Assembly (NCBI RefSeq): GCF_027214025.1
Contig: NZ_JAPWHB010000004.1
Span: forward strand, 248,001-312,000
Origin: Parahoeflea alexandrii
GTDB lineage: Bacteria; Pseudomonadota; Alphaproteobacteria; Rhizobiales; Rhizobiaceae
Length of the DNA: 64,000 bases
Direction of reading: 5' to 3'
Below the pieces are notes generated by a model. The model did not search any database, was not told the origin of the DNA, and was given only the letters and a program-made list of their open reading frames with translations. Below, in pieces: positions 1-64,000 of this stretch. Each line of letters begins with the position of its first letter. Positions within the stretch are counted from its first letter, which is position 1. Both the position numbers and the translations under genes were made by a program.

Positions 1-12
1 GTTCAGGTATGC

Positions 13-903
13 CTATTCGGCAGCAATCTTCTTCGGCTGGACCTCGGCCATGTAGTCATTGACGAGATTCTGCGCGATCTCGCCGACCGTGAAGCTGTAG
101 GGCCCGATTTCCGACACCGGGGTGACTTCCGCGGCGGTCCCGGTCAGGAAGCACTGCTCGAAACCCTCGAGCTCTTCCGGCTTGATCGCCCGCTCAATCA
201 CCTCGTAGCCGCGCTTCTTGGCGAGCCCGATGACGGTGCGGCGGGTGATGCCGTCGAGGAAGCAGTCGGGCGTCGGTGTGTGGATCTTGCCGTCCTTGAC
301 GAAAAACACGTTGGCACCGGTGGCTTCGGCCACCTGGTCGCGCCAGTCGAGCATCAGCGCGTCGGCATAGCCGCGTTCCTCGGCCCGGTGCTTCGACAGC
401 GTGCAGATCATGTAGAGACCGGCGGCCTTGGAACGCGACGGCGCGGTGCGCGGATCCGGACGGCGGTACTCGGCGATGTCGAGGCGAATGCCCTTCATCC
501 GCTCTTCCGGCTTGAAGTAGCTCGGCCACTGCCAGATGGCGATCGCCAGGTTGATCCTGTTCTTCTGCGCCGAGACGCCCATCATTTCCGAGCCGCGCCA
601 GGCGATCGGCCGGACATAGGCGTCTTCGAAGCCCTGCCGCGCTAGCAGCTCGACGCAGGCCTGGTCGATCTCGGCGACGCTGTAGGGGATCTTGAAGCCC
701 AGGATCTCGCCCGACGTATGCAGCCGCTCGGTGTGCTCGGTCAGCTTGAAGATCTCGCCGCCATAGGCGCGCTCGCCTTCGAACACGGCGCTGGCATAAT
801 GCAGCCCATGGGTCAGGACATGAATTTTCGCATCTTTCCACGGCACGAACTCGCCGTTGAACCAGATTTCGCCTTCGAGCTGGTCAAAAGGTACGGACGC
901 CAT
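13..903 (-). CDS. ilvE: Branched-chain amino acid aminotransferase
   Basis: This 296-residue class IV PLP aminotransferase transfers the amino group between glutamate and the 2-oxo acids of Leu, Ile and Val in the cytoplasm. The PLP lysine lies in the segment SRSKAAGLY (about residue 159), and the cofactor-contact motif EATGANVFFV follows. The length is normal for the family. The ATG is preceded by GGAGG at a good distance. It is divergent from the MarR gene and separated from it by about 200 bp. The family assignment is firm. Use on D-amino acids is possible within fold type IV but less likely given the ilvE-like motifs. Confidence 0.95.
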   Translation of the reverse strand: MASVPFDQLEGEIWFNGEFVPWKDAKIHVLTHGLHYASAVFEGERAYGGEIFKLTEHTERLHTSGEILGFKIPYSVAEIDQACVELLARQGFEDAYVRPIAWRGSEMMGVSAQKNRINLAIAIWQWPSYFKPEERMKGIRLDIAEYRRPDPRTAPSRSKAAGLYMICTLSKHRAEERGYADALMLDWRDQVAEATGANVFFVKDGKIHTPTPDCFLDGITRRTVIGLAKKRGYEVIERAIKPEELEGFEQCFLTGTAAEVTPVSEIGPYSFTVGEIAQNLVNDYMAEVQPKKIAAE

Positions 904-1071
904 CGCGTTTCCTCCAGGCGGTATGCCGCCGTGATAGTGGTTGTCTGAAGCCGGTGTCGGTGACCGTGGCGCAAGCGCCGGATCGCGGCGTGAGGCAAAC
1001 GGGCAATGGCAAGCCGGCGGGCAAGGCCAGTTTGCCTCGCGCGCAAATCGACGCTAGCAATTGCGCCAATT

Positions 1072-1092
1072 TATGTCAACATAGCTGACATA
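1072..1092. promoter_or_regulatory. Palindromic operator upstream of the MarR gene
   Basis: TATGTCA at 1072-1078 and TGACATA at 1086-1092 form a perfect 7-bp inverted repeat with a 7-bp centre, ending 19 bp before the MarR start. Size and position fit a MarR-family dimer site used for autoregulation, and it could also affect ilvE, which diverges here. Binding by the adjacent regulator is inferred. Confidence 0.55.
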
Positions 1093-1111
1093 TTCGAAAG
1101 GAAAAGTCGTC

Positions 1112-1645
1112 ATGAGCCGTGCCGGCGCAATCAAGCCCGAATCCGACCATATTCTCGACCGACCGATGGGAGACACCGACGGCATCGATTTCGAGATCAT
1201 AGAGCTGTTGTTCTTCGCCTATCGCGATTTCATTTCAGATCCAGATGCGATCCTCGACACCTCGGGCTTCGGCCGCGCCCATCACCGCGTCGTCCACTTC
1301 GTCAACCGGGAACCCGGACTGACGGTTGCAGCCCTGCTCGACACGCTCAAGATCACCAAGCAATCGCTTGCCCGGGTGCTCAAACAATTGATCGATTCAG
1401 GTTATATTGCCCAGGTCGCCGGACCCGAGGACCGCAGGCAACGCCGTCTCTTCCCCACGGAGCGGGGACGCGAGCTCGCCCTGGCGCTGGCGAGGCCACA
1501 GTCTTGCCGCATCGCCAATGCAATGGAAGGTCTGGGCGAGGACGGACGGACGGCGGTCAAGGCTTTTCTGTCTGGCATGATCAATCCGGCCACCCGCGGA
1601 GCGGCAGATGATCGGGAAGACACGATAGAGGGACACAAGCAATGA
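1112..1645 (+). CDS. MarR-family transcriptional regulator (PetP-like)
   Basis: This 177-residue winged-helix regulator has the MarR layout: an N-terminal dimer helix, a helix-turn-helix around residues 65-95 (GLTVAALLDTLKITKQSLARVLKQL) and a wing with PEDRRQRR. An AAAGGA ribosome site lies 9 bp before the ATG. Its stop overlaps the start of the next response regulator as ATGA, so the two are translationally coupled. The same pairing of a MarR protein with an OmpR-type regulator is known as petP-petR in Rhodobacter. The effector is unknown. A palindrome just upstream suggests autoregulation. Confidence 0.88.
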   Translation: MSRAGAIKPESDHILDRPMGDTDGIDFEIIELLFFAYRDFISDPDAILDTSGFGRAHHRVVHFVNREPGLTVAALLDTLKITKQSLARVLKQLIDSGYIAQVAGPEDRRQRRLFPTERGRELALALARPQSCRIANAMEGLGEDGRTAVKAFLSGMINPATRGAADDREDTIEGHKQ

Positions 1646-2349
1646 CAAACCCCTTGCCGGACGATGACGCGGCCCATCTTCTTGTCGTCGACGACGACAC
1701 CCGCATTCGAGACCTGCTGTCACGCTACCTGACTGAACAGGGGTTCCGGGTCACCACCGCCGCGGACGCGAACGAGGCCCGCCGCAAGCTCGAAGGCATC
1801 GATTTCGATCTCCTGGTGATCGACGTGATGATGCCCGGCGAAAGCGGCCTGTCGCTGACCCGTTCGCTGCGCGAGATCAAGACCGTGCCGATCCTGATGT
1901 TGACAGCACTTGCCGAAGGCGAAGCCCGCATCGACGGGCTCGAGGCCGGCGCTGACGATTACCTGGCAAAGCCGTTCAATCCGCGCGAGCTGGTGCTCAG
2001 GATCAACAACATTCTCAAGCGCGGCGGCCAGCCGGCGCCCCCCAAGGTCGAACAGGTGGTGTTCGGCCCCTACACTTTCGTCATCGCCCGGCGCGAGCTG
2101 AAAAAATCGGGCGAACCGGTTCGCCTCACCGACCGCGAACGCGAGATCATGGTCACCTTCGCCGAGAACGCCGGCGACACCGTTCCCCGGCATGAACTGG
2201 TCGGCGCCGACATCGAGGTCGGCGAACGCACCATCGACGTGCAGATCAACCGCCTGCGCCGCAAGATCGAGGAAGACCCGGCCAACCCGCTTTGGCTGCA
2301 GACCGTGCGCGGCATCGGCTACCGGCTGAGCGTCGAGACCAAGGTTTAG
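1642..2349 (+). CDS. OmpR/PhoB-type response regulator (PetR-like)
   Basis: This 235-residue protein has a receiver domain at about residues 12-125 with the acidic pocket (VVDDD), the phospho-acceptor aspartate in VIDVMMPG and the conserved lysine in YLAKPF. A winged-helix DNA-binding domain follows at about 140-232 and ends in VRGIGYRL. It overlaps the MarR gene by 4 bp. No kinase gene follows directly; the nearest EnvZ-like histidine kinase is at 9476, beyond a chemoreceptor and a TRAP operon. That kinase is a plausible partner, but this is inference. Bc1-complex control, as suggested for PetR in Rhodobacter, is not shown here. Confidence 0.92.
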   Translation: MTNPLPDDDAAHLLVVDDDTRIRDLLSRYLTEQGFRVTTAADANEARRKLEGIDFDLLVIDVMMPGESGLSLTRSLREIKTVPILMLTALAEGEARIDGLEAGADDYLAKPFNPRELVLRINNILKRGGQPAPPKVEQVVFGPYTFVIARRELKKSGEPVRLTDREREIMVTFAENAGDTVPRHELVGADIEVGERTIDVQINRLRRKIEEDPANPLWLQTVRGIGYRLSVETKV

Positions 2350-2606
2350 ATCCGGGCTTTCCAGCAAAATGCCCGGCCGCGCGCGACCTTGCTTGCCAGC
2401 ATGAAGCGGACACGCCGGCTCCCGTCAAGACTTCGGGAGAAATACTGCCGAAACCACTCTTGCGAGTCCGTCTGAGAGCTCTCCCGTCTCCGGTAGGCTC
2501 AGTCGAGCCGAAGCAATTCTGGTAGTGCCTGCAATATCTACTGGAATTGAGTCTGATTTCCTTAACCATTGCAAACTAATTTAGCCCCAAACGGTTGGGG
2601 AAAATC

Positions 2607-4454
2607 ATGTCTATATTTTCACGCTTCGGAGTGGTCAAAACCGTCACGGTGATGACTGTCTCAATTCTTCTCATCGCACTTGGTTTGGTCGCGTTGGCAG
2701 TCGCATCCAATATCGGCAAACGTATTCAGGCCCAGGCGATCGACAGCCAGGACGCCAGCCTGCGTACGGCGGCGACCATCGTGTCGCGCGATCTTCCAGG
2801 CACCACGATAAGCTGGGCGGAAGATGGCAACGTCAAGCGCATCGAGATGGAAGCGATCCCGGCCGGGTTCGAAAGCCACGAGATGATCGACACCATCGGC
2901 CGCATGACCGGCCAGACCGCGACGATCTTTGCCTGGGACAGCGAGACCAAGGACTTCTGGCGCAAGACCACCAACATCATCAAGCCGGACGGCAACCGCG
3001 CGGTTGGAACGCCGCTGGGCCAGAAGGGTGCGGTCTACCCGGTCCTGACCAAGGGCAAGACATTCCGCGGTGAAGCGGTGATCCTGGGCACGCCCTACTA
3101 CACGATCTACGAGCCGATCTATTCACCGGCAGGCGAGACCATTGGCATTCTCTACGCCGGTGTGCGTTCGGCCGAGATCGATGCCGTTGCCGGCCAGCTG
3201 GCATGGACCATCGGCATCACCGCCGTCCTCGTTCTGCTGGCTGCAACGGCCATCGCGGCAATTGTCAACAAGCAGGTTCTTGGCGGCATCCCGCGGCTGA
3301 CCAACGTCGCCACCGCGCTTGCCGACGGCAATCTCGACATCGAGGTTCCCGGCCAGGACCAGCGCAACGAAATCGGCTCCCTCGCCCGCTCCCTGACGGT
3401 GCTGCGCGACGGCGCCCGCGAAAAGATCGCGCTGGAATCCGACTCGGTTCGCAACCGAGAACAGACCGAGGCCGAACGCCAGCGCCGCGACGCGGAAAAA
3501 TCAGCCCGCGACAAGGAAACTGAAGCTGCGGTTCGCGAACTCGGCGCCGGCCTGAGCGAACTCAGCAACGGCAACCTGCAGGTCAGGCTCGACCACCCGT
3601 TCTCGGGCGAATTCGAAAAGCTGCGCACCGATTTCAATCACGCCGCCGACCGGTTGAGCCAGACCATGGCGGAACTGCGGGGCGAAACCCACGAGATCAA
3701 TGCAGGCGCCGGGGAAATGCAATCGGCCACCGATGATCTGTCCCGCCGCACCGAACAGCAGGCGGCCTCCCTCGAGGAAACTTCGGCTGCGCTTGACGAA
3801 ATCACCGCAACCGTCCGCAGCGCCGCCACCCGCGCCGAGGAAGCGAGGGACATGGCGGTGAAGGCGCAGAGCAGCACGGTCAATTCCCGCAACGTTGTCT
3901 CCAATGCCGTTGACGCCATGTCGCGCATCGAAGCGGCATCGGGCGAAATCTCCAAGATCATCAGCGTGATCGACGAGATTGCCTTCCAGACCAACCTGCT
4001 TGCACTCAATGCCGGCGTCGAGGCGGCTCGTGCCGGTGAAGCCGGAAAGGGATTTGCGGTCGTCGCCCAGGAGGTCCGGGAACTGGCGCAACGCTCGGCA
4101 AGTGCAGCCAAGGACATCAAGGGACTGATCACCAAGTCAGGCGAGGAAGTTGCAAGCGGTGTGCAGCTGGTCAACGAGACCGGCGAAGCGCTTGGAACCA
4201 TCTCCGAACAGGTTGCCGCGATCAACGACCATATCGCCTCCATCGCCACCGCTGCGCGGGAACAGACCACCGGCCTTGGCGAGATCAACGGCGCCGTCAA
4301 CCAGATGGACCAGGTCACGCAGCAGAACGCGGCCATGGTCGAGGAAGCCACCGCCGTCATGCACAAGCTCGCCGGCAGCGCCCAGAAGCTCACCAGCATG
4401 GTCGACCAGTTCGACGTCGGATCAGTTGGCGGCCGGATGTCCAGAGCCGCCTGA
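2607..4454 (+). CDS. Methyl-accepting chemotaxis protein with a Cache sensor domain
   Basis: This membrane chemoreceptor of 615 residues has a first membrane helix at about 10-32, a periplasmic single-Cache domain (about 35-195, of the Cache_3/Cache_2 type), a second membrane helix at about 200-222, HAMP segments, and a long cytoplasmic signalling coiled coil. The signalling tip carries [19 protein letters not shown] and [10 protein letters not shown], the CheA/CheW contact region. The ATG at 2607 is preferred over the in-frame TTG at 2595 because TTGGGGAAA serves as its ribosome site. There is no C-terminal pentapeptide tether. The ligand is unknown; it stands alone and is followed by a GC hairpin. 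Confidence 0.93.
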
Positions 4455-4460
4455 CAAAAC

Positions 4461-4483
4461 GGCCGCGCGCCACCCGCGCGGCC
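4461..4483 (+). terminator. GC-rich hairpin after the chemoreceptor gene
   Basis: GGCCGCGCG (4461-4469) pairs perfectly with CGCGCGGCC (4475-4483) around a CCACC loop, 7 bp after the stop codon. There is no U-run, so it may act in 3'-end protection or Rho-assisted termination and not as a classic intrinsic terminator. Confidence 0.5.
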
Positions 4484-4514
4484 ATCCCGCTCCGGGAAAA
4501 CGTATCCGGCGGGT

Positions 4515-4673
4515 CTAACTGGATGGTTTCTTGTGAATGAACAGGTCGTAGAAGGCCATCAGCACGGTGACTCCGACAACGATGCCAAGATCCAGCCTCG
4601 GCAACTTGAAGATCAGCACGCCGAGAAAGCCGCAAAGGATGATGAAGGCGATGATCGTGAGGATCCGTTCCAT
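4515..4673 (-). CDS. Small two-helix membrane protein at the end of the TRAP/amidase operon
   Basis: This 52-residue protein begins MERILTIIAF and consists almost entirely of two hydrophobic stretches (about residues 3-22 and 29-46), ending in a charged IHKKPSS tail. It starts 6 bp after the amidase stop on the same strand, so it is probably the last gene of the TRAP transporter operon. Its codons are ordinary for the window and no frame problem is visible. I do not recognise a named family. A role as a small accessory of the transporter is guesswork. It is easily missed because of its size. Confidence 0.72.
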   Translation of the reverse strand: MERILTIIAFIILCGFLGVLIFKLPRLDLGIVVGVTVLMAFYDLFIHKKPSS

Positions 4674-4678
4674 GGTCG

Positions 4679-6031
4679 TCAGTCTCCCTGATCGTCGGTT
4701 TCAAGGTGTTTCACGAGCCATCTCGCGGTTCTGAGCAGGCGTGCGTCACCGCCGCGCGGGCCAACCAGTTGCACGCCCATCGGCATCCCGTCCTCATCCG
4801 AAAACAGCGGCAGTGTGATTACTGGCGTGCCGCACAATGTCCAGATCGCATTGAACACCGAATCGCCTGTGGATTCCAGTCCCATCGGTGCCGGGCCGGG
4901 CGCGGCGGGTGTGATGATTGCGTCGCAACGCTGGAAGATTTCGCCGAGCGCTGCATAAAGATAATCCGGCCAGTCAAGCGCTGCGATGTAATCATGCGCC
5001 AGCACCTTGCTGCCCCGATCGAGAGCTTCGCGGAGTTGCAGCGACATCTGCTCGCCGCCATCGCGGGAATAGCGGTGATAGGCCTTGGACATCTCCGCCA
5101 GATTGATTCGCTCGCGCACGCTCGCCGCCTCGCCAAAGGCATCCGGCAAGCCTGCCTCGAAACAGCCCTCGCCCAGGTGCTCCGCAAGTTCTTCCATTGC
5201 CTGTTGGCAGGCTTCGCTCGCCTTGTGCCAGTAGGGCGTACGGACAAAGGCGAACATCGGGGTGACCGGTGCATCAGTGCTGGCCACGGCAAGAAGCTGC
5301 GGATGCGGAGCGGGCGAGGTCGCCTTGTCCCATTCGTCATACCCGGACAGCACATCCGCCAGCAACGCCGCATCCTCTACCGAACGGGCAAAGACACCAA
5401 CCCGGTCGAGCGTCGGCGACTGCGCAAGGATGCCGGTCCGCGCGATGCTGCCCGCGGACGGAAGAAAGCCGGTGACTCCGCAGAAGGAGGCGGGCCTGAT
5501 CACCGAACCACCGGTTTGGGTGCCCACGGCCAGCGGCGCCATGCCGGCGGCCACGGCTGCGGCGGAACCCGAGGACGAGCCGCCCGGGGTATGTGCCGGA
5601 TTGACCGGATTGCGGGTCTTGCCGGGATGCAGGAACGCCAGTTCGGTGGTCACCGTCTTGCCCAGAATGATGGCGCCCGCCGCCCGGAGCTTCTGCACGA
5701 TCGTCGCATCCCGGTCGGGTACACGCCCGATGTCGATGACAGTGCCGTTGGCCGTCGGAATGCCCCGCGTGTCGATGATGTCCTTGAGCGCCACCGGCAC
5801 ACCGTGCAGCGGCCCGATGGGTCGGCCCGACTTGCGGTGCGCGTCAGTCATTTCAGCTTGACGCATGACGAAGGCCGGATCGAGCCACTCGAAGGCCTGA
5901 ATGTCGCTATCGAGCGCCGCGATCCGGTCGAGACAGGATTTCGCGTAGTCAGTGGCATTCAACGCGCCACTGGCCATGCGGTCCCGCGCCTCCACCGCGC
6001 TCAAGCCGGTCGCCAAGGTATTATCGGCCAT
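4679..6031 (-). CDS. Amidase of the amidase-signature family
   Basis: This 450-residue enzyme hydrolyses a carboxamide bond. The Ser-cisSer-Lys triad is visible: Lys in VALKDIIDTRG (about residue 79), the bridging Ser in GGSSSGSAAA (about 150) and the nucleophile Ser in TQTGGSVIRPAS (about 174). The ATG at 6031 overlaps the dctM stop by 11 bp, so it is coupled to the TRAP transporter. This suggests that the imported substrate, or a product of it, is an amide. It is not part of a gatCAB operon, and its lone position argues against GatA. The substrate is unknown. Confidence 0.88.
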   Translation of the reverse strand: MADNTLATGLSAVEARDRMASGALNATDYAKSCLDRIAALDSDIQAFEWLDPAFVMRQAEMTDAHRKSGRPIGPLHGVPVALKDIIDTRGIPTANGTVIDIGRVPDRDATIVQKLRAAGAIILGKTVTTELAFLHPGKTRNPVNPAHTPGGSSSGSAAAVAAGMAPLAVGTQTGGSVIRPASFCGVTGFLPSAGSIARTGILAQSPTLDRVGVFARSVEDAALLADVLSGYDEWDKATSPAPHPQLLAVASTDAPVTPMFAFVRTPYWHKASEACQQAMEELAEHLGEGCFEAGLPDAFGEAASVRERINLAEMSKAYHRYSRDGGEQMSLQLREALDRGSKVLAHDYIAALDWPDYLYAALGEIFQRCDAIITPAAPGPAPMGLESTGDSVFNAIWTLCGTPVITLPLFSDEDGMPMGVQLVGPRGGDARLLRTARWLVKHLETDDQGD

Positions 6032-7439
6032 AGAACAGATCCGGCAGGTAGTAGACGATCTGTGGGAATGCATACATCAGGCCCATGCAGATAAAGACCA
6101 TTAACAGGAACGGCATGACTCCGGAGAAGATCTGCGTCAGCCTTACCTCCGGCGGCGCTATCCCCTTGAGGTAGTAGGCCGACATCGCCATCGGCGGTGT
6201 CAGGAACGAGGTCTGCAGGTTGAGCGCGACCAGAATGCCGAAGAACAACGGGTCAATGTCGAAGATCGCCAGCAGCGGCAGGAAGATCGGCACGAAGATG
6301 ATGATGATCTCCGACCATTCCAGCGGCCAGCCGAGAAGGAAGATGATCAACTGCGCGAGTAACAGGAACTGGAACGGCGTCAGATCCAGGCCCATGACGA
6401 ATTCCGAGATGATCTGCTCGCCACCGAGATACGAGAACACTGAGGAGAAAACGTAGGATCCGACGAACAGCCAGCACACCATCGCCGTGGTCCGCACCGT
6501 AAGATAGACGCTCTCGCGCATACGCTGCCAGGTCATGGCCCCATAGGCGAGGGCAAGAACAATGCCGCCAATTGCACCGATCGATGCGGCTTCCGTCGGC
6601 GTTGCCAGGCCGAACAGGATCGAGCCCAACACCGATATGATCAGAAACGCCAGAGGGAAGAACGATGTCGCGATCAGGAACACCAACCGGCCCATCGGCA
6701 CATCGGGCACCTCTTCGTCGGTCGGACGCGGCGCAACGCTCGGCTGCAGGATTGAACGGCCAACGATATAGATCAGGTAGAGCCCGACGAGGGTGAAGCC
6801 GGGCAAAAGCGCGCCGGCATAAAGCTTGACGATCGAAACGCCTGACGACGCGGCATAGACGATCAGCATGATCGAGGGCGGGATCAGGATGCCGAGCGTA
6901 CCGCCGGCACAGATAATGCCGGAGGCAAACGATGGATCATAGCGCGCTTTGAGCATCGCCGGCAGCGCCAGCAGCCCCATCAGCGTCACCACCGCGCCGA
7001 CAATCCCGGTAGCGGTGGCAAACAGTGCGCAAGTGATCAGCGCGGCGACGCCCATCGACCCCGGAATCCGCTTGGAGGCGAGATTGAGGGTGGAAAACAG
7101 TCGGTCGACGATATTGGCGCGCTCGACGATATAACCCATGAACAGGAACAGCGGCACCGCCGTCAGCACCTCGTTCGACATCACCGTATAGGTCTGATTG
7201 ATGAACAGATCGAAGATGCGGTTGTTGAAGAACCCCTCGATCCACAGCGTGAAGCTGTCCCAGGCGGGCGCCAGCTCATCCAGCCGGAAATAGGAGCGCC
7301 ACATCCGCGACGGATCGTAATAGGCGTAGTAGCCGAAGCCGATGCCCATGGCCATCAGCGTGAATGCAATCGGAAAGCCCAGGAACACCAGAAAGATGAA
7401 CAGGCCCAGCATCATCAGGGCAATTTGAGGATCGCTCAT
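6021..7439 (-). CDS. dctM: TRAP transporter large permease subunit (DctM)
   Basis: This 472-residue integral membrane protein has about 12-13 hydrophobic segments. It is the ion-coupled translocation channel of a tripartite ATP-independent periplasmic transporter. The segment AGGTLGILIPPSIMLIVYAA is characteristic of DctM. It starts with an ATGA overlap on dctQ and overlaps the amidase, so dctP-dctQ-dctM-amidase-small protein form one transcription unit. It groups by eye with the mannitol/chloroaromatic-labelled TRAP subfamily, whose characterised members carry 2-oxo or hydroxy acids. Confidence 0.95.
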   Translation of the reverse strand: MSDPQIALMMLGLFIFLVFLGFPIAFTLMAMGIGFGYYAYYDPSRMWRSYFRLDELAPAWDSFTLWIEGFFNNRIFDLFINQTYTVMSNEVLTAVPLFLFMGYIVERANIVDRLFSTLNLASKRIPGSMGVAALITCALFATATGIVGAVVTLMGLLALPAMLKARYDPSFASGIICAGGTLGILIPPSIMLIVYAASSGVSIVKLYAGALLPGFTLVGLYLIYIVGRSILQPSVAPRPTDEEVPDVPMGRLVFLIATSFFPLAFLIISVLGSILFGLATPTEAASIGAIGGIVLALAYGAMTWQRMRESVYLTVRTTAMVCWLFVGSYVFSSVFSYLGGEQIISEFVMGLDLTPFQFLLLAQLIIFLLGWPLEWSEIIIIFVPIFLPLLAIFDIDPLFFGILVALNLQTSFLTPPMAMSAYYLKGIAPPEVRLTQIFSGVMPFLLMVFICMGLMYAFPQIVYYLPDLFYGR

Positions 7440-8020
7440 ACGTGTCCGCCAGTCTCGGCCTCGTCGGCCTTTTTCATCAACAGGTCTTCAGTCTCGCGCA
7501 CGTCTTCATCGGCCTCGATCCAGGCGCCGGTGCGGATGCAGACAATGCAGCGGAACACCTGGGCAATGCCTTGGATGAACAGGAGGATACCTGCCGCCAT
7601 GATTACGGTCTTGAATTGATAGATTGGAATGCCGGCGGGACTGTTGACGCTGACTTCACCGTAGCCCCAGGAACGCGACGCATATTTCCATCCCGTCACG
7701 ATCAACGCGGTAATGCCGGGGAAGAAGAACAGCAGGTAGAGCACCAGATCCACCTTCGCCTGGGTCTGCGGGCGCCACAGGCGATAGACAAAGTCACCCC
7801 GCACATGACCGCCGCGCGACAATGTGTAGGCGCCGCCCATCATGAACAGCGACCCATACATGATAAAAGAGATGTCGAGAGCCCAGGGCGTCGGTGCATT
7901 GAAGAGGTAACGCGAGACCACTTCATAGCCCGTGCCGAAGGCCATCAGGATGATCAGCCAGGCAAATGCCTTGCCGAAAACAGCCGACAAAGTGTCGGCA
8001 AAACGGATGTATCCAATCAT
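7436..8020 (-). CDS. dctQ: TRAP transporter small permease subunit (DctQ)
   Basis: This 194-residue protein has four membrane segments, with the DctQ signature of an early helix followed by a charged loop (YEVVSRYLFNAPTPWALDIS). It partners DctM in the membrane. It lies 76 bp after dctP with a perfect 14-bp hairpin between them, the usual place for transcript processing or attenuation that keeps binding-protein levels above permease levels. Its stop overlaps the dctM start as ATGA. Confidence 0.93.
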   Translation of the reverse strand: MIGYIRFADTLSAVFGKAFAWLIILMAFGTGYEVVSRYLFNAPTPWALDISFIMYGSLFMMGGAYTLSRGGHVRGDFVYRLWRPQTQAKVDLVLYLLFFFPGITALIVTGWKYASRSWGYGEVSVNSPAGIPIYQFKTVIMAAGILLFIQGIAQVFRCIVCIRTGAWIEADEDVRETEDLLMKKADEAETGGHV

Positions 8021-8043
8021 GTTCAGCCACTTATCCCCGCCTG

Positions 8044-8075
8044 ATGATCCGGCGGAACATTTTCCGCCGGATCAT
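8044..8075 (-). terminator. Perfect 14-bp hairpin between dctP and dctQ
   Basis: ATGATCCGGCGGAA (8044-8057) pairs with TTCCGCCGGATCAT (8062-8075) around a 4-base loop, in the gap after the binding-protein gene. No U-run follows, so a partial attenuator or an RNase-stop that stabilises dctP mRNA is more likely than full termination. Confidence 0.6.
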
Positions 8076-8096
8076 GTCAGCAATTAACCGGTGAAG

Positions 8097-9233
8097 TTAT
8101 ATCTTCAGCTTGCCCGGGAAATAGTGCTCATAGGCCAGGCCGAGGTCGGGCGCGTTCATCAGCTCGTAATAGGCGACCTTCTCGACCCATGCACGCTGGC
8201 TGTCCATGACCTTCTTGTTGAAGGCATCTCCTTCCAGATCGGTGATGAGCGTGTCCCAGGCCTGCAGCTGCGCGGCAAGGATTTCCTTCGACGTGCGGTG
8301 CACCGTGACGCCGTCATCGGTCTGCAACTCCGCCAGGTCCTTTGAATATTCGCGCATCGCGAGCGCGAGGTTCGACGTGGCCGAGGCCTCGACACCATAT
8401 TTCAGAATCGCCTGAAGGTCCGGGTCGAGATCGTCCATGAAGTCCTTGTTGAAAATGAACTCGAAGGATTCGGACGCCTGGTGGTAAGATGAGAGATAGT
8501 AGTTCTTGGCCACGTCCTGCGCACCGAACCGGCGGTCTGATGACGGGTTGTTGAACTCGAAAGCATCGATCACGCCGCGTTCCATTGCCGGAACGATTTC
8601 GCCGCCCGGAAGCTGGGCGACCGACATGCCCATCGACTGCAGCAGATCGGCTGCCAGGCCGACGGTGCGGTATTTGAAGCCCTGGATATCGGCGACGGTA
8701 TTCACTTCGCCTTTGAACCAGCCGAAAGGCTGCGCGGGCATCGGCATGCCCATGAAGCCATAGACATTGAGGCCGAGCACATCCTGCGTCAGTTCGCGGT
8801 AAAGCTCCGCGCCGCCGCCCTGATAGAACCAGCCGAGCATTGTGGTGGCCGAGCCGCCGAAAACCGGACCGGTGCCAAAGAACGAAGCCGCCTTGGACTT
8901 GCCATACCAGTAAACCGGCACCGTATGGGCCGCGTCCAGAACGCCGTCATGGCATGCATCCATGACCTGGAATGCGCCGACGACCGCGCCGGCGGGCAGA
9001 AGGTCGATCTTGAGACGCCCGCCAGACATTTCCTCGACTCGGGTGGTATATTCGCGCGCGAAATCCATCCAAATGTCCGAAGCAGGCCAGGAGGCCTGCA
9101 TCTTGACCACCAATGGCGCCTGCGCAAGCACGGCAGGCGCGGACAGTGCTCCCGCTGCAGCCACGCCGCCCAACATCGAACCCTTCTTCAAAAACGACCG
9201 TCGCGAAACCGTCTTTTCGTTCTGATTTTGCAA
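8097..9233 (-). CDS. dctP: TRAP transporter substrate-binding protein (DctP/TakP-like)
   Basis: This periplasmic binding protein of about 378 residues carries a twin-arginine leader (SRRSFLKKG followed by a hydrophobic run and a cleavage-like AVLAQA). The mature part has TRAP-binding-protein features such as INTVADIQG-like (VNTVADIQGFKYR) and PGGEIVPAMERGVIDAFE. It resembles the TakP branch, which binds 2-oxo acids; the exact ligand is unknown. I chose the TTG at 9233 because GGGAGGA lies 6 bp before it. The ATG at 9248 has no ribosome site and would place that GGGAGGA inside the gene. First gene of the operon. Confidence 0.9.
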   Translation of the reverse strand: MQNQNEKTVSRRSFLKKGSMLGGVAAAGALSAPAVLAQAPLVVKMQASWPASDIWMDFAREYTTRVEEMSGGRLKIDLLPAGAVVGAFQVMDACHDGVLDAAHTVPVYWYGKSKAASFFGTGPVFGGSATTMLGWFYQGGGAELYRELTQDVLGLNVYGFMGMPMPAQPFGWFKGEVNTVADIQGFKYRTVGLAADLLQSMGMSVAQLPGGEIVPAMERGVIDAFEFNNPSSDRRFGAQDVAKNYYLSSYHQASESFEFIFNKDFMDDLDPDLQAILKYGVEASATSNLALAMREYSKDLAELQTDDGVTVHRTSKEILAAQLQAWDTLITDLEGDAFNKKVMDSQRAWVEKVAYYELMNAPDLGLAYEHYFPGKLKI

Positions 9234-9475
9234 GACCAATCCTCCCATTTGGTTGGTATTCAAACTTTGACATATTAAATATTGGGCACTCTGCCCGATA
9301 TGGCAAGCCAATCCGTATTCATGTGCGAAATAAATGGAGCAGTGCCGATCATATGCGCCGCCTTGCACCGCCGCTTGTGTACAAAGCCTAGCCCTCCGCC
9401 CCGTATGGACGTTATAAGCAAAAAAGCGGTCGGTCTCACCGCAATACAAACCAGCCGGGGGTAAGGCGCGACAGC

Positions 9476-10858
9476 ATGACCAGCATGGACTCCATCCGCA
9501 GGGAATACGAGCGCTATCCGCCAAATGGCTTTCGCCGGTTCACGCGCTGGTTCACCAAGCGCATTCCGACGCGGCTTTATGCGCGCGCCCTGCTGATCAT
9601 CATCATTCCGATGGTGCTGCTGCAATCGGTCATCGCCTTCGTCTTCATGGAGCGGCACTGGCAGACCGTGACCCAGCGGCTCTCGATGGCCGTTACCCGC
9701 GACATCGCCGCCATCATCGATGTGCTCGCCACCTTCCCGCAGGATGCGAGCTATGACCAGATCACCCGCATCGCCCGCGAGCGGCTGGAACTCAACATCG
9801 CCATCGAGCCGCCCGGCGACCTTCCCGCCCCGCGGCCAAAGCCGTTTTTCTCTATTCTCGACCAGATCCTGTCCGAAGAGATCACCCGCCAGATCCGGCT
9901 TCCGTTCTGGATCGACACCGTCGGCAACTCCAACATCGTCGAGATCCGCATCAAGCTCGAGGACAAGATCCTCAGGGTCTTCGCCAAACGCAGCCAGGCC
10001 TACGCGTCCAATACCCATATCTTCCTGTTGTGGATGGTCGGCACCTCGCTGGTGCTGCTGGTGATTGCCATCCTGTTCCTGCGCGGCCAGATCCGCCCGA
10101 TCCTCAATCTCACCCAGGCGGCGGAGAGTTTCGGCAAGGGCCAGCGCATGCCCGATGACTTCCGCCCCCGCGGCGCCGACGAGGTCCGCCGTGCCGGCAT
10201 CGCCTTCATTAAGATGCGCGAGCGCATCGAACGCCAGCTCGAGCAGCGCACCGCCATGCTCTCAGGCGTCAGCCACGATCTTCGCACTATCCTCACCCGC
10301 TTCAGGCTGCAGCTGGCGCTGGTCGGCGACGGCCCGGAGCTTGATGGACTGAACAAGGACATCGACGACATGCAGTCGATGCTCGACAGCTATCTCTCGT
10401 TCGCACGCGGCGAGGCCGAGGAGGATGTCGGAACGGTCAGCCTGAAGGCCGTCGTTGAAAAGATCGCCGCCGACGGACGCCTGCGCGGCGCCACCGTCAA
10501 CGTTTCGGTGCAGGGCGATGACGACATCAATGTCCGGCCGAACGCCTTTGACCGGCTGTTGACCAACCTGGTGTCAAACGCCTGCCGCCACGCCGACGAG
10601 GTCTCCATCGAAGCGGTCAACCGCGGCAAGTGGCTGACCATCGCCATCGACGATGACGGCCCGGGAATTCCCGCCGATGCGCGCGAGGATGTGTTCAGGC
10701 CGTTCTACCGGCTTGACGCCGCGCGCAACCAGGATGAGACCGGCACCGGCTTGGGTCTGGCAATCGTGAGGGATATCGCCCGCAGCCACGGCGGCGATGT
10801 CACCCTGTCCGACAGCGCCATGGGCGGCCTGCGCGCCACGGTGCGCCTGCCGGTCTGA
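9476..10858 (+). CDS. EnvZ-like sensor histidine kinase
   Basis: This 460-residue inner-membrane kinase has two membrane helices (about residues 38-60 and 182-203) around a periplasmic domain, then HAMP, HisKA and HATPase regions. Catalytic motifs are the H-box SGVSHDLRTILTRFRL, the N-box LVSNACRHADE, the G1 box DDDGPGIP and the G2 box GTGLGLAIV. The H-box has Ile where most HisKA kinases have Pro (HDLRTP). No response regulator is adjacent; the orphan OmpR-type regulator at 1642 is the obvious candidate partner. It is transcribed divergently from the TRAP operon. Confidence 0.92.
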   Translation: MTSMDSIRREYERYPPNGFRRFTRWFTKRIPTRLYARALLIIIIPMVLLQSVIAFVFMERHWQTVTQRLSMAVTRDIAAIIDVLATFPQDASYDQITRIARERLELNIAIEPPGDLPAPRPKPFFSILDQILSEEITRQIRLPFWIDTVGNSNIVEIRIKLEDKILRVFAKRSQAYASNTHIFLLWMVGTSLVLLVIAILFLRGQIRPILNLTQAAESFGKGQRMPDDFRPRGADEVRRAGIAFIKMRERIERQLEQRTAMLSGVSHDLRTILTRFRLQLALVGDGPELDGLNKDIDDMQSMLDSYLSFARGEAEEDVGTVSLKAVVEKIAADGRLRGATVNVSVQGDDDINVRPNAFDRLLTNLVSNACRHADEVSIEAVNRGKWLTIAIDDDGPGIPADAREDVFRPFYRLDAARNQDETGTGLGLAIVRDIARSHGGDVTLSDSAMGGLRATVRLPV

Positions 10859-10940
10859 GAAACGACGCCGGAAACACATCGCTCTGAAAACAAAGGGGGA
10901 TTTCGGCAAGCGCCAGTGACAAGCCGTGGCCGTGTCGAGT

Positions 10941-11282
10941 TCACATCAGCCGGGCGCCGTTCGGAACCGGCGTGTCAACCGCGGCGAGAACGATATCGCC
11001 ATTGGCATCGGCAAACCCCAGCGTCAGCACTTCCGACATGAACGGACCGATCTGGCGCGGCGGGAAATTCACCACCGCCATCACCTGGCGCCCGACCAGA
11101 TCTTCAGGCGTGTAATGCACGGTGATCTGGGCCGACGACTTCTTCTCGCCGATCTCCGGCCCGAAATCGATCCTGAGCTTGTAGGCAGGCTTTCGCGCCT
11201 GTGGAAACGGCTCCGCCGCGACTATGGTGCCGGTGCGGATCTCGACCTTCTCGAAATCATCCCAGGAAATCGTCGAACTCAT
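10941..11282 (-). CDS. csaA: CsaA-type tRNA-binding domain protein
   Basis: This 113-residue protein is a free-standing OB-fold tRNA-binding domain (EMAP/Trbp111/CsaA family) that acts as a dimer and has been linked to export chaperoning in Bacillus. The N-terminal block FEKVEIRTGTIVAAEPFP and the VVNFPPRQIGPFMSEVLTLG block are typical. Its length matches CsaA. It lies 30 bp after proC on the same strand. The function in vivo is poorly defined for the family. Confidence 0.9.
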   Translation of the reverse strand: MSSTISWDDFEKVEIRTGTIVAAEPFPQARKPAYKLRIDFGPEIGEKKSSAQITVHYTPEDLVGRQVMAVVNFPPRQIGPFMSEVLTLGFADANGDIVLAAVDTPVPNGARLM

Positions 11283-11312
11283 GATCGGCTCACGTATCTT
11301 GAAAGGAGGAGA

Positions 11313-12125
11313 TCAGCCGGCCAGTTCGCGCGACCGGTCGGCGGCAGCCTTGAGCGCCTTGTCGAACACCGGCTGGATGCCGTCTTCGGCCATCAGCACC
11401 GCCAGCGCCGCGGCGGTGGTGCCGTTGGGCGAGGTGACGTTCTGCCTGAGTTGCGCTGCGCCGTCAGGGGACCGGTGCATCAGCTCCCCGGCCCCCGTGA
11501 CGGTCGCGCGTGCGAGCCGCATGGCGAGGTCCGCCGGCAGGCCGCATTTGCGCCCCGCCTCAGCCATGCACTCGACGAGATAGAAGACATAGGCCGGACC
11601 GCTGCCCGAGACTGCCGTGATTACGTCGATCAGTGCTTCATCTTCGACCCATTCGACAGGACCGCAGACCGACAGCAGCCGGTCGATCTCGGCCTTTGCT
11701 TCAGTGCTGACCGCTGCATTGGCAACCGCGCCGGTGATGCCCCGTCCGACCATGGCCGGCGTGTTGGGAATGGTGCGGACGATCGCGCCGCCGAGACGTT
11801 CCTCGAAATAGGCGATGGTCTTGCCCGCCGCGACCGACAGGCTGACGGTCCGGGGACCGACCAGTCCGGTCAGGCCTTCAATCACGGCATCCATGATCTG
11901 CGGCTTCACCGCCAGCATCAGAATGCCTGCGGTCAATCCCTGCGGTGCGGAGCTTTCCCAGCGCACCCCGGCTTCAGCCAGTCGCGCCGCCATCGCCTCG
12001 GATGGCTTTGGATCGATCACCACGATCGTGGCAGGATCGGTTCCCGCATCCAGCCAGCCGTTGAGCATGGCGCCGCCCATGTTGCCGGCGCCGACAAGGA
12101 CCAGGGGATTGGCGGGAGAAATCAT
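11313..12125 (-). CDS. proC: Pyrroline-5-carboxylate reductase
   Basis: This 270-residue cytoplasmic enzyme reduces pyrroline-5-carboxylate to proline with NAD(P)H, the last step of proline synthesis. The N-terminal dinucleotide fold has VGAGNMGGAMLNG. The catalytic C-terminal helical domain contains DVITAVSGSGPAYVFYLVE and LARATVTGAGELM. The length is normal. It begins 2 bp after the YbjN-family gene ends, so both are likely cotranscribed, followed by csaA. Confidence 0.96.
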   Translation of the reverse strand: MISPANPLVLVGAGNMGGAMLNGWLDAGTDPATIVVIDPKPSEAMAARLAEAGVRWESSAPQGLTAGILMLAVKPQIMDAVIEGLTGLVGPRTVSLSVAAGKTIAYFEERLGGAIVRTIPNTPAMVGRGITGAVANAAVSTEAKAEIDRLLSVCGPVEWVEDEALIDVITAVSGSGPAYVFYLVECMAEAGRKCGLPADLAMRLARATVTGAGELMHRSPDGAAQLRQNVTSPNGTTAAALAVLMAEDGIQPVFDKALKAAADRSRELAG

Positions 12126-12126
12126 C

Positions 12127-12627
12127 TCATGCCTCGCCGCGGGTTTCGAACATCACCGCCGTGATCGCCGACTTGGCGTCCATCCCGGACCAGACGACGA
12201 ACTGGAACGCCTGGAAATAGGCCTCGCAGGAATCGAGAGCGTTCGACAGCAGCACCTCGACCTGGCGGTTGGTCGGCTCGGCGCCGCCGGCCAGAAGCAG
12301 CGACTGGCGGAAGATGATCACATGCTCCTGCTGCCACAGGTCGAAATGGCCCATCAGCACCTGGCCGTTGACGTGCGAGAGGAGCTTCATCACCTCGGTG
12401 ACGCGAACGTCGGGAACCTTGATGTCGAAGGCGCTGGCGATATGCAGCGCCTCGCAGTCCTCCATCCAGGAAAACGAGACGTGATAATCCGTCCAGTGCC
12501 CCTCGACCGTCATCGCGATCTCGTGCTCGCCGGAGCGCTCGAACGTCCAGTCGTTGGACGCAGCCACGAACTCGATCATGTCTACCGGATTGGAGTGCCG
12601 TTCGAATTCGATATTACTGAGATTCAT
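12127..12627 (-). CDS. YbjN domain-containing protein
   Basis: This cytoplasmic protein of 166 residues matches the YbjN family (putative bacterial sensory-transduction regulators with a type III secretion chaperone-like fold). The start MNLSNIEFERHSNPVDMIEF was chosen because the longer in-frame reading adds an unlikely Trp/Arg-rich stretch. It is the first gene of a YbjN-proC-csaA unit, an arrangement I recall from other rhizobia. The molecular role is unknown. Confidence 0.82.
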   Translation of the reverse strand: MNLSNIEFERHSNPVDMIEFVAASNDWTFERSGEHEIAMTVEGHWTDYHVSFSWMEDCEALHIASAFDIKVPDVRVTEVMKLLSHVNGQVLMGHFDLWQQEHVIIFRQSLLLAGGAEPTNRQVEVLLSNALDSCEAYFQAFQFVVWSGMDAKSAITAVMFETRGEA

Positions 12628-13004
12628 GCCCCACCTAGCTTCATTTCCAGCGCCTGGTGATCCGCTCTCGCGCCATCCAGACAGCCACCTCATCCACGCA
12701 TGATTCACCCACGACCCGGGGCGTCCGCACTTGCGACTCCTGCCGGGGCAATTTGCCGCCCGTTCCGAATCATCATTTAGAATCAGTGTATAAATGCAGA
12801 GTCCGAGCGCCAGTCCCCCGGCAGCATTTTGTCAGCCGCAGCCTGTGGACCAACCTGCCAAACTGATTCCGCCATGACTCATAACCGACTCACGCAAAAG
12901 GCTTTTTGAGCCTCGCGGTCCGGTGGATAACCTGTGCAAAAAAAATTGGGTACAATCGCCGCTCAGGCGTCCCTGAACCGGAGCGCCTCGCCGGGGGACT
13001 GGTT
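12628..13004. other. Intergenic region without a convincing gene (377 bp)
   Basis: Between the YbjN gene and ubiK I find no supported coding or RNA gene. The stretch is more A+T-rich than its surroundings. It should contain the promoter for the YbjN-proC-csaA unit and the end of the ubiK transcript, with a small hairpin at 12899-12913. A single DnaA-like box (GTGGATAAC, about 12922) is not enough to suggest an origin. Confidence 0.5.
12896..12913 (-). terminator. Weak intrinsic terminator after ubiK
   Basis: On the minus strand AGGCT CAAAA AGCCT forms a 5-bp stem (12899-12913) followed by TTT. It lies about 90 bp past the ubiK stop. The stem is short, so this is tentative. Confidence 0.3.
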
Positions 13005-13280
13005 TCAGGCGTCGGAACCCTTCGACGAGCGCTTTTTCTCGAGCGCATCGAGCCGGGCGGCAAGCGCATCATTCTCTTCGCGCGCCTTGATCGCCATGTC
13101 GCGGACCGCCTCGAATTCCTCGCGCTTGACCAGATCCATCGAATTGAGAAGCCGTTCGAGCTGACTGCGCATCGCCGTTTCCATTTCCCGCCGGACGCCC
13201 TGCGCGGCACCCGCTGCATCGGTCATCAGCTTGGCAAGTTCGTCGAGAAGTCTGTTCGATCCGCTGTTCATCATCGTCAT
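13005..13280 (-). CDS. ubiK: UbiK-family accessory factor (BMFP)
   Basis: This 91-residue, largely helical protein has a C-terminal coiled coil (EENDALAARLDALEKKRSSK) and an N-terminal amphipathic segment (NRLLDELAKLMTDAAGAAQGVRRE). This is the pattern of the membrane-fusogenic BMFP proteins; UbiK members help the ubiquinone-synthesis complex in aerobic proteobacteria. A downstream ATG at 13274 is an alternative start. It is divergent from lgt. Confidence 0.85.
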   Translation of the reverse strand: MTMMNSGSNRLLDELAKLMTDAAGAAQGVRREMETAMRSQLERLLNSMDLVKREEFEAVRDMAIKAREENDALAARLDALEKKRSSKGSDA

Positions 13281-13362
13281 CCCTTTTGCGGGTTCATTCC
13301 GGCAATTGCGCGTAGGCAGTCAATCCTGAGGTAAGCGCTCCGGCAAGGACTTGCAAGCCAAA

Positions 13363-13397
13363 GCATGCGGCGCAAGGCTTGCGCAAAGCCCGCATGC
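13363..13397. repeat. Nested inverted repeat between ubiK and lgt
   Basis: GCATGCGG (13363-13370) pairs with CCGCATGC (13390-13397), and inside it GCGCAA (13370-13375) pairs with TTGCGC (13379-13384) around GGC. The element sits in the divergent ubiK/lgt spacer and could be a regulator site or RNA hairpin. Confidence 0.45.
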
Positions 13398-13507
13398 CAT
13401 GTCACAGGAGCAAGGTTTCAGGCAACACAGCACGGAAACCTGCGTTGAGGCCATAATTATGCTGGTCCGGGATTGTAGGACAGCCCCGGGAGCAGGAAGG
13501 AACCGCA

Positions 13508-14341
13508 TTGGAGCATACCGCAACGCTGTTGTCGCTGATGGCCTTCCCGGACATCGATCCGGTGATCTTCGCCATCGGCCCGGTGCAGGTGCGCTGGTAC
13601 GGGCTTGCCTATGTAGCCGGCATCCTGCTGGGCTGGCGCTACGCCCGGATGCTCGTCAGCAACGAGCGGCTCTGGCCGGCAGCAGGCCCGCGCATGACGC
13701 CGCTGGACATCGATGATTTCCTGCTCTGGGCGACCGTCGGCATCGTGGCCGGCGGACGCATCGGCTACATCCTGTTCTACGATTTTACGGCGGTGGCGGC
13801 CAATCCCGTCCGGGCGCTGGAAATCTGGAACGGCGGCATGTCGTTCCATGGCGGCCTGCTCGGAACGCTGATCGCCATGCTGCTGTTTGCCCGCAGCCGC
13901 GGCATCCCGGTCTTCAACCTGTTCGACGTCGTCTGCGCGGTCGTGCCGGTGGGGTTGTTCTTCGGACGGCTGGCCAACTTCATCAATTCCGAGCTCTGGG
14001 GCAAGCTGACCGACATGCCCTGGGCCGTTGTCTTCCCCACCGGAGGCCCGTTCCCGCGTCATCCCACGCAACTCTATGAAGCCGGTCTTGAAGGACTGCT
14101 GCTGGTGTCCGTGCTGGCCTGGCTGATCTACCGCCGCCAGGCCCTGAAACGGCCCGGCATGGTCGCGGGCTTTTTCGTCATCGGCTATGCTCTGTCCCGG
14201 ATTTTCGTCGAGTTCTTCCGGGAGCCCGACATCCAGATCGGCTATCTCGCCGGCGGCTGGCTGACCATGGGAATGGTTCTGTCGCTGCCGATGCTGGCGG
14301 TCGGCCTCTGGGCCGTCGCCACCGCCCGATCGCGCGCCTGA
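13508..14341 (+). CDS. lgt: Prolipoprotein diacylglyceryl transferase
   Basis: This 277-residue inner-membrane enzyme transfers diacylglycerol from phosphatidylglycerol to the lipobox cysteine, the first step of lipoprotein maturation. Several hydrophobic segments are present, with family motifs [12 protein letters not shown] and the signature [13 protein letters not shown]. The start is a TTG supported by AGGAAGGA seven bases upstream. The next gene begins 23 bp later, so lgt, the methyltransferase, pgeF and the M24 gene likely form one operon. Confidence 0.95.
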
Positions 14342-14364
14342 GCAAGCCCGGAAAGGTCCCCGCC

Positions 14365-15465
14365 ATGACGCCGCTCGCCGAGAAAATCGTCAACCTGATC
14401 CAGCAGACCGGCCCGCTCAAGATATCCGACTATTTCGCGCTGTGCCTGGCCGATCCGGACCATGGCTATTATCAGCGCCGCGAGCCCTTCGGCCAGTCCG
14501 GCGACTTCATCACCGCACCGGAAATCTCGCAGTTGTTCGGCGAGATGATCGGCGTGTTTCTGGTCCAGGCCTGGCAGGCGCAGGGAGCGCCGGAAAAGAC
14601 CCGCATCGTCGAGATCGGCCCGGGCCGCGGCACCCTGATGTCGGATGCGCTGCGGGTCATCGCCCGGCTTGCGCCCGATCTCTATGCGGACGCCACCATC
14701 CACATGGTCGAGACCAGCGAGCGGCTGCGCAACGTGCAGCGCCAGACCCTCGTCCGCATCAAGCAGCGGATAAGCTGGCACCATGCCGTTGAAGACCTCC
14801 CGGCCGGTTTCACCCTGATCGTCGCCAATGAACTGTTCGACGCCCTACCGATCCGCCAGTTCGTCAAGACGCCGGAAGGCTTTTGCGAGCGTGTCGTCGG
14901 GCTCGATGACGGGGGAAACCTGGCGTTCGGCCTTGCCCCGGGCGGCTTCGATACAACGCTCCTGCCGATCGAGGCGGGACGCGTCCCGAATGGCGAGGTT
15001 TTCGAGGCCTCGCCCGCCAGGTCCGCGGTCATGCAGGCCGTTGCGGCACAGATCCTGCGCGACGGCGGCACCGCGCTGACCATCGACTACGGTCATCTTG
15101 TCACCGGCTTTGGCGACACGCTGCAGGCGGTTCACCAGCATGAATTCGATCCGCCGCTGGCCCGGCCCGGCGAGGCCGACCTGACCAGCCATGTCGATTT
15201 CCAGGTTCTGGCCGAGGTCGCCAGGGAGGCCGGCGCCCATGTCCACCGGCCCATGACCCAGGGCGATTTCCTGCTCCGCCTTGGCATTCTGGAACGCGCC
15301 GGCGCGCTCGGAGCCGGGCGTGACAGTTTGACTCAGGCCACCATCAGCGATGCGGTCAACCGTCTTGCCGGAGAGGGCGAAGGTCGCATGGGAGCGCTGT
15401 TCAAGGTGCTGGCAGTCAGCGGCAAGCCGGTCGGGATCACGCCCTTTGATCCCCAGGCAGCGTAA
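14365..15465 (+). CDS. NDUFAF7/MidA-type SAM-dependent methyltransferase
   Basis: This 366-residue class I methyltransferase belongs to the family of mitochondrial NDUFAF7, which methylates an arginine of complex I subunit NDUFS2. The segments GDFITAPEISQLFGEMIG and VEIGPGRGTLMSDALR are characteristic, the second being the SAM-binding loop. The length and position after lgt are typical for alphaproteobacteria. Methylation of complex I here is inferred from the mitochondrial homologue. Confidence 0.9.
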   Translation: MTPLAEKIVNLIQQTGPLKISDYFALCLADPDHGYYQRREPFGQSGDFITAPEISQLFGEMIGVFLVQAWQAQGAPEKTRIVEIGPGRGTLMSDALRVIARLAPDLYADATIHMVETSERLRNVQRQTLVRIKQRISWHHAVEDLPAGFTLIVANELFDALPIRQFVKTPEGFCERVVGLDDGGNLAFGLAPGGFDTTLLPIEAGRVPNGEVFEASPARSAVMQAVAAQILRDGGTALTIDYGHLVTGFGDTLQAVHQHEFDPPLARPGEADLTSHVDFQVLAEVAREAGAHVHRPMTQGDFLLRLGILERAGALGAGRDSLTQATISDAVNRLAGEGEGRMGALFKVLAVSGKPVGITPFDPQAA

Positions 15466-15568
15466 GCCGGCGAATTGACAGAAGCAGCCCGGATGGCCAC
15501 CATCTGCGCGCAGTCAGGCATTATCTGCGGATTCGGCTCGCCCTCAGGGCCGACGGGAGGAGCAAATC

Positions 15569-16369
15569 ATGACGGTTGACCGCAGCTCCCCGAACCCGTT
15601 GCGGAGCGCACTTCTGGATGGCGTATCGACGGACCGACGGATCGCCCACGGTTTCTTCAACCGTGCCGGCGGCGTTTCCAAGGGGCTTTACCGCGGCCTC
15701 AACGTCGGGCTGGGATCAAGGGACGACCGGATCGACGTGATCGAAAACCGCACCCGGGTCAGCCGCTGGTTCGACCTCGATGTCGACCGGCTGGTTACCG
15801 TGCATCAGGTTCATTCGCCCCGCGTCCAGGTCGCGACGCGCGAAAACCGGACAGAGCGCCCGGAGGCCGACGCGCTGGTCACCGACACACCCGGGCTGGT
15901 GCTCGGCGTGCTGACCGCCGATTGCGGCCCGGTGCTGTTTGCGGATGCAGAGGCCGGCGTCATCGGCGCCGCCCACGCCGGCTGGCGCGGCGCCTTTGAC
16001 GGCGTTCTCGAAAGCACCATCGAGGCCATGCTGGGCCTTGGCGCGGAAGCCGAACGCATTGTTGCGGTGCTCGGCCCCTCGATCAGCCAGGACAATTACG
16101 AGGTCGGCCCGGAATTCGTCGACCGTTTCGTGCAGCAAGCCGTCGGCAATGACGCCTATTTCACAGCTTCGCCGAGGCCTGGGCACGCGCTGTTCGACCT
16201 GAAACAATACACGGTCGACCGCTTGCGCAACGCCGGGGTAAGGGCCGACATGCTGTCTGCCTGCACCTATGCCGATGAGGAGGCCTGGTATTCCTACCGG
16301 CGCTCCACCCATCGCAACGAACCCGATTACGGACGACAAATCTCCGCCATCGCCATCAAGGAGGACTGA
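15569..16369 (+). CDS. pgeF: Peptidoglycan editing factor PgeF (laccase-domain protein)
   Basis: This 266-residue protein of the multicopper-polyphenol-oxidase/YfiH family has metal-site motifs VHQVHSPRVQ, LTADCGPVLFAD and GAAHAGWRG. E. coli PgeF removes misincorporated serine from UDP-MurNAc precursors; purine nucleosidase-like activity is reported for relatives. The stop is 1 bp before the start of the next gene, whose ribosome site AGGAGG lies inside the end of this one. Confidence 0.9.
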   Translation: MTVDRSSPNPLRSALLDGVSTDRRIAHGFFNRAGGVSKGLYRGLNVGLGSRDDRIDVIENRTRVSRWFDLDVDRLVTVHQVHSPRVQVATRENRTERPEADALVTDTPGLVLGVLTADCGPVLFADAEAGVIGAAHAGWRGAFDGVLESTIEAMLGLGAEAERIVAVLGPSISQDNYEVGPEFVDRFVQQAVGNDAYFTASPRPGHALFDLKQYTVDRLRNAGVRADMLSACTYADEEAWYSYRRSTHRNEPDYGRQISAIAIKED

Positions 16370-16370
16370 T

Positions 16371-17525
16371 ATGGCCCTGCATTTTGAACGCGAGGAATAC
16401 GCCGCCCGTCTGGACAAGCTGACCGCCAGCATGCGCGAGGAAAAACTCGACGCCATGCTGCTGTTCGCCCAGGAGAGCATGTACTGGCTCACCGGCTACG
16501 ACACATTCGGCTTCTGCTTCTTCCAGTGCCTGGTGGTCAAGGCCGACGGCTCGATGACGCTTCTGACCCGCTCCGCCGATCTGCGTCAGGCCCGGCAGAC
16601 CTCGAACATCGAGCGCATCGTGGTCTGGACCGACCGGACGAACGCCGATCCGGCGGTGGATCTCAAAAACCTGCTCTCCGATCTCGATCTGCTCGGCGAA
16701 CGCATTGGCGTGGAATACGACACCCATGGCCTGACCGGCGCCAATTGCCGCAAGCTCGACAACCAGCTGCAGAGCTTTGCCGAAATGGTGGATGCCTCCC
16801 ATGTCGTCAGCCGGCTGCGGCTGATCAAGAGCCCTGCGGAAATCGCCTATGCCAGGCGCGCCGCCGAGCTGTCCGATGCAGCGCTCGACGCCGCGTTGCC
16901 GCTCATCAAGCCGGGCGCCGATGAAGCCGACATCTTGGCCGCCATGCAGGGCGCGGTGTTTTCCGGCGGCGGCGACTATCCGGCCAACGAGTTCATCATC
17001 GGCTCCGGCGAGGACGCGCTTCTGTGCCGCTACAAGGCCGGCCGCCGCGAGCTCACCGCAGACGACCAGCTCACGCTCGAATGGGCGGGCGCCTTCGCCC
17101 ACTACCATGCGCCGATGATGCGCACCGTCATCGTCGGAGAACCGACACCCCGCCATGTCGAGCTTTACGAGGCCTGCCGGCTGTCGCTCGACGCCATCAC
17201 CGCAATCCTCAGGCCCGGCACCACCTTTGGCCAGGTCTTCGATGCCCATGCCGAGGTGATGGATGTGCGCGGGCTGACCCGGCACCGGCTCAACGCCTGT
17301 GGCTATTCGGTCGGCGCGCGCTTTACTCCCAGCTGGATGGAGCACCAGATGTTCCACGCCGGAAACCCGCTCGAGATTGCCCCGGACATGACGCTCTTCG
17401 TGCACATGATCATAATGGATTCGGAGACCGGCACCGCCATGACATTGGGACAGACCTATCTGACGACGCAGGACGCGCCGGAATCGCTCTCCGCCAAGTC
17501 TCTCGATCTGATCATCGCGTCATAG
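16371..17525 (+). CDS. M24 (pita-bread fold) protein lacking the metal ligands
   Basis: This 384-residue protein has the creatinase/prolidase N-terminal domain (about 1-135) and the pita-bread C-terminal domain (about 150-375). The five metal ligands of aminopeptidase P are not conserved: the Asp-Asp region reads LEWAGAFAHYHAPMMRT, the His region CGYSVG, and the Glu positions MTLFVHM and GQTYLTT. Such metal-free members include creatinase and ectoine hydrolase, which hydrolyse C-N bonds without metal, so it is probably not an Xaa-Pro peptidase. The start has AAGGAGG 6 bp upstream. The substrate is unknown. Confidence 0.82.
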   Translation: MALHFEREEYAARLDKLTASMREEKLDAMLLFAQESMYWLTGYDTFGFCFFQCLVVKADGSMTLLTRSADLRQARQTSNIERIVVWTDRTNADPAVDLKNLLSDLDLLGERIGVEYDTHGLTGANCRKLDNQLQSFAEMVDASHVVSRLRLIKSPAEIAYARRAAELSDAALDAALPLIKPGADEADILAAMQGAVFSGGGDYPANEFIIGSGEDALLCRYKAGRRELTADDQLTLEWAGAFAHYHAPMMRTVIVGEPTPRHVELYEACRLSLDAITAILRPGTTFGQVFDAHAEVMDVRGLTRHRLNACGYSVGARFTPSWMEHQMFHAGNPLEIAPDMTLFVHMIIMDSETGTAMTLGQTYLTTQDAPESLSAKSLDLIIAS

Positions 17526-17642
17526 GCACGGATATCCCGGCGCCCCCCGGCCGAAACTCACTCTGCACACGCGCCAGACCCGTCAACGATTGACAGGTCT
17601 GCCTCCGGGATTTCATAACAGGACGGGAAACGGGCGGGAAAC

Positions 17643-18269
17643 ATGATGCAGCGCATCAAAATTATCGGCATGGTTGGGACGTTGGCCGTCATGATGGCCG
17701 GCTGCAACGTCACCGAGCAGTCGCTGCAGCCGATCCCGGGCGAGCAGCAGGCAGCCACGGACGCCGCCCCCCCTGGCGGCTTCGATCCGTTTGCCACCGC
17801 ACCCGGCACTGCGCCGGGCATCGCGACAAGCCCCCAGGCGCCGGCTGCAACGCCGCAAAGCCCGGCCCAGACACAAGCCCAGACCCAGGCCGCCCTGCCC
17901 GCGGGCCAGGTCCGCGGCCAGATCCGCTTCATGCCGGTCATTGGCGCGCCCGTGAATGCCGTCACGCCGCTGTCGCGTCAGTTGGCCGTGGAGGCGCGCA
18001 CTCGCGGACTTGCAATCCTGAGCGCCTCCGATCCGGGCGGCGACCATGTGCTCAAGGGCTATTTCTCCGCCGACAACTTTAGTGGCCAGACAACCGTGTT
18101 CTATGTCTGGGACATTCTGGATCCGGCCGGAACCAGGTTGACCCGGATTCAGGGGCAGGAAGTCTTTCCTGGCGGCAACGGCGATCCATGGGCTTCCGTC
18201 CCTGCCAATGTGATGGAGCGAATCGCCTCCCGCACCATGGCCGATTACACCGCCTGGCGCGGTCTCTGA
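17643..18269 (+). CDS. Putative outer-membrane or periplasmic lipoprotein
   Basis: This 208-residue protein begins with a signal peptide ending in the lipobox VMMAGC (Cys about residue 20), followed by a Pro/Ala/Gln-rich linker (about 30-85) and a small folded domain (about 90-205). Lgt, needed to lipidate it, is encoded just upstream. I do not recognise a named family. The C-terminal domain GDHVLKGYFSADNFSGQTTV and YVWDILDPAGTRL suggests a beta-rich envelope domain. It precedes prs. Confidence 0.8.
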   Translation: MMQRIKIIGMVGTLAVMMAGCNVTEQSLQPIPGEQQAATDAAPPGGFDPFATAPGTAPGIATSPQAPAATPQSPAQTQAQTQAALPAGQVRGQIRFMPVIGAPVNAVTPLSRQLAVEARTRGLAILSASDPGGDHVLKGYFSADNFSGQTTVFYVWDILDPAGTRLTRIQGQEVFPGGNGDPWASVPANVMERIASRTMADYTAWRGL

Positions 18270-18466
18270 CAGACTCGCGGCCCGGCTGGCTGTGCTTTGC
18301 CGGCGTCACGTCCCGAGAAGTTTAACAGAAAAATTACGCCGCTTGGCGATGCGCGCTTGCAATCATCAAAACCGCCGCTTAAACGCGGGCCAACGGGTTG
18401 GCGCCCCGTCCCCTTGCGTGATCCTGCGCACGGAGCGACGCGGCCGAAAAAAACAGGCGGTCCCAA

Positions 18467-19399
<933 letters not shown>

Positions 19400-19420
19400 G
19401 GCCCGCCGGCCGATCGCGCA

Positions 19421-20737
19421 TCAGCCCAGCAGCACCACCGCGACGCCAGCCAGTGTCGCGGCCCCTAGTACCATGAACAGGTTGACGTGAAACCGCAGCA
19501 GCCCCACGCCGGCGGCAAACGCGATGGCGAGCGCAGCGGCGTTGAGGCTCGCCAGATCGGGCACCGGCAGGATGAACGGGCCGAATGCCGCCTCGCCCAC
19601 ATCCGCAAACAGCACGTGCAATGCAAACCAGACCGCGAGATTGGCGATGACGCCCACCACCGCGGCAGTGATCGCCGATAATCCGGCTGACAGCCATCTG
19701 ACCGAGCGCAGCCGCTCGATATGCGGCGCTCCGGCGAAAATCCACAGAAAGCACGGCGCGAAGGTGAAGAACAGCGCCAGCGATCCGCCGAACAGGCCGC
19801 CCGCGAGCGGGTCCAGCCCTGCTTCCCTCGCCCCTCCGAGAAAGCCGACGAACACCAGCACCAGGATCAAGGGTCCCGGCGTCGTCTCGGCAAGCCCGAG
19901 GCCCGCCAGCATGTCGCCGGGTCTGAGCCAGCCGTGCACCTCGACCGCCTGCTGCCCGACATAGGCAAGCACCGCGTAGGCGCCGCCGAATGTGACGATC
20001 GCGGCCTTTGAGAAGAACACGGCCATCGCGCTGAAGGCATCAGGGATCCCCCGCAAGAACAACAGTGCGGCCAGCGGCCCGAGCCAGATCGCGCCCCAGA
20101 CCAGCACGGTCCGCAGCGTTGGCCCGGCCAGTCCCGGCAACTGCGCAGCCGCCGGCGCTGCGGCTGGGTCGGCCTCGCTGCGCTGACCGAACCGTCTGGC
20201 CAGTGACGTGAGAATGCCAATCAGGCCTGCCCCCAGGACGATCAACGGGAAAGGCAGCTTGAGGAAGGCGATGGCGACAAACGCCGCGAGAGCAAGCCCA
20301 TAGGCCAGTCGCGACTTCAACGCCCGTTTCGACACCTTGATCAGCGCCTCGACAACGATGGCCAGCACCGCCGCCTTAAGCCCGAACAGCACGCCCGCCA
20401 CCAGCGGCATCTCGCCATAGTGAAAATACACCGCCGACAGCGCCATGATCACCGCGAAACCCGGCAGAATGAACAACAGGCCGGCAAGCAGGCCGCCTCT
20501 CACCCCGCGCAGCAGCCAGCCGGAATAGGTGGCAAGTTGCATGGCTTCCGGACCCGGAAGCAGCATGCAGAAATTGAGCGCGTGCAGGAATCGCGGCTCG
20601 TCAAGCCAGCCGCGCTGTTCGACCAGTTCGCGGTGCATCAACGCGATCTGCCCGGCAGGCCCGCCGAAGGAGAGAAGCCCGATGCGGCCGAAAACGCGGA
20701 GCATTTCGCGAAAGGAAGGTGAAGAAAAGGAACTCAT
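19421..20737 (-). CDS. chrA: Chromate efflux transporter ChrA (two-domain)
   Basis: This 438-residue inner-membrane protein of the CHR family has two homologous halves. The N-terminal signature LSFGGPAGQIALMHRELVEQRGWLD and NFCMLLPGPEAMQLATYSGWL are typical, and the second half repeats the pattern (VTFGGAYAVLAYVGQQAVEVHGWL, ETTPGPLI). It exports chromate using the proton gradient. Its start overlaps the end of a degraded chrB reading frame as ATGA, the normal chrB-chrA coupling. Resistance regulation by ChrB is probably lost. Confidence 0.95.
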   Translation of the reverse strand: MSSFSSPSFREMLRVFGRIGLLSFGGPAGQIALMHRELVEQRGWLDEPRFLHALNFCMLLPGPEAMQLATYSGWLLRGVRGGLLAGLLFILPGFAVIMALSAVYFHYGEMPLVAGVLFGLKAAVLAIVVEALIKVSKRALKSRLAYGLALAAFVAIAFLKLPFPLIVLGAGLIGILTSLARRFGQRSEADPAAAPAAAQLPGLAGPTLRTVLVWGAIWLGPLAALLFLRGIPDAFSAMAVFFSKAAIVTFGGAYAVLAYVGQQAVEVHGWLRPGDMLAGLGLAETTPGPLILVLVFVGFLGGAREAGLDPLAGGLFGGSLALFFTFAPCFLWIFAGAPHIERLRSVRWLSAGLSAITAAVVGVIANLAVWFALHVLFADVGEAAFGPFILPVPDLASLNAAALAIAFAAGVGLLRFHVNLFMVLGAATLAGVAVVLLG

Positions 20738-21171
20738 GATGCAGCAGGCCTAGACGTCCAGGTATGTTTTTCGGCGGTGGCATGACGACACCATGCAAAC
20801 AGTGCATCATAAATCACCATGCCTTGTTCCAGCTGTGCCAGATCATTATCTTCCGAAGATGACAATCCCAGCGAAATCGCCAGCAGGCCGGCCGGCTGCG
20901 GCTCACGGTCGAGATCCCCGGGATCAGCGCCACGGACGATGCGGGCCAGATGCCGCAGGGCGGGATCTTCGATGCCGAACAGATCGAGCAATGTGTCGAG
21001 CCGGCAATGGCGCGCCCCTCTTCCTCGAATTTGAAACAGCGGGTCAAGGCAACGACAGGCGGCCAGGCGCTGGTGCCGGACAGATTGATCAGGCCATTGG
21101 TCGAGATGGATTTGGACGTGATGATCCCTTCGCATAATCACGAAGGGCGGAACTTGGGCTCTCGCCAGCAA
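20734..21171 (-). pseudogene. chrB: Remnant of chromate-resistance regulator ChrB
   Basis: The C-terminal part of this frame is clearly ChrB: DTLLDLFGIEDPALRHLARIV, then PAGLLAISLGLS and YDALFAWCRHATAEKHTW. The N-terminal DNA-binding domain is missing. The usual ACPWLIRRF-like region is reduced to ACRCLDPLFQI, with about 30 residues apparently lost before GARHCRLDTLL. The frame still ends on the chrA start (ATGA). The first residues have no sense in any frame. A C-terminal-only functional ChrB domain is possible but less likely. Confidence 0.7.
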
Positions 21172-21257
21172 CGCGGAGTCACCCGTAACCCCGTCTTCGA
21201 GAGCTAGCTGGTGCGGAATGACGCGTTAATTGCCTGACAGCCGATTGTCGCGTCAGA

Positions 21258-21863
21258 TCACGTCATCGCCCGGTCAAGGATCTCGACGAGAACGGCTTCG
21301 CGGTCTGCAACCGGCTTGCCGTCCGGGGGGCCAAGTCTTCCGGCGATATAGAGGTCTGCAAAGCCGTGCACCATGCTCCAGATCGCCATCACATCGGTCA
21401 TCGCTGCCGGAGCTTCAAAGGGCGAGACGCCGCGCAACCGGGCGACGCTGTCAGCCAGGTGCATGAACGCGGCCTTGGCGGCGCCGGCAAGTTCCGAAGT
21501 CTTGGGTTCGGGCTTGTCGGTCGAGAACATCAGCCGGAACAAGGCCGGTGAACTGATGGCGAAATCCAGATAGCCGAGGCCCGAGGCCAGCAGTTGCTGA
21601 CGCGGATCCTTGCTGGGTTCAGCCGCCTGCCGCGCCTCCATCGCGGCGAGAAACCGCCGGAAGCCTTCGGTGGCGAGCGCATCGAGCAGTCCCTTTGCAT
21701 CGCCGAAATGATGCGCTGGCGCCGAATGGCTGACGCCGACGCTCTTGGCCACTGCCCTGAGCGAAAAGCCGGTTACCCCGGTCTCCGCCAGCACGGCTTC
21801 GCCCGCCTTGATTAGCGCCGCGCGCAGGTCGCCATGATGGTAGCTGTCTTTCGATTTGAGCAT
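21258..21863 (-). CDS. TetR/AcrR-family transcriptional regulator
   Basis: This 201-residue repressor has an N-terminal helix-turn-helix (about residues 10-55: YHHGDLRAALIKAGEAV, GFSLRAVAKSVGVSHSAPAHHFGD) and a WHG-type C-terminal ligand domain (SMVHGFADLYIAGRLG). It is transcribed away from a two-gene membrane operon, with repeated ATCTTG half-sites in the 103-bp spacer that are likely its operators. The inducer is unknown. Confidence 0.93.
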   Translation of the reverse strand: MLKSKDSYHHGDLRAALIKAGEAVLAETGVTGFSLRAVAKSVGVSHSAPAHHFGDAKGLLDALATEGFRRFLAAMEARQAAEPSKDPRQQLLASGLGYLDFAISSPALFRLMFSTDKPEPKTSELAGAAKAAFMHLADSVARLRGVSPFEAPAAMTDVMAIWSMVHGFADLYIAGRLGPPDGKPVADREAVLVEILDRAMT

Positions 21864-21881
21864 GGGCTGACACTAGCGCGT

Positions 21882-21965
21882 CATCTGGACAGCGTCAAAT
21901 TCATCTTGACAACGACAAGATAACGCCCCACTCTTGATCTTGTCACTGTCCAGATGGAGATCTTG
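21882..21965. promoter_or_regulatory. Operator cluster between the TetR gene and the membrane pair
   Basis: CATCTGGACAG (21882-21892) and CTGTCCAGATG (21946-21956) are perfect 11-bp inverted arms. Between them ATCTTG (21903-21908) faces CAAGAT (21916-21921), and GACAAGAT (21914-21921) faces ATCTTGTC (21937-21944). Another ATCTTG lies at 21960-21965 just before the downstream ATG. This fits a TetR dimer repressing both directions. Confidence 0.55.
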
Positions 21966-21966
21966 C

Positions 21967-22410
21967 ATGCAACCCGACGCCCTCTTTCAACTCTCGGGCC
22001 CGCTTGCGATGACAGGTTGGCTGGCGCTGGCGGCAACGCCGCTGGCACCACGACTGACCCAGCTTGTTGCCGGTCTCGTCATTCCGCTCATCCTCTCGCT
22101 GGGCTACACCGCGCTCATCCTTGCCAACTGGTCAGGCGCCGAGGGCGGATTCGGTAGCCTCAGCGATGTGATGCTGCTCTTCACCAATCCGGCCGTCGCC
22201 CTTGCCGGCTGGCTGCACTACCTGGCCTTCGACCTGTTCGTCGGAGCCTGGGAAGTCCGCACTGCGCGGCACGAGCGCATCCCGCATCTTCTGGTGCTGC
22301 CCTGCCTTGTCCTCACCTTCCTCTTCGGCCCGATCGGTCTCTTGGCATTTCTCGGCCTGCGGCTTGTTCATGGCCGGTTCGCAAGCTTCCCCGCCGGAGG
22401 TGCATCATGA
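21967..22410 (+). CDS. ABA4-like (DUF4281) membrane protein
   Basis: This 147-residue integral membrane protein with four hydrophobic segments matches the ABA4-like family, named for a plant neoxanthin-synthesis factor; bacterial members are uncharacterised. The motif LHYLAFDLFVGAWEVRTARHERIPH is typical. The ATG at 21967 was chosen because it follows the operator region and starts the conserved part. It overlaps the next gene as ATGA. Control by the adjacent TetR protein is inferred. Confidence 0.83.
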   Translation: MQPDALFQLSGPLAMTGWLALAATPLAPRLTQLVAGLVIPLILSLGYTALILANWSGAEGGFGSLSDVMLLFTNPAVALAGWLHYLAFDLFVGAWEVRTARHERIPHLLVLPCLVLTFLFGPIGLLAFLGLRLVHGRFASFPAGGAS

Positions 22411-23240
22411 CTGATATCGCTTTCAACCACCGTCTCCAGTCGGCCCGGCGTCCCGGCCTGTTCGACGCCGAGCCCCTGTTCGCCGCGTCCGGGCTGCTGA
22501 TCGGCCTGTCGCTTGCGCCAACGCTGGCGGCCATGGCGCTCGACCACCGGCAGTTCCTCGGCGAGAACGTCTGGCTCAAGCCGATCAAGTTCCAGATCGC
22601 GCTCACGCTCCACCTGCTGACGCTGGCCTTTTTCGCCCGCTGGCTGCCGGACGGCATGACCGCAAGGCGCAGCTACCGCGTCTATTCCGGTCTTGTCATC
22701 TTCGCCATCGTGGCCGAACTGATCTGGGTCAGCGGCGCCGCCATGTATGGCACGGCTTCCCATTTCAACGTCACCAACCCGGTGATGCAGGGCATCTACG
22801 GGCTAATGGGGCTTCTTGCCGTGCTGCTCACCTCCGCGACGCTGGTGCACGGCATCGCCATCTGGCGCAATCCGCGGACCGGATTGCCGCCGGCACTGCA
22901 CCTGTCCATCGCGCTTGGGCTGGTTCTGACCTTCATACTCACGCTGGTCGTGGCGGGAACGCTGGCATCTTTTCCCGGTCACCTGGTCGGCACGCCAGTG
23001 ACCGGGGCGACGGTACCGATCATAGGCTGGTCGCGTGAAGTGGGCGACCTGCGGGCGCCGCATTTCCTGGCCACCCATGCCATGCATGCAGTGCCGGTCG
23101 CGGGATTGCTTGCAGCCGCATTGCTGCCGCCAAGAGCGGCTTTGGCAGCGGTCTGGGGCTGTGCCGTCCTTTTCGCCGCTATTGTCGTCGCATGCTTTGC
23201 CGGCGCCCTGGCCGGACTGCCGTTGGTCCCGGATTTCTAA
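22407..23240 (+). CDS. Integral membrane protein of unknown function
   Basis: This 277-residue protein has about seven hydrophobic segments, with a polar NVWLKPIKFQIALTLH loop near residue 55 and a conserved-looking HFLATHAMHAVPVAG segment near 225. The histidine-rich membrane face could hold a metal or heme, but I do not recognise a characterised family. It is coupled to the ABA4-like gene by a 4-bp overlap and is likely under the same TetR repressor. Confidence 0.8.
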   Translation: MTDIAFNHRLQSARRPGLFDAEPLFAASGLLIGLSLAPTLAAMALDHRQFLGENVWLKPIKFQIALTLHLLTLAFFARWLPDGMTARRSYRVYSGLVIFAIVAELIWVSGAAMYGTASHFNVTNPVMQGIYGLMGLLAVLLTSATLVHGIAIWRNPRTGLPPALHLSIALGLVLTFILTLVVAGTLASFPGHLVGTPVTGATVPIIGWSREVGDLRAPHFLATHAMHAVPVAGLLAAALLPPRAALAAVWGCAVLFAAIVVACFAGALAGLPLVPDF

Positions 23241-23278
23241 AGTCCGGGATCAGCCAGGCCGGCAACCGCCCGCAAAGC

Positions 23279-23307
23279 TTGCATTTGCGCACTTGCTCGG
23301 CTATAGC
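23279..23307 (+). promoter_or_regulatory. Likely housekeeping promoter of rplY
   Basis: CTTGCAT and CTATAGC give a -35 TTGCAT (23279-23284) and -10 TATAGC (23302-23307) at a 17-bp spacing, close to the rhizobial sigma-70 pattern. Transcription from here would give a leader of about 125 nt before rplY. Confidence 0.45.
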
Positions 23308-23344
23308 GGCCCCGTCCGTGCAGACACCCTTGGAGGCAACGCGG

Positions 23345-23419
23345 ATGAAGCGCCGGAAACGGCGCTTGATGTTTTTTGGGACCGGCTTATGCCGCGAACC
23401 GGAAGACAGCCTTTTTTAG
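23345..23419 (+). CDS. Short Arg/Lys-rich upstream reading frame in the rplY leader
   Basis: A 24-codon frame beginning [14 protein letters not shown] starts 8 bp after a clear GGAGG and ends 19 bp before the rplY ATG. The codons for its basic start coincide with a stable hairpin. It looks like a translated leader, not a functional protein. Expression is unproven and the run of basic codons could be chance. Confidence 0.4.
23348..23377 (+). promoter_or_regulatory. Terminator-like hairpin in the rplY leader (possible attenuator)
   Basis: AAGCGCCG (23348-23355) pairs with CGGCGCTT (23360-23367) around a GAAA tetraloop, followed 4 bp later by six Ts (23372-23377). A second T-run lies at 23412-23417. 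The hairpin is inside the short leader frame, so ribosome movement would melt it. It may instead mark the end of a small RNA or read-through from upstream. Confidence 0.5.
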
Positions 23420-23438
23420 AACCTCGAAAGGATTTGCC

Positions 23439-24065
23439 ATGAGCAACGCAGCATATGAGCTCAAGGCCGAGGCGCGCGCACAGGTCGGTAAGGGGTCCGC
23501 CCGTGAACTTCGCCGCAACGGTTTGATTCCCGCTGTCATCTACGGTGACAAGCAAGACCCTGTGTCCATCGCGCTTTCGCGCAAGGACGTAACCAAGAAG
23601 ATCCACGACGGCGGTTTTCTGACCACCCTCGTTACCATCGAAGTCGACGGCAAGAAGTACAACGTCCTGCCGAAGGATTACCAGCTTGATCCGGTCCGCG
23701 ACTTCCTGATGCACGTCGATTTCCTGCGCGTGTCGAAGAACACCCTGGTGACTGTGGAAGTTCCGGTTCACTTCGAAAACGAAGAGAAGTCCCCCGGCCT
23801 CAAGCGCGGCGGCGTTCTCAACGTCGTGCGTCACGCGGTCGAGTGCCACTGCCCGGCCAACGCCATTCCGGAAGCGCTCGTCGTTGACCTCACCGGTCTC
23901 GAAATCGGCGACGGCATTCACATCTCGCATGTGACGCTGCCTGAAGGTGTGCATCCGACGATCACCGATCGCGACTTCACCATCGCAACGATCGCTGCAC
24001 CTGCCGGCCTCAAGAGCGATGACAACGCTGCCGGCGGCGCTGAGGCAGAAGAAGACGAAGAATAA
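23439..24065 (+). CDS. rplY: 50S ribosomal protein L25 (general stress protein Ctc type)
   Basis: This 208-residue protein has the N-terminal L25 5S-rRNA-binding domain (about 1-95, start [31 protein letters not shown]) and the C-terminal TL5/Ctc beta domain (about 100-190), with an acidic tail. It binds 5S rRNA in the large subunit. The ATG has AAAGGA upstream. It is followed 32 bp later by pth, a conserved pairing in alphaproteobacteria. Confidence 0.97.
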
Positions 24066-24097
24066 GCCGCTTGGCGTGTTTTTGAGGGTCAGGCTCC

Positions 24098-24838
24098 ATG
24101 TTGCTCATCGCAGGACTTGGAAATCCCGGCCCTCAATACGCCAGGAACCGGCACAATGTCGGCTTCATGGCGGTGGACGAGATTGCCCGCCGCCATTCGT
24201 TTTCCGGATTTTCGAAAAAGTTCCGGGCTGAGATTGCCGAAGGTACGCTCGCCGGCGACAAGGTGCTCCTTCTCAAACCCATGACCTTCATGAACCTGTC
24301 GGGCGACAGCGTCGGCGAAGCCATGCGGTTCTTCAAGCTCTCCCCCGCCGACATCATCGTCATCCATGACGAACTCGATCTCGCCCCCGGCAAGCTCAGG
24401 CTCAAGGTCGGCGGCGGCAATGGCGGCCACAACGGCCTCAAATCAATCGACGCGCATTGCGGCAAGGATTACAAGCGTTTGCGGATCGGCATCGGCCATC
24501 CCGGTCACAAGGACCGGGTCAATCCGCATGTTCTCGGCGACTTCGCCAAGGCCGACCAGCAATGGCTGGAGCCGCTGCTCGATGCCATCGCCGACAATGC
24601 CGAGCTGATGGCGCGAGGTGACGACGCCGGGTTCCTCAACAAGATTGCGCTGGCGACCGGTACGGCTACGCCAAAATCCGACAAGCCGGGAAAACCTGTC
24701 TCGGCGACCGCCGGCAAGCCCGCACCGGCGGGCAAATCCCACATCCGCCAGGCCCGCAATTCCGCGCAGCCGAAAACGCTGCCGACATCCGGGCCAATGG
24801 CTGACATGCTGAAGAAGCTGTTCGGCAACAAGGACTGA
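24098..24838 (+). CDS. pth: Peptidyl-tRNA hydrolase
   Basis: This 246-residue enzyme releases peptides from prematurely dropped peptidyl-tRNA. The catalytic His is in RNRHNVGF, with Asn and Asp in MTFMNLSG and [14 protein letters not shown]. The core (about 1-185) is normal; a Lys/Pro/Ala-rich C-terminal extension of about 60 residues is longer than in E. coli but common in rhizobia. It is probably cotranscribed with rplY. Confidence 0.97.
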
Positions 24839-24924
24839 GCCGCCGCTCACAGGATCGTCATTCCGGGTTGAACAACACTTCCGCTATCCTGACCGGGTTA
24901 CGAGACCGGTGAGGGAGGCAATTC

Positions 24925-25374
24925 ATGTTCGTATCCAGGATCATCCGCACGCACTTTGCGCTGCCGTTTTTCGTTCTGGCGTTCCTTTCCGGTGCAGCCA
25001 TCGCCGGCGAGACCAACCTGAACTTCCACGGGGTGGCGATCCAGGGCTATGACCCTGTCGCCTATTTCACCGAGGCAAAGCCGGTTCCGGGCGACCCGGA
25101 AATCACCGCCACTCATGATGGCGCCATCTACCGCTTTGCATCCGCAGAACACAGGGCCCTGTTCGAGGCCGACCCCGGCAAGTATGTGCCGCAATATGGC
25201 GGCTATTGCGCCTATGGCGCCGCCCAGGGCTACAACGCTCCGGTCGAGCCGGAACAATTCACGGTGGCCGATGGAAAGCTCTACCTCAACTACAATGCCG
25301 ATGTGCGCAAGCGGTGGGACGCCGACCGCGGAAGCTACATCGGCAAGGCCGATGCCTACTGGGCGTCGAAATAG
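24925..25374 (+). CDS. Exported YHS-domain protein
   Basis: This 149-residue protein has an N-terminal signal peptide (hydrophobic LPFFVLAFLSGAAIAGE, cleavage about residue 30) followed by a YHS domain with VAIQGYDPVAYF, then YGGYCAYGAAQGY. YHS domains are metal-associated, and this secreted type is widespread in proteobacteria with no fixed role. It is a single gene followed by a convergent membrane-protein gene. Confidence 0.88.
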   Translation: MFVSRIIRTHFALPFFVLAFLSGAAIAGETNLNFHGVAIQGYDPVAYFTEAKPVPGDPEITATHDGAIYRFASAEHRALFEADPGKYVPQYGGYCAYGAAQGYNAPVEPEQFTVADGKLYLNYNADVRKRWDADRGSYIGKADAYWASK

Positions 25375-25386
25375 GCCTGTTGCCCG

Positions 25387-25800
25387 TCACAGTTCCGCGA
25401 TGCGCTGCCAGAAAAGATCGACTAACGCGCCAAGTCCCGCCTCGATGAGCGCTGCGATGCCAACCCCGGCACCGTCGACCAGCAACATGGCGGCAAGCCC
25501 GCCGAAGACTGTGAACACCACCGAAAGCCTGAGATTCTTCAGGCTGTCGAGCCGGTAGTAGCCGGCATCGTCGAACTCGGTGCCCCACAGATGGTCGGCC
25601 CAACCATAGTCGTTCGACACCATGATGTTGACCGCCGGCCTGTCCGAGATCTTGTCGGGAAAGACGTTGAAGACGGCCCTTGCAACATGCGCCAGGACCC
25701 CGATGGCTGCAAAGACAATGCCCGCGGCGAGAAAATGCCAGGTGGCAAGCTCGGTTTCCATCTCGACCTCTTCCACGTTCAGGAACGGTGAGGATCGCAT
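25387..25800 (-). CDS. Membrane protein of unknown function
   Basis: This 137-residue protein has a hydrophobic helix at about residues 20-45, a polar middle rich in Asp/Tyr/Trp (NDYGWADHLWGTEFDDAGYY) and two further hydrophobic stretches at about 93-125. A start at the internal ATG (25761) with a nearby AGAGG is equally plausible. I do not recognise the family. It is convergent with the YHS gene. Confidence 0.72.
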   Translation of the reverse strand: MRSSPFLNVEEVEMETELATWHFLAAGIVFAAIGVLAHVARAVFNVFPDKISDRPAVNIMVSNDYGWADHLWGTEFDDAGYYRLDSLKNLRLSVVFTVFGGLAAMLLVDGAGVGIAALIEAGLGALVDLFWQRIAEL

Positions 25801-25891
25801 GAAAACCTTTCAGTCAGATTGACCGGTCATGCCGGAACTGGGGCGGACGTTGCCGCCCGCCCCCGCTTGCGACGCCGAAGCCGCCTCCGGC

Positions 25892-26650
25892 CTAGAGATA
25901 CATTCCGCCGGAAACCTCGATCCGCTGTGCGGTCATCCAACGGTTGTCGCCGAGCAGGATACTGGCGATGGCGCCGCCGATGTCGTCGGGCAGTCCCGCC
26001 CGTCCCATCGCAGTGACACTCGCCACGAAGGCATTCGCATCAGGGTTGTCACGCACCGCACCGCCGCCGAAATCGGTCTCGATGGCTCCCGGAGCGATGA
26101 CGTTGACGGAAATGCCGCGCGGACCGAGTTCCTTGGCCAGATAGCGGGTCAGCACCTCGATGGCACCCTTCATCGTGCCGTAGGCCGCGTATCCTGGCAG
26201 GCTGAAACGGGCCAGGCCCGACGACACGTTGAGGATACGCCCGCCGTCGGCGATCAGCGGCAGGAGGTTCTGGGTCAGGAAGAACACGCCCTTGAGATGG
26301 ACGTTCATCAGCCTGTCGAACTGCTCCTCGGTGGTGTCAGTGAACCCCGCATGGATGCCCATGCCGGCATTGTTGACCAGGAAATCGAAACTGCTGCGAC
26401 CCCAGGTCTTCTCCAGCACATCCTTGAGCCGGTCGGCGAAAGAGGCGAACTGCGTCGTGTCTCCGGTATCGAGTTGCAGCGCGACGGCCCTGCCGCCCGC
26501 CTTCTCGATCTCCGCGACGGCGGCGGCGGCTTCGTCCGAGCGCGACAGGTAGGTGATGACGATGCCCGTCCCCTGACGGGCGAGGTGCAGGGCTGCGTTG
26601 CGGCCGAGGCCGCGGCTGCCGCCGGTGATAAGCGCGATCGATTGTGTCAT
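25892..26650 (-). CDS. SDR-family NAD(P)-dependent oxidoreductase
   Basis: This 252-residue classical short-chain dehydrogenase has the cofactor motif TGGSRGLGR, the NNAG motif and the catalytic Ser-Tyr-Lys set (NVSSGLARFSLPGYAAYGTMKGA). The ending SGGMYL is typical of the fold. The ATG is followed by MTQSIALITGG. It is divergent from an AraC-family gene, with a phased direct repeat in the spacer, so the AraC protein probably controls it. The substrate is unknown. Confidence 0.92.
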   Translation of the reverse strand: MTQSIALITGGSRGLGRNAALHLARQGTGIVITYLSRSDEAAAAVAEIEKAGGRAVALQLDTGDTTQFASFADRLKDVLEKTWGRSSFDFLVNNAGMGIHAGFTDTTEEQFDRLMNVHLKGVFFLTQNLLPLIADGGRILNVSSGLARFSLPGYAAYGTMKGAIEVLTRYLAKELGPRGISVNVIAPGAIETDFGGGAVRDNPDANAFVASVTAMGRAGLPDDIGGAIASILLGDNRWMTAQRIEVSGGMYL

Positions 26651-26706
26651 GTCTTGCTCCATCTGTTTGGGATGGCCGCAAACTATCGACCGCATCGCCG
26701 CCTCGC

Positions 26707-26742
26707 CTGCCGGATCCTCCGTGACTTCTGCCCGATCCTCCG
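26707..26742. promoter_or_regulatory. 21-bp-phased direct repeat, probable AraC-family operator
   Basis: CTGCCGGATCCTCCG (26707-26721) and CTGCCCGATCCTCCG (26728-26742) match at 14 of 15 positions and start exactly 21 bp apart, two helical turns. AraC-family activators bind such direct repeats. The site lies 57-102 bp from the two divergent starts. Confidence 0.65.
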
Positions 26743-26809
26743 GAAGTACGATTAAGCCCGTGACGCGGCCCGCGCGAAGGCGTATCCCTGTCTGCCGAAA
26801 GGAACCCCC

Positions 26810-27715
26810 ATGACACTTCAGGATCTGGCCCGGAACGTCGCAGAATTCATTGGCGAACATGCTGAAACCGTTAAGGGGCGGGAAACCGGGATCTCCGGTC
26901 TTTACATCCATAGCGAGACCAGGCCGAGCCCGTTCGAGGCTACTGTCTACCATCCGGTAATCTGCCTGAACCTGCAGGGCCGCAAGGAAGTGAGCATCGG
27001 CGACCGATCAGTCGCCTTCGATGCAGGCCAGTCGCTGATCGTCAGCCACGACGTTCCCGTGATGGCCCGCGTCACCGAAGCCAGCCCGCAAAAGCCCTAC
27101 CTCGCGATCATCGTCGCACTGGACATCGCCATCCTGCACAGCCTTCGCGATGAAGTCGGCGAACCGGAACTTGAGAGGCGGCAGGCGGACACGCTGAGCG
27201 CCGACGTGACCGATGAGAAGATCGTAGAGGCGATCGCGCGCTATTTCGCCCTCACCGGCGATCCTCTGGAAGCAAAGGTGATGCAGCCGCTCATCCTCAG
27301 GGAAATCCACTTCCGGCTCTTGACCGCCAGCCACGGCGGCATGCTCCGCCAATTGATGCAGCGCGACAGCCACGCAAGCCGGATCTCGCGCGCCATCGAC
27401 CGCATCCGGAGCGACTATCGCATGCCTTTGGCGGTCACCACCCTCGCCGAGGAGGCGAGCATGAGTCCGTCATCCTTTCACCAGTATTTCAAACAGGTCA
27501 CCGGAACCACGCCGCTGCAGTACCAGAAGGAGCTCAGGCTGATGGAGGCCCGCCGGCTGATGTCGGCGGACGGGCTGTCCGTCTCCTCGGCCGCCTTCGA
27601 GGTCGGCTACGAAAGCACCACGCAGTTCAGCCGGGAGTATTCACGGAAATTCGGCGCGCCGCCGCGCAACGATGTCTACCGCGCGGCGGCAGCGTCTGAA
27701 AGTCGCTCATTCTAG
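26810..27715 (+). CDS. AraC-family transcriptional regulator
   Basis: This 301-residue protein has an N-terminal AraC-type effector domain (about 20-180, with HPVICLNLQGRKEVSIGD) and a C-terminal double helix-turn-helix (about 190-290, MPLAVTTLAEEASMSPSSFHQYFKQVTGTTPLQYQKELRL and VGYESTTQFSREYSRKFGAPP). It belongs to the subgroup often found divergent from an oxidoreductase gene. The inducer is probably an aldehyde or related compound handled by the SDR; this is inference. Confidence 0.92.
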   Translation: MTLQDLARNVAEFIGEHAETVKGRETGISGLYIHSETRPSPFEATVYHPVICLNLQGRKEVSIGDRSVAFDAGQSLIVSHDVPVMARVTEASPQKPYLAIIVALDIAILHSLRDEVGEPELERRQADTLSADVTDEKIVEAIARYFALTGDPLEAKVMQPLILREIHFRLLTASHGGMLRQLMQRDSHASRISRAIDRIRSDYRMPLAVTTLAEEASMSPSSFHQYFKQVTGTTPLQYQKELRLMEARRLMSADGLSVSSAAFEVGYESTTQFSREYSRKFGAPPRNDVYRAAAASESRSF

Positions 27716-27827
27716 CGCTACGCCAGACAATCCGCGGCCCGCGGGCCGCGCCCGGCCGATCACCCCTTGACGCGGAACGTCACATCCATACAAAGCCGCA
27801 AGTATCTACTTGAAGGACACCAATCCC

Positions 27828-28931
27828 ATGGGTTTCAAATGCGGCATCGTCGGGCTGCCCAATGTCGGCAAGTCCACACTGTTCAACGCGCTGACGCGGA
27901 CCGCCGCCGCGCAGGCTGCCAACTATCCGTTCTGCACCATTGAGCCCAACACCGGCGAAGTCGCCGTGCCCGATCCGCGCATGCAGAAGCTTGCGTCGGT
28001 CGCCGGCTCCAAGGAAATCATCCCGACCCGCATCTCGTTCGTCGATATCGCGGGCCTCGTGCGCGGCGCCTCCAAGGGCGAAGGCCTGGGCAACAAGTTT
28101 CTTGCCAATATCCGGGAAGTCGACGCCATCGTTCACGTCCTGCGCTGTTTCGAGGATGACGACATCACCCATGTCGAGGGCCGCATCGACCCCGTTGGCG
28201 ACGCCGAGACCATCGAGACCGAACTGATGATCGCCGACCTCGAAAGCCTCGAGCGCCGGACCGACCAGACCCGCAAGCGCGCCGCTTCCAAAGACAAAGA
28301 GTCCCTTACGGTGCTGCCTATGATGGAAGCCGCGCTGAAGCTGTTGCAGGAAGGCAAGCCTGTCCGCACCATGCTGAAGTCGCTCGCCGCCGAGGATCTC
28401 GCGATCCTCAAGGGCCTCAATCTTCTGACCTCGCACCCTGTACTTTATGTCTGCAATGTCGCCGAGGAAGATGCCGCGACCGGAAACGCCCACACCGAGG
28501 CGGTGGCGAAAATGGCCGCCGAACAGGGCGCGGAAAGCATCGTCATCTCCGCGGCCATCGAATCCGAAGTGGCGCAGCTGCCTGACGAGGAAGCAAAGGA
28601 ATTCCTCTCGGCGCTCGGCCTCGACGAGGCGGGCCTCGACCGGCTGATCCGCGCCGGCTACCATCTGCTCGACCTGATCACCTATTTCACCGTCGGCCCC
28701 AAGGAAACCCGGGCCTGGACGATTGAGCGCGGCACCAAGGCGCCCGCGGCCGCAGGCGTTATCCACACCGATTTCGAACGCGGCTTCATCCGCGCCTTCA
28801 CCATCGCCTATGACGACTACGTCTCGCTCGGTGGCGAAGTGCCGGCCAAGGAAGCAGGCAAGGCCCGTGACGAGGGCAAGGAATACGTGGTCCAGGACGG
28901 CGACGTCATCCACTTCCGCTTCAACACCTGA
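27828..28931 (+). CDS. ychF: Redox-regulated ATPase YchF (Obg-family)
   Basis: This 367-residue P-loop protein has G1 [16 protein letters not shown]3 [17 protein letters not shown] and a NVAEED segment at the G4 position, where the change from NKxD explains the ATP preference of YchF. A C-terminal TGS domain ends in [16 protein letters not shown]. It binds the ribosome and is linked to oxidative-stress responses. The in-frame TTG upstream (27810) is less likely because the conserved protein begins MGFKCGIVG. Confidence 0.96.
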
Positions 28932-29219
28932 CGCCTGAATCTCCCGGGCTCGGGCAAGCCATTTGCTGAGATCCGCGCCCCCTGTCTATCTGTGCGGACC
29001 GATGCGCGCGCTTGGCGCGCCATGTGAGATGGCGGTACGGAGCGCCGGTTCGGCCAACTAACATGCAAGCGCATCGCCTGCCTGCCCGTGCCTTGGTCAT
29101 GCCTTATGTCTGGTTCGTGCTGCTTGGCGGGCACGCTGACCACTTTGCCGCACTCGCACGCGCGAGCGCGGCCTGATCACGACCCCAGCCGCAGGATGGC
29201 CAGCCGGCTGTTGCGTGAT

Positions 29220-29426
29220 CTAGGTCTTCTTCACCGGACAGGTCGACAGCCCGAGGATCGAATAGAGCGGGCAGGTGCCGAACAGGCCGGTAAACAGCGG
29301 GATCACGCCGATCAGCGTGTAGTATCGCCAGGAAGCATCCGGGTAGAGGAAAAACAGCCCCAGCAATATCAGGCCAGCGATGACGCGAACCGTGCGGTCG
29401 AGACCGCCAACATTGTTCTTGAGCAT
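29220..29426 (-). CDS. DUF2892 small membrane protein
   Basis: This 68-residue protein begins MLKNNVGGLDRTVRVIAG and has two hydrophobic helices and a conserved Cys pair region (GTCPLYSILGLSTCPVKKT). That is the DUF2892 family, also found as the C-terminal membrane part of the rhodanese YgaP. It stands alone. An FNR/FixK-like anaerobox lies 76 bp upstream of the start, suggesting oxygen control. Confidence 0.88.
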   Translation of the reverse strand: MLKNNVGGLDRTVRVIAGLILLGLFFLYPDASWRYYTLIGVIPLFTGLFGTCPLYSILGLSTCPVKKT

Positions 29427-29501
29427 ATCCGTAACTCCAGTTCCCATGACCGGACGCAATGCCGGAATGCATAGTGATTATCAGATTTGTTACAAACCGC
29501 T

Positions 29502-29515
29502 TTGACACCGATCAA
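29502..29515 (-). promoter_or_regulatory. FNR/FixK-type anaerobox upstream of the DUF2892 gene
   Basis: TTGACACCGATCAA matches TTGAT-N4-ATCAA at nine of ten defined positions. On the minus strand a GATAAT -10-like hexamer (29477-29482) lies about 29 bp from the box centre, and the DUF2892 ATG follows. The MaoC gene diverges on the other side. Confidence 0.5.
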
Positions 29516-29663
29516 TCGCCGGCTGTCCCGATTTGCAGAGCATCTCACGCACCCTTCGGGGATCAGGAGGTATTTTGACCGCGCCGCCACTGCAAACCTT
29601 TCACACCTAAATGAAATCGACTAGGTTGCGCGGCATTCACCATTGAAGAAGCGATCCTTTTCC

Positions 29664-30137
29664 ATGTCAGACGATAATCTTCTCCATTTTGAGGACATGC
29701 CGCCGGGTACGGTGTTTCCGCTCGGGCCCAAGCGTGTCACGGCAGACGAGATCATCGCGTTTGCGATGGAGTATGACGCCCAGCCCATGCACCTCGATGC
29801 CGAAGCCGGGCGGCAATCCATCCTGGGTGGTCTGGCAGCCTCCGGCTGGCACAGCTGCGCCATGATGATGCGGATGATGACCGACTCCTACCTGCTGCGC
29901 ACCGCTGCGGAAGGTGCGCCCGGGGTCGACTACGTCAAATGGAAGAAACCGGTGCTTGCCGGCGATGTCCTGTCCGGCGAGACCCGGGTGCTCGACAGCC
30001 GTGAATCCCAGTCCCGGCCGGGAATAGGCATCGTCAGCCTGAAGCACGAATTGCGCAACCAGAAGGGCGATACCGTGCTGGAATCGGAAAATCCGGTGAT
30101 GATCCGGCTGAGAAATCCCGGGAGTGCCAGTTCGTGA
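29664..30137 (+). CDS. MaoC-like hot-dog dehydratase (first of two)
   Basis: This 157-residue single hot-dog protein has the hydratase-like active-site pattern YDAQPMHLDAEAG (Asp and His) and GGLAASGWHSCAMMMRM. It likely hydrates or dehydrates an enoyl-type thioester. The in-frame TTG at 29643 adds a basic stretch and is less likely. It overlaps the second MaoC gene as GTGA, so the two may form a heteromer. The pathway is unknown. Confidence 0.88.
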   Translation: MSDDNLLHFEDMPPGTVFPLGPKRVTADEIIAFAMEYDAQPMHLDAEAGRQSILGGLAASGWHSCAMMMRMMTDSYLLRTAAEGAPGVDYVKWKKPVLAGDVLSGETRVLDSRESQSRPGIGIVSLKHELRNQKGDTVLESENPVMIRLRNPGSASS

Positions 30138-30625
30138 CCAATCATCCCCATTTTGTACCGGGCGACCGCCAGGAACTCGGCGGCTATGTCTTCTCCGCCG
30201 AATCCATCATCGCCTTTGCCCGGCAGTTTGATCCGCAGCGCTTCCATCTCGATGCGGAAGCGGCAAAGGACAGCGTCTTCGGCGGTCTCTGCGCTTCGGG
30301 CTGGCAGACCGCCGCAACCTGGATGAAGCTCAACATTGCGGCAAGCGCGATCGAAGCACAAAACGCCAAGGCGGAAGGCCGGACGCTTCCCGAATTCGGC
30401 CCCTCGCCCGGCATCCGCAATCTCAGATGGTTCAAGCCTGTCTACGCTGGCGAGGAGATCTTCTATTCACGCACCGTCAGGGGCACACGGCCGCTCAACT
30501 CAAGGCCCGGCTGGTCCATCCTCGAACTGACCGCCGAAGCCCGCAACACATCCGGTGAACTGGTGATGAGTTTCGATTCCGCCGCACTGGTCAGGCTCCC
30601 GGAGACCGACCGCGCCGAAAACTAG
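30134..30625 (+). CDS. MaoC-like hot-dog dehydratase (second of two)
   Basis: This 163-residue hot-dog protein starts with GTG overlapping the previous stop. It keeps the same motif (ARQFDPQRFHLDAEAA, GGLCASGWQTAATWMKL) and is a clear paralogue of its neighbour, presumably after a tandem duplication. A heterodimer of two single hot-dog chains would mimic two-domain MaoC enzymes. No other lipid gene is adjacent to point to a substrate. Confidence 0.88.
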   Translation: MTNHPHFVPGDRQELGGYVFSAESIIAFARQFDPQRFHLDAEAAKDSVFGGLCASGWQTAATWMKLNIAASAIEAQNAKAEGRTLPEFGPSPGIRNLRWFKPVYAGEEIFYSRTVRGTRPLNSRPGWSILELTAEARNTSGELVMSFDSAALVRLPETDRAEN

Positions 30626-30694
30626 GACCTCGACGGATGGAACCACCTGCCTGACACTCGCCTATCAGCCAGACAGGCAGAGGAAAAGTCCCGC

Positions 30695-31237
30695 TCAGTG
30701 GCCTTCGTAGGAGACCAGCGTGCGCACCTGCACGCCGAGGTCCTCAAGCTTCTTGCGTCCGCCGAGATCGGGCAGGTCGATCACAAAACAGGCGGCAACG
30801 ATGTTGGCGCCCATCTGGCGCAGCAGCTTGACCGCCCCTTCCGCCGTACCGCCGGTGGCGATCAGGTCGTCGACCAGGATGACGCTTTCGCCTTCTGCCA
30901 CCGCATCGGTGTGCATCTCCATCTCGTCGACGCCGTATTCGAGGCTGTAGGCCACGCGAACCGTGTGGTGCGGCAGCTTGCCCTTCTTGCGGATTGGCAC
31001 GAAACCGGCCGACAACTGGTGCGCCATCGCTCCGCCGAGGATGAACCCGCGCGCCTCGATGCCGGCGATCTTCGACACCCTGAGCCCCGCATAGGGATGC
31101 ACCAACTCGTCAACGGCGCGCCGGAACGCCCGCGGCGCACCGAGCAGCGTGGTGATGTCCCGGAACAGGATACCCGGCTTCGGATAATCCTTGATGGTGC
31201 GGATGGAGGCGCGCAGTTCGGTTTCGAGATCAGACAT
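30695..31237 (-). CDS. apt: Adenine phosphoribosyltransferase
   Basis: This 180-residue purine-salvage enzyme converts adenine and PRPP to AMP. The PRPP loop [21 protein letters not shown] and the [12 protein letters not shown] start region are typical. It follows the petABC operon on the same strand but is separated by about 220 bp and a strong terminator, so it probably has its own promoter. Confidence 0.96.
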
Positions 31238-31407
31238 GTTGGCTCCCCGATGGATGTCTCAATGTGCGTCGGGGCCGATCCCCGTGCAAGCCGCTTTCGT
31301 GCCGGTTCGGCAATGCCGCAAGAGAGCGGCGGTCATGCAGGATCCCGGCAAGTTCCGGCGATGGGCTGCCCGGATACCCGGGCTGCCGGAACCGGGAAGC
31401 GGACATG

Positions 31408-31429
31408 AAAACGCCGCCCGCAGGCGGCG
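31408..31429 (-). terminator. Intrinsic terminator of petABC
   Basis: On the minus strand CGCCGCC TGCG GGCGGCG forms a 7-bp GC stem (31412-31429) followed immediately by TTTT, about 30 bp past the petC stop. This is the best classic terminator in the window. Confidence 0.8.
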
Positions 31430-31459
31430 CATTCGAACTCGGCCCGGACAGGGCGAAAA

Positions 31460-32314
31460 TCAGTGGTCCTTGTTGGCGAACACTGACTTCTTGGTCAGGT
31501 ACATCAGCGACGAGAAGATCGCCAGGAACAGGATGACCATGAAGCCCGTACGCTTGCGTTCTTCCATGTGCGGCTCTGCGGCCCACATCATGAATGCAGC
31601 CACGTCATGCGCATACTGGTCCAGCGTCTCGGGCGAACCATCATCATAAGTGACGGCGCCATCGTCAATCGGCTTGGCCATCGCCAACGCGGCGGAACTG
31701 ATGAAGTACGGGTTATAATGTGTGCCTTCGGCGATCTCGACGCCTGCAGGCGCCTCTTCATAGCCGGTCAGCAGCGAGTAGATGTAGTTCGGACCGCTCT
31801 CATTGTAGCCGGTAAAGATGTCGAAGATGAACTGCGGGAAGCCGCGCTCGACATAGCGTGCCTTGGCCAGAAGCGAGAAGTCGGGCGGAACTGCGCCGTT
31901 GTTGGCGTAAGCTGCCGCCTGCGCATTCGGGAACGGCGACGGGAAATGATCCGCGGGAATAGCCGTGCGGGTGAACATTTCACCTTCGTCATTGGGGCCG
32001 TCCTGGACTTCATAATTGGCCGCGAACGCTTTGACCTGCTCTTCGGAATAGCCAAGATCCTCAAGCGTGCGGAACGCAACCAGGTTCATCGAATGGCATG
32101 CCGCACAAACCTCGGTGTAAACCTTCAGGCCGCGCTGCAACTGTCCCTTGTCATAGGTACCGAACGGACCAGCGAATGACCATGACTGCTCCTTCAGGTG
32201 ATGGATGGGGTAGTGGGGGGTCCCGCCGCCTTCCCCTTCCGCGGCAACTGCCGGGCCTGCGCCAATGATGGCGGCCAGAGCGAACGGAACGATGCTTGCA
32301 AGAAGCTTTTTCAT
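31460..32314 (-). CDS. petC: Cytochrome c1 of the bc1 complex
   Basis: This 284-residue protein has an N-terminal signal peptide (LLASIVPFALAAIIGAGPAVAAE), a heme-binding CAACH motif at about residue 71, the Met-ligand region ALAMAKP and a C-terminal membrane anchor (GFMVILFLAIFSSLMYLTKK). It passes electrons from the Rieske protein to cytochrome c in the periplasm. It is the last gene of petABC, followed by a terminator. A separate cytochrome c1 with its own signal peptide differs from the fused b/c1 gene of some rhizobial relatives. Confidence 0.97.
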   Translation of the reverse strand: MKKLLASIVPFALAAIIGAGPAVAAEGEGGGTPHYPIHHLKEQSWSFAGPFGTYDKGQLQRGLKVYTEVCAACHSMNLVAFRTLEDLGYSEEQVKAFAANYEVQDGPNDEGEMFTRTAIPADHFPSPFPNAQAAAYANNGAVPPDFSLLAKARYVERGFPQFIFDIFTGYNESGPNYIYSLLTGYEEAPAGVEIAEGTHYNPYFISSAALAMAKPIDDGAVTYDDGSPETLDQYAHDVAAFMMWAAEPHMEERKRTGFMVILFLAIFSSLMYLTKKSVFANKDH

Positions 32315-32340
32315 ATCTCGGATCCTTTCCGTCTCGCCGC

Positions 32341-33642
32341 TCAGCCGCGGGTTTCTGGTGACGCAGCCGCGGATGCCGCAGCCCCGCCATTGCCGCCCTT
32401 TTTGGCGAGCACGGCTTCGGTGATGGAGTTTGGCAGGCGCTTCGGCGTTTCGATCAGCCCAAGCACCGGCAGGATGACCAGGAAGAACGCGAAGTAGTAC
32501 AGCGTCGCCACCTGGGCCATGGTCGTGTAGACGCCTTCCGCCGGCTTGGCGCCCAGCCAGCCGAGGAAGATCGCGTTGGCGACGAAGATCCAGAAGAACA
32601 GCTTGTACCACGGACGGTAGACCGCCGAGCGGACCTTCGACGTGTCGAGCCACGGCAGCACGAACAGCACCGCGATGGAACCGAACATGGCAAGCACGCC
32701 GCCAAGCTTGGAATCGATCGGCCCGATATTGAAGGTGATGGCGCGCAGGATCGCGTAGAACGGCAGGAAGTACCATTCCGGAACGATGTGCGCCGGTGTC
32801 TTCAGCGAGTCAGCCGGGATGTAGTTGTCCGCATGGCCGAGGAAGTTCGGCATGAAGAAGATGAAGTAGGCGAACACCATCAGGAAGACGCTCATCGCCA
32901 GTCCGTCCTTGACGGTCGCATAGGGCGTGAACGGCACGGTGTCGGTCTTCGACTTCACTTCCACGCCGGTCGGGTTGGTCTGACCGGTCACATGCAGCGC
33001 CCAGACATGCAGGATCACGACGCCCGTGATCATGAACGGCAGCAGGTAGTGCAGCGAGAAGAAGCGGTTGAGCGTCGGATTGTCGACCGCGAAGCCGCCG
33101 AGCAGGAGCTGCTGGATCGGCTCGCCGATGCCCGGGAACGCCGTGAAGAAGCCGGTGATCACCGTAGCCCCCCAGAACGACATCTGGCCCCAGGGCAGCA
33201 CGTAGCCCATGAAGGCGGTGGCCATCATCAGAAGCAGGATCACCACGCCGAGGATCCAAAGCACTTCGCGCGGCGCCTTGTAGGAGCCGTAATACATGCC
33301 GCGGGCAATGTGGATATAGACCGCGACGAAGAAGAACGATGCGCCGTTGGCGTGCATGTAGCGCAGCAGCCAGCCGGAGTTCACGTCACGCATGATCTTT
33401 TCGACCGACTGGAAGGCAATCGCGGTGTCGGCCGCGTAGTGCATGGCCAGCACGATGCCGGTCAGAAGCTGCACCACCAGCATCACCATCAGGATGCCGC
33501 CGAAGGTGTAGGCGTAATTGAGATTGCGCGGCACCGGGTAGGAAACGAAGCTGTCGTGCACCATCCGCATCAGCGGCAGGCGCGCGTCCATCCATTTTCC
33601 GAAACCGGTAGCGGGCTGATAGGTCGAGTGATCGCTGCTCAT
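32341..33642 (-). CDS. petB: Cytochrome b of the bc1 complex
   Basis: This 433-residue integral membrane protein carries the two b hemes and the Qo and Qi quinone sites. The heme ligands lie in [22 protein letters not shown] and [20 protein letters not shown]. The Qo motif [13 protein letters not shown] is intact. The ATG at 33642 has AGGGGG about 9 bp upstream and is preferred to the TTG at 33648. A Gly/Ala-rich tail ends the protein. Second gene of petABC. Confidence 0.97.
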
Positions 33643-33656
33643 GGTCAAAAGCCCCC

Positions 33657-34235
33657 TTAACCGATTTTGATGACGCTGTCAGACACGAAGGAAAACACCG
33701 GAACCGGAAGGTTTTGCGGCGCCGGACCTTTGCGGATACGGCCGGCGGTGTCGTAGTGCGAGCCGTGGCAAGGGCAGAACCATCCGCCGAAATCGCCGGC
33801 CTGTCCGAGCGGAATGCAGCCCAGATGGGTGCAGACGCCGATCATTACCAGCCAGTTTTCCTTGCCTTCGCCAGCCGAGCGGTCGATGTCGGTTGCTTCG
33901 GCTGCTCCGGAAATGTTGGCGTTGCGCGCGACCGGATCCTTGAGATCGGAAAGCGCAACAGCTTTTGCTTCCTCGATCTCGGCTTCGGTGCGGTTGCGGA
34001 TGAAGACCGGCTTGCCGCGCCATTTCACCGTCAGCGACATGCCCGGCTCGAGGGCTTCGACGTTGACCTCGATGGAGGACACCGCAAGGGTCGAAGCATC
34101 CGGGCGCATCTGGTCGATGAACGGCCAGGCGAAACTGCCCGCGCCGACCACGCCTGCCATCCCGGTGGCGATATAAAGAAAATCGCGGCGGGTCGGTTCG
34201 CCCGCGCCTTCGCTTTGTGTCATTGGCTCACTCAC
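33657..34235 (-). CDS. petA: Rieske iron-sulfur protein of the bc1 complex
   Basis: This 192-residue protein has a twin-arginine anchor ([21 protein letters not shown]) and the [2Fe-2S] ligands in CTHLGC and CPCHGSHYD. It moves electrons from quinol at the Qo site to cytochrome c1. The sequence is complete and normal in length. It heads the petABC operon and has a plausible promoter 75-105 bp upstream. Confidence 0.97.
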
Positions 34236-34309
34236 GGCTCAACGTCCTCTTCAAGCTGCGTCTGGATCAGCATTCCGCTCCACTGCCCCAGCCGAATTTG
34301 GGTTATCCG

Positions 34310-34338
34310 CTATAAGCAGATTCGGCCGGTGCCGACAA
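34310..34338 (-). promoter_or_regulatory. Putative promoter of petABC
   Basis: On the minus strand TTGTCG (34333-34338) and TTATAG (34310-34315) are spaced by 17 bp, close to the alphaproteobacterial sigma-70 pattern, giving a leader of about 70 nt before petA. Confidence 0.45.
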
Positions 34339-34442
34339 TGCGGCGAAATTCTGTCAATCGCGCGGTTTCTATGCGGGATGGAACCTAAAGTCCAGTCCGG
34401 ACGAAGGTAGAAGGGCACAATGTCGCGGAGAATTTCGACCGA

Positions 34443-36311
34443 TTATTCCGCGGCTTCATCCACGCCGATGAACCCGCCCGACTGCCGGGCCCACAAATCG
34501 GCGTAAAGCCCGCCGTGCGCGATCAATTCGGCATGGGTTCCGGTTTCGAGAATACGGCCCTGATCCATCACCACCAGACGGTCCATTCGCGCAATCGTCG
34601 ACAGCCTGTGCGCGATGGCGATGACCGTCTTGCCGTCCATCAGCTCGTCCAGGTTCTCCTGGATCGCGGCCTCGACTTCGGAATCGAGCGCCGATGTCGC
34701 CTCGTCGAGTACCAGGATCGGTGCATTCTTCAGCATCACCCGGGCAATGGCGATTCGCTGGCGCTGGCCGCCGGACAATTTGACGCCGCGGTCGCCGACA
34801 TGGGCATCGAGCCCCTTGCGGCCGCGCTGGTCCTGGAGATCCCTGATGAAATCCAACGCCTCGGCCCGGCGCGCCGCCTCCAGGATTTCCGCATCGTCAG
34901 CATCGGGACGCCCGAACACGATGTTCTCGCGGATCGACCGGTGCAGCAGCGAAGTATCCTGCGTCACCATGCCGATCGAGTGGCGCAGCGATTCCTGGGT
35001 CACCCCGGAAATATCCTGGCCATCGATCTCGATGCGCCCGGAATCGAGATCATAAAAGCGCAGCAGCAGGTTGACGAATGTCGACTTGCCCGCACCGGAG
35101 CGTCCGACCAGCCCGAGCTTCTCGCCCGGCTCGATCGCGAGCGACAGATCGTCGATCACCGGCCGGCCGGAATGGTAGCCGAAGCACGCCCTGTCGAACC
35201 GGATCCCGGCCTTGTGAACGACAAGCTCGGCAGCGTCCGCCCGATCCGACAGCCCGATCGGCCGCGCCACCAGTTCGGCGGAGTTCTGCAAGGTGCCGAG
35301 ATTGCGCATCAGCCCGTTGAGCTGGGTCATCATCCGTCCCAGCAGCATGTTGAGCCTGAGCACCAGCGACAGCGTGAACGCCACCGCACCGACCGAGATT
35401 GCGCCCGCCAGCCACAGATCGATGGCGAAGGCCGCGATCACCGCGATCATCATTCCGGAAAGCGCTGCCAGCGACGCCCGGACCCCGGTCAGGTGCCGGG
35501 TAAACGGCATGATGGTGGCAATGAACTGGTCAAAGCCCTCGCGGATATAGCGGTCGTTGTCGGCGTCGCGGGCATAGAGCTTGAGCGTCTGGATATTGGA
35601 ATAGCTGTCGGTGATGCGCCCCGTGAGCATCGCCGAGGCTTCCGCACTTGCCCGCGCGTGGCGGCGGATACGCGGCACGAAGAACCGCGCCAGGAAGCCG
35701 AAGACCACGATCCATGCGAGCACCAGCGCCGACAGCCGCCAGTCAAGCTGCGCCACCAGCGCCATGGTGGTCACGGTGTAGATCATGATGAACCACACCA
35801 CCTGCAACAGCGACACCATGAAGTCGCCGGTGGCCTGGCCCGCCGACCAGACCTTGGTGACGATGCGACCGGCGAAATCGTTCTGGAAGAAGCCGAGATT
35901 CTGCCGCGACACGTGCGAATAGGCCTGCCAGCGCACCAGGTTGAAGAATCCCGGCACCACCGCCTGCTCCTCGACCAGCGCCGCAATCGTCACCACGACA
36001 AACCGCGCCACCACCACCACGAACAGCATGAAGGCCAGCGTCGCGCCATGCTCGCCGATCAGCCCGCCCCAGCCCGCCGCCGGTTCCGAGGCGTCGAGAA
36101 CATCGACCAGCTGCCCGACGAAATAGAACAGCGCCGCCTCGAGCAGCGCCACCAGGCCGCCAAGCGCCAGCATCGCCGCAAATGCGCCCTTCGCCTGCCC
36201 GACATAGTGCCACAGGAACGAGCGCGTCGACTTCGGCGGCCGGTAGCTCGAACGCCGGACAAACGGATCGATCCAGCCTTCGAAAAGGTCAAGCAGCGGT
36301 CTGAAGATCAT
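34443..36311 (-). CDS. ABC half-exporter, second of a tandem pair
   Basis: This 622-residue protein fuses a six-helix membrane domain (about 30-330) to an ATPase domain (about 365-610). The ATPase has Walker A GRSGAGKST, the ABC signature LSGGQRQR, Walker B ILVLDEATSALDSE and the H-loop AHRLSTI, all intact. It is close to the upstream gene throughout, including the shared ending ARQSGGFIGVD. The two probably make a heterodimeric multidrug or lipid exporter, though homodimers cannot be excluded. The substrate is unknown. Confidence 0.92.
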   Translation of the reverse strand: MIFRPLLDLFEGWIDPFVRRSSYRPPKSTRSFLWHYVGQAKGAFAAMLALGGLVALLEAALFYFVGQLVDVLDASEPAAGWGGLIGEHGATLAFMLFVVVVARFVVVTIAALVEEQAVVPGFFNLVRWQAYSHVSRQNLGFFQNDFAGRIVTKVWSAGQATGDFMVSLLQVVWFIMIYTVTTMALVAQLDWRLSALVLAWIVVFGFLARFFVPRIRRHARASAEASAMLTGRITDSYSNIQTLKLYARDADNDRYIREGFDQFIATIMPFTRHLTGVRASLAALSGMMIAVIAAFAIDLWLAGAISVGAVAFTLSLVLRLNMLLGRMMTQLNGLMRNLGTLQNSAELVARPIGLSDRADAAELVVHKAGIRFDRACFGYHSGRPVIDDLSLAIEPGEKLGLVGRSGAGKSTFVNLLLRFYDLDSGRIEIDGQDISGVTQESLRHSIGMVTQDTSLLHRSIRENIVFGRPDADDAEILEAARRAEALDFIRDLQDQRGRKGLDAHVGDRGVKLSGGQRQRIAIARVMLKNAPILVLDEATSALDSEVEAAIQENLDELMDGKTVIAIAHRLSTIARMDRLVVMDQGRILETGTHAELIAHGGLYADLWARQSGGFIGVDEAAE

Positions 36312-36359
36312 GGGCGACAGAATAGAGCCGGAGCGGGGTTTGGCAATATCACCATGCTC

Positions 36360-38210
36360 CTATTCCGCCGCCGTCGCGTCGGCGTCCACGTCGATGAAGC
36401 CGCCCGACTGCCGCGACCACAGATCGGCATAGATGCCGCCCGACTTGATCAGTTCGTCATGCGTGCCGGTTTCGACGATCTCGCCATGGTCGAGCACCAC
36501 CAACCGGTCCATTTGCGCAATCGTCGACAGCCGGTGCGCAATCGCGATCACCGTCTTGTTTTCCATCAGCGCGAACAGGTTCTCCTGGATCGCCGCCTCG
36601 ACCTCGGAATCGAGCGCCGATGTGGCTTCGTCGAGCACCAGGATCGGCGCATCCTTCAGAAACACCCGGGCGATGGCAATGCGCTGGCGCTGGCCGCCGG
36701 AAAGCTTGACACCGCGTTCGCCGACATGGGCGTCGAGCCCGGTGCGGCCGGCAAGATCCTCCAGCCCCTCGATGAATTCCAGCGCATTGGCCTTGCGCAC
36801 CGCGTCGAGGATTTCCGCCTCGGTGGCGTCGGGCTTTCCATAGGCGATGTTGTCACGCACCGAGCGGTGCAAGAGCGAGGTGTCCTGGCTGACCATGCCC
36901 ACCTGACCGCGCAGGCTGTCCTGGCTGACCTGGGAAACGTCATGGCCATCGATCAGCACCCGCCCGCTTTCCAGATTGTAGAACCTCAGCAGCAGGCTGA
37001 CGAGGGTCGTCTTGCCCGCGCCCGAGCGGCCGACAAGCCCGATCTTCTCGCCGGGCGCGATCTTCAGCGACAGGTTCTCGATCACGCCGCTCTGCTTGCC
37101 GTAGTGGAAGCGGACATTCTCGAACTCGATCCCGCCCTTCCTGGCGACGATTTCGCCGGCGCCGGGCCGGTCGACGACATCATGCGGCTTGACCATCATG
37201 TCCATCCCATCCTGGACCACGCCGATATTTTCGAAAAAGCCCGAGACCTCCCACATGATCCACTGCGACATGCCGTTGATCCTGAGCGAAAGCCCGATGA
37301 CGACGGCGATGGAGCCCACCGACACAATGCCCGTCAGCCAGAACCCGATCGACATCGCGGAAACCACGAACACCAGGACGCAATTGTTGAAGTAGACCAG
37401 CGATTCAAACAGCGTCACCTGGCGCATCTGCCGGTGCACCGCCTCGAGAAACATGTCCATGCTCTCCTGCGCATACGCCTCTTCGCGGCCGGCGTGGGAA
37501 AACAGCTTCACCGTCGAGATGTTGGTGTAGCTGTCAACCACCCGGCCCGTCATCGCCGAACGCGCGTCGGCCTGGTCGGCCGAAATCCGCTTGAGCTTCG
37601 GCACGAAATACATGATCAGGCAGATGTAGATGCCCAGCCAGACCAGCAGAGGCAGCACCAGCCGCCACTCGGCGCTCGCCACCATGCCGATCATGGCGAT
37701 GAAGTAGACCGAGACAAAGACAAACACATCGAGCAGCTTCATCACCGATTCCCGGATCGACAGCGATGTCTGCATCACCTTGGTGGCGACCCGGCCGGCG
37801 AACTCGTTGGAAAAGAAGCTCAGGCTCTGGCGCAGCAGGTAGCGGTGCATCTGCCAGCGCGCGATCATCGGGTAGTTGCCCAGAAGCGTCTGGTGAACAA
37901 TCAGCGAATGCAGCATCACCGCGACCGGCAGGCCGACAAGCAGCACCGCGCCCATCAGCACCAGCCGCAACCATTCGCGCTGCAGGAATCCTTGCGGGTC
38001 GGTATTGGAAAGCCAGTCGACAATCGAGCCCAGGAAGCCAAAAAGCATGACTTCACCGACGGCAATCAGCGCGGTCACGGCGGACAGCGCAAGCAGCCAG
38101 GGGGCGGCTTCCCGCGAATAGTGCCAGCAGAAAGCCACCAGTCCTTCCGGCGGCGCGGTTGGAACCGCTTCAGGATAGGGGTTCAGTCGTCGTTCAAACC
38201 ATCCAAACAT
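36360..38210 (-). CDS. ABC half-exporter, first of a tandem pair
   Basis: This 616-residue half-transporter has the same order of domains, with Walker A GRSGAGKTT, LSGGQRQR, ILVLDEATSALDSE and AHRLSTI. Both partners have complete ATP sites, unlike heterodimers with one degenerate site. The second gene starts 48 bp after this one ends. The 5' region contains a 15-codon frame with a strong ribosome site and alternative hairpins, which suggests translation-linked control. Confidence 0.92.
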   Translation of the reverse strand: MFGWFERRLNPYPEAVPTAPPEGLVAFCWHYSREAAPWLLALSAVTALIAVGEVMLFGFLGSIVDWLSNTDPQGFLQREWLRLVLMGAVLLVGLPVAVMLHSLIVHQTLLGNYPMIARWQMHRYLLRQSLSFFSNEFAGRVATKVMQTSLSIRESVMKLLDVFVFVSVYFIAMIGMVASAEWRLVLPLLVWLGIYICLIMYFVPKLKRISADQADARSAMTGRVVDSYTNISTVKLFSHAGREEAYAQESMDMFLEAVHRQMRQVTLFESLVYFNNCVLVFVVSAMSIGFWLTGIVSVGSIAVVIGLSLRINGMSQWIMWEVSGFFENIGVVQDGMDMMVKPHDVVDRPGAGEIVARKGGIEFENVRFHYGKQSGVIENLSLKIAPGEKIGLVGRSGAGKTTLVSLLLRFYNLESGRVLIDGHDVSQVSQDSLRGQVGMVSQDTSLLHRSVRDNIAYGKPDATEAEILDAVRKANALEFIEGLEDLAGRTGLDAHVGERGVKLSGGQRQRIAIARVFLKDAPILVLDEATSALDSEVEAAIQENLFALMENKTVIAIAHRLSTIAQMDRLVVLDHGEIVETGTHDELIKSGGIYADLWSRQSGGFIDVDADATAAE

Positions 38211-38223
38211 GGATGTCTCCTTG

Positions 38224-38258
38224 AAAAGTGCCGCAAGCGGCGCGTATGCGATGCGCCG
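38224..38258 (-). promoter_or_regulatory. Alternative hairpins just before the ABC exporter start
   Basis: On the minus strand CGGCGC pairs with GCGCCG (38253-38258 with 38238-38243). The competing hairpin GCCG-CTTG-CGGC (38230-38241) is followed by AC and TTTT. The two share bases 38238-38241 and cannot coexist. They lie just before the AAGGAG ribosome site, as in an attenuator. Confidence 0.4.
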
Positions 38259-38362
38259 GCAGGATCGAAATGCAGGCCAGGATCACGCGATAACGTCATT
38301 TGCCCGTCGGAAAGGGCGCAAAAGCCGGAAATGAAAACTGAAACCGCGAAAGACCTGTCTGT

Positions 38363-38410
38363 TCAGTAGCCCATGGCCACTATCGGAAAGCTGATATAGA
38401 TGATGCGCAT
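38363..38410 (-). CDS. Putative 15-residue leader peptide upstream of the ABC exporters
   Basis: The frame reads MRIIYISFPIVAMGY and stops. Its ATG has a perfect GGAGG five bases upstream, one of the best ribosome sites in the window. It lies 152 bp before the ABC exporter gene on the same strand, with mutually exclusive hairpins between. The IIYISFPIV stretch recalls the hydrophobic stalling segments of Erm-type leaders, but this similarity is loose. It could be an attenuation leader or chance. Confidence 0.5.
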   Translation of the reverse strand: MRIIYISFPIVAMGY

Positions 38411-38531
38411 TACAGCCTCCGTCAGGTTCGCGTTGAAGATGGTCTGTTCTAAGTCAGATTCGGCTGATGTGCCAGATCACCGCAAACGCTTTGTCCGTCC
38501 TCGGCCTGTCCTTGCTTGATATTGTGATAAA

Positions 38532-39020
38532 ATGACCACAGAAACCGCCGCCAACCGAAAGCCCCTGATCGCGCTTTACCAGCCCGACATTCCCGGCAAC
38601 ACCGGCTCGATCCTCAGGCTCGGCGCCTGCCTGGGTATCGGCGTCCACATCATCGGCCCGGCCGGCTTCGACATGACCGACCGCTCTCTCAAGCGCGCCG
38701 GCATGGATTACATCGAGATGGCCACCCTCACCCGTCACGACGGCTGGGAGGAGTTCGAGACATGGCGGCAGGCGGAAAAGCGCCGCCTCGTGCTGATGAC
38801 CACGAAATCCGCCACGCCTTATATCGATGACGCGGACCACACCCTCACCGCCCAGGACGTGGTGCTGTTCGGCCGCGAAAGCGCCGGCGTGCCCGACAGG
38901 GTCCATGACGCTGCCGATGCGCGTCTGACCATTCCGATGATCGAAGGCCGGCGCAGCCTCAACCTCGCCATGAGCGTCGCCATCATCGCCGGCGAGATCA
39001 ATCGCCGGTTCGGGCTGTAG
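38532..39020 (+). CDS. trmL: tRNA (cytidine(34)-2'-O)-methyltransferase TrmL
   Basis: This 162-residue SPOUT-fold enzyme methylates the wobble base of tRNA-Leu. Typical segments are YQPDIPGNTGSILRLGACLG, VLFGRESAGVPDRV and IPMIEGRRSLNLAMSVAI, the last two forming the knotted SAM site. The length is normal. It is a single gene divergent from the ABC exporter leader. Confidence 0.94.
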   Translation: MTTETAANRKPLIALYQPDIPGNTGSILRLGACLGIGVHIIGPAGFDMTDRSLKRAGMDYIEMATLTRHDGWEEFETWRQAEKRRLVLMTTKSATPYIDDADHTLTAQDVVLFGRESAGVPDRVHDAADARLTIPMIEGRRSLNLAMSVAIIAGEINRRFGL

Positions 39021-39032
39021 GCAAGAACAAAG

Positions 39033-39416
39033 TCAGTCATAACTGACCACCTCGAACTCGATGCCGTTCTCGTCATCGAAATAGAACCGGCGCCCCGGCT
39101 CGTAATCGGCATGGCTGTGGGTCGGATAGCCCAGCGCCTTCACTTTGGCCTCGACCGCATCGAGATCGTCGACGACGATACCGACATGGTTGAGATTGCC
39201 GATGCCGTCGCGCTCATTGCCGCCGCGTGGCCGCGTCGATTTCGGCGTGTAGAGCGCCAGGTAGTCGTCGTCCGTTCCAACATGAATCGACCTTCCGTCA
39301 TTGATGGAAGGCCCCTGCCAGCGGATTTTCCAGCCGAACACATCGCACAGCCATTTGGCGGTGGCGGCCGCATCGGCGACGGTGAAATTGACATGTTCGA
39401 GCGTGGATCTGGTCAT
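39033..39416 (-). CDS. VOC-family (glyoxalase-like) protein
   Basis: This 127-residue protein has the paired beta-alpha-beta-beta-beta modules of the vicinal-oxygen-chelate fold (LEHVNFTVADAAATAKWLCDVFGW, then NLNHVGIVVDDLDAVEAKVKALG). Candidate metal ligands are His near residue 8, His near 76 and a late Glu (GIEFEVV). Roles include glyoxalases, dioxygenases and drug-binding proteins. It is read from a SoxR-type promoter and is therefore probably induced by redox-active compounds. The substrate is unknown. Confidence 0.9.
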   Translation of the reverse strand: MTRSTLEHVNFTVADAAATAKWLCDVFGWKIRWQGPSINDGRSIHVGTDDDYLALYTPKSTRPRGGNERDGIGNLNHVGIVVDDLDAVEAKVKALGYPTHSHADYEPGRRFYFDDENGIEFEVVSYD

Positions 39417-39458
39417 GAAAGCCTCCTCAATCTTGTCTTCTTGCCTGTCATGGAGATC

Positions 39459-39489
39459 ATGCTACTTTCTCAAGTGAACTTGAGGTCAA
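39459..39489 (-). promoter_or_regulatory. SoxR-controlled promoter with a 19-bp spacer
   Basis: CTCAAGTGAACTTGAG (39469-39484) matches the SoxR box of E. coli soxS (CCTCAAGTTAACTTGAGG). On the minus strand it lies between -35 TTGACC (39484-39489) and -10 TAGCAT (39459-39464), which are 19 bp apart. An overlong spacer is the hallmark of MerR/SoxR activation. It drives the VOC gene, with soxR diverging. Confidence 0.88.
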
Positions 39490-39503
39490 GAGGTTTTTCC
39501 ATT

Positions 39504-39977
39504 ATGGCTACGATCCGCACTCAGGGGCTTCTAACCATCGGGGAAGTGGCAAGCCGCACCGGTCTCGCCGTCTCGGCGATCCGCTACTACGACGACGAGG
39601 GACTGGTTTCGGCGCGCCGCACGCCAGGCGGAAAGCGGATGTTCATCCGCTCCGACATCAGGCGCCTGTCCTTCATCCTGATCGCCCAGCAGATGGGATT
39701 TTCGCTTGAGGAGATCCGCGCCCAGCTCAAGCAGCTGCCGCTCGAGCGCACGCCCACCAAACGTGATTGGGAAAAGATCAGCCGCGGCTTCCGCGCCCGG
39801 CTCGACGCCCGTATCGGCATGCTCGAACGGCTGCGCGACCGGCTCGACGGCTGCATCGGCTGCGGCTGTCTCTCGCTCGACGCCTGCAAGCTCTACAATC
39901 CGGATGACAGGGCAGGCCGGACCGGCACGGGTCCGAGGCTGGTGGTACAGAAATCGATAGAGTCTTCAGCGGAATAA
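39504..39977 (+). CDS. soxR: Redox-sensing transcriptional activator SoxR
   Basis: This 157-residue MerR-family protein has an N-terminal winged helix (TIGEVASRTGLAVSAIRYYDDEGLV), a dimer helix, and the [2Fe-2S] cluster motif CIGCGCLSLDAC (Cys-x2-Cys-x-Cys-x5-Cys). One-electron oxidation of the cluster switches promoters on. The only visible target here is the divergent VOC gene; no soxS is present, as expected outside enterics. Confidence 0.96.
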   Translation: MATIRTQGLLTIGEVASRTGLAVSAIRYYDDEGLVSARRTPGGKRMFIRSDIRRLSFILIAQQMGFSLEEIRAQLKQLPLERTPTKRDWEKISRGFRARLDARIGMLERLRDRLDGCIGCGCLSLDACKLYNPDDRAGRTGTGPRLVVQKSIESSAE

Positions 39978-40004
39978 TCGGCCGCATTGTTCGGCCCGCA
40001 GCAA

Positions 40005-40274
40005 TCAGTCGGCCGTCGGCAACCGACGCATGGTGAACTCGATCTCGTCACCCTCGCCCGGCAAGGCCCGCCAACTCTCGACTTCCGTCCAGTAGGCGGC
40101 TTTCGGCCAGGCGGAAAACCACTCCCGTGCCTTTTCTCGCGCTTCGCCCCGGCTCAACCGGTAGGTTTCGCGCACGAAGCTGCCCGATTTTCTTCCTTCG
40201 GATTTTTCCTTGCGCGCACGGGCGATCTCGCGGCGCAGCCCGTCGAGAGGCGGGCGTTGCTGATACCGGTTCAT
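40005..40274 (-). CDS. Small basic hypothetical protein
   Basis: This 89-residue protein begins [20 protein letters not shown] and is rich in Arg, Lys and Glu with no membrane segment. The ATG has AAGGAAGG just upstream. I do not recognise a named family, although similar small soluble proteins are common in rhizobia. It ends close to soxR and is divergent from hemF. Confidence 0.7.
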
Positions 40275-40429
40275 GGGCCTTCCTTTGCCATCATGGCTGG
40301 CCCACTTTAGCTCAAAAGCGGGTTCCCGGCGAGTCCCGTGAAATCTGCCACAATCGGGATGCAATGCTGCGGTTACATATCCTGGGATCTGCTGCTAAGA
40401 CGGAACCAAAACCAAACCGAGGAGCCCCA

Positions 40430-41341
40430 ATGCAACGCCCAAGCCTGCCAGCCGGCCTGCCCGACGACATCGAGGACAAGAAGATAAAAGCACGCCAGTG
40501 GTTTGAGCAGTTGCGCGACCAGATCTGCCTGAGCTTCGAGGCGCTTGAGGATGAAGTCGACAATCCGCAGTCGACCGGCGAACCGGGACGTTTCGAGCGC
40601 ACGCCATGGCAGCGCGACGAGGGGGCCGGCGGTGGCGGCACCATGTCGATCATGAAGGGCCGGCTGTTCGAGAAGGTCGGCGTCCACACCTCCACCGTCT
40701 ACGGCGAATTTTCGCCCGAATTCCGCGCCCAGATCCCCGGCGCCGAGGAAGATCCGCGGTTCTGGGCCTCCGGCATCTCGTTGATTGCCCACCCCACCAA
40801 CCCGCATGTGCCGACCGTGCACATGAACACCCGCATGGTGGTGACCACCAGCCAGTGGTTCGGCGGCGGCGCCGACTTGACCCCGGTGCTCGACAACCGC
40901 CGCACCCAGACCGATCCCGACGCGCAGCTGTTCCACCGCGCCATGGAGATTGCCTGCAACCGTCACGCCGTCGCCGACTATCCGAAGTTCAAAGCCTGGT
41001 GTGATGAGTATTTCTACCTGCCGCACCGGGACGAGCCGCGCGGCATCGGCGGCATCTTCTACGACTGGCTGCACGGCGGTGAAGACCATGGCATGTGGGA
41101 CGCCAATTTCGCCTTCACCCAGGACGTCGGTCGGGCTTTCAACGTGGTCTACCCGAAGCTCGTCCGGTCGAACTTCAACAAGCCCTGGACCGATGCCGAA
41201 CGCACCGAGCAGCTGATCCGCCGCGGCCGCTATGTCGAGTTCAACCTGCTCTACGACCGCGGCACCATTTTCGGTCTGAAGACCGGCGGCAACGTCGCCT
41301 CGATCCTGTCTTCACTGCCGCCGGTGGTGATGTATCCGTAA
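40430..41341 (+). CDS. hemF: Oxygen-dependent coproporphyrinogen III oxidase
   Basis: This 303-residue cytoplasmic enzyme decarboxylates coproporphyrinogen III to protoporphyrinogen IX in heme synthesis using O2. Family signatures include RNTRMV-like [21 protein letters not shown] and [11 protein letters not shown]-like [24 protein letters not shown]. The ATG follows GAGGAG by 7 bp. Heme demand links it loosely to petABC nearby. Confidence 0.97.
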
Positions 41342-41353
41342 AGCAAGCCGGGA

Positions 41354-41878
41354 TCAGGCCGCCACGCCCGGCCGGTTGCGCCGCGCGGCAACCGCGCGCA
41401 ATGCCTCGTCGACCAGATGGTTGGCGATCTTCATGCGCGTGGTCGCGGCCTCCCGCCATTCCGCCGGCGTCCGGTCGGGATGATTGAGCCGGGCGAAACG
41501 CCGCCGTTTCGATTGCAGCTCCGCCGGCGTGTCCGAGGCCAGCAGATTGATGTCCTTCGCCACGTCCGCGGGGCTGAGCCGTTTGAACAGCGACGTGTCG
41601 ATGGCGGGTTTCGGCTTCGGCGCAGGCGTGGGTGTATCATTGTGAACGGCTGGCTTTGGCCTCGGCGCCGGCGTTGATGCGTCGATGGGAACGGCGGAAT
41701 GTGCGGCACCGCGTTGTTCCCTGCTCGGCCAGGGCTGCGTCCTGAAACTCGCGCAAACAAAGCTCGAATTCCAACCGCGCATAGCTGTCCAGGACCCGGA
41801 TCTGTCTGCTGGGGTGTCTTCCCGTTCTTGGCTCACGCGATCCAGAACGGCCTCGAACGAACTCAAACCCACAATCAT
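41354..41878 (-). CDS. J-domain-like protein, probably frameshifted near its start
   Basis: The C-terminal part (about residues 95-165) is a J domain with the HPD motif in FARLNHPDRTPAEWREA, which suggests a DnaK co-chaperone. A Pro/Ala/Lys-rich linker (PTPAPKPKPA) precedes it. The first 55 codons read poorly. A different frame starting at the ATG at 41918 reads well (RQIRVLDSYARLEFELCLRE) until about 41720. Removing one C from the CCC at 41719-41721 would fuse the two into one clean frame. The true gene is likely 41354-41918, either inactivated or miscalled by one base. Confidence 0.6.
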   Translation of the reverse strand: MIVGLSSFEAVLDRVSQEREDTPADRSGSWTAMRGWNSSFVCASFRTQPWPSREQRGAAHSAVPIDASTPAPRPKPAVHNDTPTPAPKPKPAIDTSLFKRLSPADVAKDINLLASDTPAELQSKRRRFARLNHPDRTPAEWREAATTRMKIANHLVDEALRAVAARRNRPGVAA

Positions 41879-42189
41879 CCCGGAATCCTGCTGCAGGAGA
41901 CGACATCGTTGGGTTCATTGCTAGCGAAACAAGGTTAACACTTTCAAAGGATTGGCGACGTCCGGCCCGGACGGCTCGATCGTGGGGCGGGCGATTGCGG
42001 TCCCCGCCGAGCGGAACACAAGACAAAAGCGTCGATCCCGGCATTGCCGCTTCCGGTTGTGCTGCATCGGCAATCGTGATCCGGACCGGGGTGCATCCGG
42101 GCCGCTTTTAAGCTATCATGCCACTCCGTCGGCCGGTGCGCCGGCATAGGCGGATTCTTGGTTTTCGACATCGAAAAGAGGAGACAGCC

Positions 42190-42375
42190 ATGAAAACCTT
42201 CCATTGCGGATCTCTCGTTCCCGGTTGCGACTGGCACACACGGGCGGACAGCGAGGCGGAGATCGTCTCACGTGCCATCGACCATCTGCGGGAAACCCAC
42301 GGCGAGACCACCATCCGTCCGTCGATCGTCGAGCAGATCAAGGAACGCATGCTAGACGAGACCGACGCGGCCTGA
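42190..42375 (+). CDS. DUF1059 small protein
   Basis: This 61-residue protein begins MKTFHCGSLVPGCDWHTRAD and continues HLRETHGE, the DUF1059 pattern of small soluble proteins with a Cys-rich N-terminal zinc-finger-like half. The ATG follows GAGGAGA. The function is unknown. It stands alone between the J-domain gene and cca. Confidence 0.88.
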   Translation: MKTFHCGSLVPGCDWHTRADSEAEIVSRAIDHLRETHGETTIRPSIVEQIKERMLDETDAA

Positions 42376-42407
42376 TCCGGAGAGGGCCCTCGCCGTCCCG
42401 GCAGGGC

Positions 42408-43658
42408 TCAATCCTGCGCGTCGAGAAGGGCTGACTTGTCGAGGCTGAAATTGCTCTCGACCCATCTCTGCTCGAGCGCGGCCAGACGTGCGCCCATCTG
42501 CGGACCGGGGTTGACGCCCCGGGCAATCAGATCCGCGCCGGCAACGGGGAACACCGGTTTTTCCCAGCCGAGCGCGCGCGCCAGGTGACGGCTGTGACCG
42601 GCCGCATCGGTGAGTGCTGACGGATCGGTTTCGATGCGGCTGCGCGCCGAGACCAGCGACAGCCGGATCCGGTCAATGAGCGGAACCGCGCCATGGCGGT
42701 AGAGCAGCCGGTCGAGCGCGGTGATCGCCAGCGTCGGTGCGATGACCGGCGCCTCGGACCACTTGACCAGCCGGTCGGCCTCCGCCCGCGACATCTTCAG
42801 CCGCGAGGAAAGCCCGCGCATGCGCTCCGCATCCGGCGGCACCATGGCCATCAGGCGCAACATCGGATCCGGCTCCCAATCGAGAGCGACTTCGGTGGCG
42901 ATCAGCCCGCCGATGCTATCGATGCCCCACTTCTCGCTCTCGGGCAGCACGGCGGAGAGCACTCCGGACTGACGCATCCACAACAGCGCCCGGCCCGGGT
43001 CCTGCGCCTTGAAGAGCGTCTTGAGTTCCTTCCAGACCCGCTCCGGCGAGAGCTTGCCGAGCTTGTCGCGCGCCCGGGCGCAGGCCTTCAGCGCCGCCGC
43101 GTCGGGCCGGCCGGCACCGTAGTGCGCGAAGAAACGGAAATAGCGCAGCACCCTGAGATAGTCCTCGGCAATCCGCGCGTCGGCGTCGCCGATGAACCGC
43201 ACGGTGCGGTTGGCGATGTCCTCCAGTCCGCCGATCAGATCGATGACATTGCCGCTTGCATCGGCGTAAAGCGCATTGATGGTGAAATCCCGCCGCTCAG
43301 CGTCGATCTGCCAGTCATTGCCAAACACCACCTTGGCCCGCCTGCCGTCGGTCTCGGCGTCATGCCGGAGCGTGGTGATCTCGTACCCGCGGCCATCGAT
43401 GACCAGCGTCACCGTGCCGTGATCTATGCCGGTCGGCACCGCCTTGATGCCTGCCGCCTCGGCCCGCGCCACGACCTTTTCAGGCGCCCAGCTTGTCGCC
43501 AGGTCCGTATCGGTCACCGGCAGGCCCATTAGCGAATTGCGCACCGCGCCGCCGACCACCCGGACCTCCTCGCCGTCCTGGTTCAGGAGCGCAAAGATCC
43601 GGGCAAGCGCCGGTTCCTGAAACCAGTTCTCATCAGCAACGCTTGCCGCAGTGCTCAT
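42408..43658 (-). CDS. cca: CCA tRNA nucleotidyltransferase / poly(A) polymerase family
   Basis: This 416-residue class II nucleotidyltransferase has the head motif GGAVRNSLMGLPVTDTDLATSW with the catalytic Asp pair, then RRDFTINALYAD and RFIGDADARIAEDYLRVLRYFRFFAHYG. It adds or repairs the 3' CCA of tRNAs; some relatives are poly(A) polymerases. It overlaps the upstream Nudix gene as ATGA, the last gene of DUF1285-Nudix-cca. Confidence 0.93.
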   Translation of the reverse strand: MSTAASVADENWFQEPALARIFALLNQDGEEVRVVGGAVRNSLMGLPVTDTDLATSWAPEKVVARAEAAGIKAVPTGIDHGTVTLVIDGRGYEITTLRHDAETDGRRAKVVFGNDWQIDAERRDFTINALYADASGNVIDLIGGLEDIANRTVRFIGDADARIAEDYLRVLRYFRFFAHYGAGRPDAAALKACARARDKLGKLSPERVWKELKTLFKAQDPGRALLWMRQSGVLSAVLPESEKWGIDSIGGLIATEVALDWEPDPMLRLMAMVPPDAERMRGLSSRLKMSRAEADRLVKWSEAPVIAPTLAITALDRLLYRHGAVPLIDRIRLSLVSARSRIETDPSALTDAAGHSRHLARALGWEKPVFPVAGADLIARGVNPGPQMGARLAALEQRWVESNFSLDKSALLDAQD

Positions 43659-44314
43659 GCATAGAGCCTTTCATACATGGTCCGGATGATGCCGGCGGTG
43701 ACGCCCCAGATGTGGTGTTCACCGTAGGGCATCACGTAGTAGTGGCGTTCGATGCCTTCCCAGACGCGGCTTTCGCGCCGGTGATTGGCCGGATTCATCA
43801 GGAAGGACAGCGGCGTTTCGAACACCTCGTCGACCTCGACCGGGTTGGCCGTAAGCGAATAGCCCGGCTTGATCACGGCAAGCACCGGCGTGATCCGGAA
43901 GCCCGTGGTGGTCATGTAGACCGGTAGACGCCCGACCGGTTCGACAAACCGGCGGTCGAGCCCGATTTCCTCTTCCGCCTCCCGCATGGCGGCGATTTCC
44001 TCGCTCTCGTCCTCGGGATCGACGGAACCACCCGGGAACGCCACCTGTCCCGAATGCCGGCGCATGGCGGTGGCGCGGCGCGTAAGGATCACCCGAGCGT
44101 CCGGCCCGTCATCGGTGACCGGCACCAGTACGGCGGCGTCGCGCAGCTTGACGCCAGCCAGCCCTGAAACCAGTCCCGGATTGAGCACATGATCGCCATG
44201 CCCCAGATGCGCCGGCTCCGGACCGAACGCATGCTCCGGATCATGCCGCTGCGCCCGCAGTCGAAATCCCTCGGCGTCGAAACCCTGCGGCGCCATAAAA
44301 ACCGTATCCGTCAA
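43655..44314 (-). CDS. Nudix CoA pyrophosphatase-like hydrolase
   Basis: This 219-residue protein has a full Nudix box (GGSVDPEDESEEIAAMREAEEEIGL) at about residues 97-121 preceded by RHSGQVAFPGG, the UPF0035 signature of CoA diphosphatases. The start is a TTG with GGAGG seven bases upstream that overlaps the DUF1285 stop; the ATG at 44296 lacks a ribosome site. It is translationally coupled on both sides. Confidence 0.9.
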   Translation of the reverse strand: MTDTVFMAPQGFDAEGFRLRAQRHDPEHAFGPEPAHLGHGDHVLNPGLVSGLAGVKLRDAAVLVPVTDDGPDARVILTRRATAMRRHSGQVAFPGGSVDPEDESEEIAAMREAEEEIGLDRRFVEPVGRLPVYMTTTGFRITPVLAVIKPGYSLTANPVEVDEVFETPLSFLMNPANHRRESRVWEGIERHYYVMPYGEHHIWGVTAGIIRTMYERLYA

Positions 44315-44931
44315 GCACCCGCCTCCAGCCTGTCCATCGGCATGACCGGAAACACCGCCCCGGCCGAGCGGATGGCGTACATCGCCTCGCCATCAATCTC
44401 GATTTCCTCCCCGAGCGCCAGCAGGTCATAGGTCACCGCCCGGTTGACCAGCGCTTCGAGCCGGCCCCGAACCAGAAGATAGGGCTTGAGCTGATCGGTC
44501 TCGCCGGTGACGACGAATCGCAACGGGTTGTCCGGCCCGGCGCGCACAACATCGCCGACATTGGTCCGGAAAGTCAGCACCTGGGTCCCCTCTTCGTCGC
44601 TCACGGTCATCTCCACAGCCAGAAAAGGCGCGTCCACGACGCGGATGCCGATCTTTTCCACAGGCGTGACGAGATAGGTCTTGCCGTCCTCGTCGACGCG
44701 CAGCACCGTGGAAAAAAGCCGCACCAGCGCCGGTCGCCCGATCGGTGTGCCCATGTAGAACCAGGTGCCGTCGGCACGGATTTCCATGTCGATATCGCCG
44801 CAATAGGGCGGATTCCAGCGCTCGACCGGCGGCAAACCATCCTTGCCGGCATTGCGGTCGGCCTGGGCGCGCGAAATCAGCGCGGCGAGATCGCCGGCAT
44901 CTGTTTTCGCATCGGTCCTTGTTTTTGCCAT
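44311..44931 (-). CDS. DUF1285 protein
   Basis: This 206-residue soluble protein matches DUF1285 (PPVERWNPPYCGDIDMEIRADGTWFYMGTPIGRPALVRLFSTVL), a family of unknown function in proteobacteria. It heads the DUF1285-Nudix-cca operon and is divergent from the MoxR cluster, an arrangement I recall as conserved in rhizobia. No catalytic motif is apparent. Confidence 0.92.
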   Translation of the reverse strand: MAKTRTDAKTDAGDLAALISRAQADRNAGKDGLPPVERWNPPYCGDIDMEIRADGTWFYMGTPIGRPALVRLFSTVLRVDEDGKTYLVTPVEKIGIRVVDAPFLAVEMTVSDEEGTQVLTFRTNVGDVVRAGPDNPLRFVVTGETDQLKPYLLVRGRLEALVNRAVTYDLLALGEEIEIDGEAMYAIRSAGAVFPVMPMDRLEAGA

Positions 44932-45047
44932 TGTCCTGTCCAGCTATGATTACAGGTAACCAGATAGTCATCTGAACGGCACTTGTCAGCCTTTCGGCTT
45001 AGAATAAGCTGTTGGCGAGCCACGAACCAGAACGCGCGGAGACACCC

Positions 45048-46061
45048 ATGGGACGCATCGACACTGGCGCAAAGCCGATTGACGACAAGGCTGTCATCGC
45101 AGCCGCGGAGCAGGCGCTGGCCGATATCTCGGCCATCAGGCAGGCAGTCTCGGATGTCATTTTCGGCCAGGAGAGTGTGGTCGAGCAGACATTGCTGGCC
45201 GTCCTTTCCGGCGGCCATGCGCTTCTCGTCGGGGTCCCGGGTCTCGCCAAGACCAAGCTGGTCACCACCCTCGGCACCGTTCTCGGGCTGAATTCGAACC
45301 GCATCCAGTTCACCCCCGACCTGATGCCCTCCGATATTCTCGGCTCGGAAGTTATGGACCAGGACGAAAAGGGCCGCCGCTCCTTCCGCTTCGTTCCCGG
45401 CCCGGTATTCACGCAATTGCTGATGGCTGATGAAATCAACCGTGCCTCGCCGCGCACCCAGTCCGCGCTTCTGCAGGCCATGCAGGAGTATCATGTCACC
45501 GTCGCCGGCGCTGCCCACGACCTGCCGCGTCCCTTCCACGTGCTGGCGACGCAGAACCCGCTCGAGCAGGAAGGCACCTATCCGCTGCCCGAGGCACAGC
45601 TCGACCGCTTCCTCATGCAGGTTGACGTGCCTTACCCCGAAATGGCTGCCGAACGCCGCATCCTGCTCGAAACCACCGGAGCCCAGGAGGCCTCGGCCCG
45701 GCCCGCCGTCACCATGGAGCGATTGACGCAGATCCAGGCGCTGATCCGCCAGATGCCGGTGCCTGAATCGGTGGTCGACGCGATCCTCGAGCTCGTCCGC
45801 GCCGCCCGTCCCGGTCATGGCAATTCGAAGATCGACGAAACCGTCTCCTGGGGCCCCGGCCCGCGCGCCGGCCAGGCGATGATGCTCTGCGCCCGCGCCC
45901 GCGCGCTTTACGACGGCAGGCTCGCTCCCTCGGTCGACGATGTCCGCGCACTGGCCGAGCCGATCCTGCAGCACCGCATGGCCCTGACCTTCTCAGCCCG
46001 CGCCGAAGGGATCGGCATCCGCGACGTCATTGCCGGTCTCGTAACCCCGAAAGCCGGGTGA
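45048..46061 (+). CDS. MoxR-family AAA+ ATPase
   Basis: This 337-residue AAA+ protein has Walker A GVPGLAKTKL, Walker B LLMADEINRASPRTQSALLQAMQE and sensor-1 FHVLATQNPLEQEGTYPLPEAQLDRF. MoxR ATPases act as chaperones for VWA-domain complexes. It heads a four-gene cluster with DUF58, DUF4159 and VWA membrane proteins; the DUF58 gene starts 5 bp later. GGAG precedes the ATG. The client complex is unknown. Confidence 0.94.
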   Translation: MGRIDTGAKPIDDKAVIAAAEQALADISAIRQAVSDVIFGQESVVEQTLLAVLSGGHALLVGVPGLAKTKLVTTLGTVLGLNSNRIQFTPDLMPSDILGSEVMDQDEKGRRSFRFVPGPVFTQLLMADEINRASPRTQSALLQAMQEYHVTVAGAAHDLPRPFHVLATQNPLEQEGTYPLPEAQLDRFLMQVDVPYPEMAAERRILLETTGAQEASARPAVTMERLTQIQALIRQMPVPESVVDAILELVRAARPGHGNSKIDETVSWGPGPRAGQAMMLCARARALYDGRLAPSVDDVRALAEPILQHRMALTFSARAEGIGIRDVIAGLVTPKAG

Positions 46062-46065
46062 GCCG

Positions 46066-46983
46066 ATGGCCCCGATCGGCCAGCTGACCCGACCGACCGA
46101 GCGGCTCGACGTCCTTGCCCGCGCCCGCCAGCGCGCGGCGCTTCTGCCCGATTGCCTGGCCGAGGCGCGGCGCGTCGCCAACACCGTGATTGCCGGCTGG
46201 CACGGCCGCCGCAAACGCGGCATCGGCGAAACCTTCTGGCAGTTCAGGCCCTATGTCGACGGTGAATCGCTCTCGCGCATCGACTGGCGCCGCTCGGCGC
46301 GCGATGACAATCTCTATGTCCGCGACCGCGAGTGGGAAGCCGCCCACACCATCTGGCTGTGGGCCGACCAGTCGCCCTCGATGCTCTACAAGTCCGACGT
46401 CGCCATCGTCTCCAAGGAGAGCCGCGCGCTGGTGCTGATGCTGGCACTGGCCGAAATCCTCTCGCGATCAGGCGAACGCATCGGCTGTCCCGGCGTCATG
46501 GAACCTGTCGCCTCCAGGAATGCCGCCGAGCGGCTGGCGCTGGCGCTGGCCCACGCCCCGGTCCAGACCAGGTTGCCCGATCTCGGTCGGATCGGCCGGA
46601 TGAGCGATGTTGTCCTGATCGGTGATTTCCTCGATGCCGACGAAACCCTGGACAACTGCATTGGTCCCGCGGCCCGGCGCGGTGTGCGCGGACATGTCAT
46701 CGAGGTCGCCGATCCAGCCGAAGAGACATTTCCCTATTCCGGACGCACCGAATTCCGCGATCCGGAAACCGGCCAGAAACTGGTCGCCGGACGCGCCGAA
46801 ACCATTGCTGCCGATTACCGCAAGGAATGGATCGCCCGCCGCGAGTCCCTGGCGCAGGGCGTGCGAAAGATGGGCTGGAGCTTTCTTGCCCACCGCACCG
46901 ACCGGCTGGCCTCCGAAGCGCTTGCCGCGGCGCACGGCCATCTGTCGGGCATTCCGGCAACCAAGAAGGCGGCATTCTCATGA
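46066..46983 (+). CDS. DUF58 protein
   Basis: This 305-residue protein has the DUF58 signature GIGETFWQFRPYVDGESLSRIDWRRSARDDNLYVRDREWE and a VWA-like segment WADQSPSM (DxSxS-like). It normally partners MoxR. No membrane segment is obvious, unlike many DUF58 proteins with an N-terminal anchor. The stop overlaps the next start as ATGA. Confidence 0.92.
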   Translation: MAPIGQLTRPTERLDVLARARQRAALLPDCLAEARRVANTVIAGWHGRRKRGIGETFWQFRPYVDGESLSRIDWRRSARDDNLYVRDREWEAAHTIWLWADQSPSMLYKSDVAIVSKESRALVLMLALAEILSRSGERIGCPGVMEPVASRNAAERLALALAHAPVQTRLPDLGRIGRMSDVVLIGDFLDADETLDNCIGPAARRGVRGHVIEVADPAEETFPYSGRTEFRDPETGQKLVAGRAETIAADYRKEWIARRESLAQGVRKMGWSFLAHRTDRLASEALAAAHGHLSGIPATKKAAFS

Positions 46984-49787
46984 TGGCAGGCCTTCCATTT
47001 GCCTTCGGCGCGCCGGCGATCCTGTTCGGGCTCCTGGCCCTGCCGGTGATCTGGTGGCTGTTACGCCTGACCCCGCCGCGCCCGCAGGCCGAACCCTTTG
47101 CGCCGCTCGCCATCCTTGCCCGCGTCCTCAAGCCCGAGGAGACCCCGTCGCGCAGCCCCTGGTGGCTGACTGCGCTGCGCCTGCTGATCGCGGCACTGAT
47201 CATCCTGGCGCTGGCCGAACCGGTGCTCAATCCGCACGACCGTGGACTGTCGTCGGACGGCCCGCTGGCGCTGGTCATCGACAATGGCTGGGCCAGCGCA
47301 CCCGACTGGGACGCACGGGTGGAGGCCGCGGAGATGCTGATCAACGAGGCCGAGGATCTCGACATCCCGGTCGCCATTGTCTTCACCGCCAACCGCCGCC
47401 ACGACGCCACGCCGGCCACTTTCGAGCGGGCGCGCGACCAGTTGCGCGCGGCCAGGCCGCAACCACTGCGCCCGGAACGAGCCGCATCCGTGACCGCACT
47501 TGTCGCGGCACTCGGCCAGACCCGCCCCGGCACCATTGCCTATGTCACCGATGGCATCGAGACAGCAGACGCCGCAGACGCTCTCAACCGCCTCTCCGCG
47601 CTCGAAGCCTCCGCTGTCCGGATCATCGGAGCAACGGAAGCCAAAGCCCTGGCGCTGACCGGGGCCGACAATGGCGCCGAAGCGCTCACCGTCACCGCGA
47701 GCCGTCTCGACGCAGCACAAGAAGAGAGCTTCGGCCTCAGAGCCAGCGACAGCAAGGGCCGCGAGATCGCGGCCGGCGAGATCCGTTTCGAGGCTGGCGC
47801 CGCGGAAGCCACCGGGACCATCTCTGCTCCCTTCGAGATCCGCAACGACATCGCCCGTCTCGACGTGACCGGGATCGACACCGCGGGCTCGGTCCGCCTG
47901 CTCGACGACAGCTTCCGCCGCCGCCGCGTGGCGCTGATCTCCGGGGAAGCCGCCGACATTGCCCAGCCGCTGCTCTCGCCGCTCTACTACATCAATCGCG
48001 CGCTCTCCCCCTATGCCGACCTGATCGAGGCCGACAGCGAGGAAATGTCCGCGTCCATCCCCAAGCTGCTGGCGCAGTCTCCGGCCGTGATCGTCATGTC
48101 CGACATCGGCACCCTGCCCGACGATGTCAGCACGTCGCTCAGTGAATGGGTCGACCGCGGCGGAACGCTGATCCGCTTCGCCGGCCCTCGCCTTGCCGCG
48201 GCTCCTGCAGACAGCAGGCTCCTGCCCGTGCTGTTGCGCAAGGGCGAACGCGAGCTCGGCGGCGCGCTCTCCTGGATCGAGCCGCAGCCGCTCGCCGACT
48301 ACCCCGCAACCGGCCCGTTTGCCGGCCTGCCGACGCCGCGTGACATCACCGTGCGCCGCCAGGTCCTCGCCGAGCCAACCTCCGATCTGGCCGCGCGCAC
48401 CTGGGCAAGCCTTGCCGACGGCACACCGCTGGTCACCGCGGCCGATCGCGGCGCGGGGCGGATCGTGCTGTTCCATGTCACCGCCGAGGCAAGCTGGTCC
48501 AACCTGCCGATCTCGGGCCACTTCGTCGACATGCTGCGCCGCGTCGTGCAGCTCTCCCGCGCCGTCGCCGGCGGCGGCGAGGCCGGATCCGGCATCCTGC
48601 CGCCCTGGCGGCTGCTCGACGCCAACGCGGCCCTGCTTCCGGCAAGCGGCGACGCCAGGCCGCTCGACCTGACCGGCGGCAAGGTGCCGGCGGCAGGCCC
48701 CGACAATCCGCCGGGCCTCTATGGCGGCGAGGACGGGTTTGTCGCGCTCAACCTGTTCAATTCCGGCGAAACCCTCGCACCGATCGCAATCCCGGAGTTC
48801 GAGGTGCCGGTCACCCGCTCGGCGATCACTGGCGACAGCGCCGTCGATTTCAGGCCCTGGCTGTTTGCAGCCGCACTGATCGCCCTGCTGGCCGATACGC
48901 TCATTGTGCTGGTGCTGAACGGCGCCTTCCGCCGCCGCGGCGTCAGGCCGTCTTCCGCGACCGCGATGATCCTGGTCGCCGGCCTTTCGCTGGCGGTGTT
49001 CGCCGCACCCGGATCCGGCCATGCCCAGGACTCCCAGCCCGGCGATGCCGATCTGCTCGAAAGCCTCGACCGGACCCGCCTCGCCTATGTCATCACCGGT
49101 GATGACGAGACCGACAACATCAGCAGGCTCGGTCTCGACAGCCTGTCGCGCTATCTCTTCAGCCGCACCGCGCTGGAACCGGGAACGGCCGTCGGCGTCG
49201 ACATCGAGACCGACCAGCTGGCACTCTATCCGCTGATCTACTGGCCGATGAGCGAGGATGCCGACATGCCGTCGCCAGGCGCCATCAGCCGCATCGACGC
49301 CTACATGAAGAGCGGCGGCACGGTGCTGTTCGACACCCGCGACCGGATCGTCGACCTCGGCGGCGGTTCAAGCGTGCTGACCCTGAGATTGCAGCAGATC
49401 CTCGCCAATCTCGACATTCCGCCGCTTGAACCCGTCCCGGCCGATCACGTGCTGACCAAGTCCTTTTTCCTGCTCGACACGTTTCCGGGCCGCTATTCCG
49501 ACGGTCCGCTCTGGGTGGAAGCCATCCCGGAGACCGACAACCCGGCAGAGCGCCCGGCGCGCACCGGCGACGGCGTGTCCTCGATCCTGATCACCGGCAA
49601 CGACATGGCCGCCGCCTGGGCCGTGGACGAGCAGGGCTTCCCGATGTTCTCGACCGTTCCGCCCGATCCCTGGCAGCGCGAATATGCCTTCCGTGCCGGC
49701 GTCAACATCGTCATGTACATGCTGACCGGCAACTACAAGGCGGACCAGGTTCACATCCCCGCCCTTCTCGAACGATTGGGGCAATGA
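46980..49787 (+). CDS. BatA-like / DUF4159 large membrane protein
   Basis: This 935-residue protein has a BatA-type N-terminus with two membrane helices (about 8-28 and 55-76), a degenerate VWA domain (LALVIDNGWASAPDWDARVEAAEMLINEA, lacking DxSxS), a middle region, a further helix pair at about 625-675 and a C-terminal DUF4159 domain (about 700-930, ALYPLIYWPMSEDADMPSP). It probably forms the scaffold of a periplasmic MoxR-linked complex. It is followed by the next gene after 1 bp. Confidence 0.88.
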   Translation: MMAGLPFAFGAPAILFGLLALPVIWWLLRLTPPRPQAEPFAPLAILARVLKPEETPSRSPWWLTALRLLIAALIILALAEPVLNPHDRGLSSDGPLALVIDNGWASAPDWDARVEAAEMLINEAEDLDIPVAIVFTANRRHDATPATFERARDQLRAARPQPLRPERAASVTALVAALGQTRPGTIAYVTDGIETADAADALNRLSALEASAVRIIGATEAKALALTGADNGAEALTVTASRLDAAQEESFGLRASDSKGREIAAGEIRFEAGAAEATGTISAPFEIRNDIARLDVTGIDTAGSVRLLDDSFRRRRVALISGEAADIAQPLLSPLYYINRALSPYADLIEADSEEMSASIPKLLAQSPAVIVMSDIGTLPDDVSTSLSEWVDRGGTLIRFAGPRLAAAPADSRLLPVLLRKGERELGGALSWIEPQPLADYPATGPFAGLPTPRDITVRRQVLAEPTSDLAARTWASLADGTPLVTAADRGAGRIVLFHVTAEASWSNLPISGHFVDMLRRVVQLSRAVAGGGEAGSGILPPWRLLDANAALLPASGDARPLDLTGGKVPAAGPDNPPGLYGGEDGFVALNLFNSGETLAPIAIPEFEVPVTRSAITGDSAVDFRPWLFAAALIALLADTLIVLVLNGAFRRRGVRPSSATAMILVAGLSLAVFAAPGSGHAQDSQPGDADLLESLDRTRLAYVITGDDETDNISRLGLDSLSRYLFSRTALEPGTAVGVDIETDQLALYPLIYWPMSEDADMPSPGAISRIDAYMKSGGTVLFDTRDRIVDLGGGSSVLTLRLQQILANLDIPPLEPVPADHVLTKSFFLLDTFPGRYSDGPLWVEAIPETDNPAERPARTGDGVSSILITGNDMAAAWAVDEQGFPMFSTVPPDPWQREYAFRAGVNIVMYMLTGNYKADQVHIPALLERLGQ

Positions 49788-49788
49788 G

Positions 49789-51852
49789 ATGAGCCTGGCG
49801 TTTGACCCGTTCCTGCCGCTGCCGGCGATCCTGGCCATTGCCCTCGTGGCGCTGTTGCTGGTCGGTTGGGCCATTGCCAAGCGGATGCGCGGAGCCGCGC
49901 TTCGCGCGCTGGCGCTCGCCGCCCTCGTGCTGGCGCTGGCCAACCCCGTCGCCAATTTCGAGGACCGTGAACCGGTCTCGAGCGTGGTCGCCATCGTTGT
50001 CGACCGCAGCCCGAGCCAGATGAATGCCGACCGCACCGCCCGCACCGACGCGGCGCTGAAGGCGCTAACCGAGCGGATCGCCCGCTACCCGGCCTTCGAA
50101 ACCCGCATCATTGAGGCCGCCACCGACCCCGACGCGCAGTCGCCCTCCACCCGCCTGTTCGAGGCGCTGGCGTCGGGCATCCGCGATGTGCCGAGTTCCC
50201 GGCTTGCCGGTGCGGTGATGATCACCGACGGGCAGGTCCACGACGTGCCCGGCTCCCTCTCCGCACTCGGTCTCGATGCACCGCTGCACGGCCTGATCGT
50301 CGGCGATGCTGACGAGCGGGACCGGCGGGTCGACATCGTCCGCAGCCCCCGCTTCGGCATCGTCGGCGAAGACCAGGAAATCGTCTACCGTGTCAGCGAG
50401 GATGGCGCCGCCTCGCCCGGCGGCCCGGTCAATGTCACCGTCCGGGTGAACGGCGAGGAGATCGCGACGGAAACTGCCAATGCCGGCGAGGAAACCCCGT
50501 TCTATCTCAACCTGCCGCGCGGCGGCGAGAACATCGTCGAGTTCTCCGTCGACGATCTGGATGGAGAAGTCACCACCGCCAACAACCACACCGTCACGCT
50601 GATCGAGGGGATTCGCGAAAACCTGCGGGTGCTGCTGGTTTCCGGCGCGCCGCATGCCGGCGAGCGCGCCTGGCGCAACCTGCTCAAGTCCGACGCTTCG
50701 GTCGATCTGGTGCATTTCACCATCCTGCGCCCGCCGGAAAAGCAGGACGGCACGCCGATCTCCGAACTCTCGCTGATCGCCTTCCCGACGCGCGAGCTGT
50801 TTGTCGAGAAGATCGACGAATTCGACCTGATCATCTTCGACCGTTACCAGAACCGTGGCGTGCTGCCGGTGCTCTATTACGACTACATCGCCCGTTATGT
50901 CGAAGATGGCGGCGCGCTTCTGGTTGCCGCGGGTCCGGAACTCTCCGGAGTGGAATCGATCGCCGAAACCCCGCTGGCGCCGGCTCTTCCGGCCATGCCG
51001 ACCGGTGCGGTAACGGACGCGGGCTACTATCCGCGGCTGTCGAACGATGGCCGGCGCCACCCGGTCACCCGCGCCCTGCCCGGCGGCCTGAACGAGCCGC
51101 CCGATTGGGGCCGCTGGTTCCGCACCGTAGGCGTTCGCGACACTGCGGGTGACGTGGTCATGCGCGGTGCCGACAACGAGCCGCTGCTGGTGCTCAACCG
51201 CTATGGCGAAGGCCGCGTGGCGATGCTCCTGTCCGATCACGGATGGCTCTGGGCGCGTGGGTTCGAAGGCGGCGGACCGCATGTCTCGCTCTACCGGCGC
51301 ATCGCCCACTGGCTGATGAAGGAGCCGTCGCTCGAGGAAGAAGCCCTGCGCGCCGCCGCCACTGGCCGCACGCTGGTGATCGAACGGCAGACCATGGGCG
51401 ACACCACCGACCCGGCCACCATCGAGCTTCCCTCGGGCGAGACCCGGGAGGTGATCCTCGCGCCGGCCGGTGACGGATTGTTCCGCTCCGAAATGGTTCT
51501 CGATCAGCCCGGCCTGGTGGAAGTCACCTCGGGCGATCTGCGCGCGCTCGCCCATGTCGGCGCTGTCGACGCACCCGAGTTCCGGGCGACCGTTTCCACC
51601 ACCGATGTGATTGCGCCGCTGTCGGCGGAAAGCGGCGGGCTGACGCGACGCGTCAATGCCACGGCCAGCGATCTGCCGCAGATCCTGCCGACGCGGTCCG
51701 CGCGCATCGATGCCGGCGAGCGCATGGGGCTGCGCGCCAGCAACGAAAGCGTGCTCAAGGGTGTGCGGTCGGTGCCGCTGTTTGGCGGGTTTCTGGGTCT
51801 TGCGCTGATGATCCTGGCGCTCGGCGCAACCTGGTTCCGCGAGGGTCGCTGA
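49789..51852 (+). CDS. VWA/glutamine-amidotransferase-like membrane protein
   Basis: This 687-residue protein has two N-terminal membrane helices (about 12-30 and 38-55), a VWA-like domain with an intact MIDAS motif VVDRSPSQM, a beta-rich section, and a large class I amidotransferase-like fold (about 280-470) lacking an obvious catalytic Cys. A C-terminal helix (about 665-682) anchors it. It is the metal-competent VWA partner in the MoxR cluster. The function is unknown; envelope stress or complex assembly are the usual suggestions. Confidence 0.85.
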   Translation: MSLAFDPFLPLPAILAIALVALLLVGWAIAKRMRGAALRALALAALVLALANPVANFEDREPVSSVVAIVVDRSPSQMNADRTARTDAALKALTERIARYPAFETRIIEAATDPDAQSPSTRLFEALASGIRDVPSSRLAGAVMITDGQVHDVPGSLSALGLDAPLHGLIVGDADERDRRVDIVRSPRFGIVGEDQEIVYRVSEDGAASPGGPVNVTVRVNGEEIATETANAGEETPFYLNLPRGGENIVEFSVDDLDGEVTTANNHTVTLIEGIRENLRVLLVSGAPHAGERAWRNLLKSDASVDLVHFTILRPPEKQDGTPISELSLIAFPTRELFVEKIDEFDLIIFDRYQNRGVLPVLYYDYIARYVEDGGALLVAAGPELSGVESIAETPLAPALPAMPTGAVTDAGYYPRLSNDGRRHPVTRALPGGLNEPPDWGRWFRTVGVRDTAGDVVMRGADNEPLLVLNRYGEGRVAMLLSDHGWLWARGFEGGGPHVSLYRRIAHWLMKEPSLEEEALRAAATGRTLVIERQTMGDTTDPATIELPSGETREVILAPAGDGLFRSEMVLDQPGLVEVTSGDLRALAHVGAVDAPEFRATVSTTDVIAPLSAESGGLTRRVNATASDLPQILPTRSARIDAGERMGLRASNESVLKGVRSVPLFGGFLGLALMILALGATWFREGR

Positions 51853-51910
51853 TCCTCGCGGCAGTTGGGTAGTCCATTTGTCTGGAGAGCTGTCAGGTGG
51901 CTAAAGTCAC

Positions 51911-53401
51911 TCAGCTTGCCTTGGAGAGCTCCTCGCCGACGAAATAGCTCATCTGGTCCTCGGCCCAGGCCTTGATGCCGTAGCGCTTGACGGTTTCGCG
52001 CAGCATCTTCATCCGTTGACGCCGCTCTTCTTCCGGCATGGCCAGCGCCTGCTCGATCGCCGTGTCCATCGACCGGTGGGAGAACGGATTGGTGATGACG
52101 GCGGACGACAGTTCGACCGCCGCGCCTGCGAATTCCGAAAGCACCAGCACCCCGTCGCCATCGGTGCGGGCCGCCGCATACTCCTTGCAGACAAGGTTCA
52201 TGCCATCGGCCAGCGGCGTGATCCAGCAGACGTCGGCCAGCTGATAATAGGCAATCAGGTCCTTGAATGGGATCGCGGTGGAAATCAGCGCCACCGGCTG
52301 CCATTCGAACGAGCCGAAGGTCCCGTTGATCCGGCCGGCGACCTGCTCGATCTCGCTCTGGATCTCCTCATAGGCCGCCATGTTGCGGTTGGCGCCGACG
52401 GAGACGTGCATGAGACGGACCTTGCCGTGCAGTTCGGGATGCGTCTGCAACAGCCGTTCGTAGCTCTCGAGCTGCTGCACCCCGCCCTTGGTGTAGTCGG
52501 TGCGTCCGACCGAGAGGATCAGCTTGCAATCTCCGAGCTCGGAGCGGATGGCGACGGCGCTCTCACGGGTCTCCTCGCAAGCGGCGCGTTCCTGGATGTA
52601 ATCCCAGTCGATGCCCACCGGCGCGCTGGAAATCCGGATTTCGCGTCCCTGGTACATCACCGCCTCGGGAACGCGCCGGTCCGACAGGGCCGTACCCTCC
52701 CAGACAAAATCGGGGTTCACGTCCTTCCGCTTTACCGGCCCGACTTCGAGCAGGCTTTGCGCGACATGGACAAAATTGACCGCATAGCGCGGGACGTGGA
52801 ATCCAACCACGTCGCAGGCAAGCAGGCTGTCGACGATCTCGCGACGCCAGGGCAAAACGTTGAACATGTCGGCGGCGGGGAAAGGGGTGTGGTGGAAGAA
52901 GGAGATCTTCACATCGGGTCTGAGTTTCCTCAGGTATCCGGGCACCAGCCACAGATTGTAGTCGTGCACCCAGACCACGGCGCCGGGCGCGGCCTCCGCG
53001 GCGGCGGCCTCGGCGAAGGCCCAGTTGACTTCACGAAAGGTCGGCCAGTCGACCGGGTCGTAATTGTAGCGTTCCTTGAACGAATGCAGGATCGGCCAGA
53101 ACGCTTCCTTCGAGGTGACATGGTAGAAGCTCGACACCTGGTCCGGCGTCAGCGGCAGCCGGGTGACCGAGTACTTGCCGTAGCTGTCCTCGATCTCGAT
53201 GACGCGTTCGAAATCCGGGTTGGCAGCGTCGTCGGCCAGCTTCCAGGCGACCCATGCGCCCTTTTCAACCCGCCCGAAAAACCCCTTCAGCGTCGGGACG
53301 ATGCCGTTCGGGCTTTTGTTTTCTCTGAAAACGATCTTTCCGTTTTCTTCGACTTCCTCGTAGGGTTGGCGGTGATAAACGATGACAAGATCGCTGGCCA
53401 T
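51911..53401 (-). CDS. ggpS: Glucosylglycerol-phosphate synthase
   Basis: This 496-residue GT-B glycosyltransferase of the GT20 family joins ADP-glucose and glycerol 3-phosphate to glucosylglycerol phosphate, a step in compatible-solute synthesis. The N-terminus LVIVYHRQPYEEVEENGKIV followed by SPNGIVPTLKGFF closely resembles cyanobacterial GgpS and not OtsA (which begins LVVVSNRV-like). Other blocks are FFHHTPFPAADMFNVLPW, SVGRTDYTKG and PLADGMNLVCKEY. It starts 4 bp after the HAD phosphatase gene, itself coupled to gpsA. Trehalose-phosphate synthase is the alternative; the gene context favours GgpS. Confidence 0.88.
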   Translation of the reverse strand: MASDLVIVYHRQPYEEVEENGKIVFRENKSPNGIVPTLKGFFGRVEKGAWVAWKLADDAANPDFERVIEIEDSYGKYSVTRLPLTPDQVSSFYHVTSKEAFWPILHSFKERYNYDPVDWPTFREVNWAFAEAAAAEAAPGAVVWVHDYNLWLVPGYLRKLRPDVKISFFHHTPFPAADMFNVLPWRREIVDSLLACDVVGFHVPRYAVNFVHVAQSLLEVGPVKRKDVNPDFVWEGTALSDRRVPEAVMYQGREIRISSAPVGIDWDYIQERAACEETRESAVAIRSELGDCKLILSVGRTDYTKGGVQQLESYERLLQTHPELHGKVRLMHVSVGANRNMAAYEEIQSEIEQVAGRINGTFGSFEWQPVALISTAIPFKDLIAYYQLADVCWITPLADGMNLVCKEYAAARTDGDGVLVLSEFAGAAVELSSAVITNPFSHRSMDTAIEQALAMPEEERRQRMKMLRETVKRYGIKAWAEDQMSYFVGEELSKAS

Positions 53402-53405
53402 GTAG

Positions 53406-54200
53406 TCAGTATCCTTTTGGTAGATCGTGCATATCGAACGCACGAATAGCCTCCAGTATGCCCGCCGCGCCATGCGCCTGCGCCATATGAAGGTGCTCGA
53501 GATGATGAACGCGCTCGACGAGAGAAGGTTCCGAATTCCCCACCGCGACGGCCGGCAGGCCGCATTCGAGCATGGAAAGATCGTTGAGCGTGTCGCCGGC
53601 GCACAGAACCCGGCCCGGATCGAGCTCCAGGTAATCCACCAGCCTCCTGAGCGACGGTCCCTTGCTCACGCCATCGGGCAGCACATCGAAGAACCGGTTG
53701 TCGGAAATCAGCCATTGGTGCCCCATCTCCTCGACGATCGAACAGGCGGACCGGTCGAACGTCTCGTGGTCGAGATCGTAGCTGACGCGGTAGCGGAAAT
53801 CGGTCGGCTGCAGCCTCAGCCCCGGGTGGCCGTCGAGCCTGGAGCGGACGTTCTCGCCCGCGTCGTCCCAGCGCGCCGCGATCTCCTCTTCGAGATGCAG
53901 GATCGGCGCCACGCCGTCCGAGGGCGACACCGTGGCGATCGTCGTTCCCACGTCGCCCACCGCATATTCGGGCCAGGGCACGCCATTGCTCGAACACAGC
54001 TCGCCGATGAATTCCGGGTCGCGGCCGGTGACGAAGATCAGGCCCACGGTCTCGCGATTGGCCTCGATCCAGTCGTAGAGCTTCCGGCGATCCTCGTCGC
54101 TCCCGCCCAGGAAGGTTCCGTCGAGATCGGTCGCCAGCACGAATTGCCGGTCCTTCAGAGCTGCCGGTTTCGGGGCCGCCTCGGGCGCTTGAATGGTCAT
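53406..54200 (-). CDS. HAD phosphatase, probable glucosylglycerol-phosphate phosphatase
   Basis: This 264-residue protein of the Cof/sucrose-phosphatase HAD branch has motif I ATDLDGTFLGG, motif II FVTGRD, a Lys in DGVSKGPSLRRL and motif IV CAGDTLNDLSML. Its cap domain sits between motifs II and III. It overlaps the gpsA stop as ATGA and is followed 4 bp later by ggpS, so it most likely removes phosphate from glucosylglycerol phosphate. It is not related in sequence to the cyanobacterial GgpP (StpA) by eye. Function is inferred from context. Confidence 0.85.
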   Translation of the reverse strand: MTIQAPEAAPKPAALKDRQFVLATDLDGTFLGGSDEDRRKLYDWIEANRETVGLIFVTGRDPEFIGELCSSNGVPWPEYAVGDVGTTIATVSPSDGVAPILHLEEEIAARWDDAGENVRSRLDGHPGLRLQPTDFRYRVSYDLDHETFDRSACSIVEEMGHQWLISDNRFFDVLPDGVSKGPSLRRLVDYLELDPGRVLCAGDTLNDLSMLECGLPAVAVGNSEPSLVERVHHLEHLHMAQAHGAAGILEAIRAFDMHDLPKGY

Positions 54201-55324
54201 TGGGTCGTCTCCGTTGCCATGGCGATCGGGTGGTCGATGGAAATCGCCAAACCGCGCCGTTCGCCCTGGATCGGGCGCGACCAGTACTCGGCGAAGGTTT
54301 CGCGCACATCCGCGCCCTGGTGCAAGATCCGGTACACGCACTCGCAGATCGGCATGTGGATGTTCATCCGTCGCGCCAGGTCCATCACCGACAGCGAGTT
54401 CACTTCACCTTCCACCACCACGGGCTTGCCGTCGAAGCACCGGTCGCGGGGAATGCCTTTGCCGAGCTGCACGCCGAGCGACATGTTGCGCGATGTCTGC
54501 GATGAGCAGGTCAAGGTCAGATCCCCGGCGCCGGCAAGGCCGGTGACCGTCTCGCGGCGGCCGCCGAACACGTCGGCAAGCGTCTTGATCTCGTCCATGC
54601 CGCGCACGATCAGCGCCGCCCGTGTGTTCTCGGCATATCCCGCGCCCGTCATCATGCCACAGGCAATCGCAATCACGTTCTTGACCGCGCCGCTCACTTC
54701 CACCCCGACCAGATCGTCGGATATGTAGGGCCGGAAGTAATCAGACCCCATCGAAAGCGCCAGCCTGGCTGCCGGGCTGGAAGCCATGTCCAGCCTGTCG
54801 GCATAGGAAAACGGAAACGCGATCGTCGCCGCGGTCAGGTGGCCGAGCGCCGTCTCGGTGGCGAATGTCGGCCCTGAGAGAGCCCCGATCTGGTGGCCCG
54901 GCAGCATCTCCGACGCCACCTCGCTGAGCAGATATCCGGTCCCCGCCTCGATCCCCTTGGCGCAAAGCGCGATCGGCACGCCCTCACCGAGATGCGGGCG
55001 CATCTGTGTGCAGATATCCCGCAAGGTCCGCGACGGTGTGACCAGCAGAACCGCTTCCGCACCGGCCAGTGCCTCGGCCATGTTGGTGGTCGCGCGGATC
55101 CCCTCCGGCAGATCGATACCGGGAAGGTAGCGGGGATTTTCATTGCGGTCGTTGATTGCGTCGATCGTCGCCCGGTCCCGTCCCCAGATCGCCGTCTTGC
55201 GGCCGGCGCGGCGCGCCACGGAGGCCAGTGCGGTCCCCCAGGATCCGGCACCGATGACGCAGATTTTCGCGTAGGGACGTGCGGGAGAAGACAGGTCGTC
55301 GGCTTTTTGGCCTAGATAAGTCAT
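54197..55324 (-). CDS. gpsA: NAD(P)-dependent glycerol-3-phosphate dehydrogenase
   Basis: This 375-residue enzyme reduces dihydroxyacetone phosphate to glycerol 3-phosphate. Motifs are IGAGSWGTALA (dinucleotide fold), CAKGIEAGTG, SGPTFATE and the catalytic-Lys segment VSGAVKNVIAIACG. It is about 40 residues longer than typical GpsA, with extensions at both ends. First gene of gpsA-HAD-ggpS, where it would supply the acceptor for GgpS. No ribosome site precedes the ATG, and a promoter would start transcription at or near the ATG, so translation may be leaderless. Whether another gpsA exists for lipids is not visible here. Confidence 0.95.
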   Translation of the reverse strand: MTYLGQKADDLSSPARPYAKICVIGAGSWGTALASVARRAGRKTAIWGRDRATIDAINDRNENPRYLPGIDLPEGIRATTNMAEALAGAEAVLLVTPSRTLRDICTQMRPHLGEGVPIALCAKGIEAGTGYLLSEVASEMLPGHQIGALSGPTFATETALGHLTAATIAFPFSYADRLDMASSPAARLALSMGSDYFRPYISDDLVGVEVSGAVKNVIAIACGMMTGAGYAENTRAALIVRGMDEIKTLADVFGGRRETVTGLAGAGDLTLTCSSQTSRNMSLGVQLGKGIPRDRCFDGKPVVVEGEVNSLSVMDLARRMNIHMPICECVYRILHQGADVRETFAEYWSRPIQGERRGLAISIDHPIAMATETTQ

Positions 55325-55331
55325 GTGGCTC

Positions 55332-55360
55332 TATCTAGGCCATCCCGCGCCGCACCGCAA
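55332..55360 (-). promoter_or_regulatory. Promoter of the gpsA-HAD-ggpS operon, possibly leaderless
   Basis: On the minus strand TTGCGG (55355-55360) and TAGATA (55332-55337) are spaced by 17 bp. The -10 ends 7 bp before the gpsA ATG, so transcription would begin at or next to the start codon. Confidence 0.45.
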
Positions 55361-55434
55361 CCTTTCAGATGCTGCGGCGCAACAGAAAAGTTCTGAAACC
55401 GACATGAGCTATCCAGTTATCGCCATGCAAATTC

Positions 55435-55451
55435 GCCCCCGTCTCGGGGGC
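55435..55451 (-). terminator. GC hairpin after the GNAT-ACT unit
   Basis: GCCCCCG (55435-55441) pairs with CGGGGGC (55445-55451) around TCT, immediately past the ACT stop codon. The U-run is weak (GAATTT on the minus strand). Confidence 0.5.
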
Positions 55452-55453
55452 TT

Positions 55454-55839
55454 TCACGCCACGAACCTGTGCCCACGCGCCTCCAGCAGCGCCATCGATT
55501 TCGCCATATCCGGCTCCGCGACCAGCAAATGCTCGCCATCATAGGTGCAAACCACGAACACCCCGATGCCGGCATCGGATAGCGGCGCGATCAGCGAACT
55601 GACGATTCCCGTCGCATCGAAGGCAAACGGCCCGATGGTTCGCAGACACAGCCAGTCGCGGCTCGATTGAGCCCCGTCCGGGATCCGCTCCTGCAGGCAG
55701 ACGATGGTGATTTCGTCCTCCGCCCGGATGACCGCCCAGAACCCGCCGCCGCCGGCCCAGTCCGGAATTGCCGCGTCCGGCGCAAGACGCGCGATGCCGT
55801 GCGGCCGGGCACACGCTGCAACCGAAGCGACAGCTCCAT
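55454..55839 (-). pseudogene. ACT-domain protein gene with a frameshift
   Basis: From the ATG at 55839 the frame reads MELSLRLQRVPGR, then becomes Arg-rich nonsense. One frame over, a clear ACT-domain protein continues (HGIARLAPDAAIPDWAGGGG, FWAVIRAEDEITIVCL, FDATGIVSSLIAPL, GIGVFVVCTYDGEHLLV) to the stop at 55454, but that frame has no start codon before it. A single missing base near 55800 explains both. The gene would encode about 128 residues with two ACT-like halves, as in CASTOR-type proteins. It starts 4 bp past the GNAT gene. Either real decay or a sequence error. Confidence 0.75.
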
Positions 55840-55843
55840 GCGA

Positions 55844-56362
55844 CTACCCTGCCTGCGGCATCCGGCCGATGTGCCGGATTTCGCCTTCGAGCGCCATTGC
55901 ATCGACATCGCCGAGACAGGCCGCCAGAAGCCGGTGCGGGTCGAACGGCCCGGGCATCGTCAGCGCGCCGGGCTTGGTCGGCTTGAATCCGAGCGGCAGA
56001 TAATAGGGTGGATCCCCGACCAGCAGCACGACCGGGCTGCCGGCCTTCTTCGCGGCAGCCAGCGCAATACGCACCAGCTCGCGGCCGATCCCGAGATTCT
56101 TGTGCGACGGCCGGACCGCGAGCGGCCCCAGCAGATAGCCGGCCACCGTGCCGGCAAGGATCGGTGTCATCCGAACCGAAGCGATCACTTCACCCCGGTC
56201 GGCGGCGACGAACGAAAGCCTCCGGTCATGCGGCCCCTGCTCCCGCACCCTTTCGGACGAGCGGACAAAGCGACCGGGACCGAATGCTTCTTCGTTGATA
56301 TGGTTGATGGCCGCGTCATGAGACGCGTCTTCGGTCAGAAAGACAAGATCGTGGATGGACAT
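55844..56362 (-). CDS. GNAT-family N-acetyltransferase
   Basis: This 172-residue protein has the acetyl-CoA-binding pattern LGPLAVRPSHKNLGIGRELVRIALAAAKKAG (motif A, with the Arg/Gly loop degenerate as NLGIG), followed by VVLLVGDPPYYLPLGFKP. It matches the YhbS-like acetyltransferases. It is cotranscribed with the frameshifted ACT gene. The substrate is unknown. Confidence 0.9.
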   Translation of the reverse strand: MSIHDLVFLTEDASHDAAINHINEEAFGPGRFVRSSERVREQGPHDRRLSFVAADRGEVIASVRMTPILAGTVAGYLLGPLAVRPSHKNLGIGRELVRIALAAAKKAGSPVVLLVGDPPYYLPLGFKPTKPGALTMPGPFDPHRLLAACLGDVDAMALEGEIRHIGRMPQAG

Positions 56363-56589
56363 TGAGAAAGATCCGGATGAGACGACAAGACATGATGGAT
56401 CGCGCGGCAAGCGCGTTGGCAGTCTGTTCAGCGTCGTCGCAAGGCCGTGGCAGGCATCCGGTTTTCCTCTTTGCACTTCGCCCATAGCAAAGCAAATCCC
56501 TGTCGTCCAATGCAAAACGCACCGTTCACCCCTCAAAGCTTCGCTTTTGTGCAAGGGCGGCCTATGTGTCTGGTCAAAGGAGAACACCT

Positions 56590-57579
56590 ATGGGAATGCT
56601 GGTAGATGGCGTCTGGAAGGACGTCTGGTACGACACGAAATCAACAGGCGGACATTTCAAGCGCTCGGAATCCGCGTTTCGCAACTGGGTGACGGCCGAT
56701 GGATCGCCCGGACCGTCGGGGACAGGCGGCTTCGCCGCCGAGGCCGGCCGCTATCATCTTTATGTTTCGCTGGCGTGCCCCTGGGCGCACCGGACACTGA
56801 TCTTCCGCAAGCTCAAGGGACTGGAAGAGGCGATCTCCGTCTCCATCGTCGATCCCTACATGGGCAAGAACGGCTGGGAATTTCATGAGCGCGACGGCGG
56901 CACCAGGGATCACCTGGGCAATGCCGACTATCTCTGGCAGGTCTATGTCGCAGCCAAACCGGACTATTCGGGCCGGGTCACCGTGCCGGTACTCTGGGAC
57001 AAGAAGACAGGCACCGTCGTCTCCAATGAATCGGCGGAAATCATCCGCATGTTCAACTCGGCCTTCAACGCGATTGCCAGGCCCGCGCCGGATTTCTATC
57101 CCGCAGAGCTTCGGGACGAGATCGATGAGATCAACGAGATCGTCTATCACAAGGTCAACAACGGCGTTTACAAGGCAGGCTTTGCCACCACGCAGGAGGC
57201 CTACAAGGAGCATGTCACCGAGCTTTTCGACACGCTCGACATGCTGGACGAGCGCCTCGGTCTCAACCGCTACCTGACCGGCGACAGCCTGACCGAAGCC
57301 GACTGGCGTCTGTTCACCACGCTTGTCCGGTTCGATCCGGTCTATGTCGGCCACTTCAAGTGCAACATCCGCCGCATCGCCGATTATCCGGCGCTGTCGG
57401 GTTACCTGCGCGAACTCTACCAGATGCCCGGCATCGCTTCGACCGTGAACATGGATCACATCAAGAACCATTATTACGGCAGCCACGCGACCATCAATCC
57501 GACCGGCATCGTGCCCGTCGGCCCGGCGCTTGATCTCGACGCGCCGCACGGCCGCGAGGCCTTGCCGAAGGCTGCCTGA
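56590..57579 (+). CDS. Glutathionyl-hydroquinone reductase (xi-class GST)
   Basis: This 329-residue enzyme reduces glutathionyl-hydroquinones. The catalytic Cys lies in SLACPWAHRTLIFRKLKGLE, and the xi-class features DHLGNADYLWQVY, PVLWDKKTGTVVSNESAEIIRMFN and the C-terminal YYGSHATINPTGIVP are present, matching E. coli YqjG. AAAGGAG precedes the ATG. It stands alone, followed by a nested inverted repeat. Confidence 0.94.
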   Translation: MGMLVDGVWKDVWYDTKSTGGHFKRSESAFRNWVTADGSPGPSGTGGFAAEAGRYHLYVSLACPWAHRTLIFRKLKGLEEAISVSIVDPYMGKNGWEFHERDGGTRDHLGNADYLWQVYVAAKPDYSGRVTVPVLWDKKTGTVVSNESAEIIRMFNSAFNAIARPAPDFYPAELRDEIDEINEIVYHKVNNGVYKAGFATTQEAYKEHVTELFDTLDMLDERLGLNRYLTGDSLTEADWRLFTTLVRFDPVYVGHFKCNIRRIADYPALSGYLRELYQMPGIASTVNMDHIKNHYYGSHATINPTGIVPVGPALDLDAPHGREALPKAA

Positions 57580-57596
57580 GCCCCTGCTGTCGCACT

Positions 57597-57658
57597 CCGT
57601 CAGGGTCGGACGTTGATATCTCGTATAGAAAATACCATATCAATTGAAACCCTGACGG
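57597..57658. repeat. Nested inverted repeat between the GST and DUF302 genes
   Basis: CCGTCAGGGT (57597-57606) and ACCCTGACGG (57649-57658) are perfect 10-bp arms. Inside them TTGATAT (57613-57619) faces ATATCAA (57637-57643). The AT-rich centre contains TATAGA and could be a promoter, so this may be an operator, a terminator of the GST gene or a small mobile palindrome. Confidence 0.55.
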
Positions 57659-57680
57659 CAGGCATCACAGGAGAAGCTTC

Positions 57681-58070
57681 ATGGCCTACACAATCGACCG
57701 CACCTTCGGCGCCGCTTCATTCGAGGACGTGACGGACCGGACCCGGAAGGCCCTTGCCGGTCACGGCTTCGGTGTGCTGACCGAAATCGATGTCGCCGCG
57801 ACGATGAAGAAGAAGCTCGACAAGGACATGCCGTCCTACCTCATTCTCGGCGCCTGCAATCCGTCGATGGCGCACCAGGCCATCGGCATCGAACCGCGCA
57901 TCGGCGCCATGCTTCCCTGCAACGTCATCATCCGCGACGCGGGCAACGGCGCTGTCGAAGTCAGCGCCGTCGATCCGGTTGCCTCGATGCAGGCCATCCC
58001 CAACGAAAAGCTGACCGAGGTCGCCGGCAAGGTCCGGGAGATGCTCGCAAACGTCGTCCGCGACATCTGA
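57681..58070 (+). CDS. DUF302 protein
   Basis: This 129-residue protein matches DUF302 (FEDVTDRTRKALAGHGFGVLTEIDVAATMKKKLDKDM, then YLILGACNPSMAHQAIGIEPRIGAMLPCNVIIRD), a small alpha/beta family often near redox or sulfur genes. No signal peptide is seen. The ATG has AGGAG upstream. The function is unknown. Confidence 0.92.
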   Translation: MAYTIDRTFGAASFEDVTDRTRKALAGHGFGVLTEIDVAATMKKKLDKDMPSYLILGACNPSMAHQAIGIEPRIGAMLPCNVIIRDAGNGAVEVSAVDPVASMQAIPNEKLTEVAGKVREMLANVVRDI

Positions 58071-58085
58071 TCCGTTGCCGGGTCT

Positions 58086-58847
58086 TCAGGTCTTGATCTT
58101 GTAGCCGGTCTTGAAGGTCCAGCCGATGATGGCGAGGCAGATCAGCATGAACACGGCGATCATCATCAGGCTGATCCCGATATTGATGTCGGCCGTGCCG
58201 TAGAAGGCCCAGCGGAAGCCCGAGATCAGGTAGACCACCGGGTTGAACAGCGTCACCGTCTGCCAGAACGGCGGCAGCATCGAGATCGAATAGAAGCTGC
58301 CGCCCAGGAACACCAGCGGCGTGATCACTAAAAGCGGCACCATCTGCAGCTGCTCGAAATTCTTCGACCAGACCCCGATGATGAAGCCGAACAGGCTGAA
58401 AGAGATGCAGGTCAGCGCCAGGAACGCCAGCATCGCGCCCCAGTGCAGGATCTCGAAATCGACGAAGAATTCCGCCGTCCCCAGGATCACCAGCCCGATC
58501 AGCGCCGACTTGGTCGCCGCCGCCCCGACATAGCCGAGCACGATCTCGATGAACGACACCGGGGCGGTGTGCAGCTCGTAGATCGAACCGAGGAATTTCG
58601 GGAAATAGATCCCGAACGAAGCATTGGAAATGCTCTGGGTCAGCACCGAGAGCATGATCAGCCCGGGCACGATGAAGGCGCCGTAGCTGACGCCGTCTAT
58701 CTCGTCGATGCGCGAGCCGATTGCCGCGCCGAAGACGATGAAATACAGCGACGTCGACAGCACCGGCGAAATCAGGCTCTGCGACAGGGTGCGGAAGAAC
58801 CGCGCCATTTCGAACGAATAGATGGATCTGACCGCCTGGAAATTCAT
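58086..58847 (-). CDS. ABC-2 type transporter permease
   Basis: This 253-residue membrane protein has six hydrophobic segments and the ABC-2 signature near [22 protein letters not shown] and [16 protein letters not shown]. It overlaps its ATPase as ATGA, forming a two-gene exporter of the YadG/YadH type. The substrate is unknown. Confidence 0.93.
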
Positions 58848-59770
58848 GCCTTGTCCTCCACCAGGCCGACGAAGATGTCTTCGAGCGAGCTCTGTTTCGT
58901 TTCGATGTCCCGCAGGATGATCCCCGCCTTGCTCAGATCCGCAAACAGCGAGGCGATGCCGGTGCGCTCGCCATTGGCCTCGTAGGAATAGACCAGCGCC
59001 TGGGTCTCGGCGTCGTAGTCGAGATCGTAATGGCCCAGCGCTTCGGGAATTCCATCGAGCGGCTGCATCAGTTCGACCCGCAACTGCCGCTGGCCCATCC
59101 GCTGCATCAGCGTTTCCTTTTCTTCCACCAGCAGCAGTTCACCACTGCGGATGACGCCGACCCGGTCGGCGATCGCCTCGGCTTCCTCGATGTAATGGGT
59201 GGTCAGGATGATGGTCACGCCGTCTTGCTTGAGCTGCCGGACGACATCCCACATCTCCTTGCGCAGTTCGACGTCGACGCCGGCTGTCGGTTCGTCAAGA
59301 AACAGCACCCGCGGCTCGTGGCACAGCGCCTTGGCGATCAGCACCCGGCGCTTCATGCCGCCCGACAGCTCCATCGTCTTGGCGTCCTTCTTGTCCCACA
59401 GCGACAGTTTTTCCAGGATCGACTTCAGCAGCGCCGGATCGTTGCGCTTGCCGAACAGGCCGCGGGTGAAGCGCAGCGCATCCATCACAGTCTGGAACGG
59501 CTCCAGCGCGATCTCCTGCGGCACCAGCCCGATCAGGGAGCGGGCCTGGCGGTAGTCGCCCACCACGTCGAAGCCGCCGACCTTGGCGGTTCCGGAACTC
59601 GGATTGACCAGGCCGCAGATGATCGAGATCAGCGTCGTCTTGCCCGCGCCGTTGGGCCCGAGCAGCGCCAGGATCTCGCCCTCGTCGATGTCGAGATTGA
59701 CGTTCTTCAGCGCCTGAAAGCCGCCGTCATATTGCTTGGATAGGTTCTGAACCGAAAGAATGGCTGCCAT
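58844..59770 (-). CDS. ABC transporter ATP-binding protein (YadG-like)
   Basis: This 308-residue ATPase has Walker [10 protein letters not shown], signature LSGGMKRR, Walker [13 protein letters not shown] and the H-loop [20 protein letters not shown]-terminal extension of about 80 residues is typical of DrrA/YadG subunits. The ATG at 59770 starts the conserved part. Heads the two-gene exporter operon. Confidence 0.94.
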
Positions 59771-59910
59771 GATCTTCGTCTCGAAAAGGAAGGAAAGGAA
59801 CCGGCAGACAGACTGGCGGCGGAAGGAAGAGGCTGGTTGCGCAACCGACAAGAGTTAAGCGCTCCCGGCCGCCGTTCAAGTGCGGCGGGGAAAACTGATG
59901 TCAGTTCCTG

Positions 59911-59982
59911 TCAGCAGGCTTCGCAGTACTGGCACGTCTCGGAGCAGCTGATCCGCGGCTTCCGGGCTTCCGACGGGGTCAC
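59911..59982 (-). CDS. Possible 23-residue Cys-rich peptide overlapping the Nudix stop
   Basis: A GTG start overlaps the Nudix stop codon (GTGA), giving a 23-residue frame that ends CSETCQYCEAC. The Cys-x3-Cys-x2-Cys-x2-Cys ending would suit metal binding. There is no strong ribosome site of its own; expression would rely on coupling. It may be chance. Confidence 0.3.
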   Translation of the reverse strand: MTPSEARKPRISCSETCQYCEAC

Positions 59983-60530
59983 CAGGTCTCGCTGACCGGC
60001 ATCCGCCCCGAAAGTTCCTCGAGCCGCTGCCGCGTAGCCAGCGTCACACCGTCCGGCAGCGCATCGAGTGCGAAAAACCCGCTTTCGACGATCTCCCGGT
60101 CCGCCCGCTTCGGCGCGGACTGGCGCACCGTGCAGCGGTAGAAGGCGACATGGTCGCGGCGGCTGGTGCCGCGGTTGAAATAGACCGCGAACAGCTCCGC
60201 CTGCCCGACAATCTCGAGATTGCCTTCCTCGCTGAGTTCCTTGGTGAGCGCGTCACCCAGCGTTTCGCCGCGCTCGACCCCGCCGCCGGGCATGTGCCAG
60301 CCGGGCACGTAGGAATGGCGCACCAGGAACACCCGGCCCGCTTCGTCGAACGCCGCGGCGCGGACGCCCAGCGTCATGCCGCGGGCGAGTGCGAACCATG
60401 TGTGCACCACCCTCGTGACCAGCCGCGCCCGCCAGTTGCGCATTTCCGGCGGCCGCGCCTGTGCATCGGCCACGGCTTGCGGCCCCCTGGCAGGATCGCT
60501 ATTGCTCACATCATGTTCCGGCTTGCTCAT
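59979..60530 (-). CDS. Nudix hydrolase
   Basis: This protein of up to 183 residues has a Nudix box (GGGVERGETLGDALTKELSEEGNLEI) with Lys in place of the usual Arg before Glu. Flanks such as VRHSYVPGWHMP and YFNRGTSRRDHVAFYRC suggest nucleotide or related diphosphates as substrates. The start is uncertain: the ATG at 60530 overlaps the divergent phosphoesterase start by 18 bp, while the ATG at 60443 (MRNWRARLV) avoids this. Confidence 0.88.
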   Translation of the reverse strand: MSKPEHDVSNSDPARGPQAVADAQARPPEMRNWRARLVTRVVHTWFALARGMTLGVRAAAFDEAGRVFLVRHSYVPGWHMPGGGVERGETLGDALTKELSEEGNLEIVGQAELFAVYFNRGTSRRDHVAFYRCTVRQSAPKRADREIVESGFFALDALPDGVTLATRQRLEELSGRMPVSETW

Positions 60531-61424
60531 ATTTCCGACATCCATCTTGGTCCCCTGCCGCGCGTGACGCTGGCCGAACTCGCGTCCAAGCGGATCACCG
60601 GCTATGTGAACTGGCATCGCAACCGCCGCAAGCATCTTTTTGGCAACACGCTGGAGAATGTGCTGACCGGCTTGCGCGAGGCTGCGCCCGACCATGTGGC
60701 GATCACCGGCGATCTGGTCAACCTGGCGACACGGACGGAGATCGAGGTCGCCCGCCTCTGGCTCGAGACCCATTTCGATCCGCTCAAGACCACGCTGGTG
60801 CCCGGCAATCACGATGCCTATGTGCCCGGCGCGCTGGCGCGGGCCAAGGCCGCATGGCGGCCATGGCTGCTCTCGGACACCCCGGCGCCCGATGGCGCGC
60901 TGTTCCCAAGCTACCGCCGCCGCGGCCCGGTTGCGCTGATCGGGCTGTCGACGGCCAACGCCACGCTGCCGTTCATGGCCACCGGCGATTTCAGCCGCAA
61001 GCAGGCCCGCGCGGCGGGACGGTTGCTCGATCAGGCCCGCCAGGACGGTCTCTACCGGGTTGTGCTGATCCATCACCCGCCGGTTCGCGGCGCGGCACCC
61101 GCGCACAAGCGGATGCGCGGCATTTCCAGCTTCGCCAGGATGCTGAAGCAGCACGGTGCCGAGCTGGTGCTGCACGGCCACACCCATCTCGACACGCTGC
61201 ATCATCTCAAGGGCCGCGACGGCATGGTTCCGGTGGTGGGCATTGCCTCGGCAAGCCAGGGCCCGGGCGGACGCAAGCCGCTCGCCGGCTTCAACCTGTT
61301 CGAGATCGACGGCGGGCCGGGCGACTGGAAAACCATCCATCGCCGCATGCGGCTGAACCCCGACGGGCCCGGTTTTGCGGAAAATCCGGCAGCCGTGATC
61401 GCCCTGGAAGAACGCCTCGGCTGA
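60513..61424 (+). CDS. Calcineurin-like metallophosphoesterase
   Basis: This 303-residue protein has the binuclear-metal motifs HISDIHLG, ITGDLVN, VPGNHD, IHHPP and LHGHTHLD in order, complete for a phosphoesterase of the cAMP-phosphodiesterase-like group. The first motif lies so near the N-terminus that the ATG at 60513 must be the start. It is head-to-head with the Nudix gene. The substrate is unknown. Confidence 0.93.
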   Translation: MFRLAHISDIHLGPLPRVTLAELASKRITGYVNWHRNRRKHLFGNTLENVLTGLREAAPDHVAITGDLVNLATRTEIEVARLWLETHFDPLKTTLVPGNHDAYVPGALARAKAAWRPWLLSDTPAPDGALFPSYRRRGPVALIGLSTANATLPFMATGDFSRKQARAAGRLLDQARQDGLYRVVLIHHPPVRGAAPAHKRMRGISSFARMLKQHGAELVLHGHTHLDTLHHLKGRDGMVPVVGIASASQGPGGRKPLAGFNLFEIDGGPGDWKTIHRRMRLNPDGPGFAENPAAVIALEERLG

Positions 61425-61444
61425 TCAGGCTACACCGACCGGCT

Positions 61445-62179
61445 TCAGCCGATCATCGCCGATATCCGGTCCCAGAAGGCCAGCACCAGTGCGGCAGCGC
61501 CAGCCACACAGCCGAGAATGAACCAGGACGCGCCAAGCACCAGGCCAGCGCCGCCGTTGCGCGTGGATGCCGTTGCCTGAGCAGTGCTTGCGGCCGGAGC
61601 CACATTGGTCGCCTTGACCGGTTGCGCGGACGAGCTCTCGGCTTGGGTGACCGCTCCGCTTTCTTGTTCCGTCGAGGCAAGCGTCTCCGTACGGGGCATG
61701 GCGGGAGCCTCCGAGGCGGCTTCCTCCGCCATCTTGTGTCCCGCCGCACCAGCCTTCAGTTCTTCGAAATCTCCGGCCAGGATCCGTTCCCGCTCGATCA
61801 CCCGTTCGGCGATATAGCGGCTGACCGCGTCGGCCGTCGCCGCCATGTCGCTGGTGTCCGACATCACCACCCGGCCAAGCCGCGTGTCGCGGACGAAGCG
61901 GAACACCCGGCGGTCATGTCCCATGTGCACATGCGCCACCGCGTCGATCCACAGCCGCGGCTGCAGCCCCTTGGAAAGGCCGAAGTCGAAGCGGTCGTCG
62001 GCCGGATCGATGTCGGCCAGCACAGGCCTGATTTCCTCGGCCAGCAGTTCCAGCCGGGCGCGGTCGGCGTCGCGCATGTCGACCACCACATCGGTGCGGT
62101 CGGCGGCGGCGATCTTGACGTCGCGCACGATGTCCGACAGGCGGCGGTCGTTGGAATGGTTCTTGGGTCGGTCGGTCAT
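61445..62179 (-). CDS. Hypothetical protein with a C-terminal membrane helix
   Basis: This 244-residue protein has a soluble N-terminal domain (about 1-140), a low-complexity Ala/Thr/Ser/Glu linker (about 150-205) and a C-terminal hydrophobic helix (GASWFILGCVAGAAALVLAF). The order suggests a tail-anchored inner-membrane protein facing the cytoplasm. I recognise it only as a conserved rhizobial-type hypothetical. It ends close to the convergent phosphoesterase gene. Confidence 0.82.
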   Translation of the reverse strand: MTDRPKNHSNDRRLSDIVRDVKIAAADRTDVVVDMRDADRARLELLAEEIRPVLADIDPADDRFDFGLSKGLQPRLWIDAVAHVHMGHDRRVFRFVRDTRLGRVVMSDTSDMAATADAVSRYIAERVIERERILAGDFEELKAGAAGHKMAEEAASEAPAMPRTETLASTEQESGAVTQAESSSAQPVKATNVAPAASTAQATASTRNGGAGLVLGASWFILGCVAGAAALVLAFWDRISAMIG

Positions 62180-62325
62180 GGCATGGGTCCACGCGAAAAT
62201 GGGGGCCGGGAACTGGTTAACAACTCCTTACCACAGACCGCCATTGATGGCGACAATGCGGCAGCCCCAGATTGTCGACGTGGTAAAGACGCGGAAACCC
62301 CGCCAATCAGGCGGCTTCGCGCACC

Positions 62326-63123
62326 TCAGGCGTCGGCGCCGAGCGCCCCGAGCAGCACCCGCACCACCGCATCCGGCGCTTCCTCCGGCAGCATGTGACC
62401 AAGGCCGGGCAGCACGTTGAAGGCGAACGAGGCCGGAAGCGCCGACGGCTTCGGGCACGGCAGCACCGTGTCGCCGGTGCCCCAGATCACCGCCACCGGC
62501 ATGGCGAGCGCCGCAAGCGCGTCGGCCGGCAGCACCCCTTGCCCCTCTTCCGGACCGTTCGGGAACATCGCCCGGTAGGTCTCGTCCAGCGCCTCGATCT
62601 GGCCCGGCTTCGCGCGCGCTGCGGTGAAATGGTCGATCACCGCCTGAGGCGTCGCAAACTCCGGCGCCGACATCTCGTTCAGACACGCGGCTATCTCTTC
62701 CGCCGAACGGGCCTTGGCATAGCGCGCCAGCAGATCGGCATTGATCTCCTTGGCCATGCCGCCCGGCGCCACCAGCGTCAGCGACTTGACCCGGTCGGGC
62801 GCCCGCATGGCGATCAGCGCCGACACCGCCCCGCCCATCGAATGGCCGGCGAGATGGAACCGGTCGACCCCGGCCGTATCCAGCCCGGCAAGAATGGCCT
62901 TGGCCATCCGTCCGGCGCCGCCGCGGCCGTCCGATCCAAGCGAGCCGCCATGGCCGGGAAGATCCACCGTGATCACCCGCACCGTGGCGGGCAGCCCCGC
63001 CTTCACCGCAGCCCAGGCCGAGCCGTCGCCGCCAAACCCGTGCAGCAGCACCAGCGGCGTGCCGGTTTCAGGGCCTGAAAATTCCATGTGAAGTCCGGTC
63101 ACGGCGCGCTCCTCCTCGATCAT
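62326..63123 (-). CDS. Alpha/beta hydrolase
   Basis: This protein of about 265 residues has the oxyanion motif LLHGFGGDGSAW, the nucleophile elbow GHSMGG (Ser about residue 105), an acid near WGTGDTVLP and the catalytic His in GLGHMLP. It resembles esterase-like hydrolases near acetoin dehydrogenase components. A GTG at 63102 after GAGGAGGAG is an alternative start. Upstream is a nested palindrome separating it from leuA. Confidence 0.9.
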   Translation of the reverse strand: MIEEERAVTGLHMEFSGPETGTPLVLLHGFGGDGSAWAAVKAGLPATVRVITVDLPGHGGSLGSDGRGGAGRMAKAILAGLDTAGVDRFHLAGHSMGGAVSALIAMRAPDRVKSLTLVAPGGMAKEINADLLARYAKARSAEEIAACLNEMSAPEFATPQAVIDHFTAARAKPGQIEALDETYRAMFPNGPEEGQGVLPADALAALAMPVAVIWGTGDTVLPCPKPSALPASFAFNVLPGLGHMLPEEAPDAVVRVLLGALGADA

Positions 63124-63130
63124 CAGAAAA

Positions 63131-63209
63131 CCGCCGCGCTTCTTACAGCGCCGCGCATCCAATTGGATGCGCAAAGGTCGCTGTAACGCTTTTCATCGCG
63201 GCGCGGCGG
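63131..63209. repeat. Triple-nested palindromic intergenic element
   Basis: Three concentric inverted repeats are visible: CCGCCGCGC (63131-63139) with GCGCGGCGG (63201-63209); TTACAGCG (63143-63150) with CGCTGTAA (63179-63186); and the 20-bp palindrome GCGCATCCAATTGGATGCGC (63153-63172). The middle part resembles intergenic elements I recall from Rhizobium and Agrobacterium, not verified here. Only one copy occurs in this window. Confidence 0.65.
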
Positions 63210-63224
63210 TCAATGCATTCTGTC

Positions 63225-64000
63225 TCAGCCCTTGGCGGCTGCCAGCGCCCGGTTGGCCGCCGACACCACCGCCTCGAGCGACGCCGCCACGATGTTGGTG
63301 TTGACGCCCGCGCCGTAGAGCTTGCCGGATGGCGTCTCCATCTGCATGTAGCAGATCGCCGCCGCGTTCGAGCCGTGCTGCATCGAGTGCTCGGAATAGT
63401 TGGCGACCGTCAGCTCGATTCCGAGATAGGTCGACAGCGCATTGACGAAGCCGTCGATCGGCCCGGTGCCGCGGCCCTCGATCCGCCTGGTCTCGCCATT
63501 GTCGGTGATTTCCGCCGAGACGATGCGGATGCCCTTGTTGCTGGGGTCCGTATGGGTGTGGTGATCGACAAAGCCGAGCCGCGCGCCGGGCTGGTTGACG
63601 TAAAGCTGCATGAAGCTCTCGTAGATCCGCTTCGGCGGCAGCTCCACGCCTTCCTCGTCGGTGATCCGCTGGATTTCCTCGCGGAACTCCACCTGCAGCG
63701 CCCGCGGCAGGTCGAGCCCGTAATCCTCCTTCAGGATATAGGCGATGCCGCCCTTGCCCGATTGCGAGTTGATGCGGATGATCGCCTCGTAGGAGCGACC
63801 GACATCCTGCGGATCGATCGGCAAATACGGCACTTCCCAGTCCGGCTTGTTGGCCTTGCGGATCGCCTTCATGCCCTTGTTGATGGCGTCCTGGTGCGAG
63901 CCGGAAAACGCCGTGTAGACCAGTTCGCCGACGTAAGGATGCCGCTCGGGGATCTTCATCTCGTTGGAATACTCGTACACCGCCTTGATCCGCTCGATAT
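63225..64000 (-). CDS. leuA: 2-Isopropylmalate synthase, C-terminal part (runs off the window)
   Basis: The window holds about 258 codons of a larger protein; the N-terminal catalytic barrel lies beyond position 64000. The part seen includes PYVGELVYTAFSGSHQDAINKG and KPDWEVPYLPIDPQDVGRSYEAIIRINSQSGKGG, then the LeuA regulatory dimer domain (HTHTDPSNKGIRIVSAEITDNGE). This is the long, fungal-type LeuA2 form. The enzyme condenses acetyl-CoA with 2-oxoisovalerate at the start of leucine synthesis and is typically inhibited by leucine through this domain. Confidence 0.95.
   Translation of the reverse strand, partial: IERIKAVYEYSNEMKIPERHPYVGELVYTAFSGSHQDAINKGMKAIRKANKPDWEVPYLPIDPQDVGRSYEAIIRINSQSGKGGIAYILKEDYGLDLPRALQVEFREEIQRITDEEGVELPPKRIYESFMQLYVNQPGARLGFVDHHTHTDPSNKGIRIVSAEITDNGETRRIEGRGTGPIDGFVNALSTYLGIELTVANYSEHSMQHGSNAAAICYMQMETPSGKLYGAGVNTNIVAASLEAVVSAANRALAAAKG

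Follow-up and report, generated by a model that had tools for sequence, protein, structure and literature searches.

A gpsA, HAD phosphatase and ggpS gene set in a marine bacterium that very likely supplies, glucosylates and dephosphorylates glycerol 3-phosphate to glucosylglycerol

Described Routes to Glucosylglycerol

Glucosylglycerol (GG) is usually treated as a cyanobacterial solute, together with a few heterotrophic cases that use a fusion enzyme. The fused enzyme, GgpPS, is found in heterotrophic proteobacteria of the genera Stenotrophomonas, Pseudomonas, Azotobacter and Marinobacter (PMC10873239). Its order of domains, an S6PP-type phosphatase followed by a GT20-family GgpS, is also the gene order at a locus of Parahoeflea alexandrii within the 64,000-nucleotide stretch of DNA analyzed here (the window). 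Across six loci from the same phylum, three of which come from one genus, fused GgpPS is 37–44% identical to the HAD protein of the window and 45–47% identical to its GgpS. In contrast to the fusion, the window encodes HAD and GgpS as two polypeptides, and gpsA precedes them; no gpsA was seen beside the fused GgpPS genes in the flanking stretches examined.

The cyanobacterial ggpS/ggpP/gghA pathway resembles the window locus in that the window GT20 protein is a GgpS equivalog by model match, and that gpsA is drawn among the ggpS/gghA neighbors in some cyanobacteria (PMC6753628, figure legend). The GHL5 hydrolase family of that pathway is also common to some alphaproteobacterial loci. The two differ in the phosphatase, which in the window is without a match to TIGR02399 in a comparison made through models, and in the tight packing of gpsA, phosphatase and synthase into one operon. 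The third relative is the OtsA/OtsB trehalose pathway, whose second step is carried out by the HAD-type phosphatase OtsB and whose OtsA shares the GT20 family and catalytic core with the window GgpS. It is set apart by 34 diagnostic columns, by a window GT20 score below the OtsA cut-off and by the S6PP type of the phosphatase found here.

Organization and Proposed Function of the Operon

All three genes lie on the minus strand. The first in order of transcription is gpsA (54197-55324, 375 aa), followed by the S6PP-type HAD phosphatase gene (53406-54200, 264 aa) and the GT20 gene ggpS (51911-53401, 496 aa). As read from the sequence, gpsA and HAD share 4 bp (ATGA at 54200-54197), in which the stop of the one and the ATG of the other overlap, and 4 bases separate the HAD stop (53406) from the ggpS ATG (53401), in agreement with a preliminary description of the locus as three genes that overlap or sit 4 bp apart. 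An alternative, longer ggpS reading frame of 520 aa begins at 53473, at an upstream ATG within the HAD gene.

Gene identities, layout, conservation and the grouping of the operon GpsA copies are established here. The three genes probably constitute a GG biosynthesis operon (probability about 0.83), with putative substrates and product and a presumed role in salt tolerance. GpsA would convert dihydroxyacetone phosphate to glycerol 3-phosphate, GgpS would transfer glucose to it, the donor being a nucleotide sugar and most likely ADP-glucose from the unlinked glgC, and the S6PP-type HAD protein would take the phosphate off GG-phosphate to leave free GG as a compatible solute. A dedicated GpsA would provide more glycerol 3-phosphate, a precursor that membrane lipids otherwise draw on as well. 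The three genes would be an alphaproteobacterial form of the pathway, which other proteobacteria complete with GgpPS, a fusion of its last two enzymes.

The Glucosyltransferase and its Donor

The preliminary description had held the GT20 enzyme to be GgpS and not OtsA and had proposed a profile comparison, which GgpS wins: the protein scores 672 bits with the GgpS equivalog model TIGR02398 (cut-off 569) and 416.7 bits with the OtsA model TIGR02400 (cut-off 564.85), passing the first and failing the second. The window protein has the GgpS residue at 34 of 34 diagnostic columns (19 GgpS versus 10 OtsA rows), where it agrees with fused GgpPS and differs from OtsA, although the rows were picked by model hits and the columns are accordingly a residue-level restatement of the scores. 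On the scores and columns together, an OtsA identity for the GT20 protein was rejected.

The corresponding reading of the whole locus, with the GT20 as trehalose-phosphate synthase, the HAD protein as trehalose-phosphate phosphatase and gpsA as a passenger, is extremely improbable. The OtsA models do cover the window GT20 nearly end to end, at 417 bits, its closest solved structures are trehalose-phosphate synthases, and a genome search found the ggpS product to be the only GT20 of this genome. These points are opposed not only by the cut-offs and by the 34 columns but also by the S6PP type of the HAD protein, by the 72 of 80 loci (the best 80 of 483) in which gpsA adjoins HAD and by the presence of a separate, better OtsA match in three of seven family-level GgpS genomes (G046, G058 and G101), in one of which that match exceeds the OtsA cut-off.

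The pathway had also been called self-contained. This was an overstatement, since ADP-glucose would come from glgC, of which the genome search found one copy, unlinked to the operon. An unlikely variant is that these alphaproteobacteria run the same pathway to the same product on UDP-glucose. At 34 of 98 loci (33 distinct) the operon has a divergent galU-like gene 0.26-0.97 kb away, which would fit a UDP-glucose donor there, and OtsA, a relative within GT20, usually uses UDP-glucose; Synechocystis GgpS, however, requires ADP-glucose and does not accept UDP-glucose (PMC6004087). Further evidence against UDP-glucose is that the one galU match over the cut-off in this genome is ~270 kb from the operon, that the galU-like neighbor tested (L036) reaches 260 bits against a cut-off of 326.8, and that glgC is present.

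The Phosphatase

The HAD protein matches PF05116 (S6PP) with 146 bits, and among solved structures its best relative is a sucrose-phosphatase from Synechocystis (1s2o, E 9.9e-16). Its identity to the N-terminal domain of fused GgpPS is 41-44% for loci L109-L113 and 37% for L114, and PF05116 is also present in three of three fused GgpPS proteins scanned. All 105 aligned rows agree at D25, D27, K180, G202, D203, N206 and D207, and the HAD motifs are intact. The proposed function is that of a glucosylglycerol-phosphate phosphatase. The cyanobacterial GgpP model TIGR02399 (salt_tol_Pase) is absent from the 17 NCBIfam matches of the protein (E ≤0.001), consistent with its earlier portrayal as unlike cyanobacterial GgpP; a genome-wide search for cyanobacterial GgpP gave no match, the controls of that search being silent too. 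The protein is nevertheless no new kind of phosphatase, being a homolog of the GgpPS phosphatase domain, which is likewise of S6PP type, and a member of the same Pfam family, and a novel phosphatase type was ruled out on this ground.

The Glycerol-3-Phosphate Dehydrogenase

The window GpsA is an NAD(P)H-dependent glycerol-3-phosphate dehydrogenase that scores 360 bits with NF000942 (cut-off 257) and has both domains, PF01210 and PF07479. A genome search located a distinct solo gpsA on another contig (G000:C68:80064-80468), unlinked to the operon and 38% identical in product to the operon GpsA, so that the operon gene is indeed a second copy, as had been supposed. A GpsA tree was built from all 44 solo rows and from 47 of the 92 operon rows, L011-L090 being sampled at one row in four and the remainder taken in full. 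A single branch of it separates the operon copies, that of the window included, from solo GpsA; this branch has support of 99/87 and was recovered in every one of 200 bootstrap trees.

Of 23 genomes checked, 14 have no gpsA other than that of the operon. Conversely, two Hoeflea have lost gpsA and kept HAD-ggpS, with remnants of the gpsA start still in place; they are among eight of 80 loci (the best 80 of 483) with no gpsA beside HAD, and the dedicated GpsA is therefore dispensable. In an engineered cyanobacterium, glycerol 3-phosphate supply limits GG, and an extra dehydrogenase raised GG by 26-42% (PMC8168540). The operon would offer a natural three-gene cassette for GG production, in agreement with that limit on yield.

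Distribution of the Gene Set

Among the best 80 of 483 loci, HAD precedes ggpS in all 80 and gpsA precedes HAD in 72, a recurrence of the gpsA-HAD-ggpS arrangement that exceeds chance. The gpsA-HAD junction is a 4-base overlap in 44 of 70 junctions measured, and the gap from HAD to ggpS is between -11 and 40 bp in 76 of 80 loci. The values for two of the 80, L021 and L050, are outliers of the automated measurement. The preliminary description had taken the bundle for a distinct version of the pathway in alphaproteobacteria; the same layout in those 72 loci shows it to be widespread in alphaproteobacteria, and uniqueness to this genome was ruled out by its recurrence in related loci. As the set recurs in many related bacteria, it represents a widespread, little-described version of a known pathway. 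The literature matches listed, from a search with most subscription journals outside its scope, name no gpsA-HAD-ggpS operon in alphaproteobacteria. New here are the GHL5 genes near the operon, the loss of gpsA in two Hoeflea and the PhaR-matching boxes in Hoeflea promoters.

Lipids and glycans can contain glucosylglycerol units, and GG-phosphate or GG could on that account be destined for a glycolipid or surface glycan and not for a free solute, which is a very improbable alternative. Against it, all 80 loci (the best 80 of 483) have the phosphatase gene alongside ggpS, the two are fused elsewhere, and genes of GHL5, a glucosylglycerol-hydrolase family, lie 0.25-3.2 kb from the operon in seven of 98 loci; a phosphatase beside ggpS and nearby GHL5 genes fit a free GG pool. 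The GG hydrolase Slr1670 of cyanobacteria is itself a GHL5 member (PMC5002435). Both in these 98 neighborhood loci and in the 94 upstream regions considered below, L049 and L131 are one locus.

If the reading as a GG operon is true, the presence in many marine alphaproteobacteria of a compact operon that brings its own precursor enzyme would mean that GG is commoner in the sea, and Hoeflea would have a solute made de novo. For Hoeflea phototrophica, a survey of phototroph genomes names only choline-dependent betaine synthesis, and ggpS is unmentioned in the portion of the survey consulted (PMC7824335). A genome-wide search for ectoine synthase gave no match, and its controls were silent too.

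Promoter and Possible Regulation

A candidate promoter at 55332..55360 on the minus strand, picked out by eye, has a -35-like TTGCGG (55360-55355) and a -10-like TAGATA (55337-55332) separated by 17 nt, of which TTGC and TAnnTA are conserved in the Hoeflea alignment; a scan of 51700-55900 with the sigma-70 consensus gave no promoter. Candidate PhaR (AniA) sites occupy 55351..55381 on the same strand, with YGCRNYGCR cores at 55381-55373 and 55359-55351, 22 bp apart, the downstream one overlapping the -35-like hexamer. Both cores upstream of gpsA fit the core of the Sinorhizobium meliloti PhaR motif, through which PhaR targets genes for phasin, exopolysaccharide and central carbon metabolism (PMC12542648). 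The 64-kb window contains the spaced pair once; its shuffles have a mean of 0.13, with at least one in 13 of 100, figures to be read in the light of a pattern defined after the site was seen. Seven of nine gpsA-bearing Hoeflea-like rows have both cores and the other two a single core.

These PhaR-like boxes hint at control of the operon by PHB status, and their presence at the candidate Hoeflea promoter, where no osmotic signal was recognized, would count against the GG-operon reading. Tentatively, and with the odds somewhat against it, the Hoeflea operon may belong to the PhaR regulon, repressed until PHB granules titrate PhaR (one box lies over the -35), so that GG synthesis would follow carbon storage and not salt alone; such control would have been rewired after arrival from Rhodobacterales-like donors, some of them apparently under a stress sigma factor. 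That GG is mainly a carbon-storage-linked metabolite under the PHB sensor PhaR, and not chiefly a salt-stress osmolyte, is more doubtful. The boxes and the known targets of S. meliloti PhaR through this motif (PMC12542648) speak for it, but beyond Hoeflea the boxes are modestly enriched (12 of 83, shuffle mean 2.4, maximum 7), and some other alphaproteobacteria have a stress-sigma-like motif instead. The search for this motif covered 94 upstream regions and was negative in those of the window and the Hoeflea loci. The general-stress (EcfG) consensus is GGAAC-N16-17-CGTT, and it is present in 13 of the 94 regions, against a shuffle mean of 0.3 (maximum 2) and two antisense occurrences.

Operon Structure and Identity of the Synthase

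The gpsA–HAD–ggpS set is a real, conserved operon that represents a three-gene version of an already known pathway; it very likely serves glucosylglycerol (GG) synthesis, with substrates, product and control that we infer. The genes lie on the minus strand where the preliminary description had placed them, gpsA first (54197-55324), the gene of an S6PP-type HAD phosphatase second (53406-54200) and ggpS third (51911-53401). The first two overlap by four bases (ATGA) and 4 bases separate HAD from ggpS. The window, G000:C41:248001-312000, belongs to a genome of 5.5 Mb. The operon appears to consist of three genes because a convergent plus-strand gene (49789-51852), without a Pfam or NCBIfam match at the limits used, lies downstream and a gap of 129 bp lies upstream; read-through from upstream may occur, and a GNAT acetyltransferase gene is found there on the same strand. 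After the GNAT stop, a stretch from 55454 to ~55844 (minus strand) stays open in the GNAT frame and ends 129 bp before the gpsA ATG; it is absent from the list of ORFs of at least 80 aa and is either a disrupted gene or one whose start is unusual. Two large convergent genes 3' of the operon (46827-51852, plus strand), the second of them being the one without a match, have relatives beside the operon in Hoeflea loci.

The proposal that the GT20 enzyme is GgpS and not OtsA is borne out by profile comparison, the protein scoring 672 bits with TIGR02398 (cut-off 569), whereas the OtsA model gives it 417 bits (cut-off 565). When 19 GgpS proteins (window, alphaproteobacterial and fused) are aligned with 10 OtsA proteins, 34 columns are diagnostic, with conservation of at least 90% within either group and a difference between the two, and the window protein carries the GgpS residue at all 34. 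It is the one GT20 of its genome. The GgpS frame of another compared locus, L095 (829-3318), has ~120 extra C-terminal residues with a CPSCG motif inside.

Synechocystis GgpS does not use UDP-glucose, according to the published text available (PMC6004087), and by analogy ADP-glucose is taken as the default donor. The window genome has one glgC and one galU over the cut-off. As 34 of 98 loci (33 distinct; e.g., L036, 1701-2786) have a divergent galU-like gene close to the operon, UDP-glucose is also a possible donor.

The Phosphatase

The HAD protein is an S6PP-type HAD-IIB phosphatase (PF05116, 146 bits), whose best solved relative is Synechocystis sucrose-phosphatase (1s2o) and whose motif residues are invariant in 105/105 aligned rows. 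Of the NCBIfam models it passes only a broad HAD-IIB subfamily model and does not match that of cyanobacterial GgpP (TIGR02399), a difference from the cyanobacterial pathway. Genome searches for TIGR02399 and ectoine synthase gave no match, but their controls were silent too. In six loci from a different class of the same phylum (L109-L114, of which three share a genus), HAD is fused N-terminally to GgpS; the window HAD is 41-44% identical to the fused domain in five of them and 37% in one, and a Pfam scan found PF05116 and PF00982 in each of L109, L112 and L113. In a seventh genome of that kind (L119), ggpS is present but HAD is matched only in part. The GgpPS reported from heterotrophs (PMC10873239, as far as its text was available) has the same order, phosphatase first and synthase second. 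Thus, the phosphatase is unlike cyanobacterial GgpP, as had been suggested, but it is not a distinct kind, since it is homologous to the N-terminal phosphatase domain of fused GgpPS, a known proteobacterial type. Relatives of HAD (34-38% identity) occur on actinomycete plasmids (NZ_CP108785, NZ_CP108290, NZ_CP108712, NZ_CP081497 and NZ_CP108701); a GgpS search of plasmids at a limit of 1e-80 had no actinomycete among the matches listed.

Distribution and Neighbouring Genes

A scan of genome contigs gave 483 relatives, and neighbourhoods were counted in the best 80 of these, so that the counts hold for close relatives. Within these 80, the closest named loci are Hoeflea (GgpS identity 92-94%), with one further locus at 95%. 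GgpS above the cut-off was found in 7/151 family-level, 16/387 class-level and 15/397 phylum-level genomes, the own genome counted in each. The three-gene layout is not restricted to this DNA: HAD adjoins ggpS in 80/80 loci and gpsA adjoins HAD in 72/80 (best 80 of 483), and the same three genes occur in 17 more class-level loci (L094-L107, L116-L118) and on two annotated Rhodobacterales plasmids, while locus L108 is interrupted by a contig end. Among 70 measurable gpsA–HAD junctions, 44 have a 4-base overlap and 68 fall between -4 and 4 bases.

A likeness to the cyanobacterial pathway, and a hint at the product through association, is that genes of the GHL5 family, that of the Synechocystis GG hydrolase Slr1670, lie beside some alphaproteobacterial loci, 0.25-3.2 kb from the operon in 7/98 (L040, L045, L068, L080, L081, L126 and L132; PF14872 with 812 bits in L126). 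The accessible part of PMC5002435 describes Slr1670 as required for GG hydrolysis and points out alphaproteobacterial homologues. Another 7/98 loci have a divergent GH13 gene 0.2-1.5 kb from the operon; neither type was seen in the remaining loci, within flanks of at most 5-8 kb, some contigs ending sooner.

The Dehydrogenase and the History of the Operon

The window genome has two gpsA, so the operon copy is a paralogue, as had been proposed. Among 33 genomes with ggpS, nine carry two copies of gpsA and the other 24 a single copy. The gene is beside HAD in 23 genomes, and in 14 of these, from seven families, it is the sole gpsA, so that the operon copy must supply lipid synthesis as well unless glycerol kinase fills that role. 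In an unrooted GpsA tree (47 operon and 44 solo rows), a single branch (99/87; present in 100% of 200 bootstraps) divides the operon GpsA from the solo ones. Hoeflea operon GpsA falls inside a 31-row group (100/99), mostly Rhodobacterales, with weakly supported exact neighbours (92/42), whereas the solo copy clusters with its own family (99/99), which suggests that the operon came to Hoeflea by transfer.

Two Hoeflea loci, L014 (from ~4110) and L017 (from ~4005), keep HAD–ggpS, and up to the HAD start their gpsA is reduced to a remnant of its start; judged by sequence, these loci have lost the dedicated dehydrogenase naturally. The dedicated GpsA therefore seems helpful and not essential. In an engineered cyanobacterium, GG rose by 26-42% with additional glycerol-3-phosphate dehydrogenase, by the available account (PMC8168540).

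Candidate Regulation

In the aligned Hoeflea upstream regions, TGC-rich palindromes and a TAnnTA hold most of the conserved columns. YGCRNYGCR cores are paired 22 bp apart in 7/9 gpsA-bearing rows and single in the other two (L011, L018). In the window they lie on the minus strand at 55381-55373 (TGCGCCGCA) and 55359-55351 (TGCGGTGCG). The spaced pair, a pattern picked after seeing the site, occurs once in the 64-kb window (shuffle mean 0.13; at least one in 13/100 shuffles). TGCRNYGCA is found within 150 bp upstream in 10/11 Hoeflea-like regions (window, nine Hoeflea records and L011; shuffle mean 0.4; 0/11 upstream of ggpS) and in 12/83 other regions (shuffle mean 2.4, maximum 7; 4/83 upstream of ggpS). 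The candidate core is identical to that of the Sinorhizobium meliloti PhaR motif, two copies of which flank the -35 of phaP1 and phaP2 (both from the portion of PMC12542648 available). A PhaR-like box is retained in L014 and L017; conservation of these candidate PhaR sites is partly owed to descent, because the Hoeflea rows are related.

An EcfG-like motif occurs in 13/94 upstream regions, none of the 13 from Hoeflea. In Dinoroseobacter shibae the operon lies on plasmid pDSHI02 (L222, 6074-14400), close to a sensor kinase, an RNA polymerase sigma factor, a NepR anti-sigma factor and a response regulator, neighbours that resemble the general stress response.
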